From Tubulanus polymorphus (Eukaryota > Nemertea > Palaeonemertea > Tubulaniformes > Tubulanidae), in assembly GCF_964204645.1 (NCBI RefSeq), contig NC_134026.1, positions 5,890,001 through 5,954,000 of the forward strand: a stretch of 64,000 nucleotides of DNA, given 5' to 3'. How positions within the stretch are numbered: the stretch's first letter is position 1; every line of letters begins with the position of its first letter. Positions 1 through 64,000 of this stretch are shown here, piece after piece. The notes beneath the pieces were generated by a model. It ran no database searches. It saw only the letters and a list, made by a program, of their open reading frames with translations, and was not told where the DNA came from. Both the position numbers and the translations under genes were made by a program.

Positions 1-41
1 TTACTTAAGTGGTGCACTGTTTGAATTACATTTACTTTCAG

Positions 42-3000
42 GTTCAAATATTTTCACAGCCAGAACCTAAAGATTTCGATCCGCCGGTTTGGCTATTGTT
101 GTACGATGTACAGAAAAAGACAGCTGGAAAAATGGTGCAAACATTCATCGACTTACAGGACTATGAATCTGAAATACAGAACAATGTGAAGTTAAAACAA
201 ATATCACAGTAAGACAAATGGTTCTGTGGCCAGAACTTTACAAAGCCCTTTAAGAGATGTACAAATTTATAATTCTTTTAATATTTTGTATGGTAAATGT
301 TTTTTGATAAGGCATTTGCACTCGTAATTCAAACAGTTTTTATCATCATTTTAGTTGGTTGGATTATATCGACCGTCATTACTCGCTTCATCCCGCCCAA
401 ATACCGATCGTTCCACCAGATGTTAGTGCTGTCTCGAAAATGCGTTCGACGCCGAATTTGTGGAGCAAAGATTGCGACGCCGATTTGGTGAAATTTCTGT
501 CGAGTGAAAAGGTTACGCCGGTCAACGAAAATTTGGGAAGTATGAAGTACTACGTCGAAAATATTGAAGTATCCACGTACTGTGATAGGGCATTTTGTGT
601 GAGTAGTATTTAACACTTTTATGACGTAATGAAGGTTTATTTCACCATTGAATTCTTCAATTAATCATCATGGGATTCAAATGATTTAATGGTCCTCAGT
701 CAGATCCTGCTGCAGTTTCAACCTTGTACAGTAAACCTCGTCTAACTAAGGCATGTCCAACACGGACATTTGACTTACTCACTCACTTTACTCTGACCAA
801 TTTTGCTGGTTCCAGTCCGTACGAGTGAGGCTAACATGTAACGAAATATAGTTCATCTGCATCCGACACCCCTTATATGTATCGCCCAACTCTATCTTGA
901 CGCGATTTTGATTGGGGTTTATTGCGAATTGACCCCACCACCGAGCTGATGATGATTTTTTGTCCGGTTTTAGGAAGATGGTGTAGCAGAGAACCTCACT
1001 GATGGGGATGGTGAAACTTTCTGGGAAAGTGACGGCCAACAGGGAAATCATTGGGTTCGACTTCAGATGAAGAAAGGCACTATCATCAAGTATGTCTTTC
1101 TAATAATGATGAATCATGATGGTATATATTTTCTTGCATAGCGCAGTTATAAAAGCTGAACCACTGCACTTTACATGCTAAAACTACATTATAAAAAGTA
1201 CTCATTGAAAAATAATCACCGTAGGTGTTAATAAAAAGAAAGGCATTCAGTCTAATTTGAAGTCTGAGACAAATAGAAACTTATTTCTCGCATACTGTTG
1301 ACAGCTTATCGTCTTTTCGCATGTTAGATAAAGAAAAGACTTAACATAAGTCTCAATAAGGTCATATTTAAATTCATTTTTAGTACGGGACATTTTCCTG
1401 TATGAATATTGATAATTGTGATGAGATATTGCATGTGTTTATACATGTATCTGTAGGAAGTTATACATAGTCGTTGATGCTGAAGATGGTAATTATATTC
1501 CTCATCATATCGTAGTCAGCGGTGGTTTATGGGGAAATCTCAAAAAGTTGAACGAAGTCTACATTGAACAGTAAGTGAACATTCAGCCCAGCAGGGACTT
1601 CAGTAGTCCCAGCGGGCTTTCCGTTCCCTTTTCGTCCATCCGTCCATCCGTAGACGGAATCCAGTTGCTGTTGAAAGTTTTGAAGATGCTCCACTGGATT
1701 GGATTGATATTTATCTACCCTAGAGGCATCTGCAGCCCAAAAATAGGCGCAATCAGATTCAAAATAGGTGACTGTCAATAGGTGACTGTTTTTGCTGAAA
1801 TGATTACTTATGACACATTTTTGAAGTTTTTAAGGAAAATCTTTAGATTGTCAAGCATTTCACCAACTAGTCATCGTGGGCCTCCATTTTGGCTTTGCTC
1901 TCATAAGTTGAAGTTGTCTGACCTGTTCTCTTGAAAATGATAGCTGAACTCAAATGTTACTCCTGTAATTACTAGTCATCTGATTTTTCCGTAATTTCAG
2001 GCCGAATGCGGGACAAGAAGATGTGTGCATTTTAGAAGATATGACTGAACATTATCCAGACATTGTGATATCTATAAAAGAATGTAAAGGTACGGTTTCC
2101 TTGGATATATTTATGATCAAAATGGTTTCCTCATGTGGCACCTGTACTTTTACCGCAACCACCCATAAAAATTCTGCTGAGTTGATGTCAATGTCAAACA
2201 AGGATAGTTGCTTTGTTATGAGTAATGAGTTGATGTGACAGAGCATACCAGAGTTAAGCTTATTGGTTCTTGGGCTTCCATTACGAGACCCTGTCTGTCT
2301 GTGTTTCAGCGACTTAGCTATGATGGAAGTCTAGTTGCACAGTGCGGCAGCACTAGGCACTAAGAACTCCTTGAAAATGACCTGATAACTGAAGGACGGG
2401 GTCAAAATTCAATGAAGTTGTCTTAACAAAATTTAGCTATTGGCCCTAGATATAGCATATTTAAAATGCGGGGTCAAAAGTCTGAGCCCGAGAACCGTTT
2501 TGTCGCCTATTATAGCTTGTTTTTCAATATTTTTGTTGTGGAGACCCCAAAACCCCAACCAAAAAAGAATTGCAACTTCGACACTCCGATGGCCATGATG
2601 AAACAATGATCAATAGATTCAACCCTCTAAAGTCCCTGTAGGCTGAAGAACACTGAGAGAAACACTGTATCTTTACAGTTGCCGATAGATGTATTTATAT
2701 CAAAGTACTACCATTGAACCGTTTGATTTCAGATGATGGCATTGATGTTCGTTTACATGGTATTAAAATCAAATCGACTAAAGAACGAGATTTAGGTCTT
2801 AGCGTCGACGTATTTATTCCGTCTCAACTGATCAGATACCCGAAACTGGAAAGTTTTGAACCTGAAGTATTATACAGGCGAGCTTTACTCCTACAAAGGT
2901 AGGCGATTATAGATCGCATTCACCGTATTGGCTGTTTCTTTGATTCAGCGGCCAGCACTTGAGTGTGAAAAACCTCTTTTGATGCTTAGAACAATGATTT

Positions 3001-6000
3001 GTTTTTCAAGGATTGTAACTTTGTTGGATAGCGTACTGATTTTCCTCGTACCAACGTGGGAGCATTCATTAGCAACTTTCAGCTCATTAGAGGTAAATAT
3101 AAAATTGAATAAGATTTGCTGTTCAATTTGCTGTTATTTCTTCATAAAGATGATATGGTATCTAGGTATGGTGTCGTACTCTTTTTTCAGATAATTCGGA
3201 TGTTGTTGCCAATTTCCAAGAAGAGAACGGCTCTGATCGAAACAATGCTCAGGGAATCCGAAAATACGTACGTTTGTTTATTATGATTTCCTAACTAAAA
3301 TTTTAGGCCTATACGATATACGATCTTATCACTTTCATACAAGTTAGAATATTGTTGTCATTATTTCGTAGATGTAGGACATCAGGGAAAAGTCAGGGAA
3401 TTTTATTTTCTTTAAGAAAGTCAATAGTAATAGGGAAATTTGTGAAATAGCTAAAAATCAGGCAAAAGTCAATTGCGATTGCTAGATCACTCGTAAAATC
3501 AAACAGTTTCTGCCTACACCTTACGTATTTGACTGTGTTATTTGATTGAATTCTTGGCAGATCAGTCAGTGAAAACAATGCACATGTCGGGGGATAGTCA
3601 GGAAAAATCAAGTCAAATAGATGTGGCCACCCTATAATGTTTGTCACGGTTGTATAGCTGGCTAAGAATATGAAAAATTGTTCTTTTTTCAGGAGACCGT
3701 TTAGTCTTTATAAACTATACATAGATCGCCGTGCTGCTGTAGAACACAGATTAGACGCGTCGCAAGATGCAACGTCGAAAAACTCTGTCTTCATGCAAAT
3801 ATACGATGGCTTGAAACGTAGGGATAAGTTCCAGAAGCCGCTTGACTACAGGTACGTACATATGTATGGTGAAAATAGATCAAGTGAAATGTCATCTTTT
3901 TCTTCAATTTTTCACCTTCATCAACCTATAGCCAGTAGAATGTTGACGTCCCTGAAGTATGATGGGATTTTTGCCAAAATTTGGAGAACTCTGGATAATT
4001 CGGATAATGCTATTGACCACGTGTTGCTTTATCAATGCATGATTCGATGAAAAATGAATGAATTGTAACATTTTAAACCTAGAAATTTCTCTGATTCACT
4101 CGGAGAATTTTGTGTAATCGCATGGAAATATTGGGGAAAAACTCAGGGAATTTCTAAATGGGCGGAAATCCTGCATGGGACAAACTTGGAAAATTTTGAA
4201 TTCTAGTAAATGCGGGAACAGCGATATTAATTCTCTGTTGCCATCTCACTGATTAGGTGGTCTGTGAAACATAATCAATGGTGGGAATGTAAATTTCTCG
4301 GTGAAGGCATCATGGATCAAGGCGGAGGATTTCGCGACAGTTTGTCCGACTTGGCCGAGGAGTTGTGTCCGAGTGCCAGTGACGTTCCGGTGCCATTACC
4401 ATTCTTCATCAGATCTCCAAATCAGGTATAAAACCGTTATGAATGACCTGACGTGGTCTTTAATCCAACACTGAGCAACTGGTACTAGGCATTGATTAAC
4501 CTATTTTCTGTGAATATTGTGAACACCATAACAACCCTTACTGTTATAGTGCATCTAGCCGCGGTGCGGTGTATCATTAGTTTCTAATATTCCACTGTTT
4601 CACAGTTGCTGCCATCTTTCAATAGATATAAAAAAAATAGGCGTCTAATCACATCTCATTTTGTTTTTCAGTCTCACGAAGATTCGAACGTCAATCGTGA
4701 TGTGTACATTCCAAATCCGTCGTGTAAAGACTTCATGAAGTATCACTGGATCGGTCAATTGATGGGAGCTTGTTTCCGCAGTAAAGAAAACCTAGTCCTC
4801 TCGTTACCTCAATTCACCTGGAAACAATTAGGCGGCGAAACGGTGACGTGGTCACGAGATTTCGTTACGATCGATACTGCTGAGGTGAGTGCATATCTCA
4901 TTCAGAGGCCTACCTTCCAACGTTGAATATTTTATTCGCTCAATTATTCGATTGTTGTCAGCTCAGAAGCTCTGCCCCAACAGGATTTGAATCTGTGACC
5001 CAAAGACAAGACCCACATTGAGGACCTATTGCTTAACCAATTTATGTTGTTAAATGTTTCTGGAGCCAGCTACTAAGTAATTTAGCTAGCCTGTTCCTGA
5101 TTAAAAGGCTACCAGATTAGGAATAGAGCACCAAATTAACTGTTACATTTACTGAGATAAACAGTACCAATAGGAGGTGTCTACAGTAAATTGGGATCTG
5201 AAAGTGATACAGACTGTTCTCATAATTTGAAACTTTTTCCTGGAAAACTCCTTGAAAACTCCTAATATCCAGGGATGACTGATCTGTGGGGACCCTGTCT
5301 AGATAAAATACGAATAAGTTATCAAAACACAGCATTGAAGCTATGGCAGCCGACAGACTGCTTATTAAAATAGTCACACTTAACATTCTACAATTGAACT
5401 GGATCCTGACTCAAATTTCAATGAATTCCAGGTGAAACTGATCGAAAGTATGATTATGATGGATGAGGAAACATTCGTCGCGCATTTCGGAGATTATCTT
5501 ATGTGGTGTACGGTACTCAGCGACGGTACGACCGTCGAGCTCAAACCAAATGGTGCTAATATTCCGGTGTTGTACGATGAGAGAAACGAATTTTGTCGAC
5601 AAGTTCAAAAGCTACGCATGACCGAAGCAGACGAACAGGTACAGATGATCGGTTATACTACCACTCATTCGACATTGATTCCTCAAAAACTCCTTAACCG
5701 TAAAAGCTTTTGAATTTGTTTGAAATTTGATTTAGTTGATATCTTCAGATTATTAGTTATTAATTCCCCGAAAACATTCATCGGTCTTTACAAAGCATTG
5801 AAGTAAGTCTGTTTATCAAAGGCTTCAATGCAGACTTTGGAAGATGCTGTAAAATATTTGACTCGTAAATATTGACATCTGCCATAAGCCCCTTCCCCCG
5901 CCCTCCCGACTTGATTTGATCATAAGCTTGAATCGATAGCAGTCAGGTGATCATCATTATTGCTGGTGTATTGAATTCTCTTGTCTTGATTTTTTCAGGT

Positions 6001-7757
6001 GAACGCGATAAGGAAAGGATTATTAGAAGTTGTTCCGGAACCGGTGATACAATTGATGTCATGGCAACAGTTGGAACTACGAGTATGTGGAGATCCAGAG
6101 ATTACAATTGATGCTCTCAAAAAAACGAGTAAGATCATTTTCTATATTTCGGACCAATAGTCAGTCGTATTCGAATCATGCATCCAGTTCTGCTTGATCT
6201 AACTTGACTCACTAAAACCTGGAAAACTCAGGAAATCGGAAGAATCAAGATAAAATAAGGGAAAACTAAGGGAATTTTAAAAGATAAATTGTAGCATATT
6301 AAACCTAGAAATTTATCTGATCACTCAGGGAAGGAATTTCATGTAATGACAGGGAAAACTCATTTTCAAGGGCATTTGAAAAAATTTACCCGAAAGTTTA
6401 TAGAAAACTTAGGGAAATTGTATTATGCTATTGACCACGTGTTTCTTTATCAGTACATGATTCAATGAAAAATGAATGAATTGTAACATATTAAATGTAG
6501 AAATTTCTATGGTTCACTCGGGGAATTTCATGTAATCAGGTTCGATAAAAAGTTTGCCATCTTCCTCCCTAATGTCCATTAGTTTAGCTTTAACCTAGCA
6601 TACAGTACAGGAAATGATATTGATAGTTCGATGCAATGATTGTTTCATTTTTTTGTAGCACATTTTGACGATTTAGATCAGTCCGATCTGAGAGTGAAAT
6701 ACATGTGGGAGGCGTTGTCTTCGTTCTCGAATGAAGATCGTAGTCGATTTCTGAGATTTGTCACCGGTCGCCGTCGTCTGCCGACTCCGTTATACGTTTA
6801 TCCGGATAAAGAGTATGTTATCTTTCACTTAAATGAAATGAAAAACTAAATCAGGGGAACCATCAATGACCGGGGCTGTGCTAATAAGAAATTTCTTTCA
6901 TTATTCATTTCTAAGGCCACTACCCAGTCTGCCATGAACATGCCAATAGAAAGAAATATGTAACCTTAAACTATGCAAACATTCAAGAATCAAAAATGAA
7001 TTTTGAGAGTGTCCCTTAGTCCCTTAACATGGCATTGTAAACATTGGTCAACATTAAATGATCGTAGAACAACTGATACCAGCCAAATTGCATAACTGTC
7101 GCCTGGATGAAATATGCTAGTTTCGATTTATATTTCAGATTGGCCGAAGATGGATTACCAGAAGCCTCTACGTGCTCAAATACTCTTCATCTTCCGAACT
7201 ACTCTAGGTGCGTAGCATTTCCATTGTTATCAAGTCAGAGTGATATTTTATATTGTTGCTGTGATTTTAGAAATGCCATTTCGTATGACAAAGTAATATT
7301 TGAGGTCGCTATCTTTCCCTCTTCGGTTAAAGAAGATGGGTCCATTAAAAACGTAGAAGATAGAATAACCACTCTCTGACGTGGAAAATAGATTGATAAG
7401 TTTTGAGCCGCTATAAACGAAATTTAAAAGATTAAAACAAATCTTATTTATCAAAAATTAACATCAAATGCCACATTGACACTCTAGAGACCATTGTCTA
7501 TAGAGAGTCCGAAACGTTGTCTTCTAATTTTTGATTAAAAAATTTGCTTTTAAACTTTGTATATAGTGGGTTTTAAACTCATCATCTATTTTGTATTAGT
7601 TTTAATCTTCTGAATTTTGTATATAGTAGGTTTTAAACTATTACGTATGAAATGATTCTCAATTTTCTTCAGTGCCAAAATTGCGGAAGAGAAATTGCGT
7701 TATGCCGCCTATAATTGCGTGGCCATCGACACCGATATGGATGCGTGGGACGAATGA
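42..7757 (+). CDS. HECTD3: HECT-type E3 ubiquitin ligase HECTD3 (5' end outside window)
   Basis: Sixteen exons with GT/AG borders and matching phases: 42-208, 355-598, 974-1089, 1457-1570, 2001-2089, 2733-2898, 3011-3092, 3191-3267, 3693-3851, 4257-4425, 4672-4884, 5432-5638, 5999-6128, 6659-6812, 7139-7207, 7673-7757. They join to 746 codons; vertebrate HECTD3 is about 860 residues, so roughly 115 N-terminal residues lie upstream. A DOC/APC10-like domain (about exons 2-6, with WESDG, HWVRL and DDGIDVRL) is followed by the HECT domain. HECT landmarks are [26 protein letters not shown] and ..[13 protein letters not shown]. The catalytic Cys is in [11 protein letters not shown], codon 7173-7175. 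The C-terminus [15 protein letters not shown] is family-typical. The family transfers ubiquitin from E2 to substrate through a Cys thioester. The first exon in the window starts at an acceptor, so it is internal. No frame breaks were seen. Confidence 0.95.
1590..1790. repeat. Dispersed repeat containing TCCGTCCATCCGTAGACGG
   Basis: Intron sequence of HECTD3 with the block TTTTCGTCCATCCGTCCATC, then GTAGACGGAATCCAGTTGCT and a tail like ATATTTATC..CTGCAGCCCAAAAATAGG. Related diverged copies occur at about 9110-9290, 32835-32930 and 34380-34600. They share the order 'GTTCACTTTTC.GTC.GTC.GTAGAC.GAATCCAG..GATGCT..TTGATATTTGGTTCAT..GCA'. I see no coding potential. Class unknown; possibly a SINE or a non-autonomous element. 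Confidence 0.6.
3370..6545. repeat. Degenerate 'TCAGGGAAAACTCAGGGAA' repeat copies in HECTD3 introns
   Basis: Blocks at 3370-3625, 3990-4205 and 6215-6545 fall in three HECTD3 introns; the intervening exons are unaffected. Shared words are AATGCTATTGACCACGTGTT, GATTC.ATGAAAAATGAATG, AATTGTAACAT.TTAAA..TAGAAATTTCT, and runs of AGGGAAAACT.AGGGAATTTT. The 6215-6545 block itself holds two partial units. This looks like one family inserted repeatedly or spread by local duplication. No protein or structural end was found. Confidence 0.6.
7380..7645. repeat. Dispersed AT-rich repeat in last HECTD3 intron
   Basis: The intron between 7207 and 7673 holds AGATTAAAACAAATCTTATT, CGAAACGTTGTC, then two copies of TTTGTATATAGT(G/A)GGTTTTAAAC at about 7556 and 7616. 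Similar arrangements (TTTTAAAATC, TCAAAAATTA, a CGTTTCAAAC-like core, then GAGATCA..CCTGATGATG or its inverse) recur at 39755-39870 and 47880-48130. They therefore look like one dispersed family. Confidence 0.45.
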
Positions 7758-8399
7758 GTGAGTGATTCGTCGACGACATTCTCAACTAAAACTAGCTGTG
7801 ATATGACTCGAAGTGATCAATGATAAATAACATTTCTGCAATACGGCGTTTATTCTACGATAGATGAATGCGCGTGAGTGTGAGCGTAAAAAAAAAACCA
7901 AGAGATATATAGGAACTGGGGCTTACATTAGATATCGCAAAACGTGGTTATAGGAAGTATTATAGTGTAGACTCAGCTGGCTCCCTTGATTCGAGTGCAT
8001 GTTCTCAATTATCCCAGGACACCCGATTTTGCTGCTTCGATTGCGGATAAGTTAAATTAGCCTCTCTCATAAATCTGCCTATGATATCATCAGATTGCCG
8101 TCTGGTAGTGCCTAGTTGTCACTGAAAAAACTAATCGGTAATCAATTATTAGCCACCAATGGAACTAATCTTAAAATGATGCAACGATATTTTCCTCAAG
8201 CAGTATTATCGGATGAAAATGTTGATTCATGTTAGATCTGGCATCAATGTTCTATAAAAAAAAGTGCTTTTGCTTTGTTTACCCCTGTGGGGTATATTTT
8301 GTTGAATTTGTATTATATTTTAGTAACATCGGTTGTCAGAAGATACCCATGCAAAACATTTTGCTAGGTCGATCTGCTACTTTCAACATATTATGGGCT
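7758..8399. other. HECTD3 3' flank, no gene seen
   Basis: 3' untranslated and downstream sequence of HECTD3. No perfect AATAAA follows the stop; GATAAATAACA at about 7821 is the nearest polyadenylation-like word. Nothing else was recognised on either strand. Confidence 0.4.
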
Positions 8400-8740
8400 C
8401 TTATCGTGCATACTACCATGTGCCTTCATCTATGGTATCCTCCCCTACCAGGGATTCAAACCTAATGGCATCGCCAGGCTCGGCCATGGCACGAAACCAT
8501 GCGACAGTAAAACGTGTGCAGCTTAGATGTAAACCAATTGGAAATTCTGTTTATTTTATCTGTGCAATTTGTCTCGGCGCTATACAACGGACAATTTGAT
8601 CGGTGCTGCAAGTTTTCTTGCAGCAAACCTGCGCACCCAGTCTAGTGTGGCAGGGTTTCATGCCGTGGCTAATGCCATCAGGTTCGAATCCTTGTCTGGG
8701 GAGGATGCATGGATGACTGATGAAACTTGCTATGTCAACC
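8400..8740. repeat. Inverted pair of SINE-like elements with tRNA B-box
   Basis: The left copy (about 8415-8515) reads in reverse: TCCTCCCCTACCAGGGATTC, then AAACCTAATGGCATCGCCAG, GCCATGGCACGAAACC. The right copy (about 8630-8720) reads forward: GGGTTTCATGCCGTGGCTAA, TGCCATCAGGTTCGAATCC, TTGTCTGGGGAGGATGC. GGTTCGAATCC is a perfect RNA polymerase III B box. Other copies lie near 13310-13400, 20425-20475 and 20755-20800. The two copies face each other and could form a hairpin. Called as a tRNA-derived SINE family; no complete A box was established. Confidence 0.55.
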
Positions 8741-9109
8741 TCAAATCATGTTCTTTTGGAATTTAACATATCTTGCAATGCCTTTATTCGTACAGTTTAC
8801 AGTATAATTATTCGGACAGCTAAAGATTATTAAACCCTTTAAGCAACACGAAGGATTGTTGAAATAAATATTTTGGATACTGATGGAAAGTAATCAAGCC
8901 AGGTACATTCCCATCACTCAGACTAAGTACTCTTCTGTGTTCTCGACGAAATACTCAAATATTTCCTATAATCTTTCTATCATCGGTCAGTAGTCTACAA
9001 CCCTAGCAGTGTGAATCTAGTGAGGTGGAATAATGTTATCTGTTATCTGTATAGCATATTAGAAAGAATAATTTTTGCCATGTAGCATACAACACCTTAT
9101 GCACAGGTT

Positions 9110-9290
9110 TTTGTTAGCCAACTTGGAAGTCGCAGCCGGCTATTGTGTTCACTTTTCAGTCTGTCCGTCCGTAGACAGAATCCAGTTACTTCGAGATGAT
9201 TTGAAGATGCTTCAAGGGTTTGTCTTAATATTTGGTTCATCTGCAACCCCAAAATTGGCCCAATCAGAATCAAGATGGTCGAGTACTTTT
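9110..9290. repeat. Copy of TCCGTCCGT dispersed repeat
   Basis: Contains CACTTTTCAGTCTGTCCGTC, CGTAGACAGAATCCAGTTAC, GATTTGAAGATGCTTC, ATATTTGGTTCATCTGCAAC and CCCAAAATTGGCCCAATCAG. It is collinear with the copy at 1590-1790 and clearer than it. Non-coding. Confidence 0.6.
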
Positions 9291-9893
9291 TTCACATTTT
9301 AGAAGAAAATGCTTCAATCAATTTTCTTGATGTTTCGCATGTCCATGAATCCTCCAGGGTCCTTCATGAGAAAAAAATGGGTCGATCAGACACAAGATGA
9401 TGGTACCTAGTATTTTGTTTTCCCTACCAGAAATTATCAGATAGTCGAGCTTCTTACCAAGTGGGCATGTATGGTATTCCAGGACCTCTGGTTAATGTTT
9501 GAATTTGATCATGCAGAAGAGCACAGCATTATTAGTTAAATTTCATATCTTTATTTTAAGTTGATACATAGAATTATGTATGTTTTGCTGGGGTTTAAGT
9601 CTCTTTTCAGTTTAACTTAACTGGATGATTATGCAATCTGAATTCAATAAGCTTGTTTTATAATTTGATGTTAACAAATATTGTACAAAATAAATTATTG
9701 AAATAATCAAAAATATATTTAGTTCTTTCTTGATGGTATTTAGTGGAAGAGCATCACACTATTTTCGAAAGACAAGAGGAAGTGTACTTCATACTGATAT
9801 AATTTACAGACGAGGCTTCGACTTAATTTATTTCAATAGAATTTTTAACCACACAAATTTCTACGACTTGCACGATGATCTGACTTCGAAAAT

Positions 9894-10061
9894 CAGGGGC
9901 CAGTTGCTCAAAAGTTGGTTAGAGCATAAAACTTTCGCTTAAAGTTCTATGGTTGGTTGGAGTTAATCAGAAAGTTGTCTCGGTGACAATTAAAAGTTCA
10001 TTGTTATTATGGTATTTATCTGCCAGTTATTTTTAACCAACTTTTGAGCAACTGTCCCCTG
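9894..10061. mobile_element. MITE with CAGGGG(C/A)CAGTTGCTCAAAAGTTGG ends
   Basis: A 168-bp element bounded by CAGGGGCCAGTTGCTCAAAA at the left and TTTTGAGCAACTGTCCCCTG at the right. These are near-perfect inverted repeats of about 30 bp that extend into AGTTGGTTA / TAACCAACT. The centre holds GTGACAATTAAAAGTTCATT. The same family is seen at 14050-14193, 14217-14350 and 33405-33595. No transposase. Target duplication not resolved. Confidence 0.75.
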
Positions 10062-10436
10062 AGTTATATTGAGCGAAGGTTATTTAATAAAAGGAGTAAA
10101 CAGGACCTGTGATTTTTATGCAACTTAAGTGATTATACGACTTCCATCAGATTTACGCAGAGTTAACTAAAATTTTCCAGTCCTCTGAAGTTCCTTGAGT
10201 TGTAACAAACTTGGTACAAAATAAAGAAGCTATTAATGTAGATAATAAAGATTCATTCTTTTATTTCAAATATCAGTTTGATGATATGTACATTTTCAGA
10301 GAAAATATTACCAATCGTATTCTACAGAGTACCATATTTATTTACATTACGTACAGTTTCCATTTTCCTTAATTATTTACATTATTTACAGTTTCTTCAA
10401 TTTTGCATAGAAGTGAATCAGTGCCAGTTGGTGTTC

Positions 10437-11575
<1,139 letters not shown>

Positions 11576-13748
11576 CTGAAATGATAAATTAGGTTTGTTG
11601 TCAAGATTGGCACATTCCTACTGTACACAAAAAAAGAGTTAATATTCAAATTCCTTAATCAAGATTATAATTAGCAGTCATTATGATTATAATTAGCAGT
11701 CATGCACATTTGTATTTAGGAATAAGTTTAGATATCTAAAAGAATTCCATTATTGAACCAAAATGATCTTGTCCCAACAAAACATGGATTAAGAAGTCTT
11801 TATCTGCAACAGTATTGGTGGCATAGTCTATAGTATGAAGTCATTATTCCCCAAGTAAGTAACTGGTGACACAACAACACAATGTCTATGACATGACATT
11901 GACAACAACTTTCGCAAATTGCAAATTGGTCGATATGTGATGAAATATTGCAAAACTAATACTTGCCTACATATGATTATATCTGTAATCATGCTGCACT
12001 ATTTCATCCGGAATCTATGCAACAATATACACCTACAGAAAAGGATTTTTAATTAACTGTCACATACTTCGAATCTTGGTACAATAAAATTGATTTGTAC
12101 TTGAATTGCATTATTGGCATATTTTCTCTTCAGCTAAATCGGCATTTATGAATGAAAACAATAGATGACAACAGCAAACGACATCACATTATTCGATATA
12201 TAATGCATTTAGTCAAACAAATACTAAATAAGATCGCACGAATGATGGTAATAGGCCTAATCAATAATTTAAAATTTTTACTTCCTGGTCTCCACGTACT
12301 ATAGTAAATTCCTTCTGTGGCAAGTGAATGAAATACAATTTTATTGGTATGCACAGTTTTTTGAAACAACTTCATAATGATTATCGGTTGGTTTATCAGG
12401 CTGCAATTGAAATGAGTGAGAGGTTTGTTTTCGATGTTATTTTGGGGTTAACCTTGAATGGAAGAATAAAGCGAATAAACTACTATTCGATGCGCCCCTG
12501 GCAAGTGAACACCGCGCCATCGAGAACCAGGTCGCCGCATCGAGCAGTTGTGTCTGATACATGGGATCGGAACAAGATTTAATTATCGAAGAGGTAAATT
12601 TGCGCTTAACTGCCTTCAGAAATTATAAATACTCCGAATTTATACTGTGTTCATCAATTGAAGATGGATTAAACTGTAAGGGTTTTGGCAATTCAGAATC
12701 TTTTGATTTTATGGGTCATATGTCTGCAAAAAATAGTCAGTTGTGTTCAGTTGACACTGTGTGTGTGTGTGTGACTGACTGACAGTGTGTGCCATATCAT
12801 AAGTTAATCAACTCATATTAACTCCAACTCCAACCACGTTTTTATTAAGGCAACTTGAATCAACACAGATAGAATCGTTCATTCATTTATGCAACACACC
12901 TAGGCCTACAACAATTTGCCTACAACGTCCATTTATTTTGTAATAACCAGACGCGAGAGCCCAACGTGACCAAATTAATCTTCGAGGCGCTTCGATTCGA
13001 TCTGCAAGATGGCATCTATGTCGACAGTAGCGTTGGGCAATAAATCAAAGAACAAAATGGTGGCCTTTTCAATCGCAGAAAATTTAGTTTCCGGTTCTAA
13101 AGAGTAGGGTCATTTATTTAACGCTATTCGATTTGTACTACTGGAATGTGATGATCATCAACGATGTGAAGCAATTTGATACGAGTTAGTTGAATAAAAA
13201 TATCTTAGTGTGGGGGATTAGGTCTACAAGATTGAATCTGACAGACCGCAGGCTTAGCAATGTCAAATCTTTTTTAAATTATTGAATCTTCTTTGAGTTC
13301 AATTCATTTCATCCTCCCCCAGCTGGTATTCAAACCTGATGGCGTCGCTAGACTTAGCCACGGCACGTGCATGCGGAGGTTTGCTACACAAAGCTAATCA
13401 GATAAATGACTAATTAGTCATATAGGTAGCCTACCCGACAAAGCTACTTGACGCTAGTAGCAAAAGCTTGCACTTTGAATGAATTTAGTTACCCCTATGA
13501 GACAGATTTATTATTTTTGTCCTCTATTTTCTTTCAGGTTTACTCTTAATGGTTATACGCAAATTGAATATTTTCAACCGAGACAAAATAGCTATCAGGA
13601 TAATCACGTGTAGATAATGATGAATCAAGCCAAGTTCGCAATGATCATTTTGAAATTATGCGGATGATTGAAATTATGCGAATCGAGACAACAATCATTT
13701 AGAGACATTTTTTTACGAGAAATAGAAGAAATAACGACCCAAAAAACA
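11576..13748. other. Spacer between divergent SMIM7 and CUEDC1
   Basis: The two genes point away from each other, so promoters are expected here. The (GT)n microsatellite is at 12759-12772. SINE-like sequence runs about 13310-13400 (CAGCTGGTATTCAAACCTGA, TGGCGTCGCTAGACTTAGCC, reverse orientation). A short plus-strand reading frame starting at the ATG at about 13009 (MASMSTVALGNKSKNK..., about 32 codons) has a fair start context but no supported continuation. The missing first exon of SMIM7 probably lies here. Confidence 0.5.
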
Positions 13749-16700
13749 ATGGCGCATGCTTCGGAATCGTTGTCCTATCCGGGACCGGTCGCGCAGACCA
13801 ACGAATCTGCGCCGTCTGGTGACCAGTCGACGAAACAACTCGACTTTTATCAGGCGATGAGCGATTTTAAGCTGATGTTTCCGAATATGGATGAAGAGAT
13901 AATCGAAGCGGTTCTGCGCGCTAACAACGGCGCTGTAGACGGCACCATCGATCAACTGTTAACGATGAATATCGATACCGATACGAACGAGTTTCCACCA
14001 GATGTGAGTATGTCGATGCACTGTCAACATTGACTTATACTTCTACAACCGGGGACTAGTTGCTCAAAGGTTGGTTAGAGTTAACCTGCGATGACCAGAT
14101 AATTGACATAGGGCCTAGTGGCAATTAAAAGTTTGTTGTAATTATGGTATTTATCGGCTGGTCATCTCTAACCAACTTTTGAGCAACTGGCACCATATCA
14201 ATAGTCAACATTACAAGTGGGGACTAGTGGTTCAAAAGTTGGTTAAAAATAACCGGTGGATAGATACCATCGTAACGATGAACTGTCAATTGCCAATATG
14301 TCTACTATCCACTGTTTAACTCCGAACAACTTTTGAGCAACTGACCCCTTATGTCTTGAATACAATATCTGTACAGTCAAATACTAATTGGAGAACTGTA
14401 GAACTGGGCTCAGAATCAGATACGGGAGCCTAAAAATTCAGTTCAAAGTTCATTGATAATGAACTAATTTTGATGACATGAGACTGAGCACTTGCCATGC
14501 CATTTCGTAGGATAGCTGGTGTTGTGGTTCCCCATTGCATAGTTATGCTATTTGTCTTCCAATCAACTCGAAATGACTTTTCAGCAAAACTGACTGCTGA
14601 TTTTAAAGCACATCTGGATGACTAAAAGTAACCGATATCTATTTTCAGATAATTTCAGAACGACCTCTACCGCTGCCGGCTGATTCGTCATTACCGCCAT
14701 CTTATGACGAAGCCGTGTCGAATTTACTCCTGTCCGAAGAAACAGATGAAAAACGGCGTGGACTTCCACCAGATTTAATAGCCGCCACCAATCAGGCGGC
14801 GCTCGGCTACGCAGCTGTCGCCGCTGCCCCTGCTTCGAAAAGATCTGATGTTGACTTACTCTCTTCGGATTTGGACATGTTTCAAACGAGTTTAAGCGCG
14901 CAGCCGCTGTCATCGGATGTTAAATCGAAAAGTTTACCGCCGTATCAGAATCATCACCACGCGTTTAGCGGCGGCACGTCGTTCGACCTACCGGCGAAAC
15001 CGGCGTCGATCGAACGCAGGCACACCACGTCGTCATCGTCGTCTAAACATCACCATCATCAAACTCATCCGTTCGAGAAACCGACGTCGCAAGCGCAGAC
15101 GACGCGCTTGAAAAAACCGTTCAAAAGATGGAACCCGCCATTGCTCGGCGCGCTGCCCGATGATTTTCTGCGACTCAGCCCGACGGCGGCGACGATGAAA
15201 GCGGCATCGATGAAACGACACAGCGGCTACGGACGACAGGGTCTACACCTCGCGGGCGGTGCGCACTCGTCGGTGCATCGCGATAACGAAATACACTCGA
15301 CCGTTTTCATTCAGGGCCGTTCGCCGTCTCCGAACGCCGCGACGTCGTTAGGCTCGCCGCCGAAATTACCCCCGCGGTCGCACCACGCGACAAACTCTAC
15401 GTCCGAGAAAAAGAAAAATTCGACGTTATTGGTAAGATTTTAATTCCTTAAACTATTCATTTATTCATATTTGACAACCCTCGCATTTGCAGAAAGTATT
15501 CTTAGGAGTGTGCGTGTGTCTGTGTGAAAAATTAAATGAGAATAGAGAAAAATGTGCAAAATGATTAATGTCAATGAAATCGGAATCAGTCAAATCAAGG
15601 CCTTGAGTATCATGGAATGTGCTCTAAAATCCTTTAATCGTCGTGATGATCCTCGAATGGCATCAATCACTTATCATCTGCAGATCAGCCGCAAATCCGT
15701 GTTCCTTATTTTCGATACTTCTATAGCTAGATGGCGTATCAGGTGACATTCAACATTAATAGATCAAAGTTATATTCCCAATTTCGAGTTTAAAGTGTTC
15801 GACTGCAAAGCATCTGATAGGCCCAAAATGCCTACCGTATTTATAATAGGAAAGGATAAGGCCTAGGCATTTGTATTGTGCCTCGTAGTAGAATGTTATC
15901 AAAAGAACCAAGTGATGACTTGAACAGAAATGTTTGTAGTAATGTCCAGTAACACGTATAAGTCTGGTGAGCTATCTACTATGTCAGGGCTTATAGGGCA
16001 TAGGAGTTGGTACCACAATTGTGGGTTGATTTGAATGTAAGTTCATTTGAATATTCAGAACTATTTTGATAAGAACCTAACGATCTTATTCAGTCACCAA
16101 TCTAGGTCTCTAAGAAAATTGTTTGGTCTTACGATCATAGCTTAATAGTGATTTAATTTCATCTCAATAGATTTATGGAGGTTGTAATTATAAAAACATA
16201 TGACGATCATATGTGGAGGTCATTGACCCCTCCACCCTAAAATCATCAGTTCAATCAACAACTTCGGCGAAAGCTGTTATTTCCTTTGGTGTCTAACCAG
16301 TAATCAAGATGAAATTTTCGTAATAGGCCTGAAACATTTTCTCAATACGGTTTATCGGTTTTAACCGACAGAATGCGACTTCAAGAACAGCTGCGTAAAA
16401 GTTCTGTTATATTATTGATTATCAGTCTTTTGAGTTCGTATACACAAGTGATATATCGACATGTTTGAATTCCTCTCTGGTGTTACGCGTGGTCGCAATT
16501 AGGCAGCCACGGAAAAATCATCGTCCTGCTTTTCGAAGTATTGTTTGAGCCTCATGAAGTGTAGGTAATGCACGCACCTGAGAAATCCAAAATACCGATA
16601 GTATATTTTTTAAAAGTTTTTATTTGTCAGAAAAGAACTGATTCAATAATACGTAGTATATAGCCCGGTTATCTGTACATTTGATAGTCACTGGGATAGG

Positions 16701-19648
16701 CTAGCGTAGCTTGGAATAAGGCATCTCTAGGACATAAATACTGAGGTAATGTATCAAGCTTTATATCAATTTGCCACATGAAATATGACCATTTTATATT
16801 TATATATGTATCGTTAATGTATGAGTATTTTCATAACTCTATATGGATCTAGGTTATGGCTACACATCATGGTATTTAGTTTCAACGACATTGACTTTGG
16901 CTCTTTGAACCGATCTGCATAATCATGCCTCATTTAATTGGTTATATAGTTTGTAGGCTAGAAAGCGTCCTATAGCCAGTAGCCATCCACCTGTGGATGA
17001 TGAATATTATAATAACGCTGTGAAAATAAGAATGAATTCTTGAGAATGTTTTCTGATTTTGTTACTATAATGTTACTTTGAATCCAGACATCCCTGATAA
17101 TCATGCGTACCTCAGTAGAGTCGATAACCTCATTATAATGAATTCTGATATAACGATTTATCTCTCGTATAATGAACTTAGAATTTAGAATTTAATGCCA
17201 AATGGGACAATTTGATGATTTCATACTCTGGATACAACAAACTATTTGTTATAACAGACTTTCTGGTCCTCTTGCATTCGTTGTAACGAGGTTCCAGTGA
17301 ACGATGGTTTTCATCAAAACTGATCATAGTACTTCGAGACACCCTTAGTGCAGTCACTAGATCGCTACAACTCCTTGATTCCTCCTTCATAACAGAATAG
17401 CTTTGGAAGGTGCTTGAAACTCCTTCAATTTGAGCAAAATGTCAGAAACTTCTTTAGAACTCTTTCAATTTTGAGAAATAGGCAATTAGATACTTGAGAC
17501 ACTTGATTCATGGTACTTATACATAGGCTATGCCTAAATCAGTACAGTTGGATGCAGGATCTATTTGTTACCCAATTAGGCTATTAGCGAATTATGAATT
17601 AAGTTTAGTAGTGTCAGGTATGAATATTTGCTTACAAAACCACTGAACTAATGGTTCACCGAGATAAACACAGTATCGATTTAGGAGGAATCTAATGTAA
17701 TTGGGATATGAAAGTGATGCAGACACTTCCTTGAAATTTTCGCCTTTAAAACTCTTTATATTCAGGAATGACTGATCTGTAGGGACGCTGTATCAGTGTC
17801 TTTTATGTTTTATGCTCTATCCCACAAGTCTGTTTTCCTACACGAGATATATACCTGTAGTTCGTTTTCTATAGCCTAAACTATTATTATGTTTGATTTA
17901 CTTAAAGCGACGAACGCAATCGGAACTGAACTCTGAGATTATCAAGCAAAAAATGGCGGACAACATCCAGCGACGCACGAGCATGAGCGGCGCCGAGGTC
18001 GACCCGATCGTCATTCAACAACTCGAGGACGAGCATTTAGCGTTGATGTTGCAGAATAAAGAATTCTTAGAAACGTTACGGCAAGATAAGGATTTCATGA
18101 AAACATTGGAACGAGGTTTGTTAATGAATGATACGTTTTCCAATAGAAAATACCATTGTATACCGGCACTACTGGTATAAGCCACGATTTGAATCATTTG
18201 GAAAAAGGCAGGGTCCGATCTAAGGGATGATAAAGCCATTTGCCCGGGAGCAAGCACATCTGAAATTTAACTTGCCCCCTCAAAAATCTACTTGCCCTAT
18301 ACATTTTGCTGTAAAAGTTTTTTTTAAAGCTGGAAAAATGCAAACAATCATCAAAACTGTAAGAAGCTTATTGATTTGTAGAAATTAATAATCAAACCGG
18401 AAAATGTTTGAAAAAGCATTTCTCACTAAACTTATTACAGTTGCATGATGCGCCTATTTTACAGATCGGATGAATGCTACTGCGTTCGACTTTGGTCCAG
18501 AACTGGCCGAACCGGTGACAACTGCCGCTCCGGTTCTACCACTTACTGTTGATGAACCGCTGAAATTAGACCCGATTTTGCCCGACGAATCGGCGCTGGC
18601 TCAAGGTTACGGCGATGACAACTCGAAAGAAATCGGAGCCTTTCCGTTCACAAAAGAATTGCCTCCGGGAGCCGAAGGTGGGGACGCTAATGCTGAATTT
18701 AAGAGGCAGTTGAAAAACATGGGACAGTGTAAGCTTCAACTATTTTCGTGAAATCATATTTCAATTTGCGGTGAAACCAGTGAAATGTTATTAAGGTGGA
18801 AATGTCCATATTTTAGCTTCCAAGAACAAGTTTCAAGCATTAGCAAAGAAATTCTTTTCCCGAAGAAGAAAAAGAACTTCAAAGCAACTGTATCCTTTGA
18901 TAAAAGCATATGATGAAGTATTTAGAAAAAATATCCTAAAAAAACTCTTGATTTACTATTTTGTAGAAACTGTGGTTATTTGGGTAGAAAGTAATTCTTG
19001 GCAACCAATGTAGATGGCCATATTATGTGTAAAAGGTTTCAAAATGCAAAATTTAAGAGGCATTTCTACGCAGAAGTGTTCACCCCGAGAGGTTTAAGAA
19101 GGGTGGCCATCCCTGTTATTCTAACATCCACCCTTCTGAAAATCACCCACCTGTTAGTTTATTGTAGCTGCCCCTGTAAATTAAATTTATGTCAATTCTA
19201 TCAATGCTTACAATGCTTGGTGCTATATTGATGAGTTAATACGAAATATAGCAGGTTGCACAAAATTAAGCATAACTTAAAATATTTCTGGGTAAAGCAA
19301 GCTTTGCGACTTCAGCATCCGCAATATTATACGCAGCTTAGAAATAGTGCAGCCCTTCTAAAATCCCAGCATATGGAGCAAACACTGAGCAGGAAAATAA
19401 AGACAATGTTAAAATATAGAAAATATTGAGAGGCATACAGAATGTTCATGGATGATCGTTGGGCCTTAATAAATTTGTGTAGATTAGGTGAATCAAATGC
19501 TCCCTCGACATTGAATCTGTTGGATGACTACGATGAGGACGACGATAGCGTAGAGCACAAGGATAAAGATACTCGAGATGAACTTCCGGAATTTGAGGAT
19601 TTGGTGGGTAACATGCAGCCTGCTGTGAATGAAATCCAGAATTTTTAG
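13749..19648 (+). CDS. CUEDC1: CUE domain-containing protein 1
   Basis: Six exons: 13749-14003, 14649-15431, 17908-18115, 18465-18728, 18817-18889, 19483-19648. Phases match and sum to 1749 nt, 582 residues. The ATG at 13749 is the first in its frame. A CUE ubiquitin-binding domain spans residues about 34-76 (FYQAMSDFKLMFPNMDEEII, MFP motif at 43-45, closing LL at 70-71). A PPSY motif (101-104) could bind WW domains. Conserved family blocks follow: RWNPPLLGALPDDFLRL, QLEDEHLALMLQNKEFL, LRQDKDFMKTLER, FKRQLKNMG, a basic stretch SRRRKR, and STLNLLDD. It is longer than the human protein (about 386) mainly because exon 2 adds His/Ser/Pro-rich low-complexity sequence. Exon 2 is clearly richer in CG than its flanks. 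Molecular function is little known; the ubiquitin-binding role comes from the family. Confidence 0.92.
14050..14350. mobile_element. Two adjacent MITEs of the CTCAAAAGTTGG family
   Basis: Copy 1 at about 14050-14193 starts CGGGGACTAGTTGCTCAAAG and ends CAACTTTTGAGCAACTGGCA. Copy 2 at about 14217-14350 starts GTGGGGACTAGTGGTTCAAA and ends AACTTTTGAGCAACTGACCC. Both are in CUEDC1 intron 1 and more diverged than the copy at 9894. Around 14380-14480 there is also a decayed relative of the GGATCCAGTTCCACAG family. Confidence 0.65.
15432..17907. other. CUEDC1 intron 2, no embedded gene seen
   Basis: A 2.5-kb AT-rich intron. GTAAGATTTT at the donor and TTACTTAAAG at the acceptor are the only signals I can support. 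Short ORFs here lack splice context or recognisable similarity. Confidence 0.5.
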
Positions 19649-22600
19649 TCCCAAACCCCGTAATTGAATATTTTCAAGATTCCATATCATTATTGCGGTA
19701 TTGAGTTGTTCATCTATTTTGCATTACCAGCACAGTAGACTTGCCTCAGTTCTCACCGGACCAACGAATTCTCTTTGGATTCCAGGGCAGTCCCAGCAGG
19801 GAGGGGTAGTTATCACAAGAATTTCATTTTAATTCAATGGGTTAACGGAAATAGCTGTCATAATGAAGTCCCTCTAGAATATATGTGCATTAGGTTTAAA
19901 ATTTGAAAATGATAGAATTTAATGGTGAATTTAGAATAGCATTGTCCTGGAACTGGATCCTGACACTTCTCAACAGAGAGGATTTTAAGAATGAACTCAT
20001 TATAGGCCTACAGAAAAAGATAACTTACCATGGTCAGACTGGGTCCGTATGAAATCATCTTAAGGGCTAAGAGAGGTCCGAGCTGAGATAGATTGGAGCG
20101 TTGTAGACAAAAAGAATATTAGTCCAAATAAAGCACATCGGATTTTATTGTCGTTACTAATGGTTATGTTGTTATTTTGTAGCCTGGTGTACCATACTAC
20201 CGTACAGTACAGAGACCTCCGTATAATCCAGACTGCGTAATCACTTACCACAACAATGATGATATAGTATGATGAACATAACCGTTAGATTTCATACCCA
20301 GTATTTAAAAGACACGGTCGCACGGACAGTTTTAAAGAAAAATAAACGTTCTTAAGTCGTAGTCAACGATGAAAATCTGAAAAATCTAATTTGTGACGAT
20401 AGATGTATATTTGCCGTGTTGTCTCTTCCCCTGGCTGGATTCAGACCTGATGGCATCAATTTTTACACGTATCAGGCTAAGTTAGAAATTTACATTTCAT
20501 TTACGCTATGATTTCTACGGTTGAACCTCGTTAATATGATTCTGCTTGAGACGAAACCGGTTAATTGCGATGATTTCTTGCTAGAATTCCCCCAGTTAAG
20601 ATAATTATAACAATAAAGATTTGGATGATGCGAGACCAATTTGATACGACAATTTTACTTTTGCCAACAAGATTCGTATTAATGTGGTTCCACTGCATAT
20701 GCTAGGTTAAAATCCCTGCAGTAAACACTATATGGGTGGATTTCGTACTGTATGTTGATGCCATCAGGTTCGTATGCATGACTATGGAAGACGGCTTTGC
20801 TGTTATAAAGCTTGTGGCGTATCAGGTGATGAATAAATCAGGAGTCATTAACAAATATTTCCTGCAACTTCATTGGTGATGAACTGTTGCGAAATTTACT
20901 ACAGGCAACTAGAAAATTCATAATCGCCCATATTTACTTCATATGGTGATACTAGATGGTTATTATCTGGAAAGGATTCTTTGCACTGCGCTTATGTAGC
21001 AGCAGGGTTAATGCATTGGATGTTTTAATTTTTTCCTGGTTTTCAAGGAAATCATTACGGAACAGAAAATCCACGATAATATGTCGATTGCTCCCGCATA
21101 TATCGGACATGTTTTGCGAGCAAAGTTGTTCGTTCGGTGATGTCACAAATATTGATTGGCCATTGATTGGTTATTATTCAATACAGATGGCATAAACTAT
21201 TAATTTTAAAAGCGATGAATGGATTTTTAGGTGGAGAAATGGTGTTACCATTGCCGTATGTTGTGACCTTTTACTTTGCTTGTAACCATGGCTTATGACC
21301 AATTTGGTCAAAGGTAAATGACCACAGTAGACTCTACCTTACATAGTTGTAGCAGCTAACTCGAGAAGCCACTCTTAGATCAGCCAATTCTGCAATGAAT
21401 TCGGCAACTATTGATTCAGGCCGAGTCTATTGTATTGTCATTAGTGGATGATGTCAACAACGTTTATTGCTGAGTTACGGTTTAAATGATCACTCTTTGT
21501 AAATATTTTAAGCATGATAAGCTGGAAATAACTGTCTCCTCGCTTCATTCTCCTCTGCCTATCAAATCTCATTATCCTGTGTCAGGCTTTCTCATCGGTG
21601 TGAGTGATGCATCTTGTGTTATTTGTAGAAATTATGAAAAATGATATTGCTGTGTGGTGATATTAACCTTATTTATTAAGCCTCAATGAGTAGCTTATTG
21701 TACATCTATATTCAAGCCACTAGTGCACATTACGGTATGAGGTGAGCCTTGGTTGACTTGCGATGCAACACGCTCAGCTACAGCTTGTCGCGAATGGGTG
21801 TGTGTAGGTCGACTGCAACCAGATTGTCTGTGATGGTGTGCGACTAGTGTTAGTCAGTTGCAAGAGCAGTGTTGGTTGCGACTGCGAAAGACAGACTCGC
21901 TGCATTGGCAGTCGCAAGGCCGACCTACGCCCTGCTTTCAAGTGAATCATGATTTAAATTTAATTGAGAATCCTCTCATATTTTATCGATAGAACAATGT
22001 ATTCATACGCGAAATAATGAATAAAAGTGTCTGTACACGGTAATTATATTGTTATACACAGGGCGTGTAAATCTTTAATAAAACTGCTTATAATTAAGAT
22101 GGTAATAAGAGAATTTGTATATTATATGCAGCTTGAGGAAATTTCTGTAATTCTGTCGCGTAGAACGTGTTGATTCTGTTCGACAGTCCAGTATCCAGTT
22201 GGAATTCGTAAGAGAGGTATAATGTATGATAAAAGCAAATGTTCATTATATTATTTACTATTATCGCTTTAGTGTTTTAAACCGAGAGTTTGTTTGGCAT
22301 TGTTTTGTATACACTTTTAATGATTTGTTATTTATAATGGATCGGACAAGTTAGACAGAGGCAACTCAGAACTTTACTGCGTATTCTACCGTTATTCTAT
22401 TATTGCATTAAAAGGGGCCGTTGATGGAGTTCATACGTAAAAATGAGATCTTTTTTTAAGGTACACACATTGTACTATATCGCCGATGACCTGCTACCTT
22501 GCAAACACGATGTTAAACCATCTAAGAAACATACTCAGAGAACACACTAGTCTGTGAGTTACTGTAGCTGATCTATTATTGTCTCTACTGTAATCGGGAT

Positions 22601-24612
22601 GTTATTATTCAAGAATTTGACTTGCATATTATCTTGGTTGTTAGCAATTTTCAAGGCATTTCAAACATGTCTGGCCACACAATTTAAACATATGTGTTTT
22701 TCACATCAAGGTCCTATCAATGGCTTGCGGTTGTACTTTGTTAACGGTCCCCAAGCACGTTATTATTGTTTTACACTTATTATGATTTTGTATATGAAGT
22801 AGAATGATGAAGTAATAAACATATGTAAAGTACACTAGAAATTGTGTTTTTATGGGTAAAAAAGCTGGATCAAGTAGTAGTCTCACTACTAGTCACCAGA
22901 CTGCGATCTTGGTGCTGTTTCCGCGGGGACAATTCATAATTAATAATGTGATTGATTCTGGTTCTCGGGGAGCTTGGCCGGGCTGTGTTAGTAACCTAAT
23001 GGTTATACTGACTCGGCCTGGCTGGGGTTGGTTATTGTTGGTCATCAACTGTGCCAAGTCCCTTTGGCTTTTTCTGAAACAATGGCTTGACTACTGGCCA
23101 TGGGGTTGAACTATGGACTCATAAACAGGATATTGATGAGCTAATTATTTATTCAGGGCGGGATACATCCGAAACACCTTAGGAACCACCCGTGTTTGGT
23201 GCCGTCGATAGTGAAACCACCACAGGAAAGCGAGGTAAAACGCATGTAATACATGTCGATCACATGACTGCTTTGGTACGTATGACATGTGCGTACATGT
23301 TAATAATTGCCTGAACTATTAATGCTTTGTTTTGAGCCCTCCAATAATTGTGTCACCCACTTTTGAAAAGAGCAGCACATTTAGTTCGTAGTTCTGCGAT
23401 CAAAGGCACCCGATCACAGATAAAAGGCCATTCATTGATGTGTAGAATATGAGGAATAGACCCGGTATCTACTTGGCAGTAATACTAAATACCGACCAAA
23501 GCCGTCCAATAATACTGTCAAAGACCGTCTAAATACCGACTATAATTTATATACTCCGTGATGTGTTTAATTTACCTCGATTATTACGTTCATTCTTTAT
23601 ACACTGATTAGCTGATAGGCCTAATTTCGTGCAATTTGATTTGATAATTGTATAGAAAGATTTATGAATCGATTGATGTGTATTGTTGCCACTAACTTGA
23701 AATTAGATTAGTACTAAGTGGATATTTTGGCGACTCAGCATTATTTTAGTAAAAATTATTATGCCATCCCCTATATATAATAGAATGTGTACTAATAAAG
23801 ATTTTGATATGGTATAGGGTCCACAGGGTTAGGATTAGAGGTAAGGTTAGGGGACCAAACCGAAGGTTTGGAGACCCCACTAGTGCACGGCAACGGGTTC
23901 TCCCTGTAAAGAAAGTATGAAAATGCTGTGCTAGTAAGATGGCCTGATTCAAATCCTGAATTTTCTATTCTAATTTACTGAATAGACTGGTACGACCTAA
24001 GGCCTATAGTCTTCTTGTCATTTGGAACCGGGCTACAATGAATGATTTAGGAGTTGTAGTAACTAGAATTAAGGAAATAGGGTAGGGCCTATCGTTGAAC
24101 TTAATGAACTTTGTCAGCTAAGAGTTAATATATCACTATTCCCCTTGTATTCATTGAAGTATAATTCATATATGGAACTCGAAAATGTCCAGGCTTTGTT
24201 TGGCCCATACTGAAGTTTCTTTTCTTTCATTTGTGCTCATTATGAAATTTTGAAAATTTCATTGGTTCATTTCAAATCTCTTCGTACCGGTATAAAGTTT
24301 TTTCTTTCCTTGAAATAAACTTGAACTGTTTACTTTGAAACAAAAGTAGGTAACCATAGGTAGACTTAGTGAGATTTTGGTGCAAGAGATTCTTTACACC
24401 TTAATTGCACAGTTTGATTTATAACGTTGTTTGATTTTCACTCAGGACTCATTCGTGATATTCTTGGTGTGAGCGGGTAATTAGTGATTCAAAAGGATTG
24501 GCGATAAACTAGGTGGCTTGCTGTATGTATCCTAGGCAACCGTAGGCCTATAACAGATACTTGAGTTTTATACTCTAAAGGCCTAAATGCCAAAATCACC
24601 AAAATAAGCAAT
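19649..24612. other. Gene-free spacer with repeat fragments
   Basis: No gene was recognised on either strand. Contents seen: a SINE-like fragment at about 20425-20475 (CCCCTGGCTGGATTCAGACC, TGATGGCATCA, reverse) and another at about 20755-20800 (GATGCCATCAGGTTCG, forward). A decayed inverted repeat spans 21799-21931, with GTGTAGGTCGACTGCAACC at the left and GGCAGTCGCAAGGCCGACCT at the right. A small ORF at 20956-21195 has no splice context or known similarity. Confidence 0.45.
21799..21931. repeat. Inverted repeat built of GTCGCAAC/GTTGCGAC words
   Basis: TGTGTAGGTCGACTGCAACC at the left is the imperfect reverse complement of CAGTCGCAAGGCCGACCTAC at the right. The interior repeats GTTGCAAGAGCAG, GGTTGCGACTGCG and TCGCTGCATTGGCAG. 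It looks like the core of a small non-autonomous DNA element. Confidence 0.5.
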
Positions 24613-24666
24613 GGGGCTCGCCGTCGCTATGGACACCAGGTGGCGTGTGTGCGTTAGTAGCCATCG
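24613..24666 (+). repeat. Left terminal inverted repeat of the transposon
   Basis: Begins GGGGCTCGCCG and ends near GCGTTAGTAGCC. It matches the inverse of 30105-30158 at both the outer 11 bases (exact) and the inner GTTAGT.GCC block. The middle is diverged. It probably also serves as promoter for the nuclease gene starting at 24721. Confidence 0.8.
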
Positions 24667-24720
24667 CGTATCGACTTCCGCTCACTTCCGCGCTCGATTT
24701 CCTACTTTTAAATTGTAATA

Positions 24721-27518
24721 ATGTCAGAGAATTACGGGTCATGGACTGTACCGAAGCTGAAACAAGAGTTAAGCCGACGAGGTGCGGTAACCTATGGGAG
24801 GAAAATCAACCTAATTGAAAGGTAATTTAAATGTCGATCATATTTCCATGCGGTTGATGGTGTTCAGTCGTTTAGTCTGCGCAAAAATGTTGCAATGATC
24901 ATGGAATCAACAGTGATTTTTTGCCAAAATCATCGATGATTCTAGACCTATGCTCAAGTGAAATGAACGTGTTTTAATAGATCCAGAGATGAAAGCTAAA
25001 CCTCAGTGGGTTGTGGGTCAGGGTATAGTACAAGTTTACCGTCACCAGCCCGGGCTGCGAGGATGGCTATGGCCGGTCCCACGCGTCCCGTCCCGCGATA
25101 TCTTTCATTATTTTTCGGTTTTCATGTCCGGAAAATAAACATAATGCACATAAAAGTCATCGATAAAACGTTTTTTAAATCACTATTTGATATTATGATT
25201 GCCTTGAGAAGTTTAGATGGCAATGTTTATATCTTGAAATGTAGGGATTATTATCGGGATGTAGGACGCCTTGTCAGCTAACCATCGCAACAGCTGAGTT
25301 ACCACTGGCGCCATCTATCGAACATGAATTGAAGCTGATGCCAAATTTTACTGCCAATGTATCCATAAATCATTGGACATGTCTGCTGCTGTGTCTAGTC
25401 TCTATTGAATTTTTATATGTTATTGGAATTATAGTCAGAACCCTGATCAACTTGAGGTGACGGTAAACTGAATACCTTACTTATATACCTTCTTACCACA
25501 ACACAGTTGAGTTAAATACAAATCTGTATGACCATGGACGTATAGACGTCCATGCTTGGAGTAATCATTTCGATGTAACATTTCAACTCTGGGTCAACTT
25601 TCTGTTAGTTGATTGAATGATTTTTGACATTAGATGTTTATATTTCATGATTATTTCGTGTTCATTGCAGATTAGAAGCATACGGCCGTAACAACGATTT
25701 TAGGGGACCGGCCATAACATTACCACAAGAAACAGTTCCGGAATGGCCCACATGCGGTTTCAAACAGCTTACAAATGATCATAAGATTGTATTGCCAAAA
25801 TTCAATATTGACACAGTAACTGCATATTTCACGTATAGAATGGCAATGGACAACCACTGTACCAAAGACATTAAAGCTATTGAGAAGGGTCAGCAGCTCA
25901 TAGAATCGCAACGTGTTCAAGCCTGCAGTATTCTCATCAAAAGCGGAATTGTTTATCTGACTGGATTAGTTGGTGCTGCTATGAAAAAAAAGGTAGGCCA
26001 GTTTTATATTTCATCAAAATAACACAATATTCCCTCCTTTAAATCCACATAAATCTGCAATACAACTGTATTCTTAAAAGGTTGTAATGTAGCAAACATT
26101 GTTGATTAGTTTATTTTTATATTTCATTGCAGATCTCATACTCGTACCAGATATCATTGTCTCAAACAACTGGTGAATTCAGAAACAGCCATTGTGAGTG
26201 CCCTGCCGGTAAGGGTCCTAATGGGACCTGTAAGCATGTCGCGGCTGTACTTTTGATGTTTGCTAATTTTGTGTCATCAGATGGGCCTAACGCTCCCGAA
26301 ATACTTAAATCGTGTACGGAAAATCTACAAACATTCCATAAGCCCAAGTCTGTTTATACTGGTAAGTTGTTTGGTTACATCGCCACCATTCAGCAAATTC
26401 GTACCCTATATATCTTATTTTTTATAAATTCTGATGTAATGGCAATGTTTTACATAATGTACTTGGTTTTCAATTTTTAGCTCGGCTGTGACCTTGTTTA
26501 AATTTACCCGTCACTTCTTAACAGGTTCCCCTGTCAAGGCTGGTGACTTACCTCTATCAAAATCAAAGAAACGCGAGGTATCAATGGAGGATCCAAGGCC
26601 TGTGAAATACCGGAAATCAGCTGGATACGAGGATTATGTCCGGGGAATTGTCCTTAATTACTGCTCTGTATCGTCTTTAGACCTACCCATCAAGTATAAG
26701 TACAAGAAAGCCGATATCAAAACAGCAGCAATTGACCATGATTATCTGAAAAAAACTTTGCTTGAATATTGGGTGGAAAACTCTATTAAGGTAAGTTTTT
26801 AATCAACGTGTCTGAGAGTGACCTATGTTATCCTTCCCTCTGTGCTTATAATTAATATTCCATTTTGCCTTTTCAGTTAAATGAAACACAGGCAATATTA
26901 CTAGAAAGGAGTACTAGGAAGCAGGCAGAATCTAGTCAATGGTTTCAGGAAAGGCAGCTACGATTAACTGCATCTCGTTTCGGTGAAATTGTTTCGCTCA
27001 CGAAAAGGCGCAATATCGACAAATTGTGTAAATCTCTTCACGATAATATTCCGTTGAGAAATGCTGCTGTTTGCCATGGAAAGACATTCGAAAGTAAGGC
27101 GATAGCGGCTTTTGAAGGTAAATTCTCCGTTAAAGTACAGCCTTGCGGACTTCATGTGAGGCCAGATATAGATTATCTAGGCGCGAGCCCAGATGGCCTT
27201 GTGTCTGAGGATGCCATTGTTGAAGTGAAATGTCCGTATCGCGGTAGAAATGAACTTATTGCTCCGGGGCCATACTTCAAGTTTCTTAGTGCAAAAGATA
27301 AGAAGCTGAAACGTTCGCATAATTACTATGATCAGATTCAAGGACAGTTGCATATTTGCAAACGGAAAATGTGCTATTTCGTTGTTTATACTCATAAGGA
27401 CCTTTATGTAGAGAGGGTTTATCATGATCAAAAACACTGTGAACTATCTCTGCTTCCAAAATTAGAAATCTTTTATAGGAAGTACTATTCAAAGTATTTA
27501 ACAATGCATGCGTTCTAA
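24721..27518 (+). CDS. SAP-SWIM-YqaJ-type nuclease encoded by the transposon
   Basis: Five exons with matching phases: 24721-24821, 25671-25992, 26133-26361, 26525-26790, 26877-27518; 519 residues. Residues 1-40 form a SAP-like DNA-binding helix pair (SWTVPKLKQELSRRGAVTYG). A SWIM zinc finger has C162-x-C164 and C174-x-H176 (CECPAGKGPNGTCKHVAA). From about residue 325 there is a YqaJ/lambda-exonuclease fold: TASRFGEIV, HGKTFE (E378), GASPDG (D412), E422-x-K424 (EVKCP) and a QIQGQL helix near 459-463. These are the expected metal-binding and catalytic positions of the PD-(D/E)XK superfamily. AATAAA at 28015-28020 could end the transcript. Its role in transposition is inferred: end processing or repair of excision or insertion intermediates. 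Similar host-annotated proteins in invertebrate genomes are probably transposon-derived. Confidence 0.88.
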
Positions 27519-28014
27519 AACATCTAGATTATTCCTGGAGATATAGATCGGATATTTTCCGAAGATTCCATAGTTTTTGGCATTAATATCTTCATACAAC
27601 TAAATTTGTAAATACATGTACATCCCAATTGTATGATATAGATTTCATGTCAATATCGGCTTACTATTTGTTGATACTTTTAAGTTTTAATATTTTTTAT
27701 CATCTATTATCAATATTTTTTATCATATATAGTTATTTCAAACAGATATACTTGTCAGGTTGTGTAGTTATATGCATAATTACTGACGATGGTGGGTCAA
27801 AAGTTTGAAAATTAATGATTTACTCCTTTTCTGACCATATTTCATTACCATGATTATTTATTATTTCATTATGTGCTGCGCCTGACTATGGCATGAATGC
27901 TTTAGTCCCAAAACTCAAACTCTTCCATTTTACATAAAATATCTGTGTTATCATGCATTTTAAAAAGATTTTATGTAGCGTTGTTGTATTTTTGGTTTTT
28001 ACCAGTTTTAAATC

Positions 28015-28020
28015 AATAAA
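28015..28020 (+). terminator. AATAAA polyadenylation signal of the nuclease gene
   Basis: AATAAA about 500 bp after the nuclease stop codon and about 300 bp before the opposing transposase stop codon. It is the only perfect plus-strand AATAAA I found between the convergent genes. Confidence 0.5.
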
Positions 28021-28311
28021 AGGGTTTGTTACTGGAATGAAAATTAGTTTGTCCTTTGAATTGAAAACACTGCAAAAGAGTGGATTAAGTCAAAGTGAAA
28101 TAGGTTATATTGCGCACAGATTTTGAATATCAACGACAGACAATTAATTACAGTCCAGGCCCATAATTGATATCTAAGAATTTGGGATTTACCTAAATAA
28201 TCTATTAAGAGAAACAATGATGTTTCTTTAAAGCAGGGGTTTCGATGAATCTCAAAACAAAACTCAAAAATATATACTTTAGATATCAATTAACAGACAT
28301 TAACAATAAGG

Positions 28312-30014
28312 TTAAGCAAATTCGTTCACAATAGCTGGTCTGAAATTGCTTATACTGAAACAAACATAAACTATCCTAGAACCCATATTGACTTTACTAA
28401 GCGGCAGGTCTTTTTTCAAAATAAGAAAAGTTTTTGACAATCCGATTACTCTTTCTACTTGGATGCGTTTACTGGCTACTCTACGATCATGAACTACTTG
28501 TTCAGGTTCAAGTTGACTCTTGCCCTTCAATAAAGTTGGGGTGTTCACCTTAATGTTCTTGGTAGCAAAAAGATCTTGTACCATTATACCTCTATCGGCC
28601 ATGATGCTGTCATTCGAGCTGAAGTATTTTGAGGTGTTTGAACACAGCTGGGATCGTTCAATGATTTGTCGGTCACTTGTTGAACCCGCATAACTTTCAC
28701 TTACATAACTAACGACCCCTCTCGGTGATATTCCAACCATAGTTTTAAGCGTGTTCTTATGTTTGTATGTGCTGAAAGTTGCAGTTTGAGATTTTACATT
28801 CGACGGCTTTTCAATTGGAATCTCTGTAGCATCTAAAATAACTCTGGTTGACGGAAAATGATGCTTAAAGCCACTGGGCATGAAACAGTCTATCTCTTCT
28901 CTCTCTGGCCATGTATTGATTTCACTTAATTGGAAATACATGAAGTTTACCCAGGTTAACACAATCCTAGAAACTACACTCTCTGATATGCCGAACAGAA
29001 TACTCAGTTCTATATCTTCCTTGGCACGCCTTAATTTGATTAATGTCAAGAAAAATTGATTGACCGGTGTTAGTTTCTGACATTTGTAATTCAAATCGTA
29101 CGCAGCAGGTCCTAGTACACTGAAAAACATCATCAAATGTTCATAGTCTTTAAAACTGGTGTAATATTTGATCGACCTAGGATCCACCATAAATCTCTCG
29201 ATACAGAAAAATTGATCTGAAAGGAGGGAACACTGAATATTCTTATCCAAGTTAGTGTTTTTATTGGTTGGTTCCTCTATTATGTCCATTCTGTAATTGC
29301 TGGTATGTTGTAGGCCTATTTCAACTTCAGTGGCTATGTCATGGTGTACAGGTTCTTCCTCCAGTTTTAATCTTCGCCGACTGGCTCTACTTTCTCTCTC
29401 TGAATCTGAGGAAACTGGTGGTGTGAAGGCAAATATACGCGGAATGGCATTCTCTTTTAATTTTCTTCTAGAACCTGAAACACATAAAGAAAAAAACATA
29501 TTTCTACTCAAAGATCAACAGCTGCCAGTCAAGTCAACAACCTTTAAATTAAAAAGATAAATCTACCACATAAATTATTAGGCCTATTGTTGTTATTATC
29601 ATAATTGAGTTATATCATTATCCTGTTATCAACAAACTACTATGATGATATGAAAATAAGCGCCTGGCTTTTTAAAAAAAGTTCAAAACATCGACATTGC
29701 ATAATATCGATAGGCCCAAGCTGAGGCCTAAACGAATCAGCCTGCCTTGGATCTTGACCGCTTATTTCACCTTAGTTGGAAAACTCAATAGGAAAGCCAT
29801 ATTTACCGGTAAGTGTCTGTTTATAGTCCGTTGGTAAAAAATGTCGATGGCATACGATAGCTGTATCCGATGGCTGCCATAATTTTGCAGATTTCTCGCT
29901 ACTCTGTAGTCGTTTTATCGCAACAAGCCATTTCATTTTCAAATCTGTGTTCGTAGGGAACTTAAATCCGCCTACTCTTGACTTACAAAGGGGTACACAA
30001 CAATAGCGAGGCAT
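28312..30014 (-). CDS. THAP domain DDE transposase (ISL2EU/Harbinger-like)
   Basis: Two exons: 29807-30014 and 28312-29474, spliced G|GT to 456 residues. Exon 1 read alone hits a stop at 29772, so the splice is needed; it restores the THAP C-terminal AVPTIF-like motif (AIPRIF) directly after the junction. THAP zinc finger: C5, C10, C55, H58, with W29 and FKFP/CHRHF blocks, expected to bind the transposon ends. A helix-turn-helix region follows (LTPVNQFFLTLIKLRRAKED, LFGISESVVSRIV). The DDE_Tnp_4-type catalytic domain shows D284 (VILDATE), D363 (IMADRG) and E410 (RIQVERVIG). All three acidic residues are present, so it is predicted competent. The start at 30014 is the first Met before the zinc-finger Cys, about 90 bp inside the right inverted repeat. 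Confidence 0.9.
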
Positions 30015-30104
30015 TATAATAGATTCAAGCGCTTTTCAAATCGTCAATTCGCTCGAACGCGGAGATGAATAAAATGTTGTTTACAATTCAAATTCAAATC
30101 ACTA

Positions 30105-30158
30105 GGGCCACTAACACGCGCGCGCCATCTCGCGGCAGCGCTCAGCGCGGCGAGCCCC
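30105..30158 (-). repeat. Right terminal inverted repeat of the transposon
   Basis: Ends CGGCGAGCCCC at 30158 followed by AT. Very CG-rich (CACGCGCGCGCCATCTCGCG) compared with the flanks. It faces the left repeat at 24613 and probably contains the transposase promoter. Confidence 0.8.
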
Positions 30159-30200
30159 ATTGAATTATTATATTTTGATTATTTTAGATAATATTACAAC

Positions 30201-33200
30201 ATGGTCCTGAAAGTCGCGGTCATTGGTGCTGGGATCATAGGAGTCTCGACAGCTCTTCGTGTTCTTGAATCAAATCCTGGAAAAGTTGACGTTCGAATAT
30301 TCAGCGGTCGCCAGTCACCGTTTAATACTAGCGATGTCGCTGCTGGATTCTGGGAACCAATATACATGTCAAATACTGCCCCTGAACTTCAAAGGTTAGT
30401 CCAAAATGTCTGGCCCATAACTGTTTAAAAACTATTTGGCTATTTGGCTCTACTGGAATAATGAGTTTCAGTTTTTGTCATCGTTATTGCCAACTTTTTG
30501 CAAGCTTTGGCCGCATTAACGGATCCAGGATTTTCAGTGGGGGTGCTCCGCTCATAATCCCCCAGAAATGTTTAAGAATTAGTCAAATTTCCATGCATAC
30601 TGAGTATGATTAGGCAGTGCTCGATCATCTCATATGTTTAAAATGTACATATGTGCTTGAAAGGAAATTTTCCAAGGGGGGATGATCTAGCACCCAAAGC
30701 ACGCCTGGATCCGGGCCTGTTAACAGTTGACAAGTTTGACATGGTTTCCTCACCGATAAATCCTGTTGATTTACCCAATTGCAAGCGTAGCCTTCATCCA
30801 GTTCTCACCTAGCTTTTTGTTCATTTCTGATTCTAGTCGATGGGGAGTGGAGACGTATAAATTTTTGGAGAAATATGTGAACCATGACGTTGGCAGAAAT
30901 GCTGGAATTTTTTACCTATCAGGATATCAGTTATTTCCGGAACAAGAAGTCAAGGTAAAACTTGAAACTTTCTTGTCTAGCCACAAATGATAAAGTGAAC
31001 TCTGACGCTTCTTTGGTATCTCTTTTGCATAGAGCCCTCCGTGGAAAGATCTCATTCCCGACTTTCGCTTGCTAACAAGAGAGGAACTTGATAGATATCC
31101 TGGATCTAAGTAAGTAGAAATTTTTGCTTAAGAGTAATTTTTAAGATTGTTGAAACACTCAGTAAAAGTTGAAAATTGTGCATCATATGTTTATTTATCA
31201 TTCAGAAGTGGGTTTTTCTTTACTTCCCTTATCGCACAAGGTTCGAAACTAATTCCATGGTTAACTGAAAGGTAAGAACATACACGAATGTTTTGTGTTT
31301 ATGAATGTAATTTATACAAGATTTTTATCCGGTGTAAATATGAGGAAGGTTTTTGCGAGATATATGTAATGCACTGACAGTTTTAACAATCAGATTATCT
31401 AGTCACTTGATATTATCTATCACAATACAGTAGAGTACGCATAAGTCAGATAACTTGGGACTGTAATTTTTAATCCGACATCTCAATTCGGTGTTATACA
31501 TATCCAGAGATTGGGGTACAGTGAAACCTCGTTGTTGATATGAGTACCTGGGGCAGTAGTGAATTATTCGTAATAACGTAGCATATAACATATATCCGTG
31601 ATGTATATCGCATATTTTCATCTCAGTGCAGCTATTTTACAACTATCACAATACTTTCATTTAAATGTATACATTCGCATGGTATATTGCAGATTTTTAG
31701 CCCTTGGTGGAAAATCAACTGTCAGAACAATAAAAAATTTGAATGAGGTAATAAGCTAGCGTAATTTTTCTGAAATGGTTTAACCGGCAATGCCAATGCG
31801 GTTAGCAAAAATTCGAATCTGCCTACTTGCTAGTGTACAGTACGATGTCAACACTGGATTTCTTCGTTAACTTAAAAATCTAACGATAATTTCTTGAATT
31901 CTACGCCTGATTTGCTTAATATTTCGATTTCGAACTGATCTCACATGTTCACTTGAAATGATCATTTATTTTCTCAGTTAGCTTTCGAATATGATATTGT
32001 GATAAACTGCTCAGGACTCGAAGCCCGACATTTAACGAGGGACGATAAACTATTTCCAATTCGTGGACATGTACTGCGAGTGAAGGCTCCGTGGCTGAAA
32101 CATTTCATATTGAGGGATACTAACCCACCGAGTTATGCGATTCCGAAGTATGTATGACAAACCCTGGGGGATGAACCCTTCCTCAAATCTGCATGGCTAG
32201 ATCTGTTTGCTCTTTATTCATGCGGAAGATCCCTACAAAAATGATTACCGTTAAGACAGTGTTGATGTGAATATTTTATCAGTATTCGATTCTTTCAGCG
32301 AAGATTGGGTTATCGTCGGTGGAACTACACACAGGGATAACTGGAGTACAATCCCTACCGATACAGACCGAAGGTCCATATTAGAAGGCATCTCAAAACT
32401 TGTGCCAGCTTTAGCGGTGAGTCGGTCTAGATGAATGCGTGTATCACAAGATTATTAGTCTGCATGCTTTTAACGTAGGGTTTGCTAATCAGTTTATCGA
32501 TATCGATTTCTTTAAAATCCCACATTGAAAAAGTGGCAGAGATGGGGCAGTGTAGTGGTTAAGATTTTCAATAGCTCTCTTTATTTACCAGGGTACCCAA
32601 TTCCTTGTTGCAATCGAAGTTGACTGTGATTGATTGTGAACCGAAGTTGTCATCGACGAACATTTATAATCATTTCAGAAAGCTCCGGTGTTAGGTGAAT
32701 ACGTTGGACTGCGACCAGGACGAGATGAAGTGAGACTTGAAAGCGAACATGTACAGTATGGCACGAAAAAGTTTCAGGTAAGCCTGCAGCTTGTGAGTTT
32801 ATCAAGTCGTACTGAATCCATTTTCTGGTGTTTTAGCCCACTCAGGACTTAAGATCCAGTGGGCTATTGTGTTCATTATGTAAATGGAATCCAGGTAAAA
32901 GTTGGTGGTAGTACATACGGTATTGACAGGCACAATTTCTGGAGATGCAGGCTATTAACGATGCCAGCGTAAAAGGTATTCTGTTCATATTGCTGTTCAC
33001 GAAGGATTTTAGATTGGATGGGTAATCTCTTTTGTTTTCGCTACCGGGGGAGTTGAATTTTCAATTATATTTACATTTGTCTATTTGCATTGGTACCTTT
33101 GCATATTCTGTTACCACAATCAATTGCAGAATTGTAGCTGATGACATGTTCTATGATTGTATCGTAGGACGTAAATTTTGCCTAATTCGGACTTAGACTT

Positions 33201-36200
33201 ACCTGGACTCCCTAATGTATTTTCCGATCCTTAACTCTCTGCCTAATTAGGGAAGTTAGTCTTCAGAATAGCAAAAATACTTATAGAGGGCAGCACTATT
33301 GGGCGATTATAATCAAATTGATATTTCTTGGTTCGAAATTTGCATGTAAAAAAATAGATAATATATAATAGTGCAACTTAACGGCAGAGAAAAACGATTT
33401 AGATTGCGGACCCTTTGTCTTCGGCGGATAAATACCATAGTAACAATGAACTTATAATTTATTTTCACTATGTCAACTATCTACTGGTTAGCGGTTACTT
33501 TGTGGTTTTGTTATAATAAATTATTGTGGGATCGAATTGCGGGAATTATCTACTGGTTAACTAACTGTAACAAACTTTTGAGCAACTAGCCCCTGGCCTA
33601 TATTCAAGCCGCCCTTAACCTCTTCCTATCAGAAGAAAAATAGGGACATACAGTTTTAAAAAGAAATACAGCCGGCTATAGACCCCCGTATCAATCATTC
33701 CGTATTGAATATGGAACATTTTTCGCGTTCGAATGAGAAGATCGATCTATTTCGAAAAAATGCATTTCGTCTATGAAATCATAACAATGCCGTGCCAGCC
33801 GCATCGAAGCGCAGTCAATATTCTTGTCGAATCTGTGATTACGCATAATCTGAAACGTTCGCAGCCCGTAAAAACTGTATTTCGAAATCTTTATTTCATT
33901 ACACACGATCGATGAAAATTCGAGCGTACGCGTATAAATCTTTTCGTTTTCACAATACAATCGCGGCGGCAATCTTCTATATGCATAATAACGGCGACAG
34001 CTGTCCAACAGTCCCGCTGTCATTCTATCTGTGTTCCGTGCGTACTTCTAGTAATAATCATATAATGCCGTTGTCGTCGTGTACACTGCTCCACGTACAG
34101 ACAGGCTTCGTGTGTGTTATATTATTAGCTTACAGATGTTTTTCTTTCGAGAAACGATTTAATAACCGAAGAATAATCGTAATGTTCGTCGTCGTCGTAT
34201 TCATGTAAATTTAACCGATTTGAATTTCAAATATACTTTATTCGTGGGCAAGATTATGATTTTCAGTAATAGGAAATGATGAATACGAATAGCAAATAGA
34301 AGATGAACATTTTACAGAATGCACAGCTTTCTTTTTTTTCATAACTAATTTTCCCCAATGCGTTGAATCACTTCTGTTTTCTGCCCACTTGTTCACTTTT
34401 TAGCTGTCCATCTGTAGTCAGAAAATCGTTTTTTTGGCATTTGGTGTATGGTCCTTGATATTTGGTTCATATATGCAGTGTTCTGCAAAATCGACACTTC
34501 TTGCAAGTTTTCACGGGAAATTTCCAAGATGCTTTGATCAATTGTCGATCCTCCTAGGACCCAACATCATTATGCAAGAAAAATGTGTGGAGCGGAAACA
34601 AGAAGGCTTCTTGTCTTGGTCCGAAATAAGATCATTTTAAGTCCGCAAAATTTTAGCTTATGACATGTTCTGTAATTGCGGTGAACTTCAAGGTCATTTA
34701 TGTATATGTTTATCAGGGGCGATTGATATTGAAATTGTCAGATTATCAAGCGTTTATGACCACTTTCGTTTCCGAGTGGACCCATAGTTTGGTAATTCTT
34801 ATTCAATTTTTAGTGAGACATCTGACACATTCAAAAAGCTTTTTAAGTATATTCGCTTCCATCCTAAGAGCTGAGTCGAATAGTGATATAATTCATGAGG
34901 TATATGCCACAAGCTTGCCAAGTATAGAATAAAACTAAAAATTTATTCCATCGAGTCCATGCCCCAGGCTACAATTTTTTCGATCTATTGATAATTAATG
35001 GAGCATCTATGCCATTTCTATTACAAGCTCCATTTCTTGAATCACATTATTTAGTGATAACACTCAATATTTCACTGACCAGCACCATCATCTGTCAAAT
35101 TATATTCAATTTCATTCACCAACTTAGAAATATACTTGTTCAGTTTTGTTTTTCATTGCCATTCAAACCTTGATTCAAAGATTTCTTTTTCATTCTCATT
35201 AAGTCAGCTGTATTGTGAATCAAAGAGTGATTATGTGGAATGAACTTTGTTAGCTATGTTTATTACATGCGTGATCTGCACCTGTTAGATCTGATTGAAT
35301 TCAAAACCTCAGCTGCCAGTACTCTGACTGACTTCTCAAATGCACTAGCTATACCCCTATTGAATATATTTCTTTACGCAGTAAAACCTCCCTCGGTGAA
35401 ACCCCCTCCGTAGTGAACATCTCCCCATTGTAACGATTAGGAAATGACTGTGAAATTACGTGCATTCGCTGGGGATCGAACTCGAACCCGGGGCCTGTTG
35501 CGTAGAAAACAAGCATGCTAACCAGCAGACCAATAGAACTACCTCGCTTGGCCAGTGGTTATACAGCTTGTCGTATATGCGTAACACCATTCTAGAAACC
35601 AACCAATATTTTTGTCAAGTTGTAATTTTGATGAAATACAATGATATTATTAGAGAATATTTTTTTCTTAACCACAATCAATTGTATTATTCTTCCACTT
35701 TAGAAACAAGGGGCCCGGGGAGACCTCTAAATGCTTGTATGTGATTCGATGTACGTGTTGACTCTAGTTTATACATCCATGTGATGCCAAGCTCAAAATC
35801 GCCACCTAACAGTGTTTAGAGGCCATTCAACAAGTATTAGTTTTGCAATATGTGCAATATATCCTCTGCATTGTTTAACATAGTTATCATTGAAGTCAGA
35901 TGCATCACTTCGGTCAACTTCACTCAATGGCCATTTGGTTCATTCTGTTACTAGTTGGCAACTTGTAATTTTCAAATGGCAATTGGTCACCAGCTGTAGT
36001 AATTAACACACTTGGATCGACTTGTCAAATTGTCATATTTACAAGTGGTCACCAGCTTGGTCATTCTTTGCGGTTAATCCGTGGAGTGCAGTTTATAAAA
36101 GATCACTCTAAGCATAAATCCTTCATTCCCTCAAAATGCTGATTGATTTCTGGCTCATTATCTGGTGACATATGCAATAAGTAATTATGATGTGAGTCAA

Positions 36201-36518
36201 TTACCTTAACCTGCACCCAGTTCAAAGGTGAACTTACAAGTCACTGTATACACAAAACAGATATAAGTGGGTATAGGATTCCAACCACTCTGGTGGAAAA
36301 TCCTGATACACACATTATACAGGCTTCATCTTAACATCAAGATTTCATACGTTTATTCTAATCTGTTTAATAGATTGTAAATTTTCATTTTGTAGGTTAT
36401 CCACAACTATGGCCATGGCGGAGGAGGCTTGTCTGTGTTCTGGGGTTGTGCCGGTGATGTAAACAATTTAGTTCAAGACACCATAAAACAGCGTGGAACG
36501 CTTCATTCGAAAATGTAG
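30201..36518 (+). CDS. FAD-dependent D-amino-acid / D-aspartate oxidase
   Basis: Nine exons with matching phases: 30201-30394, 30837-30954, 31033-31109, 31206-31271, 31693-31747, 31978-32147, 32299-32416, 32679-32777, 36396-36518; 339 residues, the usual family size. The N-terminal dinucleotide fold has GAGIIG (residues 9-14) and TSDVAAGFW. Later motifs are SGYQLF, PWLTER, INCSGL, IRGHVLRV, GLRPGRDEVRLE with the substrate-carboxylate Arg at 278, and HNYGHGGGGLSVFWG. The C-terminal SKM is a plausible peroxisomal (PTS1) signal. The reaction is oxidative deamination of D-amino acids with release of H2O2 and ammonia. Sequence alone does not decide between DAO and DDO. TTTTAG before ATAATATTACAACATGG (acceptor at 30187) suggests an upstream 5' untranslated exon, which would put the transposon in a 5' intron. 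Intron 8 (3.6 kb) is full of repeats. Confidence 0.93.
30515..30724. mobile_element. MITE with GGATCCAGG ends in oxidase intron 1
   Basis: ATTAACGGATCCAGGATTTT at the left and GCCTGGATCCGGGCCTGTTA at the right, with an internal GTGGGGGTGCTCCGC and its rough inverse GCACCCAAAGCACGCC. About 210 bp, non-coding. It resembles the CAGGGGCGGATC-type families at 42530 and 43880. Precise ends uncertain. Confidence 0.55.
32778..36395. other. Repeat-rich intron 8 of the oxidase gene
   Basis: Contains a MITE of the CTCAAAAGTTGG family (right end ACTTTTGAGCAACTAGCCCC near 33595, left end decayed near 33405). It also holds two TCCGTCC-type repeat fragments (about 32835-32930 and 34380-34640), a tRNA-like fragment at 35465-35560, and a CG-rich island at about 33700-34110. 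The short ORFs on both strands in that island do not resemble known proteins or show splice support. Confidence 0.5.
35465..35560 (-). repeat. tRNA-derived SINE head or tRNA pseudogene
   Basis: On the minus strand: GTCTGCTGGTTAGCATGCTT, TTTCTACGCAACAGGCC, CCGGGTTCGAGTTCGATCCC. GGTTCGAGTTCGATCCC resembles a Pol III B box and the upstream TGGTCTGCTGGTTAGC an A-box/D-arm. The cloverleaf does not fold cleanly (mismatched T-arm and acceptor), so it is not called a functional tRNA. Confidence 0.5.
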
Positions 36519-37168
36519 TCTCTATTTACTGTAGTGATAACTTAAGCGGAGCTGCCAATTAATTGTTCCTGATTTTCAGTTTTGATTTGTTTGTGATGTT
36601 ACTGTTGTTGATTACTGATTGATTTGAACATTTTCTTTCATATTTCGTTAAGATGTTACTAGAAAAAATACAATTTGTTACTGATAGCATTTTTCATAGA
36701 TTGGCAGCCCTGATTAGCTGAAGTTAACTTGTTAAATTATTCAACATAAATCTCGGGATGTTTATGGCGATTCTGGTCCTAGGGATTCATAGTCGATGTT
36801 AGCCTTTTCCTTTTCGATATTTTACGAATTTTGTCTGGCCAGCTCTATGATCGTTCAAATGCTCAAGCTATTTTTGTACCCAATGTTATTGTACATTTTC
36901 CCTCCGAAAATAAGATTGTAAACTGATTATTGACCGTCCACCAGTCTTTCGCGCAAGTCACGTCGGTCTGAAATTCTTGTCCTAAATACTGGTGTTATTT
37001 TATTATTTTAATTTCGGTAGAAATACCGTGCAATACCGTGCAAATATGTTCGTTATGAATTATTTTGTTTTGTTGTATCCAGTGTGAAATTTGTTCAAAT
37101 TTGTTCTTTTCTTCCAACTGATTTTTTATCACATCAATAAACATTCTACTGTTAAGGTATATAGATAA
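36519..37168 (+). other. 3' UTR of the oxidase gene and poly(A) signal
   Basis: The 3' flank of the oxidase. AATAAA at 37136-37141, about 620 bp after the stop, is the first perfect signal and is followed by a T-rich stretch. No other feature. Confidence 0.5.
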
Positions 37169-37280
37169 GGATCCAGTTCAACAGTTCTGAGTTGAATTTC
37201 ACTACTAGAGTTAAAACTCTGAAAATGAACTGATTTTAACTCGTGGGTTAACTCTTAACTTACAACTGTGGAACTGGGCC
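37169..37280. mobile_element. MITE with GGATCCAGTTC(C/A)ACAGTTCTGAG ends
   Basis: Left GGATCCAGTTCAACAGTTCT, right AACTGTGGAACTGGGCC. The interior GAAAATGAACTGATTTTAAC is shared with the better copy at 51299-51404. About 112 bp and almost entirely palindromic. Confidence 0.65.
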
Positions 37281-37350
37281 AAGATATATTTACAGTTTTA
37301 TTAATGGTCTGTCCTCAATTTTGTGATGATAATCATTGAGATTATAATGA

Positions 37351-37645
37351 AAGCCGCGGGCACACAGAGACGATTTGGCCCGCGTCAAATTGGCCGGGAT
37401 CAGGCCCACATCCTTTGGTCCGTGTCTAATAAGAGAGCGCGTTCACACGTAAACCAGTCACTCATTTTGAACTTGAACTCGAACTCGATACTAAATGCTT
37501 ATTCAAAGCTAAGCGCGACACTCCCGGAACCAGTTGCATTTCGCACGCGATAATTTGATCCGTGCTAAAATTTAGCTCGGACCTAGAACTGCGTTTTTTG
37601 GCCCGGACCAAAAACGCTGGTGCGATCGCGGCGAATATAGTTCTT
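37351..37645 (+). mobile_element. CG-rich non-autonomous element, copy 1
   Basis: Begins AAGCCGCGGGCACACAGAGA then CGATTTGGC. It continues AAATTGGCCGGGATCAGGCC, AGAGAGCGCGTTCACACGTA and ends TTGGCCCGGACCAAAAACGC. Most of it matches the reverse complement of 45715-46065 block by block (GAGACGATTTGGC, GATCAGGC, AGAGAGCGCG, TGCTAAAATTT.GCTCG). The ends are themselves inversely related (TTGGCCCG / CGGGCCAA). No transposase. Confidence 0.6.
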
Positions 37646-38559
37646 CCATTGTTAAAAGAACCTATGCAATAGCTGTATAGAATGTATGGTTGATTTTGCT
37701 GGGAAAATACAGTGATTTATATATAAATCACGCTCTACGTTCAAGAGTCCAGAATGCCACTTAATGACGGCTTTGTTCATAGCAAATTTGTTTTTGTTCG
37801 GGATTTTTAAACTTATACTGTACCAAAGCATATTGACCTCATGTGACTCAATATTATCTGAAAAGGGATTATTGGTGCTAAAACAATCGTTTGCAACACT
37901 GTGAAATATAGTTTTATCAGAGATATTTATGTAGTTATGCAGGGAAAAGGATGAATAAAATTAGATGTTTTAATACAATCAAAATTTGATTGAATATTCG
38001 AATCTACTGTTTTCTGTACTAATCAAGGATAGTTGTGACCCTCAAGCGTGCGAATTTGGAGGATGCAAAAAGTTAATGAAGTAAAAATCCACAATATAAT
38101 GAAAGAAGGACGAAATGAGAAAACATTTATTTTTGAAAATTGGGCCGATTACGTCAAATTCTCATCGAGTTTTTTTTTTTCATTATTGTGGGGTTTTACT
38201 TGATATCACACTTGTCTATGGAAAATTGAAAAAGCTGTAAAGAAGTTAAATATTCCATAAGCTTATACAATACATGAGTGTATCGGCTATTATTCGTTCG
38301 CAATATTTTTTTGGGGAAAAAATATTTCTTTCGTCAAAGCGATCCACATCATTTGTTCGATAGATATCCATATACCGGAGAAATACTAGTATCATTTTGT
38401 GCCTCACGCTATTGAAATATATGAAAAGAAATTGTGCAATTTATCATCGCGATAGCGCGTAAAGGTTTCCATTCTGATCAGAGAGATCGATCAATGTTCG
38501 TGATCGGACCAATAACGAGCGACGCACCTGTCTCCAACGTTTCGCGGCGTTTGCACAGC

Positions 38560-38792
38560 GCCTGTCCTCCAGATCTTTTATAATGCGAAAACATTGTGGA
38601 ATATGCGAAATATTGAAAATATGACGTCACCGCCACGTGTCCCCAGCTCATAAGTATAGCTGCGTGGTTATTAAACATCCCAACCCTCTGGTCCGCCATC
38701 CTGACGCTCGTCCTGCGCACGCATACACGTCCCGGCCGCAGAACAGCGAGATGAACAGTTAAAAGGATTCTTTTTTCTCGCGCGTACGAACG
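38560..38792 (+). promoter_or_regulatory. Possible promoter and non-coding first exon
   Basis: A CG-rich segment with TTTTATAATGCG near 38577 and a strong donor at 38793 (CGAACG|GTAAGTTC), preceded by a T-rich stretch. The ATG in it (GCGAGATGAACAG) stops after three codons. No matching downstream exon was found, so this is only a candidate 5' exon. Confidence 0.25.
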
Positions 38793-39754
38793 GTAAGTTC
38801 TCAATTCAATTTGCAATAAGCGATTGATTATAAAACTAAAATTGAAAAAATGAAAGTTCTCTTATTACTGTAGAGTGTTTATTATAAGTTTTTCGTAATT
38901 TCTCGTATAGCACCAAATCTTGTATACGTTAAAAACTTCTGAGAAACTCTGAGCCCTGCTGTCTCAGCTTGGGAGGGACTGGGCAAATATGTTAGGGTAG
39001 AATCATTTGATTCAGGTCACGTTGTTTGAAGATTGGATTTAGAAAATGTAAATGTGAAGATAAGAGAGAAATTTGAATTTCCCGCAATCAGATAACATAT
39101 CGTTTCATTCGCGGGGTTATAGTTCGTACTTATCAGTCTGATAACTCCGAAGGCTCGTACAACGAACGCTCGTTTTTACACGAGTGAATGAAGAAATGAC
39201 CGAACATATCTTCCGATAATATCGCCGATTGATGGGGATTTAATTGGAACCGTTGTTTTGGTTTACATCAATAAATGATGGTTTGTGGAGTTAGTTGTTT
39301 AAGTATAACCGTGTATCTCAATAAAACACAGGATAGTGACAAAGATTCTTGCAAAGTATTTACCGGCAGAAAAAGTCCAGTTTTTATTGTGAAAAAACCA
39401 ATGATTAGCGAGAAACAAGAGGTGCGCAAGATTTTATCGTTAGAATTTCGGCGGGAAACAAATAGATGACTTCTAAACCACGCACGATCCGCGATTCGAA
39501 GAGTATATGTGGAATGTTATTGAAACGGGATAAAGAACGATTCACGAAATTTATCACGTGCAATCCGAGTTGGAACAAGCGCTCGCAAAATACAATGTAT
39601 ACAGAAATTAATATAAACGCACGCAGCTGTGTCATCTTTTAAAACAATATAGTAGGTTGCATGTGCGCAGATCGATTTAATTTTCTGTTTTACTTGGCAT
39701 TTTTACAAAATCTAGATTAGTTCAACAGCAAATCCCCTAGAATAAGATTGAAAC

Positions 39755-39870
39755 CCAAACAGATTTAAAAGTTTTAAAATCAAAAATTTATTCGATCAAA
39801 AATTATCTAAAAGACACGACGTTTCAAACGGTCGAGAGATCACACCTGATGATGATGATGAGGTATTCAG
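39755..39870. repeat. Dispersed CGTTTCAAAC / CCTGATGATG repeat
   Basis: AAACAGATTTAAAAGTTTTA, AATTTATTCGATCAAAAATT, GACACGACGTTTCAAACGGT, GAGATCACACCTGATGATGA. It resembles the element at about 47880-48130 (TCAAAAATTAATCAAAAAGC, AGTTTCAAACTCTCAG, GAGATCATTATCAGGTGTGA). Confidence 0.5.
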
Positions 39871-40337
39871 TGGATTTTACCTTGTGATCTTAGTTCTCCA
39901 CGTTCGAGTGTGGTTATTCTGCCAAACCCTCTAGAAATGTTCACATAATGCAGATATATTTATTCTCATAGACTTGAAATTTAAGTGTATGCATATAATT
40001 TATATATTGGGTCGGAAGCCATGTGGTGCGACTGAAGATCTACGAAGAATTTTGCGTTGCACATGTTCTATACACGTATACCAAATATTGTAGAAATTTA
40101 GGAATGGAAACCGTATTGATCTTAGTGGAAAGTAAATGCCCACTTGTAGCTTGTCGGCATTGTTCTCATTTGAGAAAATAACAAGCTGTCTCACCGTGCG
40201 GCGATCCATTTTCAAGCACAATAGCACTAAACGCGTGTTCACTTGCACCTGTGACCGAATACACGCGTATCCCCGACGTCCTGCTCTTCTGGCTTATTGT
40301 GCGTGCCCGACCACCCGAAAGGTTTCGTCCAGGCGTG

Positions 40338-40345
40338 TATAAAAG
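40338..40345 (+). promoter_or_regulatory. TATA box-like TATAAAAG in CG-rich segment
   Basis: GCGTGTATAAAAGTGTTGG lies at the end of a CG-rich 150-bp segment (40190-40340). No coding exon could be linked to it, so a promoter function is only possible. Confidence 0.25.
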
Positions 40346-42529
40346 TGTTGGCCCGCAAAAATAGTGTTTGTTCGTCGAGAATATTTCTTCTTTAACGACA
40401 GGGAAAGCTGGGTATAAATCTATAATAGTTCTTCGGGATGTTTCATTCTAAAATATCTGGCTCCAATATGTTTAATTCTAAGCCAACGAAAACGACGTCG
40501 CTTAAATTACATGTCCCGTTACTGAGGAAATAATTAGATGCCCGCGGAGGCTTCGACAATGGCGATTATAATTTCTCATTATTCCGCCCGGCTTTCGATA
40601 AGGGATAAAATATACCGACTGTGAATGGAAAATGATTGTTATTACGCTGGAAGACATTGATATTATTCCATTGTGTTGCGCGTCAGATAAATGAAATCTC
40701 TGAAACAATGGGAAACTCTTCGGCGCGACCCTTTTCACCGAACTAAGTAAATGCCTAATATCCGGTCGCGTGGAATCCCCGATCTGTTATTCTCAATCCG
40801 ACCAGCGAAGTTTTCCTGATCCAACGTATTAAACGACAAAATGTAGTTGAATGTAATCATAAAATAGATTTCAGATGGGATGAGTCTGCGGGGAGCCTTT
40901 GTAGTTACATCTGACAGGTCACCATGATTCGGGTCTAAAAGTAAGATTGGTCTAGTTACGTATTTTCTGCTAGGCTGCTTCACGAGATTGTTTTAATACT
41001 GCGAACGAACATTAACCAAATTATTCTTCATTCTAATAATGCATTTTATTGAATTTTATGAGTTTAGAGGTCAAACATATTTTGGTGTAATTGGACCCAG
41101 GACTTGGGCCGTGTTAACAGAGATGTTAAATTTTCTTGGAAAGATTCTTTGTTAATTCTGCTATTTGATAATCAATGAAAGCGTCTTTCTATGAAAATTA
41201 CGACGGTTTATATTTCACATTTTTTGTAGTATCTGTAGGTACGAACGGTCTGTAGAAATCTATACGCGACTGTTTTTAGGGTGCGCTGCAGCTGTGTTCA
41301 CGACGACAAGGCGACCGATGTTGAAAACGTTATTGAAAATGTTAATAGAATAGGAATATCCCAAGTGAATCTAATACCGGGTTGGTGATCGCGATAATGC
41401 AGAGCCATTGTAAAATATGACACAGCTGCTACAAGTCGATAGTAGGAGAGCTTGGGTGACGTCTGGTGTTTCAATAATGTTATCTAGCTTATGCTTAATC
41501 ATTGTTTCACTGCCGATGCGTGCGAGGTGGTGGATGTTACCACCGATTTCAGTCGCCGTGTTGTCCGAGAAGCGACTCGGTCGATTTCTCGACGTTTACT
41601 TCTACTCTTAAGAACGGAAAAGGATAATCTTATTCAAAAGATTTTTAGATTTGGATACTCTTGAGAGAACCGCTATTTGTCACATCCGGACGAATGCCTC
41701 GGCCAATCGTTTCTAACTATGAAAGATCGGTGGGACTTTCGTTCGCTTGCCAGAATAGCAATAGCAGCAAAAGAGTCACTTGATAATTGGAACGGATACC
41801 AGTAATTGAATTCAAAATGTCACCGAAACCTTTGACATTTTAAATGTAGTAAGTATATATACATATATATATAGATTAAATTTTAGAACATTGCCGTAGC
41901 GTATTCCGTTGTCTGAATACCTTTACGGATGAGCATTGCGCCATATTTTCGACAATCTCCAAGTTTCGACTAAGCAACTCGAAATTTTGAATTAGTAAAC
42001 CGAAATTTCGTCTTTAACCATAAATTTCCACTTAATGAGCGAAATTTCACAAGGTCACAACGGGTTTTACATCAGTTTTACCGTTCTCTTCAAACCATAG
42101 GTTTAAACATTGCTGATATACGATACTGCCTTAGCATGCACGATGACGTCATTCCAAATTTCGAGTTTGAAAGTCTTTAAAAAAAAATCAAATGGCGGCA
42201 AAGCTCTTCCGCCAAAACATACCAAAATCCTTTCAAATCTTAATTGAGGCCAGTGAGCCATCGAGTGTATTACAAGATATGTGTTTTATTTTTTTAAACA
42301 TTTAAGCGGCCAATCTACCGGTGATACGTGTGCATCGATTCACTCTGATGAGTGGGGATGTAATCTTGAAAAAAATCTGCCGTGCTCCGTGCCCCAATTC
42401 TTCTAAACTCTAGCATAGAAAAAGATAAGCGTTTAAGACCCAGATTTAATTTGAATATTTCTATTTCTTACAGTTCATATTGTCAGTAAGATAACTCTAT
42501 CGGATTTTTTTTTCATCAGCATCGATTTT

Positions 42530-42814
42530 CAGAGGCGGATCCAGACGTAAGCACATGGAGCACGCGCGTAGCTTCCGTCAGTATTTTCCTGCGCCCTTTT
42601 AAAAAGAGACGGCAATTTTTCCACCCGTTACTATTGGAGCAGCTGCATATAAAGACTTGGGCCTAGCTTATATTCTATTTTATGTCACTCAAGTGCCTGG
42701 AATCGCATGAAATGCACTTATATTTCCAGGATTTTCCAAAGCCTTACATTTTTGACAGTATGTCCCTTTACTGCTTTGCGCTCCTGTCAACGTCTGCCCC
42801 GGGATCCGCTCCTG
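42530..42814. mobile_element. MITE with CAGAGGCGGATCCAGACG ends
   Basis: Left CAGAGGCGGATCCAGACG, right inverse of CAGGAGCGGATCCCGGGG, with AGACG/CGTCT continuing inward. ATTTT flanks both sides (left ...CGATTTT, right ATTTTGTACC), a possible target duplication. 285 bp, non-coding. It abuts the large direct repeat that starts at 42815. Confidence 0.6.
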
Positions 42815-43879
42815 ATTTTGTACCATCCTGATCAGGACAGAGTTTAGAAAAAAAAATTATCCACATCGTCCGCGCCTGCGCGTAACTTAATCGTCTGCGG
42901 AGAGGTTGTGTTGATTTGAAAATTGATAATTCACAGGGGTTTGTTTGAGAAACCAGAAACTAAGACGAATTTTTATTGGGGAATTTTATCCGAAAAATTT
43001 TGCTCTAAATGCTTTATATAAGAAATATCTAAAATGTCCATCCCGAATGGAAAACCTGGTTTTCCTAGATCAACATCGAATTGGTTGTAAAATACGAACC
43101 GTTCCGACTGTTTATAATTTTTGGAAAATCAACGCTTCACCCTGCAAAAACTTTCATCCGAAACGAATAATAAATCCAAAGTATTTTTTCATCTATATAT
43201 ATTTCATTCTAAACTAATCAACAAAAACAACAACATGTTATATGATTTCCTACATATCACCAGAAATGGTACATTCAAATCTTAAAGGGAAATACTATAA
43301 CAACAGTCCGTTATTTAACAATACTGGATCGAAATTGGTACCTAAAAATGGCCGTCTGAATCCACGGTTATCGGGTTCGAATCCCAATAAGATGTTACGT
43401 TGTTCATAAACATTACATTTTAGAAAGGTTGTAATAACTAATAAAAAGGTATAAAAATAGTAATTCGTGTACAAAATCATTGCTCAAAATACTAGATATA
43501 GATACTAGAGCAATCAGTTTTATTATCACAGAACTTGCGGAATACTTTTAATATTAACATTTTATCACTAACCCTGTTAAGCACCAGGATGTTATAAGTA
43601 GACACCATACTGTTCTATTCAATAAACTTCTCTTACAATTAATTAAAGCTTCTCTCCTTACAGAATATCACAGATGAACAAAAATGAGCTGTTTTGAGCT
43701 ATATAGAATGCAATTAATGTACAAACAAAGGATATTAGGCAAAAAATGATGCGTTGTTACTGTAATCGACCGGGTCACTTTTGTAAACTGCAATAAAATT
43801 ATCACCATTTCATTCCTATAACTCACTGCCCGGTTATTGTAAGCTTGATCACGAATTTGTGTGTAATGTACGTACAGGG

Positions 43880-44197
43880 CAGGGGCGGATCTAGGGGGGT
43901 GAATACGGTGGCTAGCCACCCCCTCAAATGCCTTCCAAAAAGTTATCATAAGAGGCTTTTTCGTGTAAATAGCCTATCTCAAAGAAGATGAAATAAGAAT
44001 GTTAGCTGCCTCAGAATCAGAACTCACAGTAGCGTTGTGACTATGTATTATATACCAAGTATGCTACGAGCAATCATCGAGACAAGCTCCCCCGTCTCAC
44101 GACCTTCGGTCGCTCGGACTTCGCCGCTGAGTGGCTCGCTAGTCGCAGTCTCTTCATTACGTTTTGTCAGCCAACCCCTTTGAAAAATCCGCCCCTG
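43880..44197. mobile_element. MITE with CAGGGGCGGATC ends nested in repeat copy 1
   Basis: Left CAGGGGCGGATCTAGGGGGG, right AAAAATCCGCCCCTG. Inward lie GGTGGCTAGCCACCCCC and a CG-rich CGACCTTCGGTCGCTCGGAC stem. Identical in the second copy, so it was present before the duplication. Confidence 0.6.
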
Positions 44198-44800
44198 CAG
44201 GTTATAAAGCCGGCCTGCCCGATAAACTTTTAAGCTCGACAGAAATGAGAAACTAGGTATAAATTTGTTCTAGCCTAGCAGCGAATAGGCCTCCTCAAAT
44301 TCTAACAGTTTTGAAGGTCCGTCTTAAAATTCACAAACCGTTCTCACGAGTGGTGACGTTAGGAATGATATTGGAAGAGTATCGTAATTGCATATTCTAT
44401 CCATAATAATAATTTCGCCTCAGAAACAGGCTCAACGTGCAGCATTTTATCTAATTAAAACTAACAACAGATCAGGTATTGGAGAATCAGGTCAGCCATG
44501 ATTCGCTTTGAGCCTTTTAATCATCTTATTCACTCGCTCCCGATCTCGACAATATACAATGTTACACATATATAAACACAATACACCGATCAATTCAATA
44601 TCATCTGATGATCGTTTTATGGATTATTAATAATTTTGCAACAGCTGGTTCATCTTGAATAAACATCGCCCGGTTCGATGGAACTGTACTGTACTCCATG
44701 AAGGAGGTTACAAAAATCCTCTATCATTTTCGTCAAACGAATAGAGAGCATCATTTAATACTGCGGTACGAATTTCAAGAGATTCAGCGGCGAAATCTCA

Positions 44801-44911
44801 CAGCGGGACTCGTCACAATAGATAGCGAATGAATAAAACCAATATCCAACGACCAACCAGTCATCGATGCTGGCTTTATTCATTCACTATCAATTGTGAC
44901 AAGTCCCTGTG
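44801..44911. repeat. Foldback element, GGGACT(T/C)GTCACAATTG type, copy 1
   Basis: CAGCGGGACTCGTCACAATA at the left is the inverse of TATCAATTGTGACAAGTCCC at the right. The arms continue through GCGAATGAATAAA..CC / GGCTTTATTCATTCAC. It is nearly a complete hairpin. A related element lies at about 57985-58165. Confidence 0.7.
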
Positions 44912-44944
44912 CAAAATCTAAGGGTCTTAACCATTTCTAGGGCC

Positions 44945-45070
44945 ACAGGAAAATGCTTTTTTCCAGAATTTTCAACAAAATCATGCCATAATTTTTTTTA
45001 CAGAAAATGCCTTTTTTCAGAATTTTCAACAAAATTATGCCTTATTTCACAGAAAACGCCCTTTACAAGA
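44945..45070. repeat. Two tandem units of about 60 bp
   Basis: AGGAAAATGCTTTTTTCCAG, AATTTTCAACAAAATCATGCC and then ACAGAAAATGCCTTTTTTCA, GAATTTTCAACAAAATTATG. A third partial unit is ACAGAAAACGCCCTTTAC. Non-coding. A CAGGGCCGTACATAG...GCCAGGTACAGCC pair at about 45200-45350 looks like the ends of another small element. Confidence 0.55.
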
Positions 45071-45714
45071 TTTTTTTTTCGATATGGATCACCCCTTTGT
45101 ATACATGTCACATATAAGAGAACTGTAAAAGCATAAAATGAACTGTAGAAGTCTGACATTATAAGGTGGTGATTCTCATCATGGTGGAGAACGAATTTCA
45201 GGGCCGTACATAGCGGGGGCAGCTTCCAGAAATTTTTTATAAGTGCCCTTTTCGCGAATATTATTCCTACGTATATCCAACAGAATTGCCCTTTTTCGGG
45301 TTTCTCTCTTGTGCCCCCAAAATCCATACGCCAGGTACAGCCATGAATTTCGACCAGGAAATATCACCGTGACATATTTTCATTTAGTCAAATGTACCGA
45401 GAAATATTTACAAATCGATGACTCGTGCTTCGCCTCTCGACGTACCGGCAAAAATAAAAATAACGATCAATGACTGCACCGGAGTTCATGTAATCATATA
45501 TATGCGTGCTATGGTTGCGCAGTCAGATATTTCAATTTGTGAAATTGAGAAATCGAATTCATACCGTAATGAAATAACTAATTAAGCGTAGTGCTTCAGC
45601 TCCTCGAGTTCACGGTGACAGCTGTCATCGATGCTAGATATATATATCGCGTCATCTGTGTTTTACATGTTTCGATAACCGGTAAAGATGGTGCCACCGG
45701 ATAACGGGCAGACG

Positions 45715-46065
45715 CATTCATCGAACTTTATTCGGGTCACACAATGTCTGCCAGTATTCAAGACATCAGCCGTGATCACTCAAACAAATTTGGCCTGGAA
45801 CAAACTGTTCACACGAATGAAAAATGGGCCTGAGCCTGTTTGGCCGGGCCCGAGCCAAATTTTAGCATGAGACAAATGATCGTGTTTGAATTGCAGCTGG
45901 TACCGGAATTGACCCACTTCCCTTTGTTTGAGCATTGTTTAGTATCGAGTGAGTGGTTTACATGTGAGCGCGCTCTCTAATTATAGGCACAGGCCAAATT
46001 TGGCTCCCGCCTGATCCGTGCCAATTTGGGCCATGCCAAATCGTCTCCATGTGTTCGAGGCTATT
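45715..46065 (-). mobile_element. CG-rich non-autonomous element, copy 2 (inverted)
   Basis: Reverse complement of the element at 37351-37645. Reading backward: CACATGGAGACGATTTGGCA, CAAATTGGCACGGATCAGGC, AGAGAGCGCGCTCACATGTA, then TGCTAAAATTTGGCTCGGGC. It is about 15-20% diverged from copy 1 by eye and lacks any ORF. Confidence 0.6.
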
Positions 46066-47725
46066 AGTTTTCTTTTATTACGTATGCAGACAGAAAATTC
46101 CAAGCACCATGTATTTCATAGAATCTCTTCTCATGTTGGAGTTCTTTGCTCGGAAAATTGATTCGTTAAATAGTTCAATTTTTGAAGATAAGAATAGTCA
46201 CAATTAATCTAACCCATCTGTAGAACATTCTGTCCTGTCCTTAACAATAAACTCAAACAATAACCGATTTGTAAATATCATATATCAACAAACCTCCCGA
46301 GTTTAACAGTAATCAGAGTTTATCAGATCCAACTTGAGCAGAGCCTATTCTAGAACGTAGATAGTGCATGCAGATCATTGGAGTATACTCAGAATTTTTT
46401 CCAACTGTAAAAAGTCAGTTTGAATTTCAACCCCTTGTCTGCCGTGCACATTCTTATGTATTAACAGAAATTCATAGACTTTATGAATTTTTGGTATTAA
46501 CCATAGAGGGGAAAATCTAGACCCCTCCATCTCGTGCATAAACTAATAAATGAACCAGATTGGCTCCTATAATCCTGGTGCTTTCTTTCATATTTTTGAT
46601 GATTCCTGATAGAGTATCGCCAGTTTTAAGCGTTGCGCTCCTGATCTCTTTTGGTTTGTTCAACTGTCAGTTGATTGAATGCGTGTCGCAACACCTGAAA
46701 TATAGAAAAAAAGAAGCAGACTGTTATGCAATCAAACAAGAACGAATCGCTGTTTTTCTATCTACGACGTACAATTCATTTAATTTATTCATTAAGCATT
46801 TTGGGGGCGAAGCACGATACAATAATTACTCTTATGTCTCCGATGAAAAACCTGGCCCTCGCACACCCCACGAGCTTGTTAGTTCATCGTACATGTGCAT
46901 AGCCGAATTGTGTATATAGACAATAGAAAATTATTCCAATATGGACAGCTGATTAAACAGCAAGTAAATCATCATTGCGACAACATGAATGTGCTCCCAA
47001 TGGCTGCAAAAAAGCACTTATCTACTAAAAACTGTCAAAAAGTCTTACATCAGCACTTAGAACATAACCTCTATGTTTTTAAGAAAATATATACATAATT
47101 ACTGGCAGAAAAAATACATTCAACGAAGTTGAATGAGTGTTGGAGTAGTGAGGGTAAATATGGTTCCTCTTCTATTTTCGAAACCCCAAATAGTGCAATG
47201 GATGAAATCAATGCGAATATGAATTCCCAAATCGTCCCATTTTTTGACGCCGTACAAACCGTTACAATAATGTTTATATTCATTGATACCTAGTATGCGT
47301 AAGGGGCTGTGTGAATCGATGTACACTATGTCATCAATATTGGCATTTCAAAATAACAATCATAATTTTGCACTTATTTTGTGATTCAATATATTTCATA
47401 ACTCTTATTATTCAAATTTTGGTATTTGTTTCTAGAGAGGATGTGCACTACGTCATCAATATATCGGGGCTAGACTGGTTGCTAGTGAATTCAATTCAAT
47501 TATCGTTATATTCAAATTCAAAATAACTTTATTGATCGATAATATTATGAATTCATATCATATTATTCATTGTCGACGATATTACGCAATATATGTGTTA
47601 TTTTTCAATGTGTTAATAAACTTTCAAGTTGTCTTCTTCATTAATGATTTTCTCGAGCTAGCAAGTGGAGTGAAATATTAATGCGACTAATGACACCAGC
47701 GGTGACATTCATCATATAGGCCTAC
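46066..47725. other. Spacer; unassigned minus-strand ORF at 47120-47326
   Basis: No recognised gene. The minus ORF ending at 47120 reads DSHSPLRILGINEYKHYC, then NGLYGVKKWDDLGIHIRIDF, and looks protein-like. AG acceptors at 47304 or 47316 (in reverse) are possible, but their phases do not fit the end of the neighbouring exon at 47726. It might be a terminal exon of the leucine-rich-repeat gene or a decayed mobile-element piece. The word ATATTGATGACRTAGTGYAC occurs twice, at about 47322-47345 and 47446-47468. Confidence 0.3.
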
Positions 47726-50700
47726 CTCGTCGGTATCACGAATTTCTGATTGCAAATGATTCTTCTTGTGTTTCTCATGTTCTGGAGTTATAGGCAGACC
47801 GTACTGAGATGGCATCGGAACCTGAATCAAGGCAAAGATTTCGCAAATATTTCATAAACTTCATATGGATAGTAGAATAACCACATTCAAATGTGGAGAG
47901 CAGATATTTAGACAAAAACCCACTATATACAGATTTAAAAAGTTTTAAAATCGAGAATTCATTCAATCAAAAATTAATCAAAAAGCCACAAAGTTTCAAA
48001 CTCTCAGTAGAGATCATTATCAGGTGTGAACGATGATCTCTAGTGTAAGTTTGAAATATCGGGTCATTTTAATAACTTTTAGATTGAATAAATTCTTCAT
48101 TTAAAAAACTTTTAAAATCTAGAGTAGATCTAAAAGTAGAGGGTTAAATCTGAAAATAGAGGGTTTTATTTTAGTTCATATTTACAATAAATTTTTAGTT
48201 TAAGGTGATTCAACGAAATGTTTGCTCTTTTTTTACCTCTTTGACTTTTTCCAAAAGACCGTGTGGTTGCACTATCACTTTTGGGAAATTTTCAGGTAAA
48301 TGACTCAAGTGACTACAAAAAAATAAAATAATTTTACCATACAGCAATGAGTTTTTACAATAAGTCAAAAGTTTTATGTCAAATTCATTTCTGTATCAGT
48401 CTAGGTTTCTCAATAATGAAAAATATACAGACAAGTCATCACATTCTTTAAGTGGTCCTAATTTGAAGGCATTTCCAATTCAATTCTATGGACTTTTTAT
48501 TTGGACTTCGTGTGAAACTGACTAAAGAAATAATGATCAAATCATGTCGACAATATGACTAAGTAGACTTAATTCGACAAGTCAGGATACCTATGTTGAT
48601 TTTTTGCGATATTGGTCTACCCGTAACAAAAATCAACAAACATATCTCGACATTACAAGTAAAGTCGTGATAATTGATTTGACGGTATGGTAACATCGAG
48701 ATATAGATATCGACATTGGTAAAAATTATGATCAGTATCACGATTGATCTTGATAAGTTATCACGATATCGAGATAATTGAGATAACGCGTTATATCGAC
48801 TTAAATATATCGATAAATCGCGATATATCGTGTTTTGCCGAGATAATTTTATCATGATATTTTCTCTAGAGGGATTCACAAAAGTTCCCAATTCATTTCC
48901 GTACAATTCGCTAAACTTGAGTCGTCATGAAAATTTAGACAGGTTTCAACGGGGACATTATGTCAGTGCGAAAATTCGAAATAAACCTACGCAATACAAG
49001 CTTCACTTTCCCCTTTCATTCTTTGTTCATACTCAGCAAATTCTTGTTGTCTCATTCTGCAAAACATAAATATACTCTTCTTACAGACCTGCCGACCTAT
49101 CAATTACCACATCAGGGACTTGGACATTGTATTTTCTAGAAAGGATTTCTTCAAAGGTATATGGATGACCCTACCAAATGGCTGCCTTATCCGAGAAATG
49201 CTTTTTCTTTTCTTCTCGACCCCAGCCTGCCAATTTTCGTGGCTGCCTCAGATACACCCGGTACAGCATGATCGCTGCGATAAAATTTTCAATAAACAGG
49301 TTTTAAGACTTACAAGATTCGTCTCTGTAATAAAGCTATATCTTCCATCATCACCTGTCGTTCATGATGTATTTGTTCATCGTGGATTTGTTTCGCAACA
49401 TCTGCGATTGACTGGACATTTTCAATCAACGTTTTCTCCGTCTGTAAATAAAAATAGTGGGATATATGCTAAGAATTCGAATATTTTGATTCTGATGGGA
49501 ATTTATTTGGGCTGCCGTTGTGCGACAAACATGGAAAATGTTAAGATTTTCATAAAAACCTTAACATCAGGTGACCTAGCTCAGTCAGGTTTTGTGATGC
49601 ATACCCGATGCAGGTTTAAGGACCAGAATGGACTTGCGATGAACTAAAACATCAATTTTTAATCCATTTTACACTACATTCAAGGATTCCCAAAAATTCT
49701 TCATTGAAAGTAGTTGCATCAAAGAAAAGAAAGAGACACCATTTTTTGTAAAAAACAAATAAAACAATATGCAGCTCCATGGCTACCAAATGAAGTTTTT
49801 TCAAATCATCAATTTATGGATTGTAGGCATGGAAACACATAATTGAACATTCAAATTATGGCGTCACTATTCTCTATTCCATCTAAAGAGTTGAAATAGA
49901 CATTAGACAGTCAACCCCCAAAATATAGCCAGTCCTGCCCAATGTCAAGTTTATTCTGTGAACAGGCGTTGACTCCAAATAAAAATTCGCTGTAAAAGAT
50001 CACCAATCATTCTCCAAAAAAAAAAATATAAAAGTTTGAACGAAAGACTTGAATGAATTCAGTCGAAACGAATTGATACAATAGAATTGTTCTAGCAATA
50101 TAAACCAGCTAAAACGATACTGACACCGACAACTCATTTCTGGTATGGAGTGGAGTATGCTAGGCTCACAGTGCACCTGTCCACTTAAATCCACTTACAT
50201 AACAAACACTCGGGCAGGCACATGTTCACGACTGCGCCAGGCAGGCTGTTCAAATTGTGTATTATTCCATATACACAGAAATACGCATAAAAGGCATTCA
50301 CAGTCTCAATTATCCCCAGAAGCTGAACTAAGAAAAAGCCATCTACATCATGCAAGTTGGTGTGGAACCCATGTTCAAGACAAATACCCGGTAGCTTTTT
50401 GAAAATATTGATAAATCTTAGGACAGCGGTAGCCATTTAGTGGTGACAGAATGTTAGATATTGTTGTGAAACTATACCAGCCAAGCACATTTTGCTTGAA
50501 GTTTCATTTACACTTACCAAATTAGGACCGAACATATGATTCAAGACTACATGGTATATAGACTCGACATTTTGCACACCCCTGCACCCTCCCCTTGGGT
50601 CTGCGCCGCCAAATTGGCCGTCAATTCAATGCAAGATTTAAATGACAGATTCCCGAAATCTGTAGATGACCAGATTATCTTGGTATGTTGTTATGTATGG

Positions 50701-53424
50701 CAATTCTCTGAATTCACTGACCATCAAAACAAACTATGACATCATCATGAATAAGATCTCTATACATGCCTACAGTTCATCACCGTAAATATAAAACAGA
50801 ATATTCCATTCCATCTATCGTTGAAATATGTAATTACCAGAAGGCTTTTAATTACCAGATCTTTTTAAAACAGAAGGCCAGCTTTGAAGAATTCATACCA
50901 CAATGTCTGATGGTAGGTGGTTCATTGACAGCAGATTGATATAACATCGATATATTTCAATAGACTCACCGACATCTTTCCAATTCTGACATTTTGCCCG
51001 TCTAAAAAGTTTATCGTAGTAGCTGATATCATTGCTTCGCGGTAACGTTTGTGCCCTTGCATTGGATTACCCTGAAGTATATATGTACGTGGTCAATTCA
51101 ATGAAATCATGTAGCTCAAAAGCTTATCTATGGCATTTATTGTTTGAACGGAAAAGCCCAATTCATCCAGAAATACTCAACTAACAGCATTCGTGTTCAA
51201 CAAACAAAATTGTATATAACAAACATAAAAGAGGATTATAAATAATATCTGTAGTACGTGCTAGTTTTTACTACTATACAGGGCAGTAAGTATCCACTGG
51301 ATCCAGTTCCACAGTTCTGAGTTAAGATTTGACGCAGAGTAAACTCATTGAAAATGAACTAATTTCAACGCAGAGTTAACTCGCAACACTGTGGAACTGG
51401 ATCCTGGATTTTATCATAATCTTGATTAACCTGATACTGATTAGAGACTGGTTTCCCAGCCAGCAATTTCCTGCCGGCTCGAAATTGACCCCTAACTGGA
51501 ATCAAACGTTGAATCTTACCCGGAATGAGACGAGTTCCAGTTTACCGAGACGCCGGAGGCTTTCGCACGTTCCGACGAGATCTTCGATCAGGTTCTCATC
51601 GGCGTTTATGCTGACGAGTTCCGTGCAAGCAGACGTGGGAAGAATGGATTTCTGAATTAATACGGTAACAACATTGAACAACGATGCATGAGTACGGCAA
51701 AGAAATTCAATGCTTTAACGCAATTCCGAAGCAATGCATGATTTTCATTTTACCAGGGCCGAGTTTCACGAAAAAGTTGAACTAAAATGTTTGGTTTTCG
51801 TAATTGACATTGGGTTACTTCATGATTTCGTTTTGAAAACAATTCAAACTTAAACTGTTTTAAGCTAAAACCTTGTTTTAAGCTGCTTAAACTTTTACGT
51901 GAAACTAAACCCTGCATGATTGGTTTCGTAGTTAGATCTGACAGTGGAACCAGTTTAGTTGTACTTTCAGATAAGAAGACAAGGGAAAGATCAACATCAA
52001 AAGTCAATTCTCAATTATCCACCACATTGTTAGAACCAATGCCTTGTTGACGGAGAACTGAACATCTGGGCAGAAAAACGGAGGGTAGTGGCAGTGTTCA
52101 TTGGAAGAAAGGGACGGCTCCCGAATCGACGTTTAGATTCAGCACTTACGATTTTATTCTTCTGTATGAATAATTCGCGTAAATTTGCGAGTACGTGGAT
52201 TCCTTCGAGAGTTTCGATCTGCAATTCAATCACCCATTTATGTTAATCATCAAAGACACCGACAGAATATCAAGAATATCAAGATCCTGAATGAAAATTC
52301 CAAGTTCCAAAAGAACTGTCGCAAAAGAACAAACTTACGTCGTTATGATCCAAATGCAATTTCGTTAGATTCGATAGAATAGGCATGTCTTTGATATCTA
52401 CGATGCGATTCATGCTCAAGTGAAGCTCTCGAAGTTCTAAACACCGAGAAAGACTGATCACCGATTGCAGAAAATTGTGCGACAAATTCAAGCACCTCAG
52501 TTGTCGACAGACTTCGATACCGCTGCAACTGAAAAATGAAGGTCATGGTAATCGATTTTTTGAAAATTGAGAAAAGTAGGCAACTTTGTGTTTTTCGAAT
52601 GGAACTTATTACTAATAACTTACTTTGTTATTCTGTTGATCGATGCGTTCAAACTACGGAGGTTGTGGAAGTGAACGAGTCCGTCGTAATCCAGTATACG
52701 AATGTCATTCACCGATATATCTAGATGTAGTATCTTAGACGGCTGATCTATTGGCGACGTGACTTTAGGTTGAACAGCTCTGAAACATCCATAGTATAGT
52801 ATAGTCAATATCTATTTACTCATTACAGTGAGTTTTACAAGCAGGTCGGATAGGAAACATAATTCAGGTAACAAAACTTTTCCAGTGTGATGGCAGATTA
52901 AGAGTAGAGATCATTCAATTATAACGTAGGTACCCATAAAATTTGAATTGTTCAACCCACCTCGTAGCCTACACAAAATTTTTTCGTATACATTAAGCAT
53001 TACAGGTTGCAACTGCACTGACTCCACTCCCTTCCCCCAATGCGTACATAATAAATGAATGACCCTGTATGCAACCAATACAAGTTATACAAACAAGGTT
53101 CAATGCGCGACACCGGTAGTTCTGTCGCTGGCGCCCGAGAAGAAACTAAATCTACTCAATCGTACTACACTTCATCATACGTTCTCGGGTTTTAGTTTAT
53201 CTAAGATTTTCCAAATTCTGGAAAAAGATACGCTCAAAAAGTGAAGTGTGGACTTACCGATCATTAAACCACCGAAATCCGTAACGCAGTGTATTCAACT
53301 GACACATTTTCAAAACTAACTGTAAATACGACACGTTCGATTTCGAGACGTCCCATGAATCCGGTATATTTGAAATATGCGACAGTTTCTTTTCGACGAG
53401 TTCTCTGGAGATATACGTCGCCAT
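47726..53424 (-). CDS. SDS22-like leucine-rich-repeat protein with coiled-coil C-terminal part
   Basis: Secure exons (minus): 53258-53424, 52624-52779, 52339-52528, 52150-52218, 51520-51651, 50970-51071. Phases match; 272 residues from ATG 53424. At least five LRRs are visible (LHLDISVNDIRILDYDGL, LRCLNLSHNFLQSV, LRELHLSMNRIVDI, LTKLHLDHND, LRELFIQKNKI), closed by a cap GNPMQGHKRYREAM...KFLDGQNV. Less certain downstream exons: about 50515-50581 or larger, 49314-49441 (TEKTLIENVQSIADVAKQIH, coiled coil), 48991-49056, 48237-48303 and 47726-47821; the last three join in phase. An IQ-like stretch (AAIMLYRVYLRQPR) lies at about 49195-49290. Reading-frame conflicts near 50580 and 49300 remain. Such LRR proteins are often axonemal or centrosomal, but I do not recognise the orthologue. 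Confidence 0.75.
48590..48850. repeat. Cluster of ATCGATATCGCGATAT-type palindromes
   Basis: Within an intron of the LRR gene. Words such as TATCGATAAATCGCGATATA, ATCACGATATCGAGATAATT and ATCGAGATATAGATATCGAC are packed in 200 bp and pair with one another. Probably an old foldback element; not coding. Confidence 0.4.
51299..51404. mobile_element. MITE with GGATCCAGTTCCACAG ends
   Basis: GGATCCAGTTCCACAGTTCT at the left, AACACTGTGGAACTGGATCC at the right. The interior ACGCAGAGTAAACTC / CGCAGAGTTAACTCG keeps the palindrome going. 106 bp, an intact copy of the family also at 37169-37280, in an intron of the LRR gene. Decayed relatives occur near 5395 and 19945. Confidence 0.75.
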
Positions 53425-54420
53425 AGCAAACAGTGGCACTTCAATTTTCAAGTTCCAGAGGCCAGATAGTGGAAAGACTGAAATGGAAGTGCCATTTGAT
53501 ACAACATATTTCTATTCAAGAACTTTGCATTTTTGGCTTAATTATTGTGGGATTTCTTGCGTTTATTCATCATACACGGATATTGTGTATCTTAGCGACT
53601 CGTAAAGTGGTGCAGTAGAGCTAAAAAATGTATGCCTTACGACAATAGTCAATAGTCTCTGGTTTAGTTCAGGGTCCCTATAGATCATTCATCCCTGGAT
53701 ATGAGGAATTTTCAAAGATTTGAAGGAGAAAATTTCACTATAAAGAATTGTCTGCATCTCTTTCCTGACCTATCCCAATTACAGCAGACTCCTCAAAAAT
53801 CTGTTCTGTTTATCTGGGTAAATTATCAATTAGGGGTTGCGATCAATAGCGATATGACTGACACTCAGTGAAGTGTATGCCATTGGAGTTTTAATATACC
53901 GGTAGTTGGATAGACAATTGGATAGATTTGTCAAACAAACCACTAAAGCCCAGAATCATGAAAGCGTTCTAAAACCTCATTAGACTCAGTGGCATTGGAA
54001 CGGCAGCTTGAATGAACATCCAAAAATATACGTCTAGTTCAGGTGAGCTAAGAAGTTAGGTAGTACTAAACACCGACCAAAACTGTCCAAAACTGTCTGA
54101 TACCGACCAAAAGCTGTCCAATACCGACCAAAAGCTGCCAAACACCCATCAAAATCCTCCCAACCAAAATTCCTGGTCTCATTTGACAGTGTGGATAAAA
54201 TCAGCGGAAATCTTGCCCAACCCACCATCCACGATTTCATGAATCATGTATATCCGGTGTTAACCGCCAAATTGAAACTTCGTCCTTGGCCAGATTTCTC
54301 AAGTTTCCATTCCCAAAAGCCGAATAAAAATCAAGAATCAAAACTCTAATAAAAGTTTGAATCTGTTCTAAATCTACATAATATCTAATATCTGTTTAAA
54401 TCTACAGTACGATTTCAATT
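53425..54420. other. 5' flank of the LRR gene
   Basis: Holds the untranslated leader and presumably the promoter of the LRR gene. Around 54065-54160 ACCGACCAAAA.CTGTCCAAAA is repeated four or five times as a short tandem-like array. A related GACCAAAGCCGTCCAATAAT run is at about 23490-23530. No gene seen. Confidence 0.45.
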
Positions 54421-55795
54421 AGTTAGTTACCTAATCGTTGGTGGTAAGCTTTTATAATCGGATGGGCTTATACCAACGTTAGGGATGACAAGGGCCAAAA
54501 CACGGTTGAAAAAAGTAACACTTCAAAAATTAGTCAGTAACCTGTCTGTGGTTTAGTTTCACAATCGGATATTTTCACAAACCACAGTCAGGAATGGGAA
54601 GGTCATTTTTGTATGAAATCTTCGTCAGCCAATTTGACTGACGAGTAATTTGCCTGGCATTTCATTGTCTCTTAAGATATCCGTCTAATTTTTGTTGTAA
54701 TCGACGCACAACAGATTCGTAGTTTGTCTGATACCTATAACACCTCACCTGACGATCTTAATCCATGTGCAAATCGGCCGTAAAGTGAGAGTAAATTTCC
54801 GTCGGGTCAACAGCTGCCATTTTGAAAATTACTGGAGGTGGTGGCACCTGTGGACTGAGGCCAGGACAACAGCACAAACTAACGAAGCGAAACGACGAAA
54901 TTGAAAAAAATTAAGAAATCAACACTTATTCACATTTTTCTTTTACCAGAATTTATTATTTCATAATTTAATATGGAAAACCTGAAGATTTAAAATATAA
55001 GTTGGAAAACCATCAAAAATAAAAATTGTCGTTTCGCCTTGGAAGTTTTATATAAATCCTTGTAGGTCCCCTTGTCTTATCATGCCACATGTGCAATACA
55101 GAGAAATGGCGGCCAATGGCGAAATTGGTGGAGAAATTAATTAATTTCTCAAAATAATGTTGATTAACCACTCGAAACATACATGAAATTGGATTATTTC
55201 GAAAGGTACCTGTGTTAGATTGTGAATTAAGCCATTAATTTTGGACTGAAGTGAATATAAAGTATATTTTTGAAGTGTTACTTTTTTCAACCGTGTTTTG
55301 GTCCTTGTCATCCCTAACGTTATAAGCCCATCCGATTATAAAAAGCTTACCACCAACGATTAGGTAACTAACTATTCAAAAATATACTTTCTATCCACTT
55401 CAGTCCACAATTAATGGCTTATTTCACAAACTTACACAGGTACCTTTCGAAATAATCCAATTTTATGCATGTTTCGAGTGGTTAATCAACATTATTTTGA
55501 GAAATTAATTAATTTCTCCACAAATTTCGCCATTGGCCGCCATTTCTCAGTATTGCACATGTGGCATGATAAGACAAGGGGACCTACAAGGATTTATATA
55601 AAACTTCCAAGACGAAACGACAATTTTTATTTTTGATGGTTTTCCAACCTATATTTCAAATCTTCGTGTTTTCCTTAATTAATATTTAAATAATAAATTC
55701 TGGTAAAAGAAAAATGTGAATAAGTGTTGATTTCTTAATATTTTTCAATTTCGTCGTTTCGCTTTGTTAGTTTGTGCTGTTGTCCTGGCCTCAGT

Positions 55796-57195
55796 CAAGT
55801 TCAAGTTCAAGTTCAAGTTCAAATTTATTTCACAGAAAGCATGACAGGCTATGTACACAGGTTGAGAGAAAACAAACAATAAAATTTACAATTTTTTTAA
55901 ACAAAGCACAATTATAAAAGAGAGAGAGAGGACAGTAGCTTTCAGTGTGGGCCAAGCAAAGCCTTTAGGCCGCTGTCGCAAGCACCCAGGGAAAAAAAAC
56001 GAAAGGGAAATGAAGAAATAAAGTGGAAGGAAATGAAAGTTGATGATTTTTGATAATTTCAGGAGAGTTTATATGAGTAAGCTAGAGGGTTCAGGAGAGT
56101 GAGCAATTATAACAATTAGGGTTATTACATTGATGGATATCATTGTAGGTGGAGGTGAGATATGGTCTGAGTTTACGTTTTAAATTTTGTTTGCTTGTTT
56201 GTAGGATATCATTGGAAAAAGGTAGTTTTTGCCAGATGTTTGAAAGAATGTTTTGAGGTGAATTTTGATGCGGGGTTGGCGGTGTTTGTTTTGAAAATAA
56301 AGAATATGCGTGGTCTAAATATATGCTTTTTCTGATGTTGACTAAAGGAGATAAGTTTTCCGCGGTGAAGTAATTAGAAAAGTAATGGGGTGAAGATTTG
56401 ATGGTGTTTTGAATAAAAAGTGCAGTTTTAAGGATGAGGACATCATTGATTTTGAGGATTTCAAGATTTTTAAAAAGTGGGTCTGTGTGTGCAGTGTACT
56501 TAGAGTTGGTGATTATTCGAACAATCTTCTTTTGGATTAGGAGGCATTTTTTATTATAAGGCGAGTGGCCCCAAGCCAACAAGCCATAGTTCAAATGAGG
56601 ATAGACTAAGGTGTAGTAAAGAGAAAGTAAATTTTGTGTGTCTAGGATGTTTTTAGTTTTGTTTATGATACCAGTAATTTGTGAAATTTTCTTGTGTATT
56701 TTGTCGATATGTGGTTTCCAGTTCAGATTTTCATGTATTGTCAAGCCGAGGAAATCTATTTGTTTTACTCTTTCAAGTTCAAAGTTGCCTATTTTGATTT
56801 GTTGTATGTGGTTTATGAATGGTCTTCTCTGATAATTATGAAATATGATATATTTAGTTTTGTTCAGATTAGGGGTTAGTTTATTAGCGATAAGCCAGTC
56901 ATTCAATATGTTTAGGTCATAATTGATATACTGTATGAGTGTGTTGAGGTGTGTATGAGAAGCAATGCAATTTGTATCGTCAGCGAATAATATGTACTTC
57001 ATGTTTACCGTGGAGGCATAGATATCATTGATGTAAATTAGAAAGAGGAGTGGACCTAGGATGGAACCCTGGGGTACACCGATGTTTGAGGATAGTGTAG
57101 AGGAGTTGTAGGATTTGTACGAAACGTATTGTTGACGATTAGAAAGATATGAGGAAAACCAATCTCTTGCTATTCCTCGGATGCCGTAATTCGTA
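55796..57195 (-). mobile_element. 5'-truncated CR1/Jockey-type non-LTR retrotransposon
   Basis: A 1.4-kb minus-strand insertion inside the right palindrome arm. The 3' tail is a short array of (AACTTG)n, seen forward as CAAGTTCAAGTTCAAGTTCA at 55796. AGT flanks both sides (55793-55795 and 57196-57198). The left arm at about 54845 shows the uninterrupted CTGTGGACTGAGG, which is the empty site. Tails of simple repeats without poly(A) and heavy 5' truncation are typical of CR1/L2-like elements. Confidence 0.85.
56091..57195 (-). pseudogene. C-terminal part of a non-LTR reverse transcriptase
   Basis: The open frame ends at 56091 and runs without breaks. It carries GVPQGSILGPLLFLIYINDI, the catalytic LFADDTN (FADD box), LGLTIHENLNWKPHI and the thumb-like NYGLLAWG region. 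The upstream endonuclease and N-terminal RT fingers are missing, so it cannot be functional. The open frame extends 12 codons beyond the insertion (to 57230), but those codons come from the palindrome arm, not the element. Confidence 0.88.
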
Positions 57196-57521
57196 AGTCC
57201 ACAGGTGCCAGCACCTCCAGTAATTTTCAAAATGGCAGCTGTTGACTCTACGGAAATTTACTCTCACTTTACGGCCGATTTGCACATGGATTAAGATCAT
57301 CAGGTGAGGTGTTATAGGTATCAGACAAACTACGAATCTGTTGTGCGTCGATTACAACAAAAATTAGACGGATATCTTAAGAGACAATGAAATGCCAGGC
57401 AAATTAATCGTCAGTCAAATTGGCTGACGAAGATTTCATACAAAAATGACCTTCCCATTCCTGACTGTGGTTTGTGAAAATATCCGATCGTGAAACTAAA
57501 CCACAGACAGGTTACTGACTA

Positions 57522-58617
57522 GATTTCAATATGAAACAAAATTGGAGTTACTTTCTTTCCAGTTTCATTGACAACATTTAAATGATTTCCTTACTTAAGT
57601 CACCGACAAGAGGTTGTTTTCGAATCGCGATGTGATTTCTTGCTATGAAAAATTCAATCAAGCATTGACCGCGGCTCTGTGGTTGTTTGTTCACTTGTTT
57701 GTTTGCGTTCGTATTGCTTTACGCGGACATTACTGAATTGAATTGATTGTGTTGAAGTGTCGGAGACGGATTAGGAATGTGTAAATCAATTCAATTTTAC
57801 TTAATTCACATCATATTTCGCGGATTCTCAATAATGACCCTTCTCGTCTTTTACGGATCAATCCATCTTTTAGTTTGATTTTGATGGTTTTCAAAATCGT
57901 TTGGTTAAAACCGCTTTAAACCATCTAAGACGGTTGGTGAGTTGGAGTGAATAATTGTGTGTTTGAGTGTGACCGTGCCGGCCGCACACTGGGACTGAGG
58001 CCCGGACTTGTCACAATTGGTCAGTCTGTGAACTTGAATAAAACCCGGTATCAATGACCAACCCCAGTATCCCTGTATAATAGAAAAAACTGAAGTGCCA
58101 CCCTTGTTTTTTAGGGATAGTGGGGTTGATCATTGATACTGGTTTTTCATTCACCCATCAGTCAATCAGTGACGCCCTGTGATTCCACCCCTAATTTGTA
58201 GACAGCTTACCGGTCTGGCACCGACAACCAGTCTAATAATAGCTGCTTCAGTTTCTTTACAGGCTGATTTGAACGAAATACATGTACGTATGTAGGAACG
58301 AAAAATTGCATTCATGGTCTTTTGACCAAGGACTTAAAACTTAACCTAAAAAGTCGAATTCAATAACTATTAGTGGACCAATGCAACCGAAAAATCCCAT
58401 TGCATTAGTCCCAACCAGGCCCTTATTATCGTTTTGCTTTTCCCTAGTTTTGAATTTCTAGATTCTAATTTGAAAACGTAAGCCAATACGGAGTTCACTG
58501 ATGATTGGTACCGGGTAACCGAAAGAAAAATTCAATAAAACAAAAACCCGATATTCAAGCCTTTGTAGATTTTATTTGTATTCAGTTTTAGACACACTAA
58601 CTAAGGTTATAACTCGG
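57522..58617. other. Spacer with a foldback relative
   Basis: At about 57985-58165, GGACTTGTCACAATTGGTCA, AATAAAACCCGGTATCAATG and ACCAACCCCAGTATCCCTGT are followed by TAGGGATAGTGGGGTTGATC and ATTGATACTGGTTTTTCATT. This is an inverted repeat related to the foldback at 44801-44911. No gene seen. Confidence 0.45.
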
Positions 58618-58722
58618 CAGTCACCTCTCTTAGCGTGTTTTGATATTATTTTATCGTACGAGTTACGGATGTATTTGATAATGCGTTCTGTTTGCGATTT
58701 CAACTCGTCAACATATCGGTGC
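58618..58722 (-). pseudogene. Partial copy of the secreted-protein gene
   Basis: About 105 bp matching 59755-59860 of the gene downstream at roughly 90% by eye. The minus strand reads HRYVDELKSQTERIIKYIRN, then SYDKIISKHAKRGDC, in the same frame as the intact gene. The match breaks off at CCCCTGGATCCGCGCCTGC, which looks like the end of a GGATCCGC-type MITE. A CGATATT..AAGC.TTT..CATTCAGTTTTA block repeated at 58547 and 58922 flanks the area. A tandem duplicate since lost, or a remnant exon. Confidence 0.7.
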
Positions 58723-59188
58723 TACCCCTGGATCCGCGCCTGCAAAATACCTAACTCCTCGCGTGAACAGCTATGCACAATGCTTGTAATCGAACGAAGT
58801 TTCATTTGTCATGACAAGTGCACTTTTACCAACAAAACTGCAAACGAAATGTTTATCGGCCCCGTGCTACCTCAAGTTTTTACGCCTCGGAAAGAATACC
58901 CCAAGAAAACATAAGAAAACGATATTTGAGCATTTGAAGCTTTTTTGCACGCATTCAGTTTTATACACACAAAACTATTATAAAACATACTAACTATTAA
59001 AAGACTAAACATGAAGCAACACACAAACTTTTATATATTTTCAATTAGTTATTCTAGGTATACTCATTAAACGAACGTATAAAAATAAAGACAGTTTGTT
59101 GCTGTTGGATGCTATCACAAACTAACAAATTTTTCATGCCTTCATTTGGCATTATATATTACCAGGTCAATTATCGAATTAATCCAAA

Positions 59189-59390
59189 TCATGTGACTGA
59201 TGTTCTCATGACATTATTGGAAGGAGTGGAATTATAGTCGATGAAGTTGCAGCCGCGGATGAACGTATCGGTTACGATACTAGATAGATCCGGGTCCCTG
59301 GGGTACTTTTTATCCATTCGTTGAATAGCTTCTAGAATCTGGATGTTACAATCAATCAGTTGAAATAAAATCACACGTTTCCATCCATGG
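59189..59390 (-). other. Open frame overlapping the end of the secreted-protein gene
   Basis: Read in another minus-strand frame, this stretch starts in the last codons of the 59397 ORF and runs open to a stop at 59189 (...GWKRVILFQLIDCNIQIL, EAIQRMDKKYPRDPDL). It looks like coding sequence, has no ATG with good context of its own before 59374, and no splice site between the frames. Either a C-terminal extension lost by a frame break, or chance. Confidence 0.35.
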
Positions 59391-59396
59391 TTACTA

Positions 59397-60638
59397 TTAA
59401 TGGGCGGATTTGATTATTATCTCATATGTAGGAATAAGGTTAAGTACTTCACTATGCCAATAATTGCTAATATCAGTTTTCATTTTCTTTTGGAAATCGA
59501 CAATTTTCGGTCTGAGTCGCTTCAGCGATATCTCTTTGTCTGCACCGTCTATCGCTCCAGCACGGGCATACATGGGTTCGTATACTTTCTTACCATCCGC
59601 ACGAAAGGTTAACTTTACCTTGCATCTATCTTTGCTGTTGGAGAAGAACCGATCGAAGAAGCAGTTGCAGTTGGTATAATCAGCTGTATGGACAGGTACA
59701 AGCCATCCTTCTTTTTTTGGTTTAGGTTTCGGGCATTCGATAGTTTTCTGGCAATCACCTTTGTTGGCGTGTTTTTTTATTATTTTATCGTACGAATTGC
59801 GGATGTATTTGATAATGCGTTCTGTTTTCGATTTCAGCTCGTCAACATATCGGTGGTATCGTTTAGTGCCTATCTCTGATTTATCATCGCGATATGTGTC
59901 GATCAGTGTTTTCACATTCGTTATAAGTAAAAGCGCGTAATTTCTAAACGATAGAAAGTTAGCTTCAATTCGCTTTACGTCATCAATCGATATCGTTGAA
60001 ATAGGGGTATTTTCATGAAGGGCAAATTGCGGGAAATTAGCTATGATATCATCACTAGCGTCTATCATGCATTCGTTGACGAGCTCTTTTGTTGCTTTCT
60101 TGATACAATTACTGAATAAGTTGAATAAGACTTTATACCTTCGTTCACCGAAGTCCTTTTCTAACTTGATGATTTTTTGATCAACATATCCCACCATGTC
60201 ATCCAAACGCTGGTTTACTTCGTCGGTCAGTTCACTTATGGCTTGGTTCACTTTATTCAGCATATCATTTATTGTCGGTTTCGTTACTGCGTCAAGGATG
60301 GCGAAACTAGCACCAAATACACCCAGTGCAGGTCCCAGTTTTGGAGCTACTTTCGCAAAAGAGGACGCGAATTTACTTACTAGATTAAGAGAATGCATAC
60401 TGAGAGTCGCAGTTTTAGCTACTGGTCCGAGAATTTTGTTCATGAAATTCGCTTCTAATTCTGCTTTTGGCGCAGTTATTTTGCTGGGCGTGATAGCCTT
60501 TCCACCCGGTATATAATGTGTGAAACTACATCCATCACCCACGAAGCCGTTTACTTTAACTCGGTAAGTTTTGCAGCAACCACGAGCGATACACAAAGCC
60601 AGCAACAGCAAGCTCACTGCTATTTTACCTGTCATCAT
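59397..60638 (-). CDS. Secreted protein of unknown family, single coding exon
   Basis: 413 codons from the ATG at 60638. Upstream in-frame Met 60674 is less likely because a splice acceptor (TTTAACAG) sits just before GATGATGACAGG. A signal peptide is clear (MTGKIAVSLLLLALCIARG), then a short Cys-bearing segment and a hydrophobic, glycine-spaced stretch (KLGPALGVFGASFAILDAV). A long helical part follows (INDMLNKVNQAISELTDEV...), then a Lys/Pro hinge (ECPKPKPKKEG) and a C-terminal part with CNC and DRCKVKL. The layout (secreted, amphipathic helices around a small-residue hydrophobic segment) is vaguely like helical membrane-inserting proteins. I recognise no family and claim no function. Promoter and leader exon are at 60927-60996. 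A second frame opens at its 3' end (see 59189-59390). Confidence 0.7.
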   Translation of the reverse strand: MMTGKIAVSLLLLALCIARGCCKTYRVKVNGFVGDGCSFTHYIPGGKAITPSKITAPKAELEANFMNKILGPVAKTATLSMHSLNLVSKFASSFAKVAPKLGPALGVFGASFAILDAVTKPTINDMLNKVNQAISELTDEVNQRLDDMVGYVDQKIIKLEKDFGERRYKVLFNLFSNCIKKATKELVNECMIDASDDIIANFPQFALHENTPISTISIDDVKRIEANFLSFRNYALLLITNVKTLIDTYRDDKSEIGTKRYHRYVDELKSKTERIIKYIRNSYDKIIKKHANKGDCQKTIECPKPKPKKEGWLVPVHTADYTNCNCFFDRFFSNSKDRCKVKLTFRADGKKVYEPMYARAGAIDGADKEISLKRLRPKIVDFQKKMKTDISNYWHSEVLNLIPTYEIIIKSAH

Positions 60639-60926
60639 CCTGTTAAACGAAACATATATTTTGCATAATCGCATGGAATATCATTCATATCTGTTAAACT
60701 ATTTCAGTTTTCGTGTCATTTATTGATCCGAGCTCAACAAAACGCCCGTCTAAGAAGAATATATCTGTCAATATCATTTCGAAAAAACCGTTGGAGAAAT
60801 ATGATCTGATATAATTTAAAACATAAGCGGAATATCTGTATTCCATGAAATACTAATCAAATGTTGGCTTAACAAATATTTCCCTATCAACACGACACCC
60901 CAATCTTGAGAATGTTTTACACTAAC

Positions 60927-60996
60927 CTGCAGCAGATGTTGCCTTAGTCTACAGTAAATGAAGGAATGAAAAAAGAATTCCCAATTGGTCTTTATA
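60927..60996 (-). promoter_or_regulatory. TATA promoter and non-coding leader exon
   Basis: On the minus strand GCTGTATAAAGACC (TATAAA at 60996-60991) is followed after about 30 bp by a short exon that ends in a good donor (GCTGCAG|GTTAGTG, exon end 60927). The intron runs to the acceptor at 60640, and the coding exon starts 1 bp before the ATG at 60638. Spacing and splice signals agree with a transcription start near 60965. Confidence 0.65.
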
Positions 60997-61070
60997 CAGC
61001 GGATCGTGATAAACGAATCGAAACGACTTATGTAACCAAGGCTGGTAGTCAAAACAGACTTTTTCTTCAT

Positions 61071-61835
61071 GGGTGATTTTACGACATTCTGATATTATTC
61101 ATGATCAAAATCAACGCTTTTGTATGCCTTAGGTCGAATCGTTAGATTCGTGAACTTATAATCGTCAGGAATGATGGGGATTTAAATTAATGACATTTTT
61201 GCAACTCTTTTCGTTATGAGAACGAGGAAACTTTTCTTACTTTTTGTAGTTAAACGAAGAGATTAATTGTAGTAGTTAAATGAAGAGTAATTCATTGTGT
61301 TAGACATTCTTTCAAAGGTCAATTCATTTACTCATTAGTATAATCTCGTCGCCTTGCATGGACTTGTCTGCGAATTCCGTTCCCCGTCGTTTGGCTCGTT
61401 AACTGATATATAATAGTCCTGCTCCGATAAACATGGCACCTATTTAGGCTGTATGAACTTGGGTTCACCTCCGTCACTTTTCTTCAGAAATATACAAAAT
61501 TTGTTTTAAATTTTAGTAATTGTCTAACAATTTGGACAAAGCTTAGTCCATTTGTAGTAGACATTCCAGTAAAACACTGACTATAGTCGAATAAACGCTA
61601 AAATCCGTCGTGTACACTGTAGATAAATGAAGAAATCCCACACTTGTGGGATTCCTTCATTTATACACTGACTATAATTTGCACCACAAAGTGACACCAC
61701 TGAATCCAAGTAAATCACTACCAATCAAAAAGTGCCCGGCCCGCCCCGTGGACAAATTGCTATCATAAGGTTAAAGTAAAGAGCTTCTTTCAATCAATTA
61801 CATGTTTCTATAGACCTATATGTTTTCCCTTTTCC
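61071..61835. other. Spacer upstream of the secreted-protein gene
   Basis: No gene. A near-perfect hairpin sits at 61617-61668: TGTAGATAAATGAAGAAATC / ATTCCTTCATTTATACAC around CCCACACTTGTGGG. The surrounding TGACTATA words repeat on both sides (about 61578 and 61668), so this is likely a very small foldback element. Confidence 0.5.
61617..61668. repeat. Near-perfect 25-bp-arm hairpin
   Basis: Arms TGTAGATAAATGAAGAAATC and GATTCCTTCATTTATACA with the loop inside CCACACTTGTGG. It could be a tiny transposable element or a microRNA-like hairpin. Nothing else supports a microRNA. Confidence 0.45.
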
Positions 61836-62949
61836 ATTTTGTACCATCCTGATCAGGGCAGAGTTTAGAAAAAAAAATTATCCACATCGTCCGCGCCTGC
61901 GCGTAACTTAATCGTCTGCGGAGAGGTTGTGTTGATTTGAAAATTGATAATTCACAGGGGTTTGTTTGAGAAACCAGAAACTAAGACGAATTTTTATTGG
62001 GGAATTTTATCCGAAAAATTTTGCTCTAAATGCTTTATATAAGAGCCCACAAAACCCGGCAGGACCATTATTCCTTACGATCATTTTCATATTGGGTTCT
62101 AAAATGTCCATCCCGAATGGAAAACCTGGTTTTCCTAGATCAACATCGAATTGGTTGTAAAATACGAACCGTTCCGACTGTTTATAATTTTTGGAAAATC
62201 AACGCTTCACCCTGCAAAAACTTTCATCCAAAACGAATAATAAATCCAAAGTATTTTTTCATCTATACATATTTCATTCTAAACTAATCAACAAAAACAA
62301 CAACATGTTATATGATTTCCTACATATCACCAGAAATGGTACATTCAAATCTTAAAGGGAAATACTATAACAACAGTCCGTTATTTAACAATACTGGATC
62401 GAAATTGGTACCTAAAAATGGCCGTCTGAATCCACGGTAATCGGGTTCGAATCCCAATAAGATGTTACGTTGTTCATAAACATTACATTTTAGAAAGGTT
62501 GTAATAACCAATAAAAAGGTATAAAAATAGTAATTCGTGTACAAAATCATTGCTCAAAATACTAGATATAGATACTAGAGCAATCAGTTTTATTATCACA
62601 GAACTTGCGGAATACTTTTAATATTAACATTTTATCACTAACCCTGTTAAGCACCAGGATGTTATAAGTAGACACCATACTGTTCTATTCAATAAACTTC
62701 TCTTACAATTAATTAAAGCTTCTCTCCTTACAGAATATCACAGATGAACAAAAATGAGCTGTTTTGAGCTATATAGAATGCAATTAATGTACAAACAAAG
62801 GATATTAGGCAAAAAATGATGCGTTGTTACTGTAATCGACCGGGTCACTTTTGTAAACTGCAATAAAATTATCACCATTTCATTCCTATAACTCACTGCC
62901 CGGTTATTGTAAGCTTGATCACGAATTTGTGTGTAATGTACGTACAGGG

Positions 62950-63267
62950 CAGGGGCGGATCTAGGGGGGTGAATACGGTGGCTAGCCACCCCCTCAAATG
63001 CCTTCCAAAAAGTTATCATAAGAGGCTTTTTCGTGTAAATAGCCTATCTCAAAGAAGATGAAATAAGAATGTTAGCTGCCTCAGAATCAGAACTCACAGT
63101 AGCGTTGTGACTATGTATTATATACCAAGTATGCTACGAGCAATCATCGAGACAAGCTCCCCCGTCTCACGACCTTCGGTCGCTCGGACTTCGCCGCTGA
63201 GTGGCTCGCTAGTCGCAGTCTCTTCATTACGTTTTGTCAGCCAACCCCTTTGAAAAATCCGCCCCTG
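62950..63267. mobile_element. MITE with CAGGGGCGGATC ends nested in repeat copy 2
   Basis: Same position and sequence as 43880-44197 in copy 1: left CAGGGGCGGATCTAGGGGGG, right AAAAATCCGCCCCTG. No separate insertion event; it was carried along with the large repeat. Confidence 0.6.
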
Positions 63268-63870
63268 CAGGTTATAAAGCCGGCCTGCCCGATAAACTTT
63301 TAAGCTCGACAGAAATGAGAAACTAGGTATAAATTTGTTCTAGCCTAGCAGCGAATAGGCCTCCTCAAATTCTAACAGTTTTGAAGGTCCGTCTTAAAAT
63401 TCACAAACCGTTCTCACGAGTGGTGACGTTAGGAATGATATTGGAAGAGTATCGTAATTGCATATTCTATCCATAATAATAATTTCGCCTCAGAAACAGG
63501 CTCAACGTGCAGCATTTTATCTAATTAAAACTAACAACAGATCAGGTATTGGAGAATCAGGTCAGCCATGATTCGCTTTGAGCCTTTTAATCATCTTATT
63601 CACTCGCTCCCGATCTCGACAATATACAATGTTACACATATATAAACACAATACACCGATCAATTCAATATCATCTGATGATCGTTTTATGGATTATTAA
63701 TAATTTTGCAACAGCTGGTTCATCTTGAATAAACATCGCCCGGTTCGATGGAACTGTACTGTACTCCATGAAGGAGGTTACAAAAATCCTCTATCATTTT
63801 CGTCAAACGAATAGAGAGCATCATTTAATACTGCGGTACGAATTTCAAGAGATTCAGCGGCGAAATCTCA

Positions 63871-63981
63871 CAGCGGGACTCGTCACAATAGATAGCGAAT
63901 GAATAAAACCAATATCCAACGACCAACCAGTCATCGATGCTGGCTTTATTCATTCACTATCAATTGTGACAAGTCCCTGTG
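63871..63981. repeat. Foldback element, copy 2
   Basis: Counterpart of 44801-44911 within the second large repeat, with the same arms (CAGCGGGACTCGTCACAATA and TATCAATTGTGACAAGTCCC). Confidence 0.7.
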
Positions 63982-64000
63982 CAAAATCTAAGGGTCTTAA

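Follow-up and report, generated by a model that had tools for sequence, protein, structure and literature searches.

The window, a stretch of 64,000 nucleotides of the Tubulanus polymorphus genome (NC_134026.1, positions 5,890,001 to 5,954,000), contains at positions 24613-30158 a complete two-gene DNA transposon of 5,546 bp, with both ends and both genes reading as intact (Table 1). The ends GGGGCTCGCCG...CGGCGAGCCCC sit exactly at 24613 and 30158. The terminal inverted repeats (TIRs) are perfect over 11 bp, an imperfect end-to-end similarity reaches about 50 bp, and together with the flanking CAAT/ATTG they make up a 15-nt perfect inverted repeat. AT borders the element on both sides (AAT|ATT). 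The matched ends, the AT on both sides and the complete two-gene element itself had been described in an earlier note made from the letters of the window, and all three are confirmed.

Table 1. Features of the transposon and of its target site; positions are those of the window.
Feature	Position	Strand	Basis
Left copy of the AT target-site duplication (A|AT|T target)	24611..24612	.	same target in 10/13 copies
Left terminal inverted repeat, GGGGCTCGCCG	24613..24623	+	end-sequence comparison
Nuclease exon 1: initiation ATG and the larger part of SAP	24721..24821	+	CDS reading, Pfam
Nuclease exon 2: remainder of SAP, central region	25671..25992	+	CDS reading, Pfam
Nuclease exon 3: SWIM zinc finger (CxC..CxH; Pfam match under cut-off)	26133..26361	+	CDS reading, Pfam, relatives' alignment
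Nuclease exon 4: linker	26525..26790	+	CDS reading
Nuclease exon 5: YqaJ / lambda-exonuclease-type catalytic domain (E378, D412, E422, K424), stop codon	26877..27518	+	Pfam, phmmer, PHROG
595-bp stretch containing the nuclease catalytic residues, missing from L004, L005 and L007 with identical breakpoints	26994..27588	+	copy comparison
Transposase exon 2: HTH_Tnp_4 and DDE_Tnp_4 catalytic domain (D284, D363, E410)	28312..29474	-	CDS reading, Pfam
Transposase exon 1: the larger part of the THAP zinc finger	29807..30014	-	CDS reading, Pfam
Right terminal inverted repeat	30148..30158	-	end-sequence comparison
Right copy of the AT target-site duplication	30159..30160	.	flank reading

As proposed earlier, the two genes are convergent and, by prediction, spliced, with the predicted nuclease (519 aa) on the forward and the predicted transposase (456 aa) on the reverse strand; all five predicted introns are GT-AG and there are no frame breaks. 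Pfam matches of the transposase were THAP (4.3e-13), HTH_Tnp_4 (2e-12) and DDE_Tnp_4 (2.4e-39), those of the nuclease YqaJ (6.9e-13) and SAP (2.1e-6), while SWIM was matched weakly (0.0039; 17.1 bits against a cut-off of 19.6). Thus, of the domains named in the earlier note, YqaJ, SAP, THAP and DDE_Tnp_4 were recovered and SWIM fell under its cut-off, and the catalytic residues it had assigned to both proteins were found at the named positions. Nucleases of the lambda-exonuclease / YqaJ class share a conserved catalytic Glu, Asp, Glu-x-Lys and Gln and act as toroidal trimers that are processive 5'-3' exonucleases on dsDNA. The predicted nuclease has both sequence homology to this class and its conserved catalytic residues: phmmer matched it to two exonucleases of known structure, 3syy (1.2e-9) and 1avq, the lambda exonuclease (2.9e-4), and the PHROG families “exonuclease” (1.9e-17) and “RecE-like recombination exonuclease” (9e-15) were hit as well. 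Single-sequence AlphaFold2 on the YqaJ exon gave an unusable model (mean pLDDT 33.7). A viral carrier is unsupported: in single-protein queries, which find close relatives only, the pattern for the YqaJ exon matched 16 stretches of viral contigs, none of them confirmed, and that for the transposase exon matched none.

By its ends, target and domains the element is confirmed as ISL2EU-type, as the earlier note had put it, with the transposase compared only with relatives from the same genome. The family is defined by duplication of the two bases AT within A|AT|T (here AAT|ATT in 10 of 13 copies), by two ORFs for a THAP/HTH/DDE transposase and a YqaJ-domain protein (here all over the Pfam cut-offs except SWIM) and by TIRs of 6-259 bp usually starting with GG (here the perfect 11 bp of GGGGCTCGCCG). 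PIF/Harbinger elements proper have a Myb/SANT partner and a TWA 3-bp duplication, in place of the YqaJ partner and the prevailing AT found here. A young Harbinger-like family is present in the same genome: L047 and L048, a DDE family without a nearby YqaJ match, were considered as nuclease-free ISL2EU elements and set aside, as they carry, by eye, a Myb-like ORF.

Genome-wide search (267.8 Mb) for the end sequence yielded 16 forward and 16 reverse matches, compared with 7 and 3 for a reversed-pattern control. Twenty-six of these 32 matches are termini of 13 paired copies, including that of the window, and the other six single-end matches are regarded as chance, the surrounding 1.5-kb stretches having no blastn match to the element. 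The copies lie at 13 unrelated sites. Over 5,546 bp, nine of the other 12 show no difference from the copy of the window (ten identical copies counting the latter), L002 carries one substitution and a 3-bp deletion, and across approximately 70,310 compared bases there is a single substitution. Target junctions read AAT|ATT in ten copies, AAC|ACT in one and an imperfect 2-bp repeat in two (L002, ATT|ATT; L008, AAT|AAT). For at least four copies an empty site whose junction is intact could be located, reading AATT for L005, L009 and L011 and AACT for L012; for the window copy, L001, L003, L004, L006, L007 and L010 the search covered the best 40 of 4,986 candidates, which the repeats of L005 and L011 took up. 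The complete identity of so many copies is unusual and might point to an assembly artefact or segmental duplication, but the 300-bp flanks of all 13 copies have no 25-mer in common, every copy ends exactly at the TIR, four have empty sites, and the variants L002, L004, L005 and L007 persist, so the copies are not all homogenised; we consider such an origin extremely improbable. As read from its copies, the element has demonstrably moved repeatedly and very recently, mostly into A|AT|T sites. The earlier note would have taken missing copies or missing empty sites as evidence against a transposon; further copies with the same ends, most of them with the AT duplication, as well as empty sites were found.

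Three copies, L004, L005 and L007, at three different sites, lack the catalytic part of the nuclease by a deletion that spares the transposase, and their predicted 349-aa product retains SAP and SWIM. On this evidence the catalytic domain is dispensable in cis, and since copies without it reside at three sites, the nuclease would act in trans; deleted copies beside intact ones fit equally well a nuclease that is entirely dispensable. All three have the ordinary AT duplication, as do most other copies, thus no effect of the nuclease on the junctions is visible. Neither the recent movement nor these deleted copies figured in the earlier note.

Besides the one in the element, the genome holds 54 YqaJ matches. 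Considering the best 150 of 371 DDE candidates, at least 27 of them have a DDE_Tnp_4 match no more than 5 kb away, at least 23 of those in convergent orientation, and 27 have no listed DDE_Tnp_4 match within that distance. Among the aligned relatives, with a mean identity of about 43%, the catalytic columns are nearly invariant (E378 in 16/17, D412 in 18/19, E422 in 18/19, K424 in 19/19), and so are the Cys/His columns of SWIM (13/14, 14/14, 13/14, 13/13). Against one relative, L019, the nuclease has a dN/dS of 0.116 (codons 1-218, 0.099; codons 303-519, 0.145), demonstrating purifying selection at the level of this single comparison; the ratio was not computable for the transposase because its synonymous sites are saturated. 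L019, the closest relative, has a nuclease gene similar to that of the window and a distant transposase, and looks like a mosaic. Moreover, divergences of nuclease and transposase correlate (r 0.72; 0 of 9,999 permutations). Owing to the convergent pairing, the near-invariant catalytic residues, the dN/dS and the correlated divergence, the nuclease looks like a selected partner of the transposase. The cooperation of the two proteins claimed in the earlier note is supported by these observations indirectly.

In ISL2EU elements the transposase binds the transposon ends through its THAP finger and HTH, its DDE domain carries out cutting and rejoining, and a 2-bp stagger yields the AT duplication; the transposase of the present element would do the same. 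We tentatively favour, as the most probable single reading and at somewhat less than even confidence, an autonomous, very recently active cut-and-paste transposon of the ISL2EU group, whose lambda-exonuclease-type nuclease acts in trans and resects the ends made by transposition. The nuclease, a putative 5'-3' dsDNA exonuclease, may be brought to DNA through its SAP and SWIM parts and may act on free transposition-made ends, most likely at the broken donor site, where resection would favour homology-directed repair and thereby restore the copy. Against resection counts that the two gene products include no annealing protein. Phage exonucleases drive mosaicism in phages, and a transposon-owned resection enzyme might similarly steer excision breaks to homology-directed repair, raise copy number and drive exchange between related elements, with L019 as a product of such exchange, although we regard this extension as unlikely.

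A somewhat unlikely but the strongest competing explanation is that the second protein is chiefly a partner for DNA binding and nuclear delivery, as the Myb-like protein of Harbinger, in which SAP and SWIM matter and the nuclease fold is secondary. PIF/Harbinger transposition requires two element proteins, and its ORF1 reportedly binds the TIR and is needed, in human cells, for nuclear localisation of the transposase (PMC2836001); SAP and SWIM survive in the deleted copies, codons 1-218 are constrained as much as the rest, and the SWIM columns are conserved. However, few positions of the protein are as well conserved across relatives as the YqaJ catalytic residues, a conservation that DNA binding alone would not require. 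It is less probable still that the nuclease trims flaps or gap ends of transposon or target junctions at excision or integration without long resection. The imperfect duplications of L002 and L008 would agree with trimming, and the length of the junction is probably variable at integration, given that L008 is free of mutations and L002 shows just two changes; yet each may simply represent a 3-bp duplication, the length typical of related Harbinger elements, for which no nuclease is needed, empty sites for these two were not found among the best 40 of 1,306 candidates, and the nuclease-deleted copies have ordinary junctions. The three sites with copies devoid of the catalytic domain and the unpaired half of the YqaJ matches would also suit neutral cargo, or a nuclease kept for another reason (e.g. 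competing with other elements) and with no role in transposition. This we hold to be very unlikely in view of the purifying selection, the catalytic conservation and the divergence correlated with that of the transposase, and the unpaired half may partly reflect the restricted set of DDE candidates.

The architecture and the family are already known (Han 2015, PMC4482050, whose account reports ISL2EU from animals only), and the element might serve as a natural test system for the role of the nuclease, a question left open in that account. Ten identical intact copies and a natural catalytic-domain deletion at three sites of one genome would permit a direct genetic test with found sequence. The element could also be a naturally active ISL2EU transposon with two proteins, next to Spy (PMC11304231) and to Ping and Pong, which a 2010 report describes as the sole PIF/Harbinger elements active in nature (PMC2836001). 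Movement of ISL2EU was hinted at in Daphnia magna mutation-accumulation lines by one gain and one loss annotated PIF-ISL2EU (PMC8594854, 2021), while to the knowledge of the authors of PMC9179366 (2022) its activity was without reported proof.

Compared with ISL2EU as described by Han 2015 (PMC4482050), the element shares the A|AT|T target, TIRs beginning with GG and a THAP/HTH/DDE transposase with a YqaJ exonuclease-domain protein, but it is longer (5,546 bp versus a reported average of about 4,840), its nuclease has SAP and SWIM parts not named in that description, one copy used AACT and two have possible 3-bp duplications. Ping/Pong of PIF/Harbinger likewise combine a related DDE transposase with a required second protein (PMC2836001), which in that superfamily is described as Myb/SANT-like, with a duplication of 3 bp (PMC4482050, PMC12730594). 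Spy, a reported sister clade of ISL2EU with one or two transposase-encoding ORFs, is described as transposing in cells with its native transposase (PMC11304231), and the majority of Spy elements have one ORF (PMC9179366), so this transposase type has no inherent need of a partner nuclease. According to the description in PMC9587614, KolobokE, KolobokD and KolobokH are also DDE transposons with a lambda-exonuclease-like, DnaQ or RecQ enzyme, but they belong to another transposase superfamily, and in KolobokE and KolobokH the enzyme lies downstream of the transposase domain. SXT-Exo and lambda exonuclease share the YqaJ (PF09588) catalytic domain with the nuclease, which matches 1avq and 3syy directly; SXT-Exo, assigned to the same Pfam family by its paper, is reported to digest dsDNA 5'-3' from ends and to feed annealing, working with an annealing protein (PMC3118119), whereas the element encodes none and its nuclease adds SAP and SWIM.

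The element belongs to the already known ISL2EU kind of transposon. The earlier note had described two spliced genes without frame breaks, and the prediction agrees: all five introns are GT-AG, the frames are open and the catalytic positions named there are correct in the predicted proteins. Of the domains it had proposed, Pfam profiles recovered YqaJ and SAP in the nuclease and THAP and DDE_Tnp_4 in the transposase, which also matches HTH_Tnp_4; the SWIM match of the nuclease was sub-threshold. The perfect inverted repeat at the ends measures 11 bp, or 15 bp with the flanking CAAT/ATTG added, and similarity between the two ends continues, weaker, to about 50 bp.

Features of the element and its surroundings, in window coordinates.
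Feature	Position	Strand	Description
Transposon, whole	24613-30158		inverted-repeat ends
Nuclease gene	five predicted exons	+	519 aa
Transposase gene	two predicted exons	-	456 aa
Insert-like unit, nuclease intron 1	25033-25469		437 bp, 14-bp perfect inverted repeat at its bounds (AGTTTACCGTCACC)
Deletion in three copies	26994-27588		595 bp
Interval between element end and downstream ATG	30159-30200		42 bp

The intron-1 unit looks like a nested miniature transposon; its inside has matches of 75-81% at 25 places dispersed through the genome, five of which, by eye, have a YqaJ match no more than 5 kb away. The open frame starting at 30201 matches DAO (FAD-dependent oxidoreductase) over its first 66 residues, which places the element in the promoter or 5' untranslated region of that gene.

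In the 267.8-Mb genome there are 32 occurrences of the end sequence, compared with 10 of the reversed control pattern. The other copies with the same ends that the earlier note had expected do exist: paired ends of 13 copies account for 26 of the 32 occurrences, and the remaining six showed no blastn similarity to the element. The 12 other copies were taken with 300-bp flanks and aligned to the window copy. Nine copies (window, L001, L003, L006, L008, L009, L010, L011 and L012) are identical over 5,546 bp, while L002 carries a single substitution (Y306C in the transposase) and a 3-bp deletion by which the transposase loses R35. These ten full-length paired copies are distributed over C1 (three), C2, C3 and C7 (one each), C8 and C9 (two each). 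In the whole-element DNA search nine full-length matches scored 10,002 bits and L002 9,982; no further full copy was found among the best 40 of 77 candidates, so that the copy number is a lower bound, and the other matches were diverged relatives and a dispersed repeat sitting in intron 1. The three remaining copies (L004, L005, L007) carry no substitutions and a common deletion. No 25-mer is shared between any two of the 13 flank pairs, thus the copies represent 13 separate insertions. One substitution in 64,764 compared bases (8 x 5,546 + 5,543 + 3 x 4,951) gives an upper 95% bound of about 8.6e-5 per site; at an assumed rate of the order of 1e-9 to 1e-8 substitutions per year, the divergence of the family is younger than roughly 80,000 to 8,000 years.

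The element has moved recently, mostly into AATT. Junctions read AAT/ATT in 10 of 13 copies, AAC/ACT in one and an imperfect 2-bp repeat in two. The junctions of L002 (ATT/ATT) and L008 (AAT/AAT) can be read as 3-bp duplications (ATT, AAT) in an otherwise 2-bp family, both elements being almost mutation-free. Empty sites exist for four copies. When the two flanks of L005 are joined, they find 100% matches spanning the junction at two other places in the genome; the empty sites read CATAATTGG and the filled site CATAAT[element]ATTGG. L011 has paralogous empty sites at 98-99%, and L009 lies inside a tandem repeat with neighbouring units carrying intact AATT, two to the left and four to the right, within 300 bp. 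L012 has a paralogous site of 91% overall identity; small gaps lie about 10-20 bp from the junction, but around the junction itself the two are identical (TCTAACTGAAGG), which indicates an AC duplication. L012 is inserted within what is probably a SINE, a repeat that contains a tRNA-like stretch and has many near-identical copies. PMC9179366 states that, to its authors' knowledge, ISL2EU activity had not been proven in any report, yet PMC8594854 records a single gain and a single loss of PIF-ISL2EU in lines of Daphnia magna.

The part of this system that deserves attention is a natural test, intact and nuclease-deleted copies in one genome. The deletion begins within the YqaJ domain, takes all four catalytic residues and extends beyond the stop codon, leaving a predicted product of 349 aa with SAP and SWIM retained. 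Its breakpoints, read from the junctions, have 2 bp in common (TC). As they are identical in three copies, a single origin of the deletion followed by movement of the deleted form is the simplest account; L005, a deleted copy with an empty site, inserted cleanly. The nuclease catalytic domain is thus dispensable in cis. On the evidence of this genome, its provision in trans by intact copies accounts for the deleted copies as well as a nuclease that is not required at all.

The genome contains 64 YqaJ matches, ten in the window family (nine identical copies and L002; the three deleted copies yield none) and 54 elsewhere. At least 27 of these 54 have a DDE_Tnp_4 match no more than 5 kb away, a lower bound because the DDE_Tnp_4 matches come from the best 150 of 371 candidates; 23 pairs are convergent, two same-strand and two divergent. 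Uniform scatter would pair about 0.6% per match, a chance figure that transposon clustering could raise. Conservation was assessed in 19 of the 23 convergent pairs and in a transposase fragment, L020; the alignments were query-anchored, with the window and some decayed copies among the aligned sequences. Against a mean identity to the window of 43% in the YqaJ domain, the nuclease catalytic columns are conserved at E378 (16/17), D412 (18/19), E422 (18/19), K424 (19/19) and Q459 (17/19), and the SWIM C/C/C/H columns in 13/14, 14/14, 13/14 and 13/13. The transposase columns are D284 16/18, D363 21/21 and E410 21/21. Nuclease and transposase distances correlate over 19 loci that exclude L020 and the near-duplicate L022 (r 0.72, reached by 0 of 9,999 permutations), again without the window and its closest relative L019 (r 0.72, 0/9,999), and within subgroups of six (r 0.88, 112/9,999) and 13 loci (r 0.78, 0/9,999). 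Selection of the loci by convergent pairing, and the dependence of the alignments on the window as query, limit what the correlation shows to co-inheritance of the two genes, not contact.

Between the window and L019 nuclease dS is 0.35 and dN 0.04 over 423 codons (ratio 0.116; codons 1-218, 0.099; codons 303-519, 0.145). In L019 nuclease exon 4 finds no match and part of the transposase is missing; it is thus a decayed copy, and decay would tend to raise the ratio rather than lower it. The transposase of L019 is much more diverged than its nuclease, with synonymous changes saturated; four-fold sites differ at 63/99 in the transposase versus 43/158 in the nuclease (Fisher p 1.4e-8). Nuclease introns are 82-90% identical where alignable (intron 2 90%, 128/140 bases aligned; introns 3 and 4 in part only), and transposase exons only 72-74%. 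L019 looks mosaic, its nuclease half near that of the window and its transposase half distant. The L020 fragment is 92% identical, and no nuclease match was found within the 6 kb taken. The two halves of these elements are thus not always of one history, for which recombination between related elements is the simplest reading; L019 could also have arisen by fusion of neighbouring insertions.

L021 and L022 form a second YqaJ-bearing family (98.6% identical over 4.1 kb, TIR AGCRCAGCGTTAGAG) with AAT/ATT at both sites, so the A/AT/T target is common to two such families of this genome. L047 and L048 represent a second young DDE family: they have inverted-repeat ends, agree at 99.8% over about 5.5 kb, and have equal-scoring matches at C1:28839732 and C8:11086887. 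By eye the family has a Myb-like ORF and looks Harbinger-like.

In ISL2EU elements THAP and HTH bind and DDE cuts with a 2-bp stagger, and the transposase described here would act in this way. The nuclease could resect in trans the ends produced by transposition, a reading to which we lean tentatively on its homology to lambda-type exonucleases. Their relative SXT-Exo is described in PMC3118119 as digesting dsDNA 5'-3' from ends and feeding annealing. No experiments on an ISL2EU nuclease were found among the matches listed in open-licence PMC literature. That the nuclease trims junctions is rather improbable, and that it is cargo more improbable still. A binding or delivery role, itself somewhat unlikely, is favoured by Harbinger, where binding and localisation are tasks of the second protein (PMC2836001), a comparison that also counts against resection. 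So does the sister clade Spy: most of its elements are stated to have one ORF (PMC9179366), and in cell assays its transposase supports movement (PMC11304231). Resection is favoured also by another DDE superfamily, Kolobok, some lineages of which carry a nuclease like lambda exonuclease, an exonuclease of the DnaQ type or a RecQ helicase (PMC9587614), accessory enzymes that together look like end-processing enzymes.
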